From Mytilus galloprovincialis (taxonomy: Eukaryota; Mollusca; Bivalvia; Mytilida; Mytilidae): 64,000 nucleotides of DNA. The notes beneath the pieces are model-generated. The model did not search any database and had not been told where the DNA came from. It saw nothing but the letters and a program-made list of their open reading frames with translations. Both the position numbers and the translations under genes were made by a program. Positions 1-64,000 of this stretch are shown in pieces; position 1 is the stretch's first letter; each line of letters opens with the position of its first letter. The stretch lies in contig NC_134846.1 in the NCBI RefSeq assembly GCF_965363235.1, forward strand, positions 59,323,121 to 59,387,120, read 5' to 3'.

Positions 1-248
1 CATTAATTTATTCATTGTTTCATCATCAATGTATTTTTCTATGAGCATTCCATCACAGTTATAACAAAAATACCTTAGGTTGATCAGAGTTGAGTGTGTA
101 TTTCTTTAACTTCAGCAGTTCTTTCTTATATTTTGGCTAGCCATATTAAATGAAAAAACACTTATATCAATAAAAAATGAATTCAAAAAATGTGTAGAGA
201 AAAAAAACTATCTTTCAGAATAATGGGTAAAGAGAGTACGGAACATAC

Positions 249-558
249 TTAACCCTTTCCTCCATAATGACGCTTTTTGACGCCACCCCCTTTACTCCAT
301 AATGAGGCCTTTTGACGCCTGTGTAGTACCTCAGTTGAAACACTTTGACTACAAAATGTCTGCATCAGACTTAAAAAAGTTTGTATCCAATATGAAAAGG
401 ATATTCATGAGAATATCTGACTTGAATTTCATTGATGAAATATTCGTTTTTCACAATGCATTATAACTTTAAACTTTATGTTTTTTTTTTTTTGGTTGAA
501 AAAATCCTATGCGAATCAAGTACGTGAGAGAAAAAAAATTTATGGAGGAAAGGGTTAA
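249..558. mobile_element. TTAA-flanked miniature inverted-repeat element (piggyBac-like)
   Basis: Both ends carry the same 19-bp inverted repeat, TTAACCCTTTCCTCCATAA on the left and its exact complement on the right, with TTAA at each border. The termini inside TTAA are CCC...GGG, as in piggyBac-type elements. There is no coding capacity. The interior repeats the motif CCATAATGA..GC.TTTTGACGCC. The perfect terminal repeats suggest a fairly recent insertion. Confidence 0.8.
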
Positions 559-3473
559 ACATAAGATTTGAGTTACTCATCTTTACATCCAAATATCTGT
601 ACAGAAAACTTTTAATCGTTTTATTTTGTTGTTGGTTTCTTAATTATGAATTTGTAATGAAAGTTGCCAAGGTGATGTTTGCAGAGTTTTCAGCATCAAC
701 AATTGTTAAAGTTTGTGGTTAGGTTATATATTGTTGGTAAATATACATCATCATTACCAGTTAATGAAATACACATTCAACTTTGTTTAAACTTATTTCT
801 TTTTGGGTTATGGTAACTTTCTTCCATCAGCAAGGTGGCCATACCAGATTTATAAATTAAGTGGGGACCATTAATATAATATAAAATGTACCAAAGTAAT
901 AATTATGTTGGTCAGATATTGACCACATGTTGAGGGCACATAAAATGACCATTCTATAAAAGTTTCTAAATTTAGAATAGGAAAGTATGTGTGAGGGAAT
1001 GTGAAAGTAGGCAGTTTACTTAGTTATCTGTAAACACATCATACAAGTCATACAAGTATCATTAAGACAAATGTACCCACTTTTAAGTGCAAAAATACAG
1101 CTCTATATTAATATGGTAAAAGTTTCTGTAAAAAAGTGTTACGACAATACTGAATTTAGATCAATTGTTGTTTGAAAAAAAGAAACTCAGATGATAATAT
1201 TTTATTTTCAGTGCTCTTGATTAATCAAAACAAATATTCATTATGTACTTGATTTCAGTTTGATTATTAAACAGCTATGAACCTTAATTCATTAAAGTTT
1301 GCATGCATAGGAAATGAATTTGAAAACATAGCTTAACTTAAACACTCCTTTACATTTTATTTTTTTCTTGAACCTATCAACAAAAAGTTGAAGATAATAA
1401 AACATTTCACCCTATTGTGACCAATTACAGATAACTAGGTATATAGATTAGTGTAGATTAGTTAATGTATGAGTGGTTGCCTCAGTCAGGAAAACAATGC
1501 TCAGTATAGCTACTAAACATTCCCCAAAACTGGTATCACCACTTTGCCATCAGTCTTCTTTTTAGAATTTCATTCCATTTTGTTTCCTGGTAGATAAGTA
1601 GGTCAATAGAAAGCAGGTTGGATTTTTTGAAGGTTTTCTTGCCAAAATTAATAAGGCCATTTTCTACTTACATTCTGTTATGTTTTGGTTTGAATCCATA
1701 AAATAGAGATTAGTTATATATAAATATGGAGTGTATGTTTTTTTATACTATAGTAATGATAAAGATGTTTGTTTGATTTTAGGGGCATTATGAGTTTAAG
1801 GTCTTTCAATCGAGCAATTGGGGTCAATGTGGATATTTTTAACCAGAAGGAAATTATCTGTAGTATATTTTAGTAACAAGAATCAGTCAAGCACATACAA
1901 TATAATAATTTAGAGGGAAACATTAGTGCTAATCTACAATGTGGATCATTGTGGGAATAGTCTGTCTTCCAGCTGTCGATGTGCACTTGTAAAAAGCTGT
2001 ATAAAAATGTCACCTTTAAATTTACATAAATTTGGTTAGTGATAAAAAGTATAGAATAGAAAAGTAGCCAAAATTGGTAGAATTTATTACTTAACTCATA
2101 ATAGCTCAAACAGTTTTTGCATGACTTATGTTAAAGTAAGAGATAGTAAGACCTATTTTGTACATAGAGAGAGTTGCATGATTTCAGGTTAGGACTGTAC
2201 AGTTTGTTAATTTGTTATCAGTGAACAAATCAAGACAATTGCATAATAATTCAAATTATTATTTGATAATGAAATTTAAGTAATTATGACAAGGCCTGTA
2301 AGACAACTATGATGATGTAAGCATGCATAGTAGAAGAACATATACTTTTAATGTTAGTTAATTCAGTAGTCACCTGTAATTAAAAATATTTCCCAAAATA
2401 CCAGTGCCATACTTTGATAGTTTTTCTTTTGGTATATCTAAAAGAATCTTGGACAATACAATAAGCTTTATTCAGAGTCAGTACAATTTAACATACAAAT
2501 ATACAGCAATCTCTTATCACTACTGAATCAGTATATTCAAATCTTCAAACAGTGAATTCTGATCTTAGATACATGGTCCATGAAATAGCTTCATTATTGA
2601 CCTTAGGGTTATTCTAAGAGAGAACTCCCTGTGCACATTGTGCCTTAATTGTTGTTGTCAGTTAAGTTATAATGTTAGTTCATTGTTTTGTCTCAATAAT
2701 TAATCTGTACTTTTCATTGCTGATTAATATGTTAAGTTTGTCTAATACTTTACATTAGCAAAACTTGACTAAAATCTCTCTAATATGATATTATCTGACC
2801 CCAGTTGACTTACACAACTTTTGTTTAACATATTTGATAGAATGAACAAGTGGGCAAAGGAACATTTAAAATGATAGATTGATAACTCTATAATTTCATT
2901 TGTTTAAATCCAGAAGTTGTTAATACTTGATGTGACTATGTTATAAAAGTAATATACAACTTGACTAAACTTGGTTAAGGGACTGGCTATTAAAAGTTCT
3001 TAATGATGTGATTACCTTCTGTGTCCTTCATTCCACTTTTAATTGTTTGTCTGCAGATGTTTGCAAGCTGTTCCAGTGACATATTTAATGGAGTTATACC
3101 CCTTGAATATTAAAAGCTTACAGCTTGTTGAAGCACATTGAACAGAATTTTGTTAGCTTTCACTTTTATTACAAATTCAAATGTTTATTTAAAATATTCT
3201 GTGATAATTTTGCACCATAAAACTTACAAATTTGGTTTCGACCTATCATTACCAAATAAGTTGTAAAATAAAATCAACTCAATTAAAGAGACAAACCTTT
3301 GAACTACTGTACATTTAAGATTGCTTCTATCCTATGGTAATTAGTAAAGCATGTTATTGATAATTTGAGTGCATATGTACTTAGTATTGTAAAGAAACAT
3401 ATTGTAAACATTGAACTGATAGATATATAGTTTGTCATCAAATATACTTATTACTGTGTGGAAAAATTTTGTA

Positions 3474-3497
3474 TTTTTTTTTTTTGGGGGGGGGGGG
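3474..3497. repeat. poly-T/poly-G homopolymer junction
   Basis: Twelve T are followed directly by twelve G. A G run of this length is unusual in AT-rich DNA and is prone to length errors. Confidence 0.9.
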
Positions 3498-3575
3498 ATT
3501 CTTTTTGGGGTCCATTGTTTTTGAAGTCTAGCTACACGAACATCTCTAAATTTAGCAACTAACTGCTTAAGTTTC

Positions 3576-3671
3576 TTTTGTACTTGATAAAATAACTTTG
3601 TACTTGATAAAATTAGTTGTACTTGATAAATGTACTTTGTACTTGATAAATGTACTTTGTACTTGATAAAA
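3576..3671. repeat. short tandem repeat, TTTGTACTTGATAAA unit
   Basis: Five copies of a 17-20 bp unit built on TTTGTACTTGATAAA, with small length differences between copies. Confidence 0.9.
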
Positions 3672-5746
3672 TTACATGTACATGATATTTATTTTTAATG
3701 AAAATACAAGCATACATTATCTATTTATTTTTTATTCAAAAGTTCAAGTATGGTGTTGTTTTTTTGTTAACCAAAAAAAGTTTTAAATAGAGTAATTTCT
3801 TTAAGGTATACATAACTTGCCTTTCATTTTAGAAAAATCTTGTATTAAATTCAAATTTGGTATTTTTAAGAGATCAGTAACAAGTACATTGGGTGACATA
3901 TACACAGTCAGTAAAGTTTTGTTGTGCCCTCGTATAATGTATGTATATTAATGATGTGATTGGATATATTTTCTTACATTATAATATGTTATTTGTTAAG
4001 TTAGGTCTACATGACATGGATAATGTTATTACTAAGGTTAGTTAGGCCGGTTGATAAATAGGTAGTCTCAAATTTGTGTGCACTGTCCTCCATTTTCCAA
4101 ATATTTTTTTTATATATACATGAATGACAAATTCTTAATTTGTAAAATACAAATTAATTTCTTTTAGAACAACTAAAATTACATGAAAAGAAATGGATTT
4201 GATTAATTAAAAGTAGATATCCTAATTGAGTTTTCTCTGTATGAGCCTCCTTTATTTAGGAGCACCACCATGAGTTGTGGTGTACATTGTACAACGGAGG
4301 ACATTTGGAGTCTGTCCTATATATTAAACTTACAAATAAAGAGAACAATTTTTTGTTTAAATTTTTTATAAACAGTAGTTTCTAGGGGAGCAGTTATTTA
4401 CAGTATTGTGTGATGGATTTATGAATTGATATCAGATTGTGTTATCCTAACCCATGTTTAATAATGATTTAATTAATTTATATTGTTAGTTCTGTTGTGT
4501 TTGCTAGTGATCATGGTTGCAGTATGTTGTTAACAGATTGTGTAAATTAAATATGAAGTTGAAATGTACTTTTTCATGAAATTTATTTCAGATGAGTGAT
4601 TTTGTCAGCTTTGCAATTAATTTGAGTTTTTTGAACCATTTTCCATTGCTCTATTTCATGTCACTAAGTTTCTAGGATTATTTTATTGAACTTTTTCCAA
4701 ATGGATTGCCAGAAAAATTCAAAATACTGGTAACATGAATCAAATTAAATTAAATGCTTTTCTGCTATCTTAACTTAAATTTAATTCATCAAATAGTTGA
4801 TATTAAAAGTCACATGCCTGTAATTACAAATCTATAAACTTATAAATTGGCATAATATCATAATCAGAAAGATCCACTTTTATTTGCTTCATTTTACATA
4901 CGTGGTAGATTTTTTCAAATTAAATCATCTTTACATGACAGCTATAAATTTGTTTCCAATTTTCATGAAGCTCACTAGAACTTTTACTAGGAATCAATTT
5001 ATTAGTCAAACTTGCATATTAATCACAATACTAATCTGTTTTTGATACATTTAGCCATCAAAATATAGAGTAATTTTAAAGGAGTATACTCGCTGAACAA
5101 AATAAAAATCATGTATACATAAAATAAAACATTTTTTTTTTAAATTATGCACTCTATTAGAATGTAGATATATAATTAGTTTTTTTTTCAGTTTTGCATT
5201 CCACTAAAATATATATTTATCCATAATGTAACAAATGGCACACAAAATTGTTCCTTATATAGGCTCTCATGCAAGTTGAAGACAAAAAATCATGAAAAAT
5301 TTACTGAACACATCTTTAGTAGAAGAATTTGATTAATGAAATATTAAGAGTTTTTATAGTCTAATTATTCATCCCATTGGCATGTACCTTAGTCAGTATT
5401 GAATGAACACTTTACCATGTGACAGATTAAAATTTAAATTCGGTGATTTTTTTGTACGGCCTCATTAGAGTTTAGTGTATTATTAGGGTCAAAATTTGTA
5501 TTTATAGAAATTCTTGATTGTAAAATGATTTAGTAATTTTAAGAATACTATAGCATGCTAAGGACTGAAATTGCAGAATTATAGAAAATATAGTTGGCCT
5601 TCATGTTGTCACATGGTTAAGTAAATTGTTACAGAATTTTGTTACATTTGTTATTTTGTACATATATCAGTCTTGAAAAGACCCACATAGGTGTACATTA
5701 CCTGGCTCTTTGTAAATGCATTTCACCATGTCATTACTTAGATCCA

Positions 5747-5752
5747 AATAAA
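5747..5752 (+). terminator. poly(A) signal AATAAA
   Basis: AATAAA is followed within 10-25 bp by a T/G-rich stretch (TTGATGTTGAACTGTTGTC), the normal arrangement of a cleavage site. Recognisable repeats start just after it. It could end a transcript entering from the left. Confidence 0.4.
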
Positions 5753-5900
5753 ACAGCTTTGATGTTGAACTGTTGTCTTCATTTTATATATCCATTGCTG
5801 TGATGGTTTGAATATTTCCCAGATTTCACCAGCTAGATTCAAATGGCTTCTTCACCAAACAACTAGGAAGTGCAATTGTTTACCATTGAAAAATAATTTG

Positions 5901-5929
5901 TATGCCCCCGCCGTAGTGGAGGGGGCATA
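5901..5929. repeat. hairpin-headed repeat fragment (TATGCCCCC...GGGGGCATA)
   Basis: A 9-bp arm pair with a short loop. The same head, with a different loop, occurs at 14671-14698, followed there as here by AGTTTTACCC. This copy keeps only a short stretch beyond the head. Confidence 0.7.
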
Positions 5930-5989
5930 AAGTTTTACCCTTATCTGGTAAAGGTACATCCCAAAGTAGATTAGACACTGTACCAAATA

Positions 5990-7070
5990 TACAAATAAAG
6001 TATGATTCTCAATGAGGCAATATACCACCAGAGTTAAAATGAAGTAGTAGTTAGCAATGGCCACAATTGTGCCTTCAACAATCAGAAAAACCTATACCAT
6101 TAAGTCAACAATGAAAGACCTTGACAAGAAAAACATGAAACTATTCTAACTAAAAAACTAATGGCCTCATTTATATGGAAACAATTATCAAAAACAAATA
6201 TGACCGACATAAACTGACTTCAACCACTGTACTTCAGGCTTCTGACTTCAGACAGACAAACTAACGGCCTCATTTATATGGAAACATTATCTGACTTCAG
6301 ACAGACACACAAAGAATTGGGCAAGTTTATACATGTTGGTGATTGCTCAAACTTCTTCTAACCTGGAACAATGGTGTAACAGCAGAACATAAAAACAAAC
6401 TAATAAATTGTTGACAGAGAGATATGTCTCGCCTATTTTTAGACTATCAACTTTATAGAAAATATCCTTGATTGATCACAAGTAAATCAGATCATACAAA
6501 GCAAGAAAGTAAATCAGTTGCAATTGGCTGAACTCATAATATTGGTACAAGGCACAAATAACGCCAAGTAAAGAAAATAGACAACGACCAAAAATATAAG
6601 AGAACCTTAGTAGTTCAAAGCATTACATCATGTTCTCTCAATCTAAAGTAGCAAACAGTGGACATCCAACAGATTTAGCTTAAAGATGTCATGAACTGTC
6701 TTAGAAACCATATCCTTGGGTAATGCCAAAATTGTTTACCATTAAACTTTATAAATCAGGTGATCTTTAGCTGCGAAACATGGTTTGAGTTTTATAATTT
6801 CATTTGTGAACAATGAAACTGAGAATGGAAATGGGGTATGTATCAAAGAGACAACAACCCCACCAAAGAGCAGAAAACAGTCTTAAGGCCACCAATGAGT
6901 CTTCAACAGCAAGAAAATCCTGCAGCTCATGTGCTTATGCTAGCCCTAAAAGTGAAAATTGATGTCATACTTAACTCTAAAAGATATAAATGCAAGACTA
7001 ACAAAGGCCAGAGGCTCCTGACTTGGGACAGGAAGATGCTGTACAATGTTTTTATCTTCCTGTCATAGTT
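5990..7070 (-). mobile_element. worn 3'-tail copies of the mussel RT-linked repeat
   Basis: Contains diverged phrases of the repeat that also follows the RT remnants at 17.5-19.4 kb and 21.9-22.8 kb: CCTTCAACAATCAGAAA, AACGGCCTCATTTATATG, and at 6818 onward GAATGGAAATGGGG followed by CAAAGAGACAACAACCC. At least two separate, non-coding insertions read on the - strand. Confidence 0.65.
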
Positions 7071-7854
7071 GAGATCACAGGTTACTTCTAAATTGATGTA
7101 ATGTGTCAGTTATTTCCCTTGGTTGCCATGTTTTGAGGGCATACTTGATAGTTTATTATTGATCTAACCAAATCTTAATATTTAGTACACACAATTCTTA
7201 CTAGATCTAAGTGATGAAATAAACACAGCTTAAACAAAGAAAAGAAATACCGGTATTCTCAACTCAAATAACATCAATTGAACACTGTTTATAGTGGTAA
7301 TATCACCATTCTTTTCTCATATTACTCTTTGTTATAAATGAATTGTCATTTCTAAAAATGGTGCAGAATTTAGCTTAGTTTCTAAATAAAGAAATACTTG
7401 GCATGAATAGTCTGCACAGACTTAATTTTCCAAAATCCATAAACATATGGTAGTTATTTGCAAATCTCAAGCTTGAGTCCACTACAGAGAAAACCTAGAA
7501 AGAACACCAGCACTGTCACAAACTGCTCAGCAAAGAAATTTGATTACAGAATTTTCTTGTACAACCATCATCATTATTTAATTCATAGCCATCAGCAATG
7601 TATGTGTAATTATAAATAACAGAAGATGTGGTATGAGTGCCAATGAGACAACTCTAGCCAATTCACAATTTGTAAATTATTAAGTAAACCATTATAGGTC
7701 ACAAAGTACGACCTTCAACAGGGAGCCTTGGCTCACACAGAACAGCATAAAGGCCCCCAAAAATTACTAGTGTTTTATTAATGTGTTTACCCTCACTAAC
7801 TCTCATAACTAGCAGTTAATAAGCAATATACCGGTACGTAATCTTACTGTTGAT
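7071..7854. other. no gene seen; one tail-repeat fragment at 7620-7780
   Basis: Positions 7620-7780 carry AGAAGATGTGGTATGAGTGC followed by CAATGAGACAACTC, a - strand tail fragment of the widespread RT-linked repeat. The rest is AT-rich with nothing recognised. Confidence 0.6.
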
Positions 7855-8015
7855 TTTTATTTCAATTCAATTCTTTATTTACACTCAGACACAAAATATG
7901 TGTTACATGAGGACAAATTACAAATCAAATACAATAAATGACAGAATAGACAGGTAACTATTAACAAAAGTGTAATTTCTAAGGATAATAAAACTTGTAA
8001 GATACATGCATCTTT

Positions 8016-11000
8016 CTAAATGAAGGTAGATAGTTTCTTAATAAATATAGCTAGATTATACAATAACTGACAGTGACACAATGACAGCATATTTTGCATT
8101 TTCAGTACAGATGGGTATGTTGTATAATATTTCGGTATATATTTCTTCCGAAGTTCAGTAATAGAACTATTATTACATACATATAAATAATGATATTCAT
8201 CACCAATACATGATTCATTACATAAGGTACATATGCGATCTGTTCTAGCGATGTTGTACCATCTGCCAGTTTCCATAGGAATTTTTAGGTTACATGTTCT
8301 CAGTTTTGAAATCCAGATTCTTTTATCCTCTGGAAGACGTAATAGATAATTTTCCAGACCAAACTGAGATTTAAATAACTTATAATATTCGCCACGAGAC
8401 GAGTTATCAATATTACTGGACCACTTTTGAAGAAACTGATCTTGAAGAATCTGTTTTATAACGGGTTTGAAAGTTGAATAATCAATGTATTGGTTGAAAA
8501 ACATATAACCTAATCCTGAGTTGTCAAATATAGATTTTACAAATGACACCCATTTAAATTCACAAATACCATCAGCATGTAATTTGAAAATAAGCTTATA
8601 CATAGAACTACTAAGTTTGTTTTCATTTTTAGCCATTCTACTCCAAAACGATAACATTCTTAATTTTACTTTAATTTCTAGTGGAAACCTTCCTAATTCG
8701 CCATATACCATAACATTTGGAGTACTTGATCTCACATTTAAGATTCTCTTGCAAAATTGTAGATGAACTTTTTCAATTATATCAATGTTTTCAAATCCCC
8801 ATATTTCTGATCCATACAATAAAATAGGTTCGACAAGATAATCAAACAATTTAAGTTGTAGGTCAATAGGTAAATGTAAATTTCTAATCTTTGTATAAAC
8901 AGCAAAAAGTGCTTTTTGCGACTGTTCTACAAGCTTTTTCTTTGCACAAACAAATGACCCATTATAATTAAGCAAAAGACCAAGATATGTATAGCTATCT
9001 ACAATTTCAAGAGATGTACCATCAAGTTTAAAATCAAAATCCATTTTCGATTTTCTTTTGCTAAAAACCATCACTTTAGTTTTACCAATATTCACACTAA
9101 GTTTCCACATTTTACAACAGTTTTCAAAAACCTTGAGAGCATTTTGCATTTCATCATAATTATCAGCAAAAATAACAGTGTCATCTGCATACAACAAAAC
9201 AAAAATTTCTAAAAATACATGTAATTCATTATAACATTTTTCTTTAATTAATTCTAGAGGTAAAACATGAAGTTCTCTAAAGTAATCTTCTAAGTCATTT
9301 AAGAATATGGAAAACAAAAAAGGGGAAAGATTTTCACCCTGACGAACTCCAATCATACAAGGGAAGAAATCTGATTTCGTATTGTTGTACTGAACACATG
9401 ATTTGATATTAGTATACATATTATATATAACTTGGAAACATTTTCCTTTTATCTGGCTTTTTTGTAATTTAAACCAAAGTCCAGTTCTCCAAATGGTATC
9501 AAAAGCCTTTCTAAAATCTATGAATGTACAAAACAATTTTTTACCAAAGGACAAATACAATGAAACAAGTACATGTATGACAAATATATTGTCTGTAGTT
9601 GAATGCCCTTTCCTAAAACCGGCTTGATTTTTAGAGATCAATTCCAGTTCATTAGAAAAGAAATTCAGTCTTTCGTTTATAATCGAAGTGAAAAGTTTAC
9701 CCAGACAACTAATGAGTGTTATTGCTCGAAAGTTGTCAGGATCTTGTGGATTTCCTTTATTCTTAAACACCGGCTTGATTATACCCAGGAGCCAACTATC
9801 TGGGATAATACCTGTGTCTAGCACAATGTTAAAAAGTTTACAATATATTGAGATAAACTCAGGTGGGGTGTTTTTAAGATATTCGTTTAGAATACTGTCA
9901 ATCCCAGGTGCTTTACTATTTTTCAATTTTTTAATAGCTTCAGCAACTTCTGTCTGGGTTATAATCCCATTTAATATTTCATCATATATAGGATTTTCTT
10001 GAATGACAGCATCTATATCGATAGTAATATCCCCAGGTTTTATATCGTCTTGCATTTCATCCTCCGAATTATCAGAGTTAAGATTTTTGAAATATTCTGA
10101 AAAAGTTTCGATAGATATATCCGGACTATCTTTTTTAGAGTTACTAAATTTATTCAACAACTTCCAAAATTGCTTCGAGTCGGATTTTGAAAAATTTCGC
10201 AGCTCATTTGCGCACTTATCTTTATATTTATTAAAACTGTTGCTCATCTGCTTTTTAAACTCTCTGGATCTCTCATTGAGCAATAATCTGACATTATCGG
10301 ATTTGTCATGCTTAAATTTTGCCTTTACCTGATGAAATGCATCCCTTTTCCCTCGACAAGCTCTATCAAACCAAGGTTTATTACTATTACTCGATTTATA
10401 TGAACGAATATTCGAGTTGCCCAATACACTACTGGCTGTCTGGGTCAACACATTGCCAAGGTCATTGACAACCATATTTACCTGTTCAGTTGTAATGTTT
10501 TGGTTACTATCTAGGTCATCTAGCGCGCTGTCAATTTCACCTAAGCGATTTGATAACACCTGCTGAAATTGGTTAGCATGAACAGGATTCCACTTAATTT
10601 TAGTATGATCTAGGTCATTTATGTTTTTGGGATTTACTTGTTTCAAAGTCTGGAAACTCAAGGTAAAATGTATTCTGTTATGTACATCTGAGATCATCGG
10701 ATCAAAATCTAATACATTAAAGTTTGTAATATAATTAAATAAATCAGGAGAAATAATCAAATAATCAATGAGACTCACATTTTTACACGTGGTTTTACCA
10801 ATTGTATCATCAAATAATCTACCGTTAGCAATATACAATGAACACCTTTTACACATGTCAATTAATTTTGAACCAAACCCATTAGACTTTTTATCCTCTG
10901 ACGATCTTTGCAAAGGGATATTGTAGTCGAATAAAAAATTGTAAGAATACATATTTTTAAGAGTATCTACATCCTGATTATCAGTTAAATCTAAAATATC

Positions 11001-11525
11001 AAATAGCGTATCATCAGGAACTATAAAATCAGGCATTGTTGCAGTTCTAGCATTAAAATCACCCAGCAATATTATAGAACTAGCATTTTCCGAAAATTGC
11101 ATCATTTCTGTTTCAATTTCAGAAAACGCATTATCAGTTGAATACTTAGAGTACTCAGGGGGAATATAAACTCCTCCAGCTAAAATATTGGCCCGTAACC
11201 CAGTTAATTCCGGGGAAATTTCAAACCACTGAACATAGTCGGAATCAGTATCTAAAAATTTCAAATGTTTGTCAAAAATTTTCTTAAATGCTATTACAAT
11301 GCCGCCTGACTTTCTTTCGAATTTTTTTCTGTGTTTTGCATAATAAGAATAATTTACAGGTAAGTCGAGTACATCATATTTATCGGTTTTTGTTTCACAA
11401 AATGAAAAAAAGTCATATTGATTGATTATATCACAAAAGTCATTATTCAGTAACTTGGATTTTAATCCACACACGTTTACAAAGGAGAATCGTAATGACT
11501 GTTCATGTGTGTCTGATGTGTTTTC
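8016..11525 (-). CDS. LINE ORF2: AP endonuclease + reverse transcriptase
   Basis: The frame is open for 1169 codons straight after the ORF1 TAG. There is no ATG before the endonuclease begins: the usual N-terminal beta strand reads RFSFVNVCGLKSKLL and the first Met is some 140 codons in, so translation must start at a non-AUG codon or come from read-through or reinitiation at the ORF1 stop. Endonuclease motifs: ETKTD (about residue 45), GGIVIAF, LLGDFNAR (about 155), IDYLIIS and SDVHNRIHF (about 280). RT motifs: FIDFRKAFD (about 670), GVRQGENLSPFLFSIFLNDL and LLYADDTVIFAD (about 775). Near the C-terminus CTLC...DEYHYLYVC forms a CCHC zinc-binding motif typical of LINE ORF2. No internal stop or shift was seen. 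The enzyme nicks the target and primes reverse transcription on it. Confidence 0.95.
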   Translation of the reverse strand, partial: ENTSDTHEQSLRFSFVNVCGLKSKLLNNDFCDIINQYDFFSFCETKTDKYDVLDLPVNYSYYAKHRKKFERKSGGIVIAFKKIFDKHLKFLDTDSDYVQWFEISPELTGLRANILAGGVYIPPEYSKYSTDNAFSEIETEMMQFSENASSIILLGDFNARTATMPDFIVPDDTLFDILDLTDNQDVDTLKNMYSYNFLFDYNIPLQRSSEDKKSNGFGSKLIDMCKRCSLYIANGRLFDDTIGKTTCKNVSLIDYLIISPDLFNYITNFNVLDFDPMISDVHNRIHFTLSFQTLKQVNPKNINDLDHTKIKWNPVHANQFQQVLSNRLGEIDSALDDLDSNQNITTEQVNMVVNDLGNVLTQTASSVLGNSNIRSYKSSNSNKPWFDRACRGKRDAFHQVKAKFKHDKSDNVRLLLNERSREFKKQMSNSFNKYKDKCANELRNFSKSDSKQFWKLLNKFSNSKKDSPDISIETFSEYFKNLNSDNSEDEMQDDIKPGDITIDIDAVIQENPIYDEILNGIITQTEVAEAIKKLKNSKAPGIDSILNEYLKNTPPEFISIYCKLFNIVLDTGIIPDSWLLGIIKPVFKNKGNPQDPDNFRAITLISCLGKLFTSIINERLNFFSNELELISKNQAGFRKGHSTTDNIFVIHVLVSLYLSFGKKLFCTFIDFRKAFDTIWRTGLWFKLQKSQIKGKCFQVIYNMYTNIKSCVQYNNTKSDFFPCMIGVRQGENLSPFLFSIFLNDLEDYFRELHVLPLELIKEKCYNELHVFLEIFVLLYADDTVIFADNYDEMQNALKVFENCCKMWKLSVNIGKTKVMVFSKRKSKMDFDFKLDGTSLEIVDSYTYLGLLLNYNGSFVCAKKKLVEQSQKALFAVYTKIRNLHLPIDLQLKLFDYLVEPILLYGSEIWGFENIDIIEKVHLQFCKRILNVRSSTPNVMVYGELGRFPLEIKVKLRMLSFWSRMAKNENKLSSSMYKLIFKLHADGICEFKWVSFVKSIFDNSGLGYMFFNQYIDYSTFKPVIKQILQDQFLQKWSSNIDNSSRGEYYKLFKSQFGLENYLLRLPEDKRIWISKLRTCNLKIPMETGRWYNIARTDRICTLCNESCIGDEYHYLYVCNNSSITELRKKYIPKYYTTYPSVLKMQNMLSLCHCQLLYNLAIFIKKLSTFI

Positions 11526-12695
11526 CTAACTTCCGTGTACATGTTGATCAGGGGGTGCACCACGGGGTGGGGGCTCATACGGCTGGCCATCGACAATGAG
11601 TTGATCATACACAATTTTAGCGTTTCTACGGGCCCTTTGGAACTCTTTTAACTTCGGTACTAATGCCCGTCTACGATCATTAATTTCAGCGGGGTACTGC
11701 TGCTGGACTGAATAACGTGACTTATGCCTTAGTTTTGCTGGGACGACTCGAATCACACGTTGGTGGTCATCGTATTTTGAAAATTTCGCTATAATATTTC
11801 TCGGTTTTCCGTCATTTCTTGGTCTGAGTCTATGAACATTCTGAAAGGAAATTGTGTTGGCGTCTCGGATTTCAAGTTCAGTTTCGATAAAGTTTTTTAT
11901 TACACTTTCAGTATCTTCTTTGGATTCATTTTCCTGCTCAGTTATACCACTAAAAATTAAATTATACTTCATTGAATGTGTTTGGAGCCTTAGAAATTGT
12001 TCTTTAAGTTCAAAGTTTTCATTTTCAAGATACGTGTTGACTTGTTCCATTGACTTTACTCGATCTTCTATGATGTAATGATGATTTTCTTCTTTTGCCA
12101 ACGTATGTGCTTGTTGTTCTTGTGTTGCTTTAATGTTAGTTATTTCAATTTTCATATCTGTCATGTTTTTTTCAAATATTTGGAGTTTTTTGCTGATATC
12201 CTCCAATAAGTCAAGTTTTTGTAACTGTTGGTATATAACTATGTTAGAGTTGCTGACACTTTCTAGTTTTTGGTTCATAATACTCATGTTTGAAAACATC
12301 ATCTGTATTGCAACATTGGGGTCTGAATTAATTGGTAGGGTAGCAGTTGATATAGGTAGCCCTGAATTACAGGAAGATATCTGTGGACACGGCATTGGAG
12401 ACTGAGAGATGCGTTGAGGCTCATGCACCGGTGTACTTTGCAGAGGGTAAGGTGGTACCGGGGGTCTCTGAAATATTGATTTACTACAGTGCTGAGAATT
12501 AGGTTCTACAAATGAAACTGCAGCTGTGGGACTAATGTTTCCATGTAAAGATTCATGTGCTTCGGAAATAACTTGCGACAAGTCCATTGTTTTGTTTTGG
12601 TCTATTGTATTTGACGCCGCCATTTTTGTATTTGTTTTCTCCGGTGGGGTCAAACCTGTTTTAGATGAGTTGTTTCTTCGACGCTTTTTTCCCAT
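11526..12695 (-). CDS. LINE ORF1 protein (coiled-coil nucleic-acid-binding, L1-ORF1p-like)
   Basis: 389 aa from the ATG at 12693-12695; an in-frame TGA lies just upstream, so this is the first usable start. The N-terminus is basic (MGKKRRRNN), then Ser/Pro-rich (about residues 50-100, with PPVPPYPLQ). A long heptad-rich coiled coil follows (about 120-225), then an RRM-like stretch starting MKYNLIFSGI and a basic C-terminal domain with RLRPRND and a run of Arg/Lys. This is the layout of L1-type ORF1 proteins, which trimerise and coat the element's RNA. I see no zinc knuckle. The protein stops at TAG (11526-11528), which is in the same frame as ORF2. In LINEs of this kind ORF1p acts in the RNP with ORF2p; that role is family knowledge. 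Confidence 0.9.
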   Translation of the reverse strand: MGKKRRRNNSSKTGLTPPEKTNTKMAASNTIDQNKTMDLSQVISEAHESLHGNISPTAAVSFVEPNSQHCSKSIFQRPPVPPYPLQSTPVHEPQRISQSPMPCPQISSCNSGLPISTATLPINSDPNVAIQMMFSNMSIMNQKLESVSNSNIVIYQQLQKLDLLEDISKKLQIFEKNMTDMKIEITNIKATQEQQAHTLAKEENHHYIIEDRVKSMEQVNTYLENENFELKEQFLRLQTHSMKYNLIFSGITEQENESKEDTESVIKNFIETELEIRDANTISFQNVHRLRPRNDGKPRNIIAKFSKYDDHQRVIRVVPAKLRHKSRYSVQQQYPAEINDRRRALVPKLKEFQRARRNAKIVYDQLIVDGQPYEPPPRGAPPDQHVHGS

Positions 12696-12922
12696 TAAAC
12701 CAGTAAATATGTCCAATAATCAATTGGGAATACACCAAGCACAAAAATGTTAATATATCTCACTAATATCATGGTGAAATTATAATTTTCGTTCTCCCAC
12801 TACTGACGTGGACCCTGTCTATTCCGCCATTTTTTTTCTAAATAATTTGTAAATAATCAATTTGCTTTAGTCTAGAATTTTAGTATATTGAAGGACTTTT
12901 TGTCTTATTTTAAAAATATGCT

Positions 12923-13139
12923 TTAAGGTGGTAGACCTTGGTTCAGGGGGATAACTCTTTAAATCAGTTATGTGTTTGTTAAAGTCAAGTTTCATCAATG
13001 TTTTTTAAGCATTTACCTGAAACAGATTGGAAATAATCTATGTAACCTAGAAGCTTAGAATATATTTATGAAAATGGTTGACACAAACGTACTGATGATT
13101 TTAAGAGTTATTTCCCTTAACCTAGGTCTACCTCCTTAA
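12923..13139. mobile_element. TTAA-flanked miniature inverted-repeat element
   Basis: The left end TTAAGGTGGTAGACCTTGG and right end (complement) TTAAGGAGGTAGACCTAGG match over about 38 bp with few differences, and the inverted repeat continues into GATAACTCTT. TTAA at both borders fits target sites used by piggyBac and Kolobok elements. 217 bp, non-coding. It lies 90 bp beyond the LINE 5' end. Confidence 0.85.
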
Positions 13140-13149
13140 ATTGTAAAAA

Positions 13150-13228
13150 TATTCGAAGTAGCTCTTGCTGCGATATAGCTTTTTTTGTGCTAATGCGGCG
13201 TAAAGAAACCATTAATCAATCAATCATT
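13150..13228 (+). mobile_element. truncated SINE 3' end with AATC tail
   Basis: Contains CTGCGATATAGC, TTTTTGTGCTAATGCGGCG and then AATCAATCAATC. I recall this as the tail end of a bivalve tRNA-derived SINE. The tRNA-like head is missing here. Confidence 0.5.
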
Positions 13229-13357
13229 AAGCAATATAATTTTACTCTTTCATAGCAATGAATATCTCTCCCTATTGTGGTGGGAGAATATCCAAACCTT
13301 TAGTTTTTGTGTTTGCCATTTGTGTAGGTGAATACAAAGTATTTTCAATTTCATGAT

Positions 13358-13369
13358 TTTATTTTTATT
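13358..13369 (-). terminator. probable poly(A) signal of the SDR gene
   Basis: Reads AATAAAAATAAA on the - strand, about 275 bp beyond the SDR stop codon at 13643. Downstream T/G richness is weak, so the exact cleavage site is uncertain. Confidence 0.4.
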
Positions 13370-13642
13370 TGTACAAATATCTTCACAAAATTGTAAAAAC
13401 TTTGAAAAATTATAAAAAGAAGACATTCAGGCATTAGTAGAAATTTTTTAATAAATAAATACAATTACAAAATGTATAAATCACTATGAAACACAAATTA
13501 GGAAAAACTTTAAAATATAATTATTGAAAATTTTTAAAATATGACTATTGACAAGTTGGCCTTCATCATTGTGGCAAATGAAAAATAAAGTCCATGTCAT
13601 TTTTCTTAGGAGACAGATTGTCCTTTACACTAATGACTGTTA

Positions 13643-16600
13643 CTAGGCAGATTTTTCTTTTGGAAGTAACTTATCAGAACTGTAAGCTCTATCCACAATG
13701 AAATCTATGACACGTTCTGGTAAAACATTTCCAAGTCGAATCAAAAGCTGAAAGTATATATACAAAAAAAAGTATAAAAAGCACAATAACCAATTAGTAC
13801 CATAGAAAGCTATGGCATTCAAACAACAATTTTGTAAATTAAAAATAACAAACTATGACAAGAGCTGGCATATCAATTGAGAAAAATTCACAAACAGTTT
13901 TGAATTATTGCCATCATGAAGGATAAACCGAGGAATAATGTTAAAGTTTATTTTCTATTTCTTCTAAGATGGGAAATCACTACTAGGGTAATAGTAGAGA
14001 CTTGTTTAACATAAATTCCTGAACGGTTTCATTGTTTCTGTTTTATTGTGGTGTGTCATTGACATATACCCTATATCTTTTGAAATTCACATGTGCAACA
14101 AATTATCAGTGTTAGTAGAAATGGATAACAGAGAAACACAAATTAACTGCTACAAAATGTGAACTGACCTATAGTTGAAATCTTTTAAAATTTGTTAAAG
14201 CCATGAAAGGAATATGTCATATGACATCTATTTACCTACTTTTTGAAAATTTTATTGAAGGTGAGACAAAAAATATTTTTTCTACTGATTGACTTTGTTC
14301 TGTTTGTAGAAATATGTCATGATTTAAAGATAAAATTAAAATACATGTGCAACTTGATGTAATGGAAAGCAAAGGATCAGCACTTTTAATGTTGTTCTTT
14401 GTTCAAAGTCAATGTGATGTCTAAAAGTATGATGATAATTCAAATTAAAACAAGCAGTATATAGTTTTAGGCAAAAAGTACAATCATATGAACAGATGAA
14501 CAATGGGGATTCCTATTAATTTCGTGTTGCTCTATGTATCCAATTTTGTTTGGCCAATTAACTGGCGTTATTTTTGTTGTATTGTGTATTGTGCTTTATA
14601 CTTATATTTTAGATAAATTACTTCATATTTTGCTGTGTTACATATATTTGTTTTTTGTTCATAGGTTATGTATGCCCCCGATGTAGCAGAGGGGGCATTA
14701 AGGGGGCATTTAGTTTTACCCTTGTCTGTCTGTATGTGATATATGTACAAAAGTTAGTTTCCGTTCTCTAACTTTAGTTTGCCTCAAGGCTCAAACAAAT
14801 GTTATGAAACTTATACACAGTGCTAGCTTATTACCACTAAATACAGATCAGGTTTGAATTTTGGTGCGGTCACTATTACCGTTTTAGAGTTATGCCCCTT
14901 TACAAATGGAACCAGATGTTCCGCAGGGCGGAGCTTTATACAACCGCAGAGATTGAACCCTGAACAGTTGGGGCAAGTATGGACACAACATTCAAGCTGG
15001 ATTCAGCTCTAAATTTGGATTGTGATTAAATAGTTGACACAGCATAGGTTTCTGACACAGAATGAATGTAGTCTAATGAACTTAAAAACAAATTTTTGCC
15101 TTTGAGCAATCAACTATGCAGTTGAATATTAATCCTCTCAAAAAAATGTTTGAAGAAATTTTCTTTTTATTTATGAAATATGAAATGAGAAAAATTGAGC
15201 CCCCCCCCCCCTCAATTTTTTTTCACATCCCCCTTTCCCTTATTCCAAAACTGATCTCAATTCAAATTTCTAATGGAGTTTGCAACAATAACTACTCATT
15301 TAAATACATCATAAAATATTAAAATGTAAAAAAAGTGCTTGTTATCACTGAATGGTAAAGATTCTTTTAATTTATTAGTTGGTGGTAAAAGTGAATATAC
15401 ATTGTTTATTGTATAAAACAATGAATTAAGTTGATTCAACTACTATTCTGGACAAAGAAAGATAACTCCAATTTTCAAAGAATATTTCATAAAAACTGTT
15501 CTTGCTATTGCGCAATACTGTGCAATTGAAAATTTCTTGCTTTTGCACAATACTGTGCAATTGAAGATTTCTTGCTATTGCACAATACAGTGCAATTGAA
15601 AATTTCTTGCTATTGCACAATACTTTAAGATAATAATTTTGGACCCTGATTTGGATCAACTTGAAAACTGGGCCCATAATCAAAAATCTAAGTACATGTT
15701 TATATTCAGCATATCAAAGAACTCCAAGAAATCAGTTTTTGTTAAAATCAAGCTAAGTTTGGACCCTTTGGACCTTAATGTAGACCAATTTGAAAACAGG
15801 ACCAAAAATTAAGAATCTGAATACACGGTTAGATTTGGCATATCAAAGAACCCCAATAATTCATTTTTTGATGAAATCAAACAAAGTTTAATTTTGGCCG
15901 CTAATTCGTTGGGACCAAAACTCCCAAAATCAATAAAAACCTTCCTTTATTGGTCATAAACCTTGTGTTAAAATTTCATAGATTTCCATTAACTAATTCT
16001 AAAGTTATTGTGCAAAAACCAAGAAAAATGCTTATTTGGGACCTGTTTTTGGCCCCTAATTCCTAAACTGTTGGGACTAAAACTCCCAAAATCAATCCCA
16101 ACCTTCCTCTTGTGGTCATAGACCTTAAGTCTAATTTTCATAGATTTCTGTTTACTTATAATTAAGTTATTGTGCGAAAACCAAGAAAAATGCTTATTTG
16201 GGGCCCTTTTTGGCCCCTAATTCCGAAACTGTTGGGACCAAAACACCCAAAATAAATCCCAACCTTCCTTTTATGGTCATAAAGCTTGTGTTTAAATTTC
16301 ATAGATTTTACTTTTCCTAAAGTTAGAGTGTGAAAACCAAATGTCTTCGGATGACGATGACAACGATGACGACGACACCTACAAAGCCAACGTGATACCA
16401 ATATACGACCAAAAAATATTCAATTTTTGCGGTCGTATAAAAATTGCTATATTTTTCGTTGTTTGCCTCAGCCAAATGTTATGAAACTTATACACAATGC
16501 TTATTACTACAATATACAGATCAAGTTTGAATTTTGGTGCCGTCACTTTTAAACTTCTAGAGGAAAAATTGCTGAAATTTCAAAACTATCAATCAAGTAA

Positions 16601-19600
16601 AAAAAAAAATAAATTGAAGTTATCTTCCTTTGTCGGTAATAATAGATTCAATTTCACTACCAATTGCTGAATTTTTTCTTTTCTGTTCTCTTTACTTTAG
16701 TTTGTCTCAACTAAATTTAATGAAATGTATATATAATGCTTAATACCACTAAACTCAATTTAAGTTCAAATTTTGTCAGCTAAACTTTTACAGTTCTTGA
16801 GTTTATCCCCTTATAACGTTCTATGCTAGCGGAGGCATCATCCATCATCTGTATCCATATGGACCCATTCCCTATTTATTTTTCACATTAATTAGACAGT
16901 TAGTTTTCTGATTTGAATTGTTTCACATTTGTGATTTCCATGCCTTTTATAGCTGACTATGCAGTATGGGCTTTGCTCATTGTTAAAGGTTGTACGATGA
17001 CCTATAGATGATAGTTTATGTATCATGTGTTCTCTTGTGGAGGTCATTAAGCATTGGCAATCATACCACATCTTCATTATTATATAATGTATATCTGACT
17101 CACATTGTCTTGATCTACAAGGCTACTACTTCCATCAACAAGGTATCGTTGTTTTGGGTTTTGAGATATAACCGACATTTCTATAGTATCGACAACTGCT
17201 GCTATAGAGTTACTGGACTTGGATGAATAGTCTGCTATGGATTTGATCATTCCGTCAACATATGTTCTACCATACGTCTGTTTCACCTCTTGTGGACTTC
17301 TCTGCCACATCTTTTCTAATTCAGTCTCATAGGTTGGTAGCTGTAATTCAAAAATATTACATGATTAAGAAGTGACTTTTTCACATTTTGACAATAAATT
17401 CAATTATCCTAAAGTTTATAATATTGTACTATGCTGTTATATGGAAACCCATACAATATATCTCTTTTCTTAGCAAGGAATAAGGAATTTCTTACTACAA
17501 GAAAAATGAAGAAAACAAATTTTGTATTGTAATATAAAAAAGAAGATGTGGTATGATTGCCAATGAGACAACTATCCACAAAAGACCAAAATGACACAGA
17601 CATTAACAACTATAGGTCCCTGTACGGCCTTCAACAATAAGCAAAGCCCATACCGCATAGTCAGCTATAAAAGGCCCCGATAAGACAATGTAAAACAATT
17701 CAAACTAAAAAACTAACAGCCTTATTTATGTAAAAAAAATGAACGAAAAACAAATATGTAACACATAAACAAACGACAACCACTGAATTACAGGCTCCTG
17801 ACTTGGGACAGGCACATACATAAATAATGTGGCGGGGTTAAACATGTTAGCGGGATCCCAACCCTCCCCCTAACCTGGGACAGTGGTATAACAGTACAAC
17901 ATAAGAACGAACTATCAAAAATCAGTTGAAAAAGGCTTAACTCATCAGATGGACAAAAATACAAGTGGATGTGACCCGGTACTTATACATCCTGACACCA
18001 AAAGACACAATGAACAGATCTGAGAGTACTCGCAGTTATCTGACAGCTACTTCAAAGCCACTAACAACTAATAAAAAAATCATGCAACTAAGACTAATCT
18101 ATCAATCCGTACACATCCAACATCCAATGGATTTAGTGTAAAGACGTCATAAACAGTTAGAGAAAAACATGACCTTGTGCAATGCCAAGTTACAGGTATC
18201 GACAGATTGTAGATCCATGAATATGTATATGCATATAACATACAAGTAATATTTAGTTAGCTTTTAATTTACTGATAACAAAATCAATAATTATACCAAT
18301 AAAAACAATATTCAAGTTTACATGGATCATTTCTAAATTTCAGGGCACGGTTAACAACATTTCTGTAAAAATGGGGATGTGCTATCCCGTTTGAAATAAG
18401 TTTTCTACAGGTACAACCAAACTTCAAAACCAAATCTTTATATCTATGGAAAAATTTAGTAAAAGTTTTAAGTAATTTATGGTAACGATATCCCTGGTTT
18501 AATAATTTACCAGTAATACATAGGTTGCGTTCGTTAAATCAAAAACGTCACAACAGACACGGGCATAGTGAACAAGTTGTGAAATATAAACACCGTAAGA
18601 TGGTGCCAAAGGAACATCACCATCTAAAAATGGAAAATTAACAATAGGGAACGAAAAATCATCTCTTTTGTCGTAAATTTTAGTGTGGAGTTTCTGTTTA
18701 AAACCGAAATATCTAAATCCAGGAAAGGACAGTTATTACCAAAAAAATTTATTTAAAGTAAGTTCTTAGGGGTAAATTTCCGCAGTATATTGAGAAAATT
18801 CTTGATTATTTAATGAAAAAATATCATCAAGATAACGGTAAGTGTTGTTGAATTTATCAATTAAATGAAATTTCGACGGGTCTTTACTGAGTTTAGTCAT
18901 GAACTGTGATTCGTAACAGTACAAAAACAAGTCTGCTATTAAAGGGGCACAATTAGTGCCCATGGGGATACCTACCTGTCGATAAACTTTGTTGCCGAAA
19001 TGTACATAAATATTATCAAGGAGAAAATTAACAGCTTCAATCATCTCATCACACCTCCAGTAAGTATATCTAGCATATTTACCTTTCTCATTAGAGAAGA
19101 AGGCTTTAAATGAGTAGCAGCAAATATATCTACATTCAGCTTTACCAAACGACCATTTAATTAAATAGGAAAACTTTTCTTTAATAAGATAGTGTGGAAG
19201 TGTAGTGTAAAGAGTAGAAAAATCAAAACTATTAACAGCATCAAAAGGACCATCAAGAGCACATAATTTATCTAAAACATCCAAAGAACTTTTTACACTC
19301 AAAAAATGGTTTATACCACTATGTTCATATATTTTATTACAATAGTTTATGATAAGCTCTTTAATAGTAGTTAAATCTTGTTCTTATATGTAAATAAATA
19401 CATACTAAAGGGAATGCCTATATCTATCCAAAATATGCTTAAAGTCATATACCTGCTTTTTTATACATATTTTGTGTTCTTTCTGGAAGGCATTATTGCA
19501 GGCCCGTTTTTTTGTACTTGCATGAAAGTTGCTATTTCCTAGCATAAAGTAAAACAAGAATATGATGCCCTGTTCACACTATTTCAATGCCAAATTCAGT

Positions 19601-22600
19601 GAACTGTGAATCAGGATCATATACATAGTTTAGCATATTTCATAAAAAGTTCACAACATAATGAACATATGTACTCATTTTCATGTTTATGTGACCACTA
19701 CTTCATGGTAAAATAACATTACTTAAATCTTTAATCTGGTAAGGGACAGTCCGACAGATCAGAAAGCATTATGGTCCCCTACTTTTCTAGAACAGAATAA
19801 ATTAAAATAGAAAAGAATACAGGATAAAGTAATTACAAGTTATACTGAAACATGGATGCAAAATTGAAAATGTTCAATTCTACATAATAGAGGATTTGCC
19901 TTTGAATTTCAATTAATTCAGATAAATTTGATATGCAAAATTTTCCTTCATTGAGCAATGTACAAACCTTATTTTTGCTTAGCATGGCAGTGGATCCAGT
20001 AAAATTACCAGGTTCTACAGTTATCACTTTCACACCAAATTTCTTCATCTCCATTCTGAGTGCGTCTGTAAATCCTTCTTGTCCATATTTGGTCATACAG
20101 AATGCTGAATTACTGGGTATACCTATTCTTCCTTTATTACTGGTTACATTTACTATTCTACCTTTAAAAACATAAAAGATGTATACATGTATAAACAATT
20201 CATATATCAATTGTATACCATTCTGGTTTTAATGTAGTGTAGTCATATGTCTCTATAGACAAGTTTATATGCTGGTTCCCTTTAAATTTAAAACACTGAT
20301 TTGAATTTAGAAATGTCCTTCTGTAATGACAGAGACATATAATACAAAATAGTATATGTCTCTGGTAATGACCTTTCTTCTGAGATTAAAAGTATGATTT
20401 TGTCTTGCTTTACAAGAAAATAATAAAGTTGAAAAAGTCTAATGACAGATTTTGACAACAAACATGCATTATTGGGTTATTTCTATTAATAAACTTTAAA
20501 GTAGTATTCATGAATCTAGATTAATCTAACCAAACTGTTGTTTATCCATATTAGAATAAATCTAACCTGTCATACTATATTGATAGATTAATCTAACCAA
20601 ACTGTTGTATATCCATATTAGAATAGATCTAACCTGTCATACTATATTGATAGCAAACAAACGTATTTGTGTTCTTGGGTTGCTGTCTCATTGTCAAAAC
20701 TCACTATTAGTTATCTCCCTTCTATTCATACATTATATACCTCTATATTATAAAAAAAACCAACATATTATTATATATTTGTATATTACCTTTGGATTTT
20801 CTAATTAATGGTATAAATTTCTTTGTAACTCTGACTAGACCAAATAAATTAACTTCTGCAAGGCGTCTATATTCATCTAGGGGAGAGAACTCTATATCTC
20901 CAACACCATACACAGCAGCATTGTTTATCAAGGCCCATAATCCTGTTAAAATGCAGATTCCTCAAAATATACATCAGTCTGTATACAATACAAAAGATTG
21001 CACTATAATATACAACAAATTGTAGAAAAATTTGTAAGGGTTCTGCGGAACCAAGTGTCTTGCCTACGTTTGCTTTTAATCGCAGGCTCAACAAAAATGA
21101 GGAAAAAATTAATAAAATAATCCCCTCGATACTATCTTCACATTGAAAGAAGCTTCTGTCCAAGTTTGGTAAAAATCCAGGATAGTTTATGAATCTAATA
21201 AATGTTTTAAAATCTTTATCTGCAGACTGTATGTAATGATAACTGGAAGAAAAACTAAGTCCATTCTTAAATAAAACATGAAAACAGGTACAAAATTTTA
21301 AGGAAATTTCCTTCTAGATACTAGCTTTTGATCACAAATAAGCTTCTGTCCAAGTTTGGTACAAATCAAGGCTAGTTTGAGAAAGTTATTAAAATTTCAA
21401 AAACTTTAATAACAGAGTGAATGTAGAAAAACTAAGTCCATTTATAAGTAAAATACGGAAAAACAGGATTTTTTTCACAAAATTTACTTCTGGATACTAT
21501 CTTATGATCATAAAAAAGCTTCTGTCCAAGTTTGGTAGAAACCCAGGCCAGTTTAAGGAGGTTATTAAAATTTAAAAAACTTTAACCACAGAGTGCAGTC
21601 TGCACGGTTAGCCACTAGTCCGATGCCCCAGACTAGTAAAATTTCATTCGGACTAGTAAGTTTTTGCAAAACTTTGTCTGGCCAAATAAGAAAAATGTCA
21701 GAATATTGGTCTTCGGACTAGTAGTTGAAAAAGTTTTTGGTGCAGACTGAGAGTGAATGTAATGTTTGGAATGTTTCCTGGCAGAAAAACTATGTCCATT
21801 TATAAGTAAAATACGGAAAAACAGGAATCTTTAACTACAGAGTGAATATTTGTGGCCACCACTGTGGCGGCCACCACTGCCGCCGCCAACACCGACAGAA
21901 TTTAGGATCGCTATGTCTCGCTTTTTTGACAAAAGTCAAAGGCTCAACAAAAATATATATTCTTTATAAAGCACAAAGGTGTCAGTATTCACCTCAAAAA
22001 CTAACAAAACCTTTGAATAGACTTATTAAGAAGGGATATAGTTACGATACTGTTGTCAGGTCATTAAAGATTGCATATTTTAGCGTTAATATTGATTCAC
22101 TTATAGGGTCTTTGCATCGAAACTAAATACATTTATTCAAAAACCAGTTGTTGGCATGACACGGGTTATGTTCTTCTCATATATGTTATGATGGTATGAT
22201 ACTAAACCCCTAATGGGAAGGATTGTGCCTGATGTTCATATGATGAAATCATAATCTTTCAGTCAGTTTAATTGAAGTCTGGAGCTGGCATGTCAGTTAA
22301 CTGCTAGTAGTCTGTTGTTATTTATGTATTATTGTCATTTTGTTTATTTTCTTTGGTTACATCTTCTGACATCAGACTCTGACTTCTCTTGAACTGAATT
22401 TTAATGTGCGTATTGTTATGCGTTTACTTTTCTACATTGGCTAGAGGTATAGGGGAGGGTTGAGATCTCACAAACATGTTTAACCCCGCCGCATTTTTGC
22501 GCCTGTCCCAAGTCAGGAGCCTCTGGCCTTTGTTAGTCTTGTATTATTTTAATTTTAGTTTCTTGTGTACAATTTGGAAATTAGTATGGCGTTCATTATC

Positions 22601-24402
22601 ACTGAACTAGTATATATTTGTTTAGGGGCCAGTTGAAGGATGCCTCCGGGTGCGGGAATTTCTCGCTACATTGAAGACCTGTTGGTGACCTTCTGCTGTT
22701 GTTTTTTTTTTTTTTTTTCTATGGTCGGGTTGTTGTCTCTTTGGCACATTCCCCATTTCCATTCTCAATTTTATACAACCTGGTAGTAAAACATAAAGTT
22801 AGAGTTTATAGTTTTATATGAAAATTTGCAATGACATCTATAAAGAAAACAATGAAAGTATATAAGTTCCATTAGTAACAAGATAATATTTACAACAGGG
22901 ATATAGTTGTCATAAATTGGTTAAAAATTTACCTCATTTTATCACAGATACAAATGCATAGTAATTTATTGAGGAAGAATTAATCCACTTACAGGTATTC
23001 AACAAAACACACATGTACATGTAACATTTCAAACCCATCATTTTTCTTTTCTGTTATTTATGCAGCTTAATATTTGAATTGTCTATTAATTATTTGATTT
23101 GGCTTAAATAAAAGACTGATACTAAGAGTATCATTTATCATTGCACCCGAAATTTCTAAGGAATGAACATCAATTTGCTACATGTAATTAAAGTTTGACA
23201 GACCATAAACAGTTCTAACTTTAACTTCACCATTGAAATTCTGTTCAAATATTTTTTGGCATTGTGTCTTCCTATTTCTGCGAATGATGCTGATATCAAT
23301 TTGTCATATATATACATGTAAATACCTTTATCTTTGACTTTCTTCTCTATCTCAGCAAAAGCCTGGTCAACAGAATTATCATCTGTTATATCTAGTTTTA
23401 GAATCTGTATACTACTGTACTCTGATCTAAGTTGACTGGCTCCTTTTCCATCTGGATTATAACACCCAGCAAACACGGACAATCCTTCTCCTGATAAACG
23501 ACGAGCCACAGCATTCCCAAAACCTTTTAAGATAAAGTTACAAGATAAAAGATAAAAACTCAATTCTCAATGCTATAAAATAACAACCAAATCCTGAAAG
23601 TTCGGATTAACTTCATGACACCACTTTTGAGTTCCCCTTATTTACTAACATGAAGAGGACAAATACACACAGTAATTTATAGTATCTTTTGAATTTGGTT
23701 TAAATGTTATTTTTCATCAGTAACAATTTTAATGTTCCTAAGGCACATTATTAAGCAATTGATCATAATTACTTTTACTTTACTTTAGTCTGTACTGTTC
23801 CGCCTATATTAGACGACCCACTTTTCAGTGTGAATATCATTAAAATTGTCATTTAATCCAATGCACTAAAATTGTATGTTATACCATATTACCATAAGAA
23901 TTATTATAATTAAATACATGTATGGTCCAAATCTACCTGATATTACTTAAGTTTGAAAAGTCAATAACCAGACACTATCAATCCATCTTCTTTTGCTCTG
24001 CATTGAAGGCCTCACTTTGACTTTAAGACGAAAAACAGCAATAACAGTGCTGTTTCCTGAGTTTATTTGTGTGGTTTTTTGAAGTTCATGCACTAGTTTT
24101 GTGTCATGGATGGATATCCCATATATCCCTTGTCATGTTTGTTTTCCTATTACATTATTACCTGTATCACAACCAGTTATAAAGACATATTTTTCCTCTG
24201 TGTTTATTCGTCTGAAGGTAAGTTTCTGATACACTACATTTAGTATAATGAGAAAAGCCACAAACAGTATTGTTTTGGCTATGAATGGTTGGACTACAAT
24301 GAATGGTAGCACTGCCAATACTGCAAGATAAGTCAGTTCAAATGCCTGGAATCCTATAAACTTCTTGATTCCCATTCCTAAGTAACTTCTTATGCTGTCC
24401 AT
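13643..24402 (-). CDS. SDR9C-type short-chain dehydrogenase, BDH1/RDH-like, with catalytic Tyr replaced by Phe
   Basis: Six coding exons on the - strand: 24402-24162, 23523-23326, 20942-20790, 20161-19968, 17340-17104, 13747-13643. All joins have GT/AG borders and matching phases, giving 375 aa. Residues 22-58 hold two hydrophobic segments, so it is probably anchored in the ER or a mitochondrial membrane. The cofactor loop is TGCDTGFG (76-83), with INNAA at 152-156. The active site keeps Ser205 (NVTSNKG) and Lys222, but the YxxxK Tyr is Phe218 (FCMTK, codon 20100-20102). EVNLFG and VEPGNF are also conserved. The order of motifs and the C-terminal part fit D-beta-hydroxybutyrate dehydrogenase (BDH1) best; retinol or 17-beta-steroid dehydrogenases are close alternatives. 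The Tyr normally donates the proton, so this copy may be inactive or altered. The introns are full of repeats. It is head to head with CCZ1. Confidence 0.92.
14671..16840 (+). repeat. nested hairpin-ended bivalve repeats in SDR intron 5
   Basis: An outer element starts with the TATGCCCCC/GGGGGCAT hairpin at 14671 and resumes after 16445 with the same kind of text (GTTATGAAACTTATACACA occurs in both halves), ending near GCTAGCGGAGGCATC. Between them, from about 14930 to 16440, sits a second element that begins GTTCCGCAGGGCGGAGC and ends in a stem-loop at 16403-16438 (ATACGACC/GGTCGTAT). The inner element holds three tandem units of about 163 bp, each with CCCAAAATCAAT. Non-coding. Confidence 0.65.
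15501..15628 (+). repeat. 35-bp tandem repeat with a palindromic core
   Basis: 3.6 copies with a 35-bp period. Each copy has the near-palindrome TTGCACAATACTGTGCAA, so each can fold into a stem. The same core recurs alone near 30305 as TTGCACAGTATTGTGCAA. Confidence 0.85.
16900..17095 (+). mobile_element. 3'-tail fragment of the RT-linked repeat
   Basis: Reads forward toward GCATTGGCAATCATACCACA then TCTTC, the usual terminus of this repeat. It stops within about 10 bp of the splice donor of SDR exon 5 (GT at 17103-17102 on the - strand). Confidence 0.75.
17536..19390 (-). mobile_element. degraded Penelope-like reverse-transcriptase element with its 3' tail
   Basis: The - strand part 19390-18300 encodes RT-like protein in broken pieces, including DFSTLYTTLPHYLIKEKFS, GIPMGTNCAPLIADLFL and TYRYLDDIFSLNN. 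This RT type (FDFSTLYTTLP, GTNCAPLLADLFL, FRYIDDVLS) is common in marine invertebrates, and I place it with Penelope-like elements. Past the RT, 18240-17536 is the non-coding repeat found in many copies here, ending GTTGTCTCATTGGC then AATCATACCACATCTTCTT. The copy is a fossil in SDR intron 4, in the gene's own orientation. It lacks a complete N-terminal part and looks broken several times. Confidence 0.75.
20518..20655. repeat. two-copy tandem duplication in SDR intron 3
   Basis: A 67-bp unit (starting TTAATCTAACCAAACTGTTG) occurs twice in tandem with only a few substitutions. Confidence 0.9.
21039..21940 (+). repeat. hairpin-headed repeat with three internal units, SDR intron 2
   Basis: The head is the stem-loop GGTTCTGCGGAACC (21039-21052) followed by AAGTGTCTTGCCTACG. 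AAGCTTCTGTCCAAGTTTGG then recurs three times at spacings of about 190 and 180 bp, each time followed by a lysine-codon-like AAACTAAGTCCATT phrase. A 154-bp miniature element has inserted in the third unit (separate entry). The end carries a GCC-rich stretch (CACCACTGTGGCGGCCACCA). Non-coding. Confidence 0.65.
21596..21749. mobile_element. 154-bp miniature element with target-site duplication
   Basis: The termini are CAGTCTGCAC and GTGCAGACTG (perfect 10-bp inverted repeat), flanked on both sides by AGAGTG (21590-21595 and 21750-21755). A sister unit of the host repeat at about 21415 reads CAGAGTGAATGTAG without the insertion, giving the empty site. Inside are inverted copies of GGACTAGTA. Confidence 0.9.
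21945..22774 (+). mobile_element. 3' part of a second RT-linked retroelement, + strand
   Basis: A short piece to 22126 reads KLTKPLNRLIKKGYSY then DTVVRSLKIAYFSVN, which I recall as the C-terminal end of proteins in mussel RT elements of the kind seen at 18-19 kb. It is followed by 650 bp of non-coding tail with GACTTGGGACAGGC-type text on the opposite strand and the end GGGTTGTTGTCTCTTTGGC then ACATTCCCCATTTCC. The tail shares GTTGTCTC(A/T)TTGGCA with the 17.5-kb copy. A fossil fragment. Confidence 0.6.
22775..23325. other. remainder of SDR intron 2, nothing recognised
   Basis: AT-rich, with no coding signal or recognised repeat. Confidence 0.5.
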
Positions 24403-25104
24403 TCTGATAGCTTATAGTTTATACTGCTCTCTGTAATTAAACAATACACATATTTAACAACTGCAGAATGAGTTTTCTTAGAATTGATCTGTTTAATCTT
24501 ACTGAAGCACACAATGTATTTAATTTTTGAATAACTAGCATTAATTAGCGAAAGCTAAAAAAAATTCCAACTGCACTGCACAGCACAGAGTAATTTTGTA
24601 GGTGTACCAACAGTCATGTTTGTCCATTTGTTATACATTTTAATGAATATTGTAAAGGTTCATCAAAAGGAATTGAAAATGGCTGCGTTCACACCACAAA
24701 ATCCACTATGAATACAGACAAACTGATGCATCTAGGAACGTTTTAAAGCATGGTAGGACCTAGATATATAAAAGTTATAAGTAGTCTATGTTTCAGAAAA
24801 TTAAAACTTTTACCTGGATTTTGATGTGCCTTTTTTTACAGTCTGCAGAAGATAGCAAAATAAACAAACACACAAATTTCATTCAAAACAGTCAACTCAG
24901 TTACACAGTTTAAATCACCTATTGTTTGCAATGTCTATTGTCCATCTATTGACATTTAAATCAATACTACATACAACTTTGATTATATGAAGGGAGATTC
25001 TCAAACTTTTCCCAAACTTAGTGTATTTTTCCACCTTTGCAGGAATGAAAAAACTGAAGAGCAAAATCCATAAAAGATTATAATTTTCTGAAACATAAAA
25101 TGCA

Positions 25105-26043
25105 TAACGTGACGGTACCCAAATTGCACCTATTTTGACAGTTTTTTCTCCTACATTTTTTTATGATCAAGACAATAATGTCCACTCTGTGTTTATTGTG
25201 TAGCTGTATCCTTCTTTATTATGAAAGTACACCTATTTGATTTTTAATCCATATTGAGTCATAGAAAATGGGTTTGAATTGACCTCCAAACTATTCATGA
25301 TTCCGTAATGAGGAGTACCCAAATTGCATCCATGCTTAAATTTACATCATTAAAAATAGAATAACAAATGTTTTGTTTTATTTTTTCATTATTTAGAACA
25401 ATTGGATATTATTCCATGTTTAGTGTTATTTTTTAAGAAAGGGATACTTGTAACATATTGTTTTTGTTTTAAATTTAAAAAAAATGACGTTTAAATGATG
25501 TCTCATGGCGACATTTCCGTATATTTTGCTTTTTTCAGTAAACACTTCATCTGTTAAATACTGTGAATGTTTTGTGTATATCTAAATATCTTTATATATG
25601 TTGAAAGACGTGCATAGTATCAAATCATAAAAATACAAATTGTTTAGTCTCTGAGGCCGAGTTCACTTGAAATTCTCGAGTTAACTTTACTTACTCGGGT
25701 TTCAACAATACAATTTTACTTGAACCACTCGAGTTAACCCCTTATACCCTAGTTCCAACCCTCATTGAGCCCGGGTTAAACTCAAGAAACTCTTGAATGA
25801 CGTCAAACCAATGAGAATATTTGATTTTTTTATGCTTGGTCAGGGCCTTTAACTAGAGTTACTTAGAGTTGTTCCGAATATCAACTCTAGTGCCTTCACG
25901 TGATAATCGATTAACTCTGAAGTCGATTGAAGAGTTTCAAGTGAACTCGGCCTAGGACAAAAAATGTAGGAAATCTTGTAAGATACTGTATCCACTGCTA
26001 TTTTTGCTATAAAATATGTGCAATTTGGGTATCGTGACATTAT
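25105..26043. mobile_element. inverted-repeat element between the SDR and CCZ1 genes
   Basis: The left end has GGTACCCAAATTGCACCTAT (from 25114) and the right end the inverted match ATATGTGCAATTTGGGTATC (from 26014), each next to CGTGAC. A further GTACCCAAATTGCA copy lies inside at about 25316. Non-coding. A second miniature element is nested inside it at 25654-25953. Confidence 0.6.
25654..25953. mobile_element. 300-bp miniature inverted-repeat element
   Basis: The termini AGGCCGAGTTCACTTGAAA and TTTCAAGTGAACTCGGCCT are perfect inverted repeats of 19 bp. The inverted homology continues loosely inward with CTCGAGTTAAC-like motifs. Non-coding. It lies in the shared upstream region of two divergent genes. 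Confidence 0.85.
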
Positions 26044-26519
26044 AAAATTTAATTATCTAGTTCCTGCCATGCATTAAAACTTCTCCAGGTGGGAAGGTTT
26101 GTTGTGTTTTTTATAGTTATGTAAATACTTTACATTTTTACAAAATAATCACCCTATCGTCCTCAATATCGAACCATACAAAGTGAAAGTAGCCGGAAAT
26201 AGACTAGAAAAGGACTTCCTGTTCAATCGAAAGTAGAGTTGTGAAGTAGGAGTAAACTATCAAACTTTGAAGTCTGCTAGGCTAGAAAATGACTTTCATC
26301 GGAAGCATTAATGAGTTTGACAATTGTATTTTCTGGATCACAACCCTGCATTAATTAATGCATGAATATTTTAACGAGAAACAAGAAAATTCCACTTCAT
26401 GTTGTTGCAACAGTGATAAGTTGTCAAACATTTTTACTAAGTATAGTCAAAGGCCAACTAGTAGACAATCAAGCGACCAAGAGATAAAACATAACAGCAC
26501 ACCAAATCATAACAAAAGC

Positions 26520-29500
26520 ATGGCTGTTAAAGGAGGAATAAGCCTGATTAATTTCTTTGTATTCAATTCAGAATATGGACCAAGAGAGGGTGAAGTAAGT
26601 TTATACAAAGTACAAGGTATTATGCCTTGGTTATTTAAGAATAAACGCTCTTTTAATAATTCATATTCTTAGCTTAGACTCCCCATGATTTGTAATACCT
26701 TCTTATAAAAAACAAAAATGAAATGTGCAGAATATATGTACCAATATTGAGAATAAAACCTGGGCATATAAAAAAAGAAGATGTGGTATGATTGTCAAAG
26801 ACAACTGCAGTCCACAGGAGACCAAAATGACACAGACATTAACAACTCACTCTTCACCCACTTCAAGTTCACCCTAGTATCTGTTCACCCTTATTCTATT
26901 TCATTTTGATTTCTTGGTATACATTATTTATATAATTTGAATACACTATGTTAATGCAACATTTCAGACTTGTTATAAACTATAAACTTTAAAATTTCGC
27001 ATTTAGATGTAGAGTGTGTTCTACATATTTGACTTTCTCAGTTTATCAACACTAAAAGTTAAATTTTCCATGTTTTATTTTGAAACCATGGCAATGATTT
27101 CTTAGATAAAAAAAAATATAATGTCAAGAATTGCCACTCAAACATACATTGTCAAACAGAACTTTTTCATAATGCTAAAATGTTTATTTCAGGAAGAGAA
27201 AAAGATCATGTATTACTATCCTAAGAATGACCATATAGATACTAAGATCAAACAAATAGGGCTATGTGAAGCTATCTGCAAGTTCACTGAGTAAGTACAT
27301 TTTGAATTGTTCTCCTTTAAAGTATCTGAAGTAAATATACATGTAGGCCTACATCTTTACATGTCTTGTCTACTTAAAAAAATGTGATTAGGTTAAATAT
27401 TGAAGAATGATGATCAGACCTACATGTTTGATTACCATACAACTTTTGACCCTTATCCAATACCTTGAACAAACTTTTTCTTGAATTTCCATTAGGATGA
27501 AGAAGTTCTCTGTTGATTCCCAATAGGTGGAAGAAGTTCTCTATTGATTTTGATTTTGGTATCACTAGGTCAAAGGGTAAGTGATAGAATGGGGTCACTT
27601 GACCAAGATAAAGATCACAGCAGTGATTGAAAGACTGAAATTTAGGTGCATTTTAAGTGTTTGCCATTGATATAGTCCTCTAAACCCTACATCTAATCTT
27701 GACCAAAGTTAGTCTTGTAATTTCCACTAAGAAGGAAACAAATCTGGGAAAAGGTTTGTTTCCTGACAAAATCTTTTGACCTATAAATCAGATCCTTACC
27801 AAAGCATGTATGTTTTGCTTCCTCAACAAAGAAGACAACATTTGAATTTGAGGTCAACATGTTAATACATATATTTAACTTTGTTAAAAAGAAAAATCTT
27901 TAATGAATGGGAAAATTCTAGGGTAGTGGCTGTCCTACAAAAAATTGTCAAAAGACACAGTCTATACAATTGAATTAATACATATAGTTGGAAAAGGCTG
28001 ATTTGTCATAGGAGAGTATAACATTTCATACACAATAATTGAAATACATGTACATGAAACAAAAATCTATCTAATATATCTTATATTGAATAAAATGTAT
28101 TATTTATATATTTGTAGAACATTTTCTGATAAACCATGTCAAAGTTTACATACACAAAAGACAAGACAGACATATTTAGAACCAGAGAAAGATTTCTGGA
28201 TAATCATGGTAAAATAAAGAAATGTACTATGTTTAAGAAATTTCAATAAATATTTTTTTCTGCAGATAACTCATTTCTTTCTTTATTCTGTGTAGAAAAA
28301 TGATACATTAATTCTTGTGGTTTTTTGCAATATCAACCTAGTACTGTAGTTTCATTATTGTGCAATATCAACCTAGTACTGTAGTTTCATTATTGTGCAA
28401 TATCAACCTAGTACTGTAGTTTCATTATTGTGCAATATCAACCTAGTACTGTAGTTTCATTATTGTGCAATATCAACCTAGTACTGTAGTTTCATTATTG
28501 TGGGTTTGATACCAATTTTCAAGGATTTTGTTGGTACAGGCGAGCCAGGAATGAAATGTTATTTATGTACGCATGCAAAACTAAAAACTTAAATATCAAC
28601 CAACATGAAGTTTTCCTTAGGGACGACATCAAAAGTTCTATGTAGGATAAAAAACTTAATTCATATAGTTTTTTTACTGACCCCCCTACTCCCTCTTTTA
28701 ACTTAATTTGGGAAAAATTGATTGACCAAAAAGGATATTTATAAAATCAATGTCAATTAAACAAAACTTGCAGCAATTTTGACCCCTCCATCCCCAAACT
28801 ATTTGAATTAAGTTTTTTATCCTTCATTGATTTTTTTATGTCGTCCCTTAATTGTTGAAAATTGGAACCCACGAACATTTATTATTTAATCAACAGTATG
28901 TAATAACTTAGTGTACCATATTAGATATATATTAATCCTGTGATTTTATTGCAGACAGTAAGTGTACCCTTTACAGAGAAGACAAAGGACGGACAGCCTA
29001 TAGTTGAATACAGGGAAGAAGATGTACAAGATTGTGTGTATGAAGCGTTACTTAAACAGGCTTACAGAATGTTTCATGTATGTATTAGTTTAAACGTTCA
29101 TAAATAATCATGATTTAAACAAGTTTTGTTGTTCTTCAATAAATCTTAGTCTAATTGTCCTTACAGCTATAAAAGGCCTGGAAATAACAAATGTAAAACA
29201 ATTCAAATGAAAAAACTAACACCCTGATTTATGTGCAAAACAATGAAGAAAAAACAAATATGATGTACATCAAGAAACAACGAACAACAAACACTGAATT
29301 ACAGGCTCATAACATGGGACAAGCACATACAGAAAATGGCCGGGTAAAACCAGTTTGTTGGTGCCCCACCATTCCTCAAACCTGAGACAGTGGTGTAACA
29401 GTACAACATGAAACTATAAAAATAAGTTGAAAAGGGCTTAACTTATCAGATAGATACAAAGCAGACTAACATTCAACAGACAGAATGTGGTAGGGTATTT

Positions 29501-32500
29501 ATTGCTTTAATTTATCATTGAGACTGAAATGATAAATTATGCAACAATAAAATTTCAAATTCTGACTGTTTGGACTAGCCAAAGCCAAAAATTATGAGTC
29601 CTAGGACTCTCCTTCAAAAAACCCTTAGTGAGAACACTTATATGGTATAGCATACAGGAAAGTAGTGACTATATTCTGGCAAAAAATATTTATGTGGGAT
29701 ATTGACCCTATTAATATGGATTCTAGGGAAATAATTAGTTATAAAGTTTATTTGATTGAAAATGAATAGATTCCTTTGTCCTTGAAAATTGCAGATAAAA
29801 CCTTGCTTATAAAGATAAATGCCCAATATGTTTATATCCATGTTATTATTTCAGCTTTTTAATGGAACATTTACACACATTTTATCCAAAAACAGCAATG
29901 ATGTACAATGCCTTAAACAGAGATTAGAACATTTCTACAGTAGGGTAAGTAATGCAGTCATGATAGATGATATTTTTTTCTCCATGTTTGCACTTGTAAT
30001 GCATTGCATCTATGGAAATTCCCTAGTGAAATGAAATATAAGGGTTAGAAACATCTTTTTCAAAGAACTTTCTAAAATAAATCATTTTATTATTATACGA
30101 CACATTAAGTGTATGGATCTCTCTGAAATTGTACTACAAGGTTTCATACTACAAAGGAAAGGATGGGATTGAGTTTAAGGGTTATTAGTTAAAGGGGGGT
30201 TTCAGTAAGTTGGGGGGGGGGGGGGGGGTTTACAATTTTTTTAAGGGATTCCTTTTTTTTTTCAAATTTCAAATTTTGAAAAGATTCAAGAAGAATTCTT
30301 CAATTGCACAGTATTGTGCAATAGATTTGTTAGATCTTTGACCACATTTATTTCGTGACGAAAACCTTTATTATGTAAAAAAATTTGTATTTGCCTTTGA
30401 GTTCGTATATTTGTTACTGTGGATTCATTTACTTTTGTGGGTATCTGTGTTTGTGGATTGAGGAAAACTTGCGTATTTGTGGATCTTTCAATTTGTGGTT
30501 TAGTTATAAATCTCTGTATAAAATTTATAATTCGTTGACAATTCAACTGTACCCACAAAACCAACGATAATTGGTATCCAACAAATAATAATGAATCCAC
30601 AGTATACCCTTTTTCCTCAATCCACGAAATTGGTATCTATGAAAATAAAGAATCCACAGAAGTATTTGTACCTCTTCTTTGTTTCAGTATCTACAAACAT
30701 TAAAACCTCAGTTCTGTGATATATTAGATATATTTTGTGGAATCCATTTCATGCCATTGGACAAGAACACATTCCTCAGAGTCCAGTGTTTCATCAACCT
30801 GTTAGAAGCGAAGTTCTCAGCTGTTAAATATACAGCTTTTCTATACAATGATCAGTTAGTCTGGTAAGTTAAATATGCAGCTTTTCTATACATTGATCAG
30901 TTCGTCTGGTAAGTTAGATATACAGCTTTTCTATACAACGATTAGTTAGTCTGGTAAGTTAAATATACAGCTTTTCTATACAACGATTAGTTAGTCTGGT
31001 AAGTTAAATATACAGCTTTTCTATACAACGATCAGTTAGCCTGGTAAGAACAACATATGAAAGAAATGTACATTTCATTTAAAATAAATGGGTTTAAAAA
31101 TCAATGCAAACATTCGGACCAAATTCAGAAAAAAAATCTGTTATAAAGATTATCATTTTAACAAATTATAAAGGATAATGAACCAGGTTATACTGCTTGC
31201 TTTGACTCCCAGTCTTTTCCGTTCCAATTAACACAATTTTTAAATCAATGTCCGGAGTGGACATGTCCGAGTATTCATACTTCCCAGTTCTGATATTTCA
31301 TTGCTACATCCTCTTATATTGCACATATGACCATATTTTATTCAATGAATAAAAAAATTAAAAAAGTATTTTTTTGTACTATCCACTAGATAGAGAGAGC
31401 ACAGTGCATACATATTCTATAAACAATGCCAATAAAAAACATATCATAATTACAGATGCATTCTCCAGTGACCATGTGACAATGACCTCCATTTTGGCAG
31501 CCACAATCAAACTCTGTAATAGAAGAATAACTCAAATGTTGAATATAGATAATGTTACCTATCATAAGATTTGAACTCTCCAAATTATCTATTGAATCAC
31601 AGGATCAACTTATTAGTTTTATCTTTTATTGCTCAAAATAATCGTAATTGTTGCATTGCAGGAGTGGGTTAGAGCAAGAAGATATGAGGATCATGTACAA
31701 ATATCTAACTACGAGTCTGTTTCCAACTCATTTAGAGCAAGAACTCTTAGGTAGTACAACAACGTCACCAGCCAGAGTTCAAGGAAGCGTCCATTACGGA
31801 AAGTACGTAAAATAGCACCAATCAAATTACCCGATACAGTAATTGCTAATACATTTTACATGTATGAACATATGTTCAAATTCAAGTATATTAAACAATT
31901 TTTAAGTGATACTTTTTGATTGGCTTGAAACTGCAGATTAGTGAAACAAAATATGTAAAACATAGTATTGAAAGGTTCAAAAGGGGACAATTAAAACAAA
32001 ATCTTAATAACATTATGTACATTGACAGAATTTTTATTAAAAAAAGTAACTGTCTTATATTCCATAGACATTTTTTTTTAGCTGTTTGTTATTGTGATAG
32101 AAATTATATTTGAATGAGCTTACAATAATGATATTTTGTTTGCTTGTAAATGGATGTATCCAGACTGATTCTTTCAAATCAATATTAAAGGGAAACTTCG
32201 CAAAAAAATCAAAAATTGATATTATGTCCATTCTGTATAAAAATTCTCAAATTTATAGATATTAAAGTTTTATTCCGCTAGATAAGAGATCACCATCGAT
32301 TTTAAATTTTGAGTATCAATTCTCTGCTTTCCGCCATTTTGTCATCTTCTACGATTAAAAATCACGATATGTCTATAAACCACAAAGGACCAAAACTACA
32401 GTAACCGATGTAGTCGTAATTGCTTGTCGATATCTTGTCAATCGTACGGTTGTTTTATCTGACTACTAACTTGATACGGAAAATGTTCTTATTTTTTTTA

Positions 32501-35500
32501 AATAATCATAATCTGTTATTTTTAAACTGTTAATATTGGAATTAGTTAAAAAGTCAAAGTTCAAATCTTAAATAAGTGTTCCGTGAAAATTGTTTTCGAA
32601 AATCTAATTCGTTCATAATTCTTTAAAGTAATAAACTTTATTCAAATAAATTTGGATCTTCCCTCATCTGATCACCAGCATGGCTAAAGGTATTACTCCC
32701 AAAGGTATTGTGAGGGATGTGAGGTGACACGTCCAGGTATTCAAGCGATTTCCTGTCGGGCTTGCAAGTTCATGCATCGTTTCACTTCTGTAGGTATTGA
32801 TCAGTGTACACGGCCGATAACTTATAACTTTCCATTTTGAACTATCAGGTGTATAATATACATCTCTGTCTTGCATGTCCGAAAGTGATATAATATACTA
32901 GTCATTACTTAACTCATACGCTTGTTTATAAATAACATTTCTGGTGTAAAGAATATTATTTATAAAAATATAAATAATACCCCAAAAAAAAAAGATTTGA
33001 AGAAAGAAAAATCTATTTACATATTTTTTCCAAGGGTTAATTTGGGAAAATGTAATATATACTCGTTGTCAATAGTAAAGGACAGATTGGAACATACCAG
33101 AAATATTGATTTAAAAAATGTACGCACTTGTCGACGATTCGTTTGTACGCCTGGATAGAAAGTTACGGAACTATAGCGCAATTTAAAATATATACATGTA
33201 TACATTGAACATAAGAAAGAAACATACATTTTGTGTAAATTGGGGTAAAAGTTTTGTAAATAGACTAGTCCACGTATGCCAACAGAATACCGAATGTAGG
33301 ACAGAAAGTCACAGGACAAAAAGTCACAGACAAAAAGTCACGGACAAAAAGTCACAGGACAAAAAGTCACAATTCAGTTTTGAGATTATTTTTCTTTGAA
33401 CAAGACTACACTAATTTTTTTAAATATTTTTTTTGTTTTTTCTTGACCTATTTTATATGAAGCAATTAACTTTGTAATTCAAAATGTGTTCAATAAATAT
33501 CAATTATGATAAAACGTATGTAATCAACAAATTCGATAGACTATTGTATACCAAAAGAAGAAGAAGAAGAAGAGAACCAATTTGATTTAAATACAGGTCG
33601 ATATATAACTTGCTTTAGTTCATCGAAGTTATGAACATAGTAAAATCACAGATTTATATATCTGTTCCAGACCGTATGAGTATTTGGACCGTACGCGTAC
33701 GGTCTGATTAATATTAAGAAGTTAGTCAAGTTTATTAGATACGAATGTATATAACAGATCAACAGAACTTATGTCTCAAATTAATATAAAAAGTTCAATA
33801 GTAATGGAAATAAAAACTTATTATTTTAACTATTTAAAATAATCACGCTTATTTAATCTGTTAATCTCCTGTGTTTAGCAATGTCAGTAATTCGTTAACT
33901 GCATGCAGCCCATTATGCTCATTGAAATTGATGTTATCGGAAGTAAACATAATGTGGGGAGACAATTGTTATAGAATATTTAGGAACTTTACAAAAAAAG
34001 ACAAAGGAACATGCATGAACAAATCATGTTAATGTAAAAGAAAAAATATGACGTTCTTTGTGGTATATTTGTAGCAAGTGTCACCTTGGTCCAGAGTAAC
34101 AAAATAGGATTCAGATATACAATTAAACAAATATTTAATGTCAATTGTTCGCTTATTCACTTTATTCATCTATTTGTAATAATAACAATTTGTATAACTA
34201 AAAATAAAGATTTTGATAAATGTTTGTTTAAATTTAACCCATATGATCCCAAAACATGTCTGCTCAGCTGGACCGTACGCGTATACTCATACGGTCCGAC
34301 CGTACGCGTATGGTCGGACCGTACGAGTATACGTATACGGTCCGGACCGTACGCGTACGGTCCAAATACTCATATGGTCTGGAACATATCCATTAGATTG
34401 TTCTCGAATAAAGGAAGAAACTCGTCATCACAATTGTTCCGACATTCATGTAATATATATGCAACTGGACGTACACTAATAACCCCCAAGGGATGTGAAT
34501 ATTTTCTAGGAAAACTATTGAGTATTAAAGTTTCAAATCAATTTCGGGATTTATTTTCTTTCTTGATATTCATTGACAGCAATTTAAAGAATAAACTGCT
34601 TGTCCGCTTTAGGGGTATTCTTGCCAGTTGAACAGACTTATCATTACATTCAAAAATAGGGAAAGATGACATTAAATTCATTGTCTTTTGTTTTTAAAAA
34701 TCGTTGGTCAAATAGCTAAAGATTATGAATAAATTTGGTTGACGTTTTTCATACTTGAAAAGAATATCTATTCGTAATTTTTCGATTCCATTCCAAGAAG
34801 ATCCTTAAATTTCCTGTCAATTTTTTAAAATATCTTTTTTTTTTAAATAGCTGAAGTATTCATGCGTTGTGAGATTTAAAATATTTTGATAAGAACATTA
34901 ATTCCTAAATAGTTAAATAAAGATCGCTTTGGATGGATTAAATTATATAATTGCACCGTACGACCATCCAATACAAGCAAAGCCCCTACCGCAAAGTCAG
35001 CTAATTGACAATGTAAAACAATTCAAACGAAAAAATTTTAAAAAACAGCCTAATTTATTTAAGAGAAAATGAACGAAAAACAAATAGGTAACACATCAAC
35101 AAACGACAACCACTGAATTACAGACCACTGACTTGGAACAGGCACATACATAGATAATGTGGCGTGTTAAACACGTTAGTGGGATCCCAACCCTGCCATA
35201 ACCTTGGACAGTGGTGTCACAGTACAACATATGAACGAACTATACAAATCAGTTGAAAAAGGCTTAACTCATCAGATGGATAAAAATACAAATACTATAA
35301 ATACAAGTGGAAGTTTTCATTTTTGCAATTTGAGAGTAAATGATATATCAAACGTTCAAGAATACGCATGTAATATGTGTCACTGGATATAAAAAAAAAT
35401 CATCCTCAACACCAGCTTCCGTATGGGACATCCCCTTTCAGTGACCTGCAAATTTAACAGATGATACACTTTCTAAGATTTATATGTCCAACAACGACCC

Positions 35501-38500
35501 ACTGCTCTACATGTGTTACTAACAGCCTAAGATAGCAATTATTTTGTTAGGTCAATTCTCTTTCGCGGTACATACCAGAAAACATGGAAAATAAGTTCTT
35601 TAAATTTTGACTCTGGAATTAATACCATTTTTTTCGTGCGAGAAACTTTATTTCTGGCGATGAGCAGACATTGGCGGAAAACAATAAAAAGATAGGTTTA
35701 ATATTTGTTCATTCATTTAACATGTATAATATGAATATCATTTAGTACACTTCGGTCTATACAAATGCAGAATATACCATGATGGTTTGATTTCGTCAAA
35801 AGATATAAGAGATCTGACAAATAGATTATCACTTCGATATTGCAAGACACCCATTTATAACTTTGTACTTTTGCATACCAAACTTTCGCAAAAAGATAAG
35901 CCATTTGATTAAATAAGAAGTTGTGGTTTGTTTTCTTGGGAGACACGTACCCAAATGAAGTGGACTTAAGCAGCTATTCAAGTCACGGTATGGCCTTCAA
36001 CAGTGAACAATAGTAGAAGTATATTGTATAATTCAACTAAATGTGAACATGAAAGAATTAAAGCAGACATATATATTTTATCTATACATATACAAAAGAA
36101 TATTTTGAGCCTCAAATCTAGCATATGTCTATTTTACAACTATTCCGAGTCTGACGTGTCACTTTCACATTCTCTGAAGCCTTCATAAACACCATCTTGT
36201 GACGGAAATGCTTCCCTAATAATGTAAACAACACAAGCTGGAATAGTCACTCTGTTTCTCTTGCCAAGTGGTTGCCCTTTTCTGACCCAACAAACAAACT
36301 GACGATAAGCCATTAGTCGGCTTTGGCTGTGAGTTAGTACGTCTGGAGCTCTCCCTCTATGGCGCTTGTACCTCAAAAAACTTATATAGCTGGTTTCAAG
36401 AACAACCGGGTTCAGACAAACTGTTCTGAAAATGATATTGTCACTAATGCATTCACCCAATTCAATATTACCATCAAAGAGAGTAAATTCGTGGCAACAA
36501 AGACATTCCGTCATTAACGGCATAACTATGCATTTAGTACACGAACACCAATCTGTGTTAAACTGGCGAGGGTTGCTAAGGATATCTTGATTTCGCCGGG
36601 GAACTTTCTGCAGCTTCCATTTTATGGAGCTCTTCTTCGGTATACTCTGGCTCTAGAGCGAACCCAAATAATTAATTGACCATACTCGTCAAAATCTGCC
36701 TCTCTTGACGGACTGGAACCACTGTTAGTACTATCATTCTCTGAACAAGACATTTTTAGTTATGATTTTATGATTAATTTTTGAACCATATGTACACTGT
36801 CCTATAGAAACAAGCACGCACAAATCATAAGAGAAAAATATGTGAGTAAAAGTTAATTGAATTATCAAAGTTAATATCCTTTGGTCTCGAATGTATGTTA
36901 ACTAATTAATGTGTTTTTATAGGCTAGCTTAAACCCTCATCCAAATAATATAATCTATATGTAATAATCGTTTCCTACCACACAGAGATTTAATGCCAAG
37001 CGTTAGACACATTTTAGGTACTAATTAAGTAATTAAATGAACAATAGATAACAATAATTAATCATAAATGTGCAAAGATTTAAAAAAAAAAAGTATTTTT
37101 TCTTATTCGTTCATATTATATTCCGCTTCGGTTAGAGTTATCTTCAGATAGTTTCAGATATTAATTAATACATGGGTTTCAAAAGTCTAATTGTAAGTGT
37201 TCTCGTACACTTGTTTGCCTAATAAAGACAATCAAAAAGCTTTGGTAAAGCTATTTCTAATTTCTAAGTTCCCCTTTTTTATGAGACATAAATCAAGGAC
37301 AAGAGGTGTATATCATTTCATTCTGACACATGAATTAAGTTTCCCGTCTTTAACCAAATTTTTTTTTATTTCTTAGTAAATTAATTTATTTGAATTCAAA
37401 TAAATAAGAGCACCAAATATAATTAAATAATTCCACGGCGATCTATTTTCGTTTGTCACCAACTTGAATATGTATTTTAAATGTGTGTATTAAATGCTCC
37501 CTTGTTTTATAATTCACTGATCCGAATAGACAGTCACACCTGGCAAGGTGTGCCCTAGAGGCGTGGTTAAATACCGAAGTGCAAATAACAATTTACCTTT
37601 CAACAAGCCATCTACGAGTATTGCCACAGAACCGTGAATACACACATCGTATAAACCTAGTCATAGCAGAGACAGTAAAAGGTCAATAAGAGTACACCAA
37701 CATATTGTCTATACAGATTATTGTACTTTAATTTGTTCACCTTATCAGTCCGAAAGTGCATTAATTAACAATAAATTTATAACTTTTTGTGTTATCTAAA
37801 AAAACAATTCGAATATATACGTTTAACATAGAAAATGTATCTCATGAATGTGTACAATTGCACGTCTGTGCGTTTTATCTTCTTATTATTGGCTGGTTAT
37901 TAGATAAAGCATAAGTCATCGGCGCGCTTACGATTACGTTAAAATATGATTAAAAACCAAGACTTTTAATGATTGTATTTTAAATCCCGGCATGCAAAAA
38001 CCAGGAGAAAACGTCACGACCTACAGGAAGTTGTTAATATTTTTTCATTAATTATTGAATTTCTCCTTTATTACTGCACATATAGTGATAAAACTTTGTG
38101 AATATATATATTATGTCATAATGAACATATTTAAACCATAAGTAAAAAATCGCGAATTTTCCCTTTAAGACATGAATAATTACATTTGTTTTGCAAGAAA
38201 GGATAGATTTATGGTGTTATATTTTTTTTTCCAAACATGTTAAACTTTTATGGTTAGAGTTGTTTAAAGCCCTCAGTGGTGGTTGCTTAAATGTTGCAAA
38301 TCAATATTGGCAGTAAATAAAAATTTAGGACATTTTACAGTTTTATCCTTTTCAAATTTTTCCAATTTTTTTTTTTTTAATTTTATTTAAAACAACAGTA
38401 TATATTGAAAAAAGATAAGTGTAATAATGTGATGGCATTTTTTTAATTAAAATTTCCAGGTTTATAACAGGTCCTCCAGATATAAAAGATGACCAAAATA

Positions 38501-41500
38501 TTGGTAAAATACCTCGAGTATACTTAAATACCTCTGAGGAGAATGAAGAATGTTATTTACTGGTGTACAGAGCACACAATGCCAGTGTTTGTATGTTAAT
38601 TAATGGTAAGTTTGCTGTTATTTATATTTTGAATCATTTGTTAATTGACAAATGTAAATTGTGAGCATTATGTTTAATATTTGAATAAAACATTCAAAAG
38701 ATAACTGGAAATATCAAACTTATTGGACAGTACTATAGACAACACAAGCCATCATCGCCTGATTCCTTTTAAAAAAAAGTAGGTATCGAAACAACTACAA
38801 AACACTATCTAGATAATATGTTGTAAAAACACAATGACAAACCTGCAGTTCAGCTACCAATTAGATAACCTCATACTAAAAAAAGGAAACAAAAGTCAGT
38901 ATTTAGAATTATCTCATGAACATGCATATTCAGAAAGAAGATATAAGCAGATGCCAATGAGACAACTCTCCATCCAAGTCACAATATTTAAAAGAAAATC
39001 CATTATAGGTTAAAGTACGGTCTTCAGCACAGAGCCTTGGCTCACACTGAACAGTAAGCTATAAAGGGCCCCAAAAATAACCATTGAACAACCATTCAAA
39101 CAGGAAAACAACAGAGTAACCTATATAAGAAACAAGAAACAAGAAACACTTATGAACCACACCAACAAAAAGCGATTACTGTCAACTGAACATCAGGTTC
39201 CTGACTAAGGACAGGTGCAAACAATTGCAGCTGGTTTACACATTTTGATAGGTACCAATCATCACCCTTACCCAAAGCATAAGGCTTGGTTTCTGGTTTT
39301 TTTTTTGTGGAATAGGATAAGCACAATGCTTGTCATATATTTTTTTACAATAATTTAATTTTGGATGTAACACGTCTTCTGATTGGCTGACGTTGTTATG
39401 TTTATCAGCCCATAGACATAATTTTATCATGCGACGGTGACGTCATCAACTTTTTTTATAGTTTACTCCGGTTTAAAATGGAATTTAGAATTAAATTATA
39501 AGAAATGACTGTAAAATAACCCGCTATGCAAGTTATTCAGTGTGCACCACATTTTTAGCTCACCTGGCCCGAAGGGCCAAGTGAGCTTTTCTCATCACTT
39601 GGCGTCCGTCGTCCGTCGTCGTCCTGCCTCGTCGTCCGTCGTCGTTAACTTTTACAAAAATCTTCTCCTCTGAAACTACTGGGCCAAATTTAACCAAACT
39701 TGGTCACAATCATCATTGGGGTATCTAGTTTAAAACATGTGTTCGGTGACCCAGCCAACCAACCAAGATGGCCGCCATGGCTAAAAATAGAACATAGGGG
39801 TAAAATGCAGTTTTTGGCTTATAACTCAAAAACCAAAGCATTTAGAGCAAATCTGACAGGGTTAAATTGTTAATTAATTCAAGATCTATCTGCCCTGAAA
39901 TTTTCAGACGAATCGGACAACCGTTTGTTGGGTTGCTGCCCCTGAATTGGCAATTTTAAGGAAATTTTGCCGTTATATGGTTATTATCTTGAATATTATT
40001 ATAGATAGAGATAAACTGTAAACAGCAATAATGGTCAGCAAAGTAAGATCTACAAATAAGTCAACATGACCAAAATGGTCAATTGACCCCTTGAGGAGTT
40101 ATTACCCTTTCTAGTAATTTTTTACAAGTTTTTCGTAAAATTTTGTAATCTTTTACAAAAATCTTCTCCTCTGAAACTACTGGGCCAAATTTATCCAAAC
40201 TTGGCCACAATCATCTTTGGGGTATCTAGTTTAAAAAATTTGTCCAGTGAAACCGCCATCCAACCAAGATGGCCGCCATGACTAAAAATAGAACATAGGA
40301 GTAAAATGCAGTTTTTGGCTTATAACTCAAAAACCAAAGCATTTAGAGCAAATCTGACATGGATAGAATTGTTTATCAGGTCAAAATCTATCTGCCCTGA
40401 AATTTTCAGATGAATTGGACAACCCGTTGTTGGGTTGCTGCCCCTAAATTGGTAATTTTAAGGAAATTTTACTGTTTTGGGTTATTATCTTGAATATTAT
40501 TATAGATAGAGATAAACTTTAAACAGCAATAATGTACAGCAAAGTAAGATTTACAAATAAGTCAAAATGACTGAAATGGTCAATTGACCCCCTAAGGAGT
40601 TATTGTACTTTATAGTCAATTTTTAACAATTTTTATAAAATTTGTAAATTTTTACTAACATTTTCCACTGAAACTACTGGGCCAAGTTCATTATAGATAG
40701 AGATAACTGTAAGCAGCAAGAATGTTCAGTAAAGTAAGACGTACAAACACATCACCATCACCAAAACACAATTTTGTCATGAATCCATCTGCTTCCTTTG
40801 TTTAATATTCACATAGACCAAGGTGAGCGACACAGGCTCTTTAGAGCCTCTAGTTTATGTTATTTCTTCATAGACAGAAAAAATATTACAGTCATTCCTT
40901 ATTTAAAAAAAAATATTCTGGATTATTTTACTTTATGTTTCATATCAATTCTAGTGGAACTAGACTGGTATACGGTAGATCATGTATTTGTAAACATATG
41001 AAATGTTATCAGTGTATAGAGTTTTAGTAACTTAGTCAACCAAATAACACAAACATGATGTAGTTAATTTCAGAAATACTGTGTCATTAACGTTTAACTT
41101 ATATATTGTATATTTTCATTTTATCAGTTGCAACAGCATTGAATTTTGACCTCTGTCAGAAGTTAGATGTTTTCTTGGGACCACAGTTAACAAATTTAGC
41201 ATCAGACATTGGTGAACAATACTCTAAGCGACTATCTGTCAGGTATAGTTTTCTTGTATATAAGTTACAGTTATACAACAGAAAATTAATGATTTTTAAA
41301 TTTCAATGTTGGAAAAAGAGAGTGAGATATATATTTGGTATTTCCTTAATGATATGTGTATATACAACATTCTAAATTTGTCAAATGTCTGTAAATAAGA
41401 AAACATATTGGAATAAAAGTGGGTTATCATTTTTATTGGAGTTGTTTCCAAAATTCAATAGCTCAGAATTAGTATGGATACATAAAAAGAAAAGGTGTGT

Positions 41501-44500
41501 TTATAAAATTTGTCTTTTTTGGGGTGGAGGTGTTGGGTTCATGTTTTATTCATTGGTATTGGTAGTTTATTAAGTAGGACACTAATTTTATATTTATTGT
41601 TTTCACATTGGAACAAAGAGAAGGGGACAATGGAATATTGGTTGTCTGTCCATGTGTTCATCTGTTTTTTCAATTTGTCTTGTAAGTGCTTTCACTCCTA
41701 CATTTAAAATTTTAATGAAATCTAATCATAGTTGAATTTTGGATCCTCAATGCTCTTCAACTTTGTACTTGTTTGGCTTTATAACTATTTTGAAATGAGC
41801 GTCACTAATGAGTCTTATGTAGACGAAACGTGCGTCTGGTGTACTAAATCATAATCCTGGTACTTTTGATAACTATTTTGTATCAGCCATGTCTTTGACA
41901 AGCATAAATGAGCTGCTTTCAATTTTTTATGGGATTCATGACCTTGGGAATGTAAATTGTATGTAAATCTGTACTTTTGGCACTTTCAACCTTCATTTCT
42001 TGTCAAGATTGTTATGATATTTATATCATAAGTTTACATCAGCTTAGTGTAAGCTTTGACATTCTAAAAAGAATAACCATTTCAATTATTTTAATTGAGT
42101 TACGTCCTTTAGAAATGTGAATTACATGGAAATTTCAATGGTAGTGATCTCATGACTATATTTCATGTAACAATATTTTTTTTTTTTTTTTTTATAAATA
42201 AGGTTTATATTAGAAATGTTGAGGAAAAATTTCTAAAAATTTAGATCAAGTGCTGATCAAGTATTTTAAAGTGAGTTATGTCCCTTGGAAATGAAAATCA
42301 TATGGAAAATGCATTGTAAGCACTTTTATGTTTACATTACTTGACTGTTTTGCATTAAACTAACTTTATTGTCAGATGAATTGTTTGCAGTGCTAGACAA
42401 CTTGGAATGCTAATCTTTTAATGTTTTTATTGCTATCTTTGAAACATATTTTCTATAATGATATACAAGTGTCCACATTTCAGCTTTTTTTTTATCAAAT
42501 GGTATGTAAGTGTCCAAAATATTCAGCTTAATACTAAGCTTGAAATTGGGGCTCACCTTATCTTTACCCCTGATATTGATAACTTCCATGAACAAACTGT
42601 CAAGTTCATTCATATTTTTATTTTGACTGAAGAAAAATTCCCATATGCATAAAACTTACATTTAAATTTTTAAATATTTTGAAGACCTTTAATAAACCAA
42701 ATAGATTTCCAAAATTAACAATAGTCTTTTCTAGTGGGTTAAGTGGGTTACCTTAAGTGTTAGTTTTAAAAATAAGATTAGGATTAATGAGACATTAATG
42801 TGTTTTAAAATGGAACGACCTCTAAGTGAATAAGTTGTCTATTATCTAATATCATTGTACACTTCTTTGATCTGTTTGTTTTGTGTATTCAAGATATTAA
42901 TATTAAAAGAAACAAAATGATTTTTAAAGGTAGTTGCTTCCATGATTGCTGTGAAGTATATGTCCTATTTGTCACTTACTGGGGTCAAATGGTCATTCTA
43001 CCAAACTGGTCAAACTAGATTATACTAATGAATAACACTGCTGCTATGATTAATATCTTTGTGTTTTCTAGTTGGAAAATAACGGACTTAATGGCACCCA
43101 TGTTTTCTGTTTGTACCAAAGCACTGATTGTTATGCCAACTTTTATGAAACATTTTGCTCACATATTCCCTAAAACTGCCCTTTGAGATAATGTCATGAA
43201 AGAAAGTTGTTGATTTACTCATCTTAGCATTTGGCAAAGCCATGCAAACACAGGTTCAAAAAGAGTGACAATGTTGTATAAATTCATATGCTACATGAAT
43301 TTGTCAATAGTTTCATAGAAATACAATACAATCATCGTCAAATCTTTGTTGAACTAGTAACAAAATGTATTTACAACTGCTCATTACATTTTTCTTAAAA
43401 ACTTCATTAAAAAAAAAAAACATTGTATATATTTGTTTTTCATTTATTGGTTTGTACACAAACCAGTACATTAGTTTTCTTGTTTTTCTTGTTTTTCTTG
43501 TTTTACATTTTACCATGTTTTGGTCTTTTTAAGCCTACTTCTGTATTGGGTGTTATTTTCACAGATTTAATATTTAATCAATACCTCTGCGTGTGCACTT
43601 TTAAATTGATGGAATTTATTTTGGCGCTTTTTTTCTATCTTCGAAAATTTACACCCTGTGAAAATAACCCGCTATACGGTATAAGGTACATGTTTTACTC
43701 AGTATTGCAGTCTGTTCTGACCTATAATTGCTTACATCTAGGAAATTTGGTCTCTGATTGATAGTTGTTTCATTGGCAACCATGTCAAATTTTCTTATTT
43801 TTTAAAACATATAAATACATAATATTTTTAGCTCACCTGGCCAAAAAGGCCAAGTGAGCTTTTCTCATCACTTGGCGTCCGTCGGCTGCATCGTCCGTCG
43901 TCGTTAACTTTTACAAAAATCTTCTCCTCTACTAGGACCAAATTTAACAAAACTTGGCCACAATCATTATTGGGGTATCTAGTTTAAAAAATGTGTCCGG
44001 TGACCCGTCCAACAAGCCAAGATGACCACCAAATAGAACTTAGTGGGAAAATGTAGATTTTGGCTTATAACTCTGAAACCAAAGCATTTAGAGCAAATCT
44101 GTCATGGGTTAAATTGTCCATCAAGTCAAGATCTAACTGCCCATAAATTTTCAGATGAATTGGACAACTGGTTGTTGGGTTGCTGCCCCTGAATTGGTAA
44201 TTTTAAGGAAATTTTGCCGTTTTTGTAAATTGTTTATCAAGTCAATATCTATCTGATGTGAAATTTTCAGATGAATTGGACAACTGGTTGTTGGATTGCT
44301 GCCCCCAATTGTTTTTTTTTTTTTAAATTGCCGTTTTTAGTTATTATCTTGAATACTATTATAGATAGGGATAAACTGAAAACAGCAATAATGTTCAGTA
44401 TAGTAAAATCTACAAATAAGTCAACATGACCAAAACACAATTTTGTCATGAATCCATCTGTGTCCTTTTTCTAATATGCACATAGACCAAGGTGAACGAC

Positions 44501-46290
44501 ACAGGCTCTTAAGAGCCTCTAGTTTGTTTTTCAGTAGTGACCCACCTTACAGATATATATATTTCAACCATATGAACCTAGCTCAGAAAACAACAGTTCA
44601 TACAGACAATAAAAAAGTTCCAGGTGTCAATATACCTCAAGATACATTACGTCTCATTAGTGACATCAGTTCTGATATGTCTAGGTAAGTTATTCATTTT
44701 ATAGATTGTCCTGAACATTCATGAAATATTTGCCACTGGACATTAAGCAGTCAACAATCAATTATTTTATATAAACCAAATAACAAATGTAAAATCAGGA
44801 TTGATCTATTAACATATAACTGTTTAAGGTTTTCCCTGGTTATTACCAAAATTATAATTGTTGAAACTTGTACATCAATTATTATGTTACATGGGTGAGA
44901 ATAGGGAGATTATTTTCATGCATTCTATATGTTTCATAATAGTTATTCTACTTTTATCTTGAGGTTAATTGATAAGATATATCAGAAAATATTAAAAATT
45001 GAATACATATTGCTTTTAAAATTTATATCAAGTTCTTTTTGCTTTGAATTCATTCAGAATCTTACAAAAATCAATCAGATTACCCATATACATATATGAT
45101 ACCTTAAAACAAAAACCAAGTCTTTAATTTAGTATCCTTGTGAGCATTTTCATTTGGTTTACTCAGCCAACCTGTTAATAGAAAATAATGCAAAAGAAAA
45201 GCTAGTGATTTTACATGGAATGAAAAAATCAGACATAACTAAGACTAGTCAAATGTTTTTGTGTACAGAGGTAGGTTGAATTAACATTTTTTCAGATAAA
45301 TTAGAAAATTTGAATTTGAAAATTACAGCAGATTTCTAAATTTAGTAACATTATGCTGTGTACTCATTGGACTCTGTATGTTATTATTTTAGTAACATTA
45401 TGCTGTGTACTGATTGGACTCTGTATGTTATTATTTTAGTAACATTATGCTGTGTACTGATTGGACTCTGTATGTTATTATTTTTGTAACATTATGCTGT
45501 GTACTGATTGGACTCTGTATGTTATTATTTTAGTAACATTATGCTGTGTACTGATTGGACTCTGTATGTTATTATTTTAGTAACATTATGCTGTGTACTG
45601 ATTGGACTCTGTATGTTATTATTTTAGTAACATTATGCTGTGTACTGATTGGACTCTGTATGTTATTATTTTAGTAACATTATGCTGTGTACTCATTGGA
45701 CTCTGTATGTTATTATTTTTGCAATTATAAAAACTCAAGACTAGATGTATAATAATTTCACAGTGATGTGTTTTCTTTTTTTCAGAAACGGAGAGGATGG
45801 TGAGACTATTGTAAAGACTGCTTCAGATAACTGGGTTGTTGGTAAACGGTCAGACCAAAGAGAATTTTATGTTGTTATTAACCAGAAAAATGCAAACTTA
45901 ATAGAAATTAATGGTAAGTTTAAACAGTTTTACAGCTATTTATTTTTAGGTTTAAACTTTAACAAAAAATTTTATATATTAAAGAAGGTTATAAAACATT
46001 ACTTGATATTGATTAAAAAAAACTGTTTGTTACTGGTTGCATCACAATATTATTTTTTATTTTCAAAATACAACACAGAGCCTTGGCTCACACCTAACAA
46101 CAAGCTCGATATATTGATATGCCAATATTAAATATTTCAGCATTTTTCCTGTGGCACCTCTAAATATATAGAAATATTTGATTCGTACACCTAGATAAAA
46201 ACAGATATAAAGAAATAAATGTAATCTTTTTCAGAGGAGGTAAAGAGACTATGTGCGAGTCATTTTAACAGTATTTTCTTCCTGGACTAA
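26520..46290 (+). CDS. CCZ1: CCZ1, vacuolar fusion protein (Mon1-Ccz1 Rab7 GEF subunit)
   Basis: Twelve coding exons: 26520-26594, 27193-27290, 28118-28208, 28955-29077, 29855-29944, 30688-30863, 31662-31802, 38460-38605, 41128-41242, 44535-44684, 45786-45913, 46235-46290. All have GT/AG borders and consistent phases, giving 462 aa against about 482 in human. Conserved blocks as I recall human CCZ1: YGPREGE, GLCEAI.KFT, SLHTQK.RQ, LFNGTF, VKYTAFLYNDQLVWSGLEQ, MYKYLTTSLFP, IYFNHMNLA, SDNWVVGK, VINQKNANLIE, and the ending FNSIFFLD. The start at 26520 (AGCATGG, good context) fits the human N-terminus; an in-frame ATG at 26358 would add 54 residues. With Mon1, Ccz1 (longin domains) activates Rab7 on maturing endosomes and autophagosomes. 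It looks intact. Intron 7 holds a 6-kb insertion, and exon 6's donor is tandemly duplicated. Confidence 0.97.
26773..26865 (-). mobile_element. tail fragment of the RT-linked repeat, CCZ1 intron 1
   Basis: Reads AGAAGATGTGGTATGATTG, then GACAACTGCAGTCCAC and AGACCAAAATGACACAGAC, as in the 17.5-kb copy. Short and diverged. Confidence 0.75.
28326..28500. repeat. 35-bp minisatellite, five copies, CCZ1 intron 3
   Basis: Five virtually identical copies of a 35-bp unit (GTGCAATATCAACCTAGTAC...). The near identity points to recent expansion, so copy number probably varies between individuals. Confidence 0.95.
29160..29480 (-). mobile_element. tail fragment of the RT-linked repeat, CCZ1 intron 4
   Basis: Contains AATGTAAAACAATTCAAA, ACTGAATTACAGGCTC, ATGGGACAAGCACATAC and CAGTGGTGTAACAGTACAAC, in the order seen at 17.6-18.0 kb. 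Non-coding. Confidence 0.75.
30212..30228. repeat. poly-G run, CCZ1 intron 5
   Basis: Seventeen consecutive G in an AT-rich intron. It could form a G-quadruplex on the sense strand, and the length may be unreliable. Confidence 0.85.
30417..30602. mobile_element. TA-flanked miniature element (mariner-like), CCZ1 intron 5
   Basis: The ends CTGTGGATTCATT and AATGAATCCACAG are inverted repeats with TA on each side. Inside, TTTTGTGGGTATC and GGTATCCAACAAA extend the inverted match. A second copy lies at 48112-48311, and a partial one at about 30605-30662. Confidence 0.85.
30823..31047 (+). repeat. 45-bp tandem array duplicating the end of CCZ1 exon 6 with its splice donor
   Basis: Five copies with an exact 45-bp period: CTGGTAAG occurs at 30861, 30906, 30951, 30996 and 31041. 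The first copy is the last 40 or so bases of exon 6 (coding KYTAFLYNDQLVW) plus its donor. The four others lie in intron 6, each with TATACAG...CTG/GTAAG. Read-through past the first donor meets an in-frame TAA at once. Confidence 0.95.
33300..33370. repeat. short tandem repeat GGACAAAAAGTCACA
   Basis: Five slightly varied copies of a 14-16 bp unit, GACAAAAAGTCAC with a GA/GGA linker. Confidence 0.9.
33657..34392. mobile_element. palindrome-rich element with inverted ends (CCGTACGCGTACGG)
   Basis: The left end (33657-33704) has CTGTTCCAGACCGTATGAGT, then ATTTGGACCGTACGCGTACG. The right end (34344-34392) is the inverted match with a few changes. Just inside the right end (34268-34360) is a cluster of GACCGTACG, TACGCGTA and CGGTCC motifs that are self-complementary in several registers. 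No protein recognised. Probably a non-autonomous DNA element inserted in the 6-kb unit. Confidence 0.65.
34960..35392 (-). mobile_element. tail fragment of the RT-linked repeat, CCZ1 intron 7
   Basis: Contains AATACAAGCAAAGCCCCTAC, AACAAACGACAACCACTG, GGACAGTGGTGTCACAG and GAAAAAGGCTTAACTCATC, collinear with the copy at 17.6-17.95 kb. Confidence 0.8.
36140..36753 (-). pseudogene. P2X7 C-terminal (ballast) domain gene, damaged
   Basis: On the - strand the frame ending at 36140 reads NTDWCSCTKCIVMPLM, TECLCCHEF, then SRLMAYRQFVCWV, IPACVVYIIREAFP and GVYEGFRE. This is the Cys-rich intracellular domain of vertebrate P2X7 (compare HCAYRCYATWRFG, LPSCCRWRIRKEFP, GQYSGF in human P2RX7). Invertebrates have many stand-alone proteins of this kind, and their role is unclear; in P2X7 the domain binds zinc and guanine nucleotide. 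A likely start lies at 36751-36753 (MSCSENDSTNS...READFDEYGQ), followed in another frame by FALEPEYTEEEL and in a third by NQDILSNPRQF. So about two small indels (near 36660 and 36595) split it, unless very short introns remove them. No channel domain is present. The tail is acidic (ESDTSDSE). It lies antisense in CCZ1 intron 7. Confidence 0.75.
36780..38159. other. upstream side of the P2X7-domain gene to the right border of the 6-kb unit; no gene seen
   Basis: Mostly AT-rich. At about 37536 there is a palindromic CACACCTGGCAAGGTGTG. Nothing codes. It would contain the promoter of the - strand gene if that gene is or was expressed. Confidence 0.4.
38935..39240 (-). mobile_element. tail fragment of the RT-linked repeat, CCZ1 intron 8
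   Basis: Starts AGAAGATATAAGCAGATGCC then AATGAGACAACTCTCC, and continues with CACAGAGCCTTGGCTCACAC and GGTTCCTGACTAAGGACAGG. Resembles the fragment at 7620-7780 more than the one at 17.5 kb, so it is a distinct subfamily. Confidence 0.75.
39557..40857 (+). repeat. AGCTCACC hairpin-headed bivalve repeat, long copy, CCZ1 intron 8
   Basis: The head is AGCTCACCTGGCCC/GGGCCAAGTGAGCT (39557-39587), followed by the GTCCGTCGTC-rich run. Two full tandem units of about 490 bp plus a partial third follow, each starting near ACAAAAATCTTCTCCTCTG. The end reads CAAGGTGAGCGACACAGGC then TCTTTAGAGCCTCTAGTTTA. No protein. I know this as one of the commonest bivalve repeats; its means of spread is not evident from the sequence. 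Confidence 0.85.
41734..41878 (+). repeat. GACGAAACGTGCGTCTGG-type conserved repeat, + orientation
   Basis: Contains ATGCTCTTCAACTTTGTACT, GGCTTTATAACTATTTTGA, TGAGCGTCAC and ATAATCCTGGTACTTTTGAT. A reverse-oriented copy is at 55766-55905. The two copies keep a GC-rich core in AT-rich surroundings. Confidence 0.8.
41879..43829. other. rest of CCZ1 intron 9 before the second AGCTCACC repeat; nothing coding
   Basis: AT-rich intronic DNA with homopolymer tracts, for example (CTTGTTTTT)n near 43485. No repeat family recognised. Confidence 0.5.
43830..44524 (+). repeat. AGCTCACC hairpin-headed bivalve repeat, short copy, abutting CCZ1 exon 10
   Basis: Head hairpin AGCTCACCTGGCC/GGCCAAGTGAGCT at 43830-43860, one internal unit plus a partial one, and the end CTCTTAAGAGCCTCTAGTTT at 44524. 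The exon 10 acceptor AG is at 44533-44534, so the repeat ends 10 bp before the exon. Confidence 0.9.
45344..45720. repeat. 47-bp minisatellite, eight copies, CCZ1 intron 10
   Basis: Eight almost identical copies of a 47-bp unit starting AGTAACATTATGCTGTGTAC. Copies differ mainly by CTCATTGG versus CTGATTGG and by one A/T change near the unit border. Confidence 0.95.
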
Positions 46291-46365
46291 ATAATATGAG
46301 TGAATGGTAATGAATTATGACGATTAATTTATTCAAATTGTATGTGATGTGAGTTATGAATGTGC

Positions 46366-46371
46366 AATAAA
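46366..46371 (+). terminator. probable CCZ1 poly(A) signal
   Basis: AATAAA 76 bp after the CCZ1 stop codon, followed by TTATTGTGTGATATTTG within 20 bp. Confidence 0.5.
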
Positions 46372-46600
46372 TAACAATACAATATTATTGTGTGATATTT
46401 GAAAGAACAACACAAGGCAGCAAATCATGTAAATGGTGTATTTATTGGTAAGATATGAGAAAATTAATTGATATAGAAGAATAAACTTCACAAGCAGGCA
46501 TGAACTAATGTGTTTTTAAACCAATTCCAAGTGAATTTTTAGTTGTATTTTAGTCTTGCTGAATAGTAACTGTTGTTTATAAATACAAAACTAAACTGAT

Positions 46601-47172
46601 TTAAGGGGGCTCACAGGTCTAAATCAACTTTTTTTTCTAATATAGGATTTTTTTATTTTTATCTATGATTAAACTTTATCTTATACCTAATAGAAATATA
46701 AAGTAAAAAAATATGGGGTCACCGTTCATTTAAGCTCACAATCTACCTCCGAAAGAAGCATTCTTTATTGTTGATTTCCCTTTTTTCTGTTGAACTAATA
46801 GGAGAAAAATTGGTAATATCGAAATAAAAAAAGAACTAAATTACAGAAATCGCTTAAATTTTACATTTATTTAGTTTATGTACAGCTTGTTTGAAAACAA
46901 TAATAAAAAATATAGGTCACCGATGAGTAAAAAAAGATATTTCAATTGAAATGTCAAAAAATGACAGTTTTGCACCAAAGGGAGATAATTTGGAGCTTTT
47001 TCAATGATATAAACATTTTTAAAGTCATCTGTGGCCAACCCAAATCGATTTGTCTGTGTGATTTTTGTACCATATTATAAAGTAATAACTAATAGTGTAA
47101 TAAATAAAATTTGTAATAAAAAACAAATTTTTAATTTTTTGCTGATTTTTTTGTACCCGCGAGCCTCCTTAA
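46601..47172. mobile_element. TTAA-flanked miniature element, 572 bp
   Basis: The left end TTAAGGGGGCTCACAGGT and the right end (complement) TTAAGGAGGCTCGCGGGT match in 14 of 18 positions, with TTAA at both borders. Non-coding. It lies about 230 bp beyond the CCZ1 poly(A) signal. Confidence 0.75.
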
Positions 47173-47779
47173 GTGCATACAGCACATGATCCCTGGAATA
47201 AATGTCATCAGTTACACTCCTCTCTATCACTTTCCATCAATCTTACGTTCTCTGCATAGCCTCTCTGCCCCTTGTGTATTCTTGCTGGTTGGCAAGTGCC
47301 AAGGAGAACACTACTGTATAAAAACAAAATAACAGCATATTCACAGTTGAAACTTTTTTGTACATTTATAAAAAAAAAAAAACCACCTTGACCTAATGTG
47401 CTGGATGGTGTTGCTATGTATGCTAAGGTGACTAGAATCTCAACATTTACAACCATGTCTGTAAGCGTGGTTCCACAGGCATATGAATGATAAGAAAAAC
47501 TACCTCAAACTTCTGTTTTTAAATCATAAAAGTTGCACATGTTTTGAGTAGACTTTTAAGAAGTGAAATAGTAAATCTCTCCAAAGTTAGGTTAAAGATA
47601 TGTTTATATAAAAAAATAATTTTTGATCCCATACAATATGGTCTATCTTTGTGCATGCTAGCCAACCTGTAGAAATACCACTGCCTGCATGAAATTGGCC
47701 TGGGTTATAGAAATATGTAAATGTGCAATAATATCCAAAAAGACCAAAGGACAAAAATTTAACATTTACACCTCATTTT

Positions 47780-47880
47780 ACTACCTGGAACAATGTGTGA
47801 AACCCATATAAATAGTCAGCTATAAAGGGCCTTGAATAGTAAAATCTTAAATACTATATATGATATAGAAAACTAACAGC
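47780..47880 (-). mobile_element. tail fragment of the RT-linked repeat
   Basis: Keeps CTACCTGGAACAATG and AGTCAGCTATAAAGGGCC, then loses similarity. Confidence 0.5.
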
Positions 47881-48111
47881 TATACTATAATTGTAAACTC
47901 TCTTCATTAAAATTAGGTCTGTGGGAAATAAGTTAGTGATTGACAATAATTTTTCATGTGGCTCTGCCAAAATGTTGCTTTGTTACTGAGGGGACTGAAT
48001 GACACTTTAAAGTATGGGTTAACTCCAACTTTTTTGATCTGTATGAAACTTTATTCCTTGGATATATTTCTACAAAAGATGACATTATTTCCCATCTTAT
48101 ACTGTGGATTT

Positions 48112-48311
48112 ATTTATTTTCGTGGGTATCAATTTTCATGGATTGCTGAAAACTTGCATATTTGTGGATATTTGATTTCGTGGTTTTGACAATCTCTGTA
48201 TACAAAGCCTATTTTAAATATGCTTTTCGTTGAAAATTTAGTTTCGTGGTTCACCTGCACCCACAAAACCCACGAAAAATTGGTATCCAACGAAAAATAA
48301 TGAATCCACAG
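48112..48311. mobile_element. TA-flanked miniature element (mariner-like), second copy
   Basis: Ends CTGTGGATTTATTTATTTT and AAAAATAATGAATCCACAG with flanking TA. Same family as 30417-30602; both share CGTGGGTATC inside the left end. Confidence 0.85.
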
Positions 48312-48779
48312 TAAATGTGGAATTTAAAATGTTTCCTAGCTGATAGTTTGGTTTTTTTTAAATTATATAATCAAAATCACATTTGTTCCTCTTACACAAC
48401 ATCATTGCTTATTTTATTGTGCAGTTATTAGTTTTCTCATTTCCAACTTGGGATGTCAGGGGTGAATTTTATCTCTCTTGTGCAACAATGTTGCTCAAGG
48501 CAATGTGTGGTAATTGCTTTTGTTTGCCTATAATTCTGATTATTATTAGACAACCATATACAGCACAAGACAAGAATCTTTGGTATCGGTCAATATTTTG
48601 CTAACCTGCCCTGAAAGACATGAGGTATTGTCAAAACTTGGCATCCAGTGTTGTTATCTGCAAACTTTTCATGTTTTTATCTTCTTTTCTCTAACTATTT
48701 GATGAGGTCCTGTACAACTGTTTCTCATTTGGCAACATTTAACACTTATGGGTTGTCCATTAACAAAATCATGCATCAT

Positions 48780-50600
48780 TGTTATGTTGTTCTTGTAGTG
48801 TTGATGTGTTATTTCTTTGTTTTGTTGCTGCTGTGTCTTTGTTTTGTTGATTTATTGTTTTCTGCTTTGTTACTATCTTGAATACAAAGAGAAGGAGATA
48901 TGGTATGATTGTCAATGAGACAACTATCCACCAGAGTTGTTGTATCTTTGTTTTGTTTCCTTGTTGTATTTTTGTCTTGTTGCTTTGGTGTTTTGTTGTT
49001 TTGTTGTCCACGAATATTAAGGTTGTATGTTGTATCTTTGTTGTGTTGCTTTATTGTATTTTTATTCAGTTGCTGTGCTTTGTCTTTGTTTCGTTGTCGT
49101 GTTGTTATCTTTATTTAGTTGTTATGCTTTTCTTTGTGTTGTTGCTGTGCTGTATCTCTACTAAGTTAATGTGCTTTATCTTTGTTTTGTTGCTTTGTTG
49201 TTACTTTATTCAGTTACTGTGTTTTATATTGTTGCTGTGTTATTACTTTATTCAGTTACTGTGCTTTTTCTTTGTTTTGTTGCTTTGTTGTTACTTTATT
49301 CAGTTACTGTGTTTTATATTGTTGCTGTGTTATTGCTTTATTCAGTTGCTGTGTTATTACTTTATTCAGTTGCTGTGTTTTTTCTTTGTTTTGTTGCTGT
49401 GTTATTACTTTATTCAGTTGCTGTGTTTTATCTTGTTGCTGTGTTATTATTTTATTCAGTTGCTGTGCTTTTTCTTTGTTTGGTTGCTGTGTTATAACTT
49501 TATTCAGTTGCTGTGTTTTATCTTGTTGCTGTGCTTAATCTTATTTTCGTTAGTGTGTTTGTGTGTTTTGTTGCTGTTTCGTATCTTTATTTAGTCACTG
49601 TGTTTTATCTCTTTTTGTTGCTGTTTTGTATCTTTATTCAGTTACTGTGCTTTATCTCTGGGTTTTTTATTGTATGTTTTGTTGCTGTTTTCTATTTCAT
49701 TCAATTACTGTATCTCTGGTTGTTTTTTTTTTTTTGCTATGTTGTATCTTTATTCGATTGCTGTGTTGTAAGTTTATTCAGTTGCTGTGCTGTATCTTTA
49801 TTCGGTAGCTGTGTTGTAAGTTTATTCAGTTGCTGTGCTGTATCTTTATTCGGTAGCTGTGTTGTAAGTTTATTCAGTTGCTGTGCTGTATCTTTATTCG
49901 GTAGCTGTGTTGTAAGTTTATTCAGTTGCTGTGCTGTATCTTTATTCGATTGCTGTGTTGTAAGTTTATTCAGTTGCTGTGCTGTATCTTTATTCGGTAG
50001 CTGTGTTGTAAGATTATTCAGTTGCTTTGTTGCATCTTTATTTGGTAGCTGTGTTGTATCTTTATTCAATTGCTTTTTGTATCTTTCTCCGGTAGCTGTG
50101 TTGTATCTTTATTCAATTGATTTTTGTATCTTTTCCGGTAGCTGTGTTGTATCTTTATTCAGTTGCGTTGTTGTATCTTTGTTTTGTTGCTGTTTTGTAT
50201 CGTTATTCGGTTTTTGTAATGTATTTTTATTCGGTTGCTGTCTTTTATTCTTTTTCTTGCTATCTTGTATCTTTCTTAGTTGTTATTTAGGTAGAATCTT
50301 TGTTCTGTTGATGTTCTTCTTTGTGTTTTTGTTCCTTTATTTGATAGCTGTCTATTTCTTTGTTGCTGTCTTTCTTTGTTATGTTGTCGTTTTGTTTATT
50401 TGATTTGCAACTGTTTCTTTATTATTTCTTTGTTTTCTTTCTGTTTTGATGTTTTGTTGTTTCTGTTTGTTGTCATTTTATGTTTTGTTTCTATTTCTTT
50501 TTGCCTATTGTTGTATCTGCTGTAGGTGTTCTTTCTGTTTTGTTGCTTGTTCTGTGATATGTTGATGTAAACATGTTTTGTTGCTGTGATGTTTTCTGTA
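48780..50600. repeat. T/G-rich degenerate minisatellite tract
   Basis: About 1.8 kb built from diverged 24-bp units such as TTTATTCAGTTGCTGTG + CTGTATC. The most regular part (49739-50035) has a 48-bp higher-order period alternating CAGTTGCTGTGCTGTATC and CGGTAGCTGTGTTGTAAG. The + strand is A-poor and T/G-rich throughout. All three + frames and one - frame stay open over long stretches (the last as a 16-residue NKDTAQQLNKLTTQLP repeat) simply because the period is a multiple of three and stops are rare, so I do not call a gene. A tail-repeat remnant (GATATGGTATGATTGTCAAT) lies inside at 48895. Confidence 0.85.
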
Positions 50601-51264
50601 ATCTGCTAGGTTGTTTTCTTTTATACATACGCTTTCTTGTTATGTTGTTACTTGTTGTTGGTGTAATGCATTTTTTATTTGTGGATCGGTTGCTTCCGTT
50701 TTGGTGTTGTGTATTTGTGTCGTTTCTTTTACGTTTTTTTTATGCTTAGTTAATGTTTAATTTATTTTCTATGATAGCGTGTTGTTACATTGCTCTGTCA
50801 TTGTGCAATTTCGTTGATTTATAGATTGGTTTTCTGATGATGTTATAATTCTTTGTTTTGTCGATGTAGTCTTTATAAGCGTATTTGGTGTGTAGTTTTT
50901 TTTCTCTGTTCTTTTGTCATTTCTTTGAAATGATGTTTTAATTTGCAATTGTTGTTTTATTGTTTGTTTTTACACCTTCAAGAGATAAGATGAAAACATG
51001 CTATAACTATCTTTATATTTGCCAGTAACTAATTACTCGAGTCTTGGATGAATTTTAGCTAATCTGTATATTATTGTTGTCTTTCACAAGGCGCGGAGGG
51101 TTAGATTAGATGAAGTAGAAATCCCAAGATGATTTTGAGAAAAATTCGGAAAACAAAACCGAAAAAGATATAAAAGTTTACGACCGAAACTCAGATGTGT
51201 TTGTCTGTTTTCGTCCACATTTTGCTAGATATTCAAATCTACGGATTTATTTTTAAAACTCCGT

Positions 51265-51330
51265 AGATTGATTGGGTGTTGGTTGCTTAACGTCCAATGG
51301 CAAATTTTGCATTCATGTTCAGGACTAGAA
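51265..51330 (+). repeat. short conserved repeat fragment
   Basis: GATTGGGTGTTGGTTGCTTA then ACGTCCAATGGCAAA matches a fragment I remember as frequent in bivalve DNA. Only about 65 bp remain. Confidence 0.4.
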
Positions 51331-51911
51331 ACTCCGTATCTAACAAAAATACAATATGTAAAACAGACATTGGATGTATGTGACCTTTTGTGTTTTGTAT
51401 TTTCTATTTCCTGTCATAAATAAATATAAGGAAGAAAACAATCCTCTCGTGCAGTACCACATGTCGTGATTTTCAGTTATTTCTAGGATGAAAATTTTAC
51501 TACCTTCATCAATTATTTAAATCAATAGAACTTCTAAGAGTTTTAATTACTTAAATTAATGTGGACTTTCAAACTAATTAATATCAATAAATGAATGTAT
51601 AGCAAATTGATCTGTTACATCATATCTAATATGAAAACACATTTTAAAATTGACAGAATTTCCATTTCATGCGAATTTTGCTATTGTTCTACTTTTTTGT
51701 TTTCTCTTGACCACATGGAGTTCTATGACTACGGTCGGAATATGTATACAATAACTTGACAATAAATTAAACATTTCGATCCCTTATTTCTGAAATTGTG
51801 TTTTATTATACGGCATTGTCTGTATGGATAGTCTCAAGGACGATCGAAGTGCAAAAACTTCTTAGCAACGTTATTCGGAATGCAAAAGTCGCTATAATAA
51901 ATAGACCATTA

Positions 51912-51919
51912 TGACGTTA
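51912..51919 (+). promoter_or_regulatory. CRE-like site upstream of the TSSK gene
   Basis: TGACGTTA, one base from the consensus TGACGTCA, 117 bp before the TSSK start codon. Many spermatid genes use CREM-bound CRE sites, so the position is suggestive, but an 8-bp match is weak evidence. Confidence 0.2.
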
Positions 51920-52035
51920 CATCAGAGGCATAGTTGCAGAAATATGAAGGAACGTCTTGTTTTTCGTTGAACATGATTTCATAGAATGAAAAGAATGAAA
52001 ATGGTCACTTGAGAGGAACTTATGGGATAAAGAAA

Positions 52036-52908
52036 ATGTCAGTAAGGGATTCTACCACTCCCCGTGAATTCCTAAGATTGGCAGATACCTTGGTTGACAA
52101 AGGATATCGTCTTGGACCGAAAATCGGAGAAGGAACATATGCAAAAGTTCGTGTTTGTGAAAGAAGTACAGATGGTAAAATAATGGCGGTAAAGATTGTC
52201 AACTTAAAGATAGCATCTCCAGATTACTTAAACAAGTTCTTGCCGAGAGAACTCAGCGTAATACAGAGGATGAATCATAAGAATATAATAAATACGCATG
52301 AAGTTATTCGGAACGACGATTTACTGTTTATGGTGACTGATTATGCTGAACGCGGGGACCTTTTATGTCATATCCGAGATCATGGCCCCATTCCTGACGA
52401 CGATGCAAAAAGAATGTTCACACAAATAGTTGAGGCAGTGCTATATTTACACGGTGAAATGAATATTGCTCACCGAGATCTCAAGTGTGAAAACATTCTG
52501 ATAATGAGAGACAGGTCTGTTGTTCTCAGTGACTTTGGATTTGCCAGACCTTTGGATAAAAATGATCCCCTAAAAGGAAAAGACCTCAGTAAGACATTTT
52601 GTGGAAGTCCTTCGTACTGTTCTCCCGAAGTTTTGCGTGGGGTTCCATATGATCCAAAAATGAATGATGTTTGGAGTCTTGGTGTTCTTTTGTATGTAAT
52701 GGTAACATCAGCCATGCCTTTTGATGATAGTAACGTGAGAAAGATGGTTAATAAACAAGTTTGTGGAGAAATAAAATTTCCTCCGCGAGTGGAAAGCAGA
52801 ATTCATCCTGATTGTAAACGACTTATATCACAGATGATAGAACCTCATGCATGTAAAAGACCGACTGTGGATTGTATATTAAAGTCAGAGTGGATTTTAT
52901 CCAAATGA
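52036..52908 (+). CDS. testis-specific serine/threonine kinase (TSSK-like), intronless
   Basis: A single exon of 290 aa from the ATG at 52036-52038; no earlier in-frame ATG is usable because TAG follows the one at 51973. After about 20 residues a complete kinase domain fills the protein: glycine loop GEGTYAKV (31-38), AVKIV Lys (53), RELSVI Glu (72), HRDLKCEN with catalytic Asp (149), LSDFGFA with metal-binding Asp (166), T-loop SKTFCGSPSYCSPEVL, and WSLGVLLYVMVT. HRDLKCEN with TFCGS...Y..PEVL and a short length is the TSSK signature; the usual APE is SPE here. Most animal TSSK genes lack introns and act in spermatid maturation and sperm motility. All catalytic residues are present, so it should be active. 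Which TSSK (1/2, 3 or 4 type) I cannot decide. Confidence 0.94.
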   Translation: MSVRDSTTPREFLRLADTLVDKGYRLGPKIGEGTYAKVRVCERSTDGKIMAVKIVNLKIASPDYLNKFLPRELSVIQRMNHKNIINTHEVIRNDDLLFMVTDYAERGDLLCHIRDHGPIPDDDAKRMFTQIVEAVLYLHGEMNIAHRDLKCENILIMRDRSVVLSDFGFARPLDKNDPLKGKDLSKTFCGSPSYCSPEVLRGVPYDPKMNDVWSLGVLLYVMVTSAMPFDDSNVRKMVNKQVCGEIKFPPRVESRIHPDCKRLISQMIEPHACKRPTVDCILKSEWILSK

Positions 52909-53619
52909 AAATAGATTACGACTATTTATCCAGTTTCATGGTTTATTCATAAAAGTATTTAAATCATTTCGCATATTGAAAATATAATTTCGATTTTGAA
53001 TAACTGATTTAACTTTGACGGAAGCTTGAATTTTATAATTGCGCATTGAATATGCACACAACAGTTGATTTTGTCTATATAATTGATATTTAGTCAACTG
53101 TTACTGTAAAATCATAATGCCCTTTTTGAAAGGTTACAATGTATATTAAATGAAATATTTGAAAATATGAAAGGTCTTGACAATCAGTGTTTTGGTTTAT
53201 CGTTCAATGTTCGACATACTCATTTGTGTTTGTTGTAGCGGACATGGCGATCTAACATCCCGTCGTCGTTTGCGGTGTCATACACCATAAAGTTGTGAAT
53301 CACAACTTGTGATACTTTATATTGAAATACTTTTTTAAAAAAAATACGCTGGTGTAAAATAAATTAAGTAAAATTGGTCCTACTACCTCTTTCCCATCAT
53401 AGTAATACCCTACTTTTATGTTTTGCAAATGTTCATATTTACAATTTGTGGTGAGAACGATTAATTCAATGTTAGTCCTTGTTATATCTAATACTAAATG
53501 TATGGTATTAAATTCTATTCATTTATCTTTTCCAGAAGCAATTTAATAAATACTTTTCATTAATTAATATTAATTAATGCAATTCATATATCGTTTATAA
53601 ATATTATAAATAAATAGGA
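52909..53619. other. TSSK 3' flank, nothing recognised
   Basis: AT-rich. No clear AATAAA close to the TSSK stop in the sense direction, and no coding signal. Confidence 0.4.
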
Positions 53620-54010
53620 AAAATAAACCGGATTGCCAATGCACAAACTATCCACCAAAGTTCAAATAAAATGGATGTTGCAATTAAAGGCAGCCGTACG
53701 ACCTTCAGCAATGAGAAAACCCCTTACTGTAAAGTCGGCTATAAAAGGCCCTGACTAAAAAACTTGAAGAAACAATTCAATCGAGAAATTTAACTGCCTA
53801 ATTCATAAAAAAATAATTTACGAAAACTAATATGATGGACGTGAACCAACGACAACCACTGTCACTAGTCTAAAGGGCCATGACTTCGGATAGGTACATA
53901 AATAATGTCACGGGGTTAAGCATGTTTGTGAGCGCTCACACTCTCCTCTAATATGGGACAGTGGTGTAACAACACAACATAAGAAAAAGGACTGACGAAA
54001 GTTCCTATGA
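53620..54010 (-). mobile_element. tail fragment of the RT-linked repeat
   Basis: Contains GGATTGCCAATGCACAAACT, ACCTTCAGCAATGAGAAAAC, GTCGGCTATAAAAGGCCCTG and GGACAGTGGTGTAAC, in the usual order. Quite diverged. Confidence 0.75.
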
Positions 54011-55134
54011 CAAGGAGCATACTGAGACTGATATGCTCACAACTCCGGCAGTGAAAAGGGTAGATTTCTGGGAAAAGCTTAGGACTATTAATTTATGAAT
54101 GACTCTGAAAAGCTTCTTTCTGTGGGTCATGAATATCTTGACCATAATATTCTAATCAGCAAAACATATCAAAATTCCACTAAAGGCTTTTAATGCATTT
54201 TCCCTGGTAACGGTTGCACGTAGTACAATATACAACTGAATTCACACAGTTTATACCGTTTTTTCGTCATTATCACTAGAAGAGTAACTAAAATATTGTC
54301 TAGTAATCCAACTGTCGAAGCGCATTTCATATGGAATAAGAAGTCGACAGTATATAACGTTATCCCTCTCATAAATGGCAACAAGTGCAATATGAAGTCG
54401 AATATCAGTACACTTGAGAACGTTAACCCCTTGCCACGGTTGAACATGCACATGGCTAATGCCACAACAAACACTTCCTAGGCACAGTGGTAGCTTACGG
54501 TGCAAATTGTTGTCCTTTATTTATGCTCTATTGATATATACAAAGATTTTTTTTTAATTTAATTTGTTGTTTACAAATACCAATATTATGATGTTATCAA
54601 AATATTGTTGAATAACAATTTATGTACTTGTGGTTTCTAATCATAATCTGTTTTAATCCTACGTCTATATGATTAACATGGATCACTCCCGTTATGTGTA
54701 ACATGTCGCTGTAATCAAAACAAGACTTGTAGACCATTAATTCACAGCATGGTGTACTATTCCATAAAAAGAAACAGTAACGTTAATCTGCAGATAAAAG
54801 GAAGGAACCACGGTAGAAAAAAACTAAAATCGAAACTGCCAAAAACCCTTTGACACCTACTAAAAAGTATTGAAATTTCGCTTCAATGACCTGAATTAAT
54901 CTCATATTTTCACATATACTCTTAAAATAGTATGCATGTATATATTATCCCTCATTAAGTCTGTGTAAATCTGCTTCAATAGGGCGAATTGGATTTTAGA
55001 ATTATGACTAAAGCCTTAACATTATAAATGATAATTCACTGAAATGACCTAGGTATATATGAAATTGTCCAAATACTTTATTGAAGTAAATGTGATATAG
55101 GTACATACTATCGGAACATATTAAGAAGAGGAAA

Positions 55135-55176
55135 ATGAAGTTAAAAGAGGTGAAGGATTTTTCAATGGCATTGCAG
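55135..55176 (+). CDS. candidate first coding exon of an unidentified gene
   Basis: ATG followed by 13 more codons (MKLKEVKDFSMALQ) and a consensus donor CAG/GTAATA, with AAAATGA around the start. It ends in phase 0, which matches the candidate exon at 58952. No homologue recognised. So short a stretch could occur by chance. Confidence 0.3.
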
Positions 55177-55765
55177 GTAATATTCTTATATCTTATATAC
55201 ATTAATTAACCTTTTAAATTGCCAAATCATTTTAATAACTGCAAACGCTTCAAATGAATTCAGTTTCACGAATAGCTTTCTTAGCTTGTGCCCCTCCAAA
55301 AAAGGACATCTGACTAAACTTTACTTATATTAAGTTGATCTTCAATTGATGAAACAGCAAGTGCTGTTGATAAAAATCAAATCTAAAAATCCTCACGATT
55401 GAGAAGGATGTGGTTAAGGGTACAAATACAAGACGAATTAACAGGAGAAATTCTGAAGATATAGAAAAAAACGCTTTAAAGAAGTGGGGCGAAAGCTAAC
55501 AGAGGGAACTTCAAACCCATAAGTCGAAAATAAACTGACAACGACATGGCTAAAAAAGAAAAGACAAACAGACAAATAAAGGTTCACAAGACACAACATA
55601 TACAACTAAAGACTGCCAAACACGAACCTCACAAAAAACTGGAAGTGATATCAGGTGCTCTGGAAGGATAAGCAGATCCCGCTCGAAATGTGGCATCTGT
55701 CGTGTTGCTTGTGTTATTATGTTCTCATCAGTGAATTAAAATGCACCTTGCTGAAATTATTTATC

Positions 55766-55905
55766 AAAGGTACCAGGATTATAATTTAATACGCCAGACG
55801 CGCGTTTCGTCTACTTAAGACTGAACCAGTGACGCTCAGATCAAAATAGTTATAAAGCCAAAGAAGTACAAAGTTGAAGAGCAATGAGGACCCAAAATTC
55901 CAAAA
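55766..55905 (-). repeat. GACGAAACG-type conserved repeat, reverse copy
   Basis: Reverse complement of the repeat at 41734-41878: GTACCAGGATTATAATTTA, CGCCAGACGCGCGTTTCGTC and ATAGTTATAAAGCCAAA. Confidence 0.8.
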
Positions 55906-55952
55906 AGTTGTTCTAAATACGGCTAAGGGAAGTTCAAGATGATCTGATCACC

Positions 55953-55990
55953 GACAAAACAAAAACAAACAAAACAAAACAAAACAAAAC
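55953..55990. repeat. (AAAAC)n microsatellite
   Basis: About seven AAAAC units with minor breaks. Confidence 0.9.
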
Positions 55991-56149
55991 CCAATAAAAT
56001 ATAGTGTATACACTAAGCAGCCGCTACTCATAACATTAAGGACAGCCGCAATATATAATAATGCATATATTTGCACCTGTCAGGAATCTGATGTTCAGTG
56101 GTTGTCGTCTGCTTATGTGGTTTATAAGTGTTTCTCGTTTTTCGTTTTT

Positions 56150-56870
56150 ATACGCCCGTCAAAATTTTGACGGGACGTATTATGGTATACAAATTTCCGG
56201 TGTCCGTCCGTCTGTCCGTCTCTCCGTTCGTCCGTCTGTCCGGCGTATGTCGCACCGTAACTTGAGAACGACTTATCCAAATTTCATGAAACTAAATATA
56301 GTTGTTTCTTATGATGGTCAAATGATCTGTATATTTTTTGGTGAAAATAAAATTAAAACTTTTTGAGTTACGGCACTTTGTAACTAAAACAGGAGTGTGT
56401 TTTTTTTTCACATGTCGCACTGTATCTCAAAAACGATTTTTGATTATTGCTTAAAACTTTACACACTTCTTAGTTATATTAATCTTAAGATCTGTATACT
56501 TTTTGGTGATGATTCAAAATTTCATTTTTAAGTTATTGAGTATTTTGTAAAAAAGGGGGAGGTTTTTTTTACATGTCGCGCCGTATCTCAAAAATGATTT
56601 ATGGTTATTGCTCAAAACTTTGCACACTTCTTTGTTATATCAATCTTAAGATCTGTATACTTTTTGGTGATGATTCAAAATTTTATTTTTGAGTTATTGA
56701 GTATTTTGTAAAAAAAGAGGAGGTTTTTTTTTTACATGTCGCGCCGTATTTCAAAAACAATTTATGATTATTGCTTAAAACTTTACACACTTCTTTGTTA
56801 TATTAATCTAAAGATCTGTATACTTTTTGGTCTCATTGGCACTCATACCACATCTTCCTATATATCTATA
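56150..56870 (+). repeat. hairpin-headed repeat (ATACG-CCCGTC/GACGGG-ACGTAT)
   Basis: The head is a near-perfect stem at 56150-56180, followed by TCCGTCCGTCTGTCCGTC and a phrase ending ACATGTCGC. Three internal units of about 163 bp, each with ACATGTCGC and TCTGTATACTTTTTGG, follow. It runs into a tail-repeat end (TCTCATTGGCACTCATACCA at 56830). Non-coding. Confidence 0.75.
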
Positions 56871-56937
56871 TATGACTTCGTTGTGGATTTTTAGCAGGTT
56901 TTTTTTGGTAAATAATTACATTAGATGTATGTATCAT

Positions 56938-57290
56938 TATAATACTGTATTCTGATTGGCTAACTGCACATTACGTGTTATTCCGTAAGCAGTTGCATTG
57001 CTCAATACAACCGTTTTCATTCATGATAACACGTGGTCCAACAATAAAGTGCACAGGTGAATTAAATAAAAAAATATATAAAATTCGTGTTTTCATGATC
57101 ATAGCTAAAAAATGTAATTATAAGTATTGAATGCTCCTTTTTGTAACTTTATAGGGTTGTAAAAGCGTTGACCGTGCGCACATTTTTAGAATGAGGCGCT
57201 TCCGCGCTTCATACAAAATGTACTTCGGTCAACGCTTTTACACCCCAATAAATTTACAAAAAGAAGCATTCAATTCTTAAATAATTGCAA
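56938..57290. repeat. foldback element with 50-bp arms
   Basis: The arms 57123-57172 and 57225-57277 are inverted copies (ATTGAATGCTCC.TTTTTGTAA ... GTAAAAGCGTTGACCG), with GGCGCTTCCGCGCTTC in the loop. The transcript of either strand would fold into a long hairpin. The 185 bp before it may belong to the same unit. Confidence 0.75.
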
Positions 57291-57299
57291 GTAAATTAA

Positions 57300-58951
57300 T
57301 GTACTCTATTGTGTAAATCATTTTGTTCCTAGGGTTTGATCAATGTGACCTGTTCATGGTCATTGGCCCATGGAATTACTCACTGTCATTTAATGTTTTC
57401 TCCTTTGTGTTTATCCCTTTTCGTAGGAATTTGGATTTTTTTATGATTAGTTGCTGATCACATATGATGTGTGTACTGATCGACTTGCGTATGACCTATG
57501 GTCATTGGTCTTAGTTAAATTATTATTGAAATTATAGTTTTCCTCTCCGTTTTCAACTTTTGAAGATACTAAGCTACTATATATCTTTTAAACTGTAAAC
57601 AGTAGATCATCTGGTTGACCTACTTATGACATAATACTAGTCTGCTTACTAATAAATTGTCATGAAAAACAAGTTGTTTTCTTTGATTTTATTTTTTTTT
57701 CAAGATGTTGATCTGAATTTTGGTATACAATTATATGATCATTAGATACAGATTATATTAAATGAGTTTCACTTGACATTAACTTGTCTTTTATAGGGCC
57801 AACTAACTCAAACCGTTTCTTTTAAAGCACAGTTTTCTTATCTGTTTTTCAACATGCCATTTGTTATATAACTTTACAATAAGTGTCAAATTTCATACGA
57901 GTTGTGTGCTTATAACTAGCGTTTGTTCAACTAAGAAAATTGCCTTACCTTTCCTTCCCATTTTCTGTTTTCTGTGAAGATATTGAACGGATATTTGATT
58001 ATCAAATTTTCCAATGATTAATTACAAATCAGCTAAAGAGTTTCGTTCTGAATGACTGAAATGTTGGTCCTTTTACTCAAAATCCATGAAAATGACAATT
58101 GGTTCTCTATTTTTATTACAAACCGAGTTCCTATACATCTTACCTATGGATGATGTTCCTAATGACCTACTTATGACCTAATTATGATCCTCAAACAGAA
58201 AACTAATAAAAGTTTCAGTCGTCATCTCCATTAAAAAAGTTTCGTGAAGATAATGAAGTTATTACTGTAATGAGAACTCACCTTTTCACTAAATTGTTTG
58301 TTATGGTTGACCTTTTTGACAAATTACAGCCAAGGAACTTGGAAATTGTCTTCCAAATTATCTTTGATGTCAGTTTTCAGAAGATCTTGAATATAACACG
58401 ATTGTTTGCATCAATACCAAAATTAAAGAATTATTTTGTTCATCTTTATAATGAAATAAACTGGTATAACTGAACTTGTCAAATTCAAACAGTCAAGAGG
58501 TAGGGCCAATTTCTTATGAATTCATTTGACAGCAGAACCTTTCACTAAAATTTCTTCAACTTTTTCTTAAATTCACAATAAGAGTATATATGAAGTACTT
58601 TAATTTAGTGTACATGTATTTCAAGACATTTGCTCAAATTATAAATACCTTTATATAAAATATTCGTTGAGTGTAGGAAATATATATCGAAAAAGACAAA
58701 GAGGGTACATGAACGCTTGATCGAACTCTTGTAGGTAGAAGTTGCTGAAGAAAAGAAAAACAGAAAGTTTATTCTTTTGTCAAAAAACTTTAAACATGAT
58801 CCGTTGTAGAGTACATTGTAATGAAAATCAAAGATCAGTTTACAATTACCACGAAAACATTTTCCATCCTGTTTTCGATAGTTTCCTTAAAAAATAATGT
58901 ATTTTCCGTCTATGTACGAAAATTGTATTTAAAAAAATGGCTATTTTACAG
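57300..58951. other. no gene or known repeat recognised
   Basis: The phrases GACCTATGGTCATTGGTCTT and GACCTACTTATGAC recur loosely, suggesting an old dispersed repeat. Open frames here are short and unsupported. Confidence 0.4.
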
Positions 58952-59047
58952 AACTTAGACCCCACCATCAGCGGAAGTCTAACAGATGACGAGGATGGAG
59001 ATAAAAGAAACAGAGAACATAGTAATCTGGAATTTAGGTCCGCAAGA
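58952..59047 (+). CDS. candidate internal exon of an unidentified gene
   Basis: Preceded by CTATTTTACAG and followed by GTATGT, in phase 0 at both ends. Codes 32 residues: NLDPTISGSLTDDEDG then DKRNREHSNLEFRSAR. The acidic, low-chance composition and the good splice borders favour a real exon, and it joins in frame to the candidate exon at 55135-55176. No family recognised; later exons would lie beyond 59 kb or outside the window. Confidence 0.4.
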
Positions 59048-59558
59048 GTATGTCATTATTTATTTTTTATATACTAGATAAATTTTGTAACAGTTCGATT
59101 TTATTCATCGAGACTCATTGTCCGATGTTATCGTATTCAATACAAAATGACTATACCTAGTACATGGAAGATTGGTCGTGTATTTTTATGATATCGGATT
59201 GTTTAGATGTAAATTTCACTTCTTTTGTTCAATGTGTATGGATTGTACATGAAATCTTAATGAATTGTCCAGAACTTAACCGAAATGAAATGATAAAAGC
59301 TGTAATAAACCTAGTCTGGATGCTTTTGGTCTTTTTAGAACTTGATTTTCATGTCCGGTTTTCTGCTTGGTCACTTCTGTCAAGTTTATTTCAATATCCA
59401 AATGTAACAAGTCTTATTCTGATGAGCAATTAAAACAATTGAAAATTTTTTTTCCAATAAAAAAAACTAACATATAATCGTAAGTGTTGCGATTTTGAGA
59501 ATTTGGTTCTTCGTAAAGATCTGCCATAATAGCCACTGTTAAATGTATTCGTTACTCT

Positions 59559-60032
59559 TTAAGGTATAGAACCACTAATTAAGGCCCGGTCGCAAAGAAG
59601 ATACAAAAGTAGTACATATTTTAAACAAAATAGTACCTACGCATAGCTGTACCTTTGTTAATAGGGGGAATATTTGGGTCATTTTTGTATCAATTGAAAG
59701 CTTGGGGACTTGGGATCACTGCAGAACCCTTGTTAAAAGTTTTTCTTGAATATTAAAGAAGTATATGAAATTTTAATAGGAGGGCAAATTTGGCCTGTTG
59801 TTCAGATCAGAAGTTCCGGTTTTTGTACTATCAAACTTCGGGAAACCGGACGCTCTAATATGCAATTAAAGGTATGTTGATTCTTTCAGCACAAGTCAGG
59901 ATAAGGTACAGTTTTGACATGAAATAATTGCCACTTTATTTGAACTTAAGACAAAGTAGCAATAAATGCTTGAAATTGCAGAATTTAAAATAGAAAGCAT
60001 TGGGGCTATGAATTAGTGGTTTTATACCTTAA
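59559..60032. mobile_element. TTAA-flanked miniature element, 474 bp
   Basis: The left end TTAAGGTATAGAACCACTAA and the right end (complement) TTAAGGTATAAAACCACTAA differ at one position, and the match runs on through TT. Non-coding. Confidence 0.88.
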
Positions 60033-61150
60033 ACTCTTGTCGATTTTGGTGTTTGACATATTGTAAGGACACCTGTCTTTTGGTAAAGATTGTTTGTAGA
60101 ACTTTAAGTCATTTGGTTTTCATTGTATAGGTTAGTCACTTCTTGTAATGGTTCGGTTGTGATATAGAGATGTGCGTCACATCCTCTCGTTCGCTGAGTA
60201 TGCTTGTAAAAAGTTTCAAGATGTGACTCGCAGCCGAAATTATACAATATATCTTTTTATACAGAAACCTGATAAAAGGTTATTATCGTTCTACGAAGCT
60301 TTTTTGTTTGTATTTCAGCTGCTCAATTGGCAATTTTTTCCTAAATATATTAGGGCGATTTCAAAGCAGTTTTTGTGCCATCTGTTCACAATTCTACCCG
60401 CGTAGCAAAGCTTCTTCGAGGTTTTAAGCTGCATTTTTGTCTGTAAATTTAGAGTATTTACATTGTCTTCTTCGGCATTTTTTTCATAATTAGATGACTT
60501 TCTGATTCTATGGATATACAAATTTACATATTGATCAGTCTTCAGTTTACTATTCTGTTTAGGAAACTATAAATGACACTTCGACAATAACATTCCACTT
60601 TAATACGGATCTAGACACCGTTCGTGAACACAGATCGTTGAAAATTGCATTGCATTGCCTCTATTTCATTACATATATATATATATATACAATGGTGAAC
60701 TGAATTGATTCGAGTACACACTTACATTGCATTTAATTGAAATGAAATTTCTTGGTTTCTTCAGATCACAATAAACTTCATTTCAAATAGTTTTTCCAAG
60801 TGCATTTAATTGAATGTAAATTGTATAAGGCAAATCATATTTGACATGAAAGGTCTTTATCAAAATTCTACTTATCGACATTTTTTTGTAGTAGAAGTTT
60901 TTTTTGTATTTTTGAAGTACCAGTGTTATTGGCTTGTCAATATTTCATTGAATAAAATAATAAGTAATCAATTTACAATTTACAGTTTTTGAAGCGTAAA
61001 ATTATTTTAAAATTCTAGCTATGGAGTCTCTTTTCAGTGGTTTTAAATTACTGATATGAATCAGACTTTTTTAGTGTTGTATCATTCTCCTTTCTTGCAA
61101 CTTTCAATAATTGCCACGTTCAATGACTGAAGCGTAGAATGTTTAATGAA
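60033..61150. other. no gene seen
   Basis: AT-rich, with a short (TA)n run near 60675. No recognised repeat. Confidence 0.4.
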
Positions 61151-61153
61151 ATA

Positions 61154-61278
61154 TTATTAGTTACATAGTGTGCTAGTGACCTAATACGGTATAAATGGGG
61201 TCAGTAAATTCCCCATATGGAATTTACTGACCCACTATATACCGTATAAGGTCACTAGCACACTATGTAACGAATTAA
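61154..61278. repeat. 125-bp near-perfect palindrome
   Basis: The arms are GTTACATAGTGTGCTAGTGA, then CCTAATACGGTATA, then GGGTCAGTAAATTCC, mirrored around CCATATGG at about 61216 with very few mismatches. Looks like a foldback miniature element. Confidence 0.88.
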
Positions 61279-61514
61279 TCTTACCGACTATCTTTAGTGG
61301 GAAATTTAGACTAGTGACCTATCAAAATGATCAAGCCTAGTCTTCAATACTGTTAGCATTTAAAAACTACTTTCATTGATCCTATAAAAACAGATGCCAG
61401 CAATAACAACTTAATAGGTTTAAAAATGTGTTTTATGAATTCATTTCAATCTTAATCATCAATTTCTTCGTCTGTTGAAACCTTTAAGATTTTTTCTCAG
61501 TACCGTTTTGTTTC

Positions 61515-61658
61515 TATAAAGGGACGCAACACCACTACTAACCGTGTATGAAATAAGCCCCGCCTCCCTTCTTACCTAATATGGAATATAAAGGGACGTA
61601 ACTCCACTACTAACCGTGTATGAAATAAGCCCCGCCTCCCTACTAACCTAATATCAAA
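61515..61658. repeat. 72-bp tandem duplication with GC-box-like core
   Basis: Two copies starting TATAAAGGGACG at 61515 and 61587, each with CTACTAACCGTGTATGAAAT and AAGCCCCGCCTCCCT. Confidence 0.9.
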
Positions 61659-61877
61659 TATACACCGTCTCCACGTGGACGCTTTTAACCAATCATATTC
61701 CTAGAAATGTATAGGAGGTAAGATAATGTCATATCCAATTAAAAAGCAGAAAAAAGTATACTCATTTCCCTCGCTCACGTTCAGATACCAGTGAGCTGTA
61801 ATGTTATAGTTTATGTCGGAATTTCTCCACCACACCAGCTTGTTAAAAGCCTTTTTCTTAGTTTACTATTAGAACAC

Positions 61878-62460
61878 ACCCGTGATATCACGGGTCCGGG
61901 ACTGAATTAAAGTATATAACTGTGCGTAAGCCTTATTAAAGTATTGGTATTGTCATCTGATAAAGTCATGCCGATTCTAATATGCACAGATTCGCTGTTT
62001 TACGCCATGCCGGCTAACAAATTAAAAACTGTACCTATACGCCGTTTAGATATTTAGTATTCGTATTGTCATCTTAGAAATCCTAGAAAGTCATACTGAT
62101 TAAAATACTACAATAGGGAACAATGTGACAATGATTGAATTTATTAGTGTCAATCCTGTGATTATAATCCGTGTATATAGCAAAATCCTAAATACACCGT
62201 TTGGTGGTGCTCCTGTCAGATGCGAAACGAATAGATAAGTTAATAGTTATCAGGTGAATACACTATTGGTATTGGTATCGGATTCGACATGGAACTTGTT
62301 AATTATTGGCAATATTAATTATGTGGAAAACAAAAGGGTCTGTAGTGGTGTAATTTTTAATCAACACTATTGTCCTATATTAGCTATATATAAAGTTGAA
62401 TTCTTTGATTTGTCGTTTTTGCCCCATGACGGCTGACAAATTGGACCTCGTTATTTTGAA
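61878..62460 (+). repeat. hairpin-headed repeat (ACCCGTGATATCACGGGT)
   Basis: Starts with a perfect 18-bp palindrome at 61878-61895, then text in which GTATTGTCATCT occurs twice and GCCATG.CGGCT(A/G)ACAAATT twice, so it holds two diverged internal units. Non-coding. Confidence 0.5.
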
Positions 62461-62639
62461 ATTATAGATAGAGACGACAGAAGAACTAGACACAAGTAAT
62501 TTTGCCTTCGAATAACCTGAAGTGTATATTATTATACTTGAGTGATATATTCTGGATAATCCTGCAATTTGATTGGTGATTTTGGCAAGGTATAAGTGCC
62601 CATATAAACCATGTGAACAAATACAAAGATAAGAATAAC

Positions 62640-63136
62640 TAGAATTGCCATTGCGAGCAATAGCGGATGTCACCCTGGTCCGCCAATTGCCACTAAGTGG
62701 CAGCCATTTCGAAAAAAAATAACATTGAATTAACATATTAACTTCACAATACATCATTCTGCTAAGTTTCAGAAAGTATAAAGTATTTTACAAATTTTCA
62801 TGTTTGTACTGTTTCTATGGCAACGACAGCCATTTTGAAAATACCAAAGTTGGATTGCAAGTTTTCGCATGCCAAGTCACATTTCCATAAAGTTTCATTC
62901 ATTTTGGAACACTTTCCGATTTTTCACATTATTTCTGTTTCCATGACAACGGCAGCCATCTTGGAAATGACAACCCCCCGATTGCACATCTGGACATGAG
63001 GGTTAACATAATGGTGAAGTTCTATCACCATTGGTCCAAGCAATTCCGAGAAATAGTCTGGACAAATTGAAAAAAGTGTGGAATAAAAAGAATCGTACAA
63101 TAACAATATGTCACCCGACCTCCGTCAGGGTGACAT
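62640..63136 (-). repeat. hairpin-headed repeat, - strand (ATGTCACCC...GGGTGACAT)
   Basis: The head stem is at 63108-63136. To its left are two diverged units of about 125 bp with ATGGCAACGACAGCCATTTT and ATGACAACGGCAGCCATCTT, then GTCACCCTGGTCCGCC. Confidence 0.65.
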
Positions 63137-63279
63137 AATAATTAGTGTTTAAATGTGGTGACTCCAGTAGAATATAATTGTTATTCGGACTTCACGTGTG
63201 TTTTGGGCTTAGATTGGCTTTCACTGAATTCCATATATCAGCTTCGCCTGACAGAAAAATCACAAAAATACTGAACTCC

Positions 63280-63390
63280 GAGGAAAATTCTAAACGGAAA
63301 GTCGCTAATCAAATGGCAAATTCAAAAACACAAACACATCAAACGAATGGACAACGACTGCCATATTCCTGACTTGGTACAGGCATTTTT
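63280..63390 (-). mobile_element. short RT-linked tail fragment
   Basis: Keeps AATGGACAACGACTGCCATA then TTCCTGACTTGGTACAGGC, which matches a block of the longer copies. Confidence 0.55.
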
Positions 63391-64000
63391 GTATGTAGAA
63401 AATGGTGATTATAAAACTCTAACATATAATGTGAGTCCATATTCACTGTGTAAAGATACCGAATAACACAATGTTTCAACCAGGTTTAGAACGACAAGAT
63501 ATTTTGACGTTGATCTTTATGACTAAAGATACCCGTTGAGTAGGATTTTTGATTTACTTGCCAATAGACCTTTTCAACAACTCTCGACACCGACTAATGA
63601 CACCTACAGTTTACAGGTAAAAGGAAGGGGTCGTCTCAAATACCAAAAAAAAACGTCTGATTATCATTACGTATATACATTCGATTTTGGCGTTTATATA
63701 TAGCTACAGAATATATATAAAAAAAGTAAATAAATTTATTTCTCGTATAATATTGATGTTACATGTATTTACACGACATTTCACGTAGAATTGATTTTAA
63801 AATTACTGCAATCATTCCGCATCATGCACGATCAGCTTTCTCTTTGTTTTATAATTAAGCATGCCAATAACGATAAAATTCTGAAAATTTATGAGAACAT
63901 AATTACTGGACTGTCTGTCCGTCTGTTAAACACTTGTTAACACGGTCGAGTTTGTGTTTTACAAAAGAGCTTATCCTTACGCGATGTACATATTGAATTT
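63391..64000. other. nothing recognised to the end of the window
   Basis: AT-rich, with no coding signal or repeat that I recognise. Confidence 0.4.

Follow-up and report, generated by a model that had tools for sequence, protein, structure and literature searches.

A gene for the C-terminal ballast domain of the P2X7 receptor, standing without any channel part and flanked by short inverted ends in an intron of a CCZ1-like gene of Mytilus galloprovincialis, raises the question of how it came to be there. A first-pass annotation of the window, that is, the whole 64,000-nucleotide stretch of DNA that was analysed, had proposed that the domain is carried as cargo by a DNA transposon. As the best explanation for the observations set out below, the unit is almost certainly a copy of a Kol0-type Kolobok transposon that is internally deleted and non-autonomous and was probably mobilised in trans into this intron, and the gene is KolX, which would encode an accessory factor of such elements.

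The unit in the CCZ1-like intron

The first-pass annotation had claimed one TTAA-bounded unit of 6 kb, and this was borne out by exact ends. The unit runs from 32185 to 38168 (5984 bp counting both TTAA) and is a transposase-less copy of what is here called Kolobok family A. Its left end is TTAAAGGGAAACTTCGC, or TTAA followed by AGGGAAACTTCGC (32185-32201, plus strand), and its right end is TTAAAGGGAAAATTCGC in reverse complement, or TTAA followed by AGGGAAAATTCGC on the minus strand (38152-38168), so that the two are inverted relative to each other. CCZ1-like exons lie on the plus strand upstream (31662-31803) and downstream (38460-38607) of the intron, with approximate borders set by eye, and their joined translation matches Intu_longin_2 (PF19032, E=1.1e-18). 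Such a match is expected for CCZ1, which we take to be the host gene.

Much of the interior can be aligned to other loci in the genome. The left subterminal region (32185-33288) is 85-97% identical to 12 of them (L002-L005, L039-L041, L043-L047), and in three more (L007, L008 and L042) the match is limited to its first 140-172 bp, with 73-75% identity. The right part (34954-38168) has 90.9% identity to a transposase-bearing relative, L009. Two intervening segments are absent at these places from the aligned copies and are probably insertions later than the unit itself: one (33289-33515) holds tandem units of ACAAAAAGTCAC, and the other (33663-34385) has long inverted ends around GGACCGTACGCGTACGGTCC.

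The claim that a P2X7-domain gene lies between the inverted ends was correct as to the domain, which is present and antisense to the CCZ1-like gene, but the gene itself is broken. KolX occupies 36140-36753 on the minus strand, with its start codon at 36753 and its stop at 36140, and the P2X7 C-terminal domain PF20478 is recognised at 36140-36523 (E=1.3e-12 for a 127-residue ATG frame). Homology to the intact KolX of L009 extends beyond the start codon. Over 600 aligned coding bases the two genes differ by 20 substitutions and 11 inserted bases, and because of the latter the first third is frameshifted and only the last 170 codons (36143-36652) are open. No match to the DDE part of a transposase was found in the unit. 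A 34-bp trace of the start of a THAP exon, a putative remnant of the lost transposase gene, lies at 32430-32463 on the minus strand; it is weak alone (E=0.001), and other units show similarly weak matches at the equivalent position. The window copy therefore has a frameshifted KolX and has lost its transposase.

Insertion with duplication of TTAA can be observed for the family at L045, a unit that sits inside another copy of its own family. When its flanks are joined with one TTAA, they match uninterrupted copies across the junction, and L003 and L005 carry exactly one TTAA at the insertion point, which provides a paralogous empty site. Most other aligned copies are uninformative on the single TTAA because of a gap of four or five bases at this point, as in the window, or of other changes (L002, L041). 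Joining the flanks of L041 also gave matches across the junction, which were left out of the count as apparent local repeats. A TTAA duplication is also seen at the window ends and in copies of a further family, C, whose TTAA ends were located where homology stops; L039-L047 were picked by a pattern that contains TTAA, and thus are not counted as a test of duplication. For the window unit, a cut-and-paste move into a TTAA of the CCZ1-like intron, with duplication of that TTAA, is most likely, and the transposase would have been supplied in trans.

Transposase-bearing relatives and the fate of KolX

Both parts of such an element were sought across the genome. The transposase search gave at least 78 matches (76 of 226 candidates scored), which were merged to 57 loci, and the search for the P2X7-domain family gave at least 102 (150 of 199 candidates scored), which were merged to 93. 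For 16 of the 93 P2X7-domain loci a transposase match occurs no more than 10 kb away, versus 0.08 expected, and all 16 are arranged tail to tail with it. At the sensitivity of this search, the other 77 have no transposase match within 10 kb.

At least four full-length open transposase frames were found. Two loci, L009 and L012, pair an intact KolX frame (200 and 199 residues, respectively) tail to tail with a transposase frame that is also open (stop-to-stop lengths of 579 and 611 residues). A search of 10.5 kb for the left end of L009, 4 kb of it extra sequence, and of 9 kb for the far (left) end of L012 located neither. Both ends are present in a copy on contig C1, with 10,035 bp between TTAAAGGGAAATTCCGC and GCGAAGTTTCCCTTTAA; it has an open 577-residue DDE frame, and about the last 80 of 200 KolX residues are left, in two frames. 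Near the left end of this copy, on the transposase strand, is a THAP exon (PF05485, E=6.3e-11) that has homologues in L009 and L029 and is presumably spliced to the DDE exon. No copy of families A or B was found that has two ends and, between them, an intact KolX together with an open transposase. The relatives' transposases contain the motifs GGDGRCDSPG, VTDRH, DVWH and HTG-LE, read by eye, which agree with the DDE and C/DxxH motifs published for Kolobok, and an H-H-C-H arrangement was likewise seen by eye only. Relatives of the window copy in this genome have a layout in which a transposase gene (DDE exon and upstream THAP exon) and KolX lie tail to tail.

A third family, C, is recent as judged by the similarity of its copies. 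Among the alignments listed, L011 and L013-L017 share 97.8-99.2% identity along some 3.2 kb, and L021 shows about 93-94%; these loci are spread over five contigs. On contig C5 a copy of 9524 bp is bounded by TTAA-AGCAATATAAGC and the inverse of this sequence. At the KolX side its first base is also the first base of the copies on C1 and C12, and at the opposite side it shares its last base with the C1 copy; the flanking sequences differ. For the C12 copy, the stretch that was read did not contain the far end. The KolX-like frames and the DDE-like frames are on opposite strands, and both probably represent exons.

These relatives bear on the idea that a host P2X7-domain gene was recently captured by a TTAA transposon. 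The gene does look like a passenger among the 13 fully read two-ended units of families A and B (the window, L039-L047, L020, L029 and the contig C1 copy), since 12 are without a transposase match and one has it, although the sample is not random because KolX had led to L020, L029 and the window, and the transposase to the contig C1 copy. However, three diverged families (A, B and C) share the tail-to-tail layout with the transposase, and dS between A and B is high (1.26), so the association of gene and transposase is old. Furthermore, KolX is already described as part of Kol0 elements by Kojima and Bao (2022; PMC9587614). Recent capture of a host gene is very improbable.

KolX instead has the marks of a gene that belongs to the element. 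Between family A (L009) and family B (L012, L020) its dN/dS is 0.12. The corresponding values for the transposases are 0.03 to 0.05 (about 0.04), a comparison that is saturated because dS is 2.7 to 4.0. Closer pairs give 0.28 on 14 changes for two transposase copies (C1 versus C4) and 0.63 on 18 changes for KolX of L012 versus that of L020, which is without transposase. Six transposase-less family A copies were also compared with L009; they include the window and the C2 copy (L056), which shows only the left end in the stretch read. Over codon positions 1, 2 and 3, singleton changes number 15, 21 and 20, changes common to some of the six number 2, 3 and 4, and changes fixed in all six number 3, 1 and 4. 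Because of these ratios and counts, KolX seems to be kept in mobile lineages and to be decaying in derivatives. In addition, L040, L046 and L047 have lost the 3' part of KolX in common, which suggests that the spread of such derivatives probably proceeds without a KolX of their own.

The same counts speak to whether the host has kept the KolX of the CCZ1-like intron as a domesticated gene. Its open last 170 codons are 85% identical to the intact relative in alignment, as a retained gene might be, but its first third is broken by the 11 inserted bases, and the singleton changes of the six copies to which it belongs are even over codon positions. Domestication is thus regarded as most unlikely.

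Ends and P2X7-domain loci across the genome

The ends themselves were used as a second way into the family. In the 1.38-Gb genome the 17-bp end pattern, TTAA included, has 529 matches on one strand and 516 on the other (1045 in all), versus 0 and 1 (a single match) for a control in which the pattern is read backwards. Neighbouring pairs up to 12 kb apart were counted among the first 100 matches listed, all on contig C1. Ten pairs face each other versus 0.23 expected by random placement, none face away from each other (0.25 expected), and one has the same orientation (0.45 expected).

All ten facing pairs were read; the pair 11 kb apart was covered by 10 kb of its interior (L048) and by L006 and L007, which hold its ends. 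Every unit picked in this manner, by ends alone, aligns partly to the window unit, the matching pieces being 64-98% identical, and KolX remains are present in seven of the ten (L040, L041, L043, L044, L045, L046 and L047). In L039 the KolX region is lost, in L042 it is reduced to a stretch immediately upstream of the start of KolX, and L048 holds another inserted element and no KolX match. A search of the ten units for the DDE part of the transposase gave no match in any. The bounded transposase-less units that were read measure 3.0-6.7 kb, and most hold KolX remains. The copies read here do not show the pattern that the first-pass annotation had named as contradicting its proposal, with the two ends occurring only as parts of separate short miniature elements and the gene absent from every bounded unit. 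Short non-autonomous elements with TTAA/AGGRR ends are indeed abundant in Xenopus (the T2-MITEs; PMC6004289), but a resident P2X7-domain gene flanked by chance by two unrelated miniatures deserves next to no credence given the interior pieces common to other bounded units and the excess of facing pairs among the 100 matches listed.

An independent set of loci was chosen regardless of ends. Eighteen further P2X7-domain loci, outside the 16 that lie near a transposase, were hand-picked with their ends unseen from those rows of the ranked list that match only the C-terminal part of the profile. For each, 1.7 kb was read at the expected place of the right end, using an end pattern widened to admit family B. 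An end in the right orientation stands beside 12 of the 18 with up to three mismatches (11 with at most one), versus 27 of 900 first-order Markov shuffles. No end was found in the 1.7 kb of the other six; three of them (L061, L064 and L066) still align to the element and three (L065, L068 and L076) do not. Thirty P2X7-domain loci were read, and in 29 of them more than 300 bp beyond the domain itself is common to another member of the set, a count that becomes 27 of 30 when L032 and L033, which overlap in the genome by 340 bp, are dropped. L037 and L038 match only each other and are 10 kb apart. The remaining P2X7-domain loci behave like dispersed repeats.

Transposition, which had been offered as the source of the large copy number of the domain, accounts for many copies here, both those beside a transposase (16 of 93) and those that behave like dispersed repeats. 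The cargo proposal needs to be divided. The domain does travel inside a TTAA-targeting transposon, as the counts of 7 of 10, 12 of 18 and 16 of 93 indicate, but it does so as the transposon's own gene, KolX, and not as a captured one.

KolX, known elements and the P2X7 tail

The KolX protein of L009 matches PF20478 (E=1.7e-20), and KolX also matches the P2X7 chains of the PDB, best 9e3m (E=3.1e-5); rat residue numbers were counted from the match to a PDB P2X7 chain. Intact relatives keep seven Cys and have Arg at the positions that correspond to rat R546 and R578, as in the P2X7 ballast domain and nanor (ZCD proteins), with which KolX also shares Y550 and an F-P motif. Unlike these, KolX has no channel part, is encoded by a mobile element and lacks equivalents of H547, R574 and K583, as do other invertebrate ZCDs. 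Rump et al. describe this pattern likewise for other ZCDs beyond deuterostomes. A structure predicted from four KolX sequences had a mean pLDDT of 37.9 and was set aside, so the assignment of a ballast fold rests on sequence; an NCBIfam search returned nothing informative. The most likely role of KolX would be that of an accessory factor in transposition, with two bound zinc ions and perhaps a bound guanine nucleotide.

Published elements provide a ready comparison. Kojima and Bao (2022; PMC9587614) describe a ballast fold in the KolX of Kol0 Kolobok and trace P2X7 to a fusion with KolX; they also report that a few piggyBac families have a KolX-like C-terminal part from which most of the seven Cys are absent. 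THAP, DDE and H2CH are named as the usual parts of Kolobok in the Xenopus study (PMC6004289). The families described here resemble the Kol0 lineage (Kolobok-1_XT type) in their TTAA target, their AG...CT termini, a DDE transposase with C/DxxH, a probable THAP domain and a KolX with the P2X7 ballast domain, whereas the window copy differs from that lineage in being without a transposase. The AG...CT termini of the window unit and of family C agree with 5'-RR...YY-3'; units chosen by the end pattern carry AG...CT by construction. The placing in the Kol0 lineage is a probable one, made by these features. The window unit also resembles the T2-MITEs and other non-autonomous Kolobok elements of Xenopus in lacking autonomy, in its TTAA target and in its terminal AGGGA, which fits AGGRR, but the units here, at several kilobases and mostly with KolX remains, are unlike them. 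A piggyBac element, which would share the TTAA target and in a few families the partial KolX-like protein (PMC9587614), is scarcely credible in view of the AG/CT termini, a transposase in L009 for which Pfam gives only MULE below the cut-off (E=0.03) and no piggyBac domain, the DVWH signature of the relatives, and the presence in intact relatives of all seven Cys, most of which that source says are missing from the piggyBac proteins.

Because of Kojima and Bao (2022) and PMC6004289, the window unit is a further example of a known element type, and the idea of this domain within a transposon, raised again by the first-pass annotation, had already been published in the former (PMC9587614). Among the open-licence PubMed Central papers searched, 'KolX' was found in that paper alone, and 'Kolobok' together with 'P2X7' in it and in one further paper, where each word is mentioned once. 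What is new is the large, partly recent expansion within one genome. The suggestion that a host-like signalling domain was spread by transposition is not supported, as the published direction is the opposite one, with KolX as the proposed source of the vertebrate P2X7 tail. The gene is native to the transposon, and P2X7 is the proposed borrower.

The genome-wide counts back the published claim that the P2X7 ballast domain is a transposon protein, and the KolX results also qualify a statement of Rump et al. Genes annotated as 'P2X7-like' in such genomes can be transposon genes. A more tentative proposal, possible but rather doubtful at present, is that the ballast domain began as a transposition factor and that the zinc and guanine-nucleotide site of KolX may regulate the THAP-DDE transposase. 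The P-element transposase uses GTP, which offers a parallel for a nucleotide site in KolX. If this proposal is true, the nucleotide-binding tail of the P2X7 receptor would be a transposon regulator put to a new use, and this genome, with its many units that bear KolX, would offer a natural test bed.

Sequences within bounded units, and a duplicated pair of loci

Long inverted ends surround GGACCGTACGCGTACGGTCC at window positions 33663-34385, a stretch that is absent from the aligned copies of the element and is probably a miniature transposon of its own. Units of ACAAAAAGTCAC stand in tandem at window positions 33289-33515, where the aligned copies have no such stretch; related stretches are present in loci L008 and L045 and in the elements of L009, L020 and L029. 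Another unit with both ends (L048, C1:7968500-7978499) is broken up by long open frames, which, judged by eye, look like a non-LTR retrotransposon. Two P2X7-domain loci with 99.8% identity (L034 and L035, C9:17037311-17044825) lie in opposite orientation 4 kb apart, and this pair is an inverted duplication of recent date.

A recent Kolobok family

Copies of a third family, about 99% identical and with TTAA-AGCAATATAAGC as their ends, are located on C5 (L013/L053/L080), C1 (L014/L078/L081) and C12 (L015/L082). Both its KolX and transposase genes are split into inferred exons.

Family B units without transposase

Two family B units, L020/L051 (C14) and L029/L052 (C6), carry both ends and retain KolX, but are missing the 5-kb transposase stretch of their relative L012. 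Because the junctions at the missing stretch differ between these units, it may have been lost twice, separately in each.
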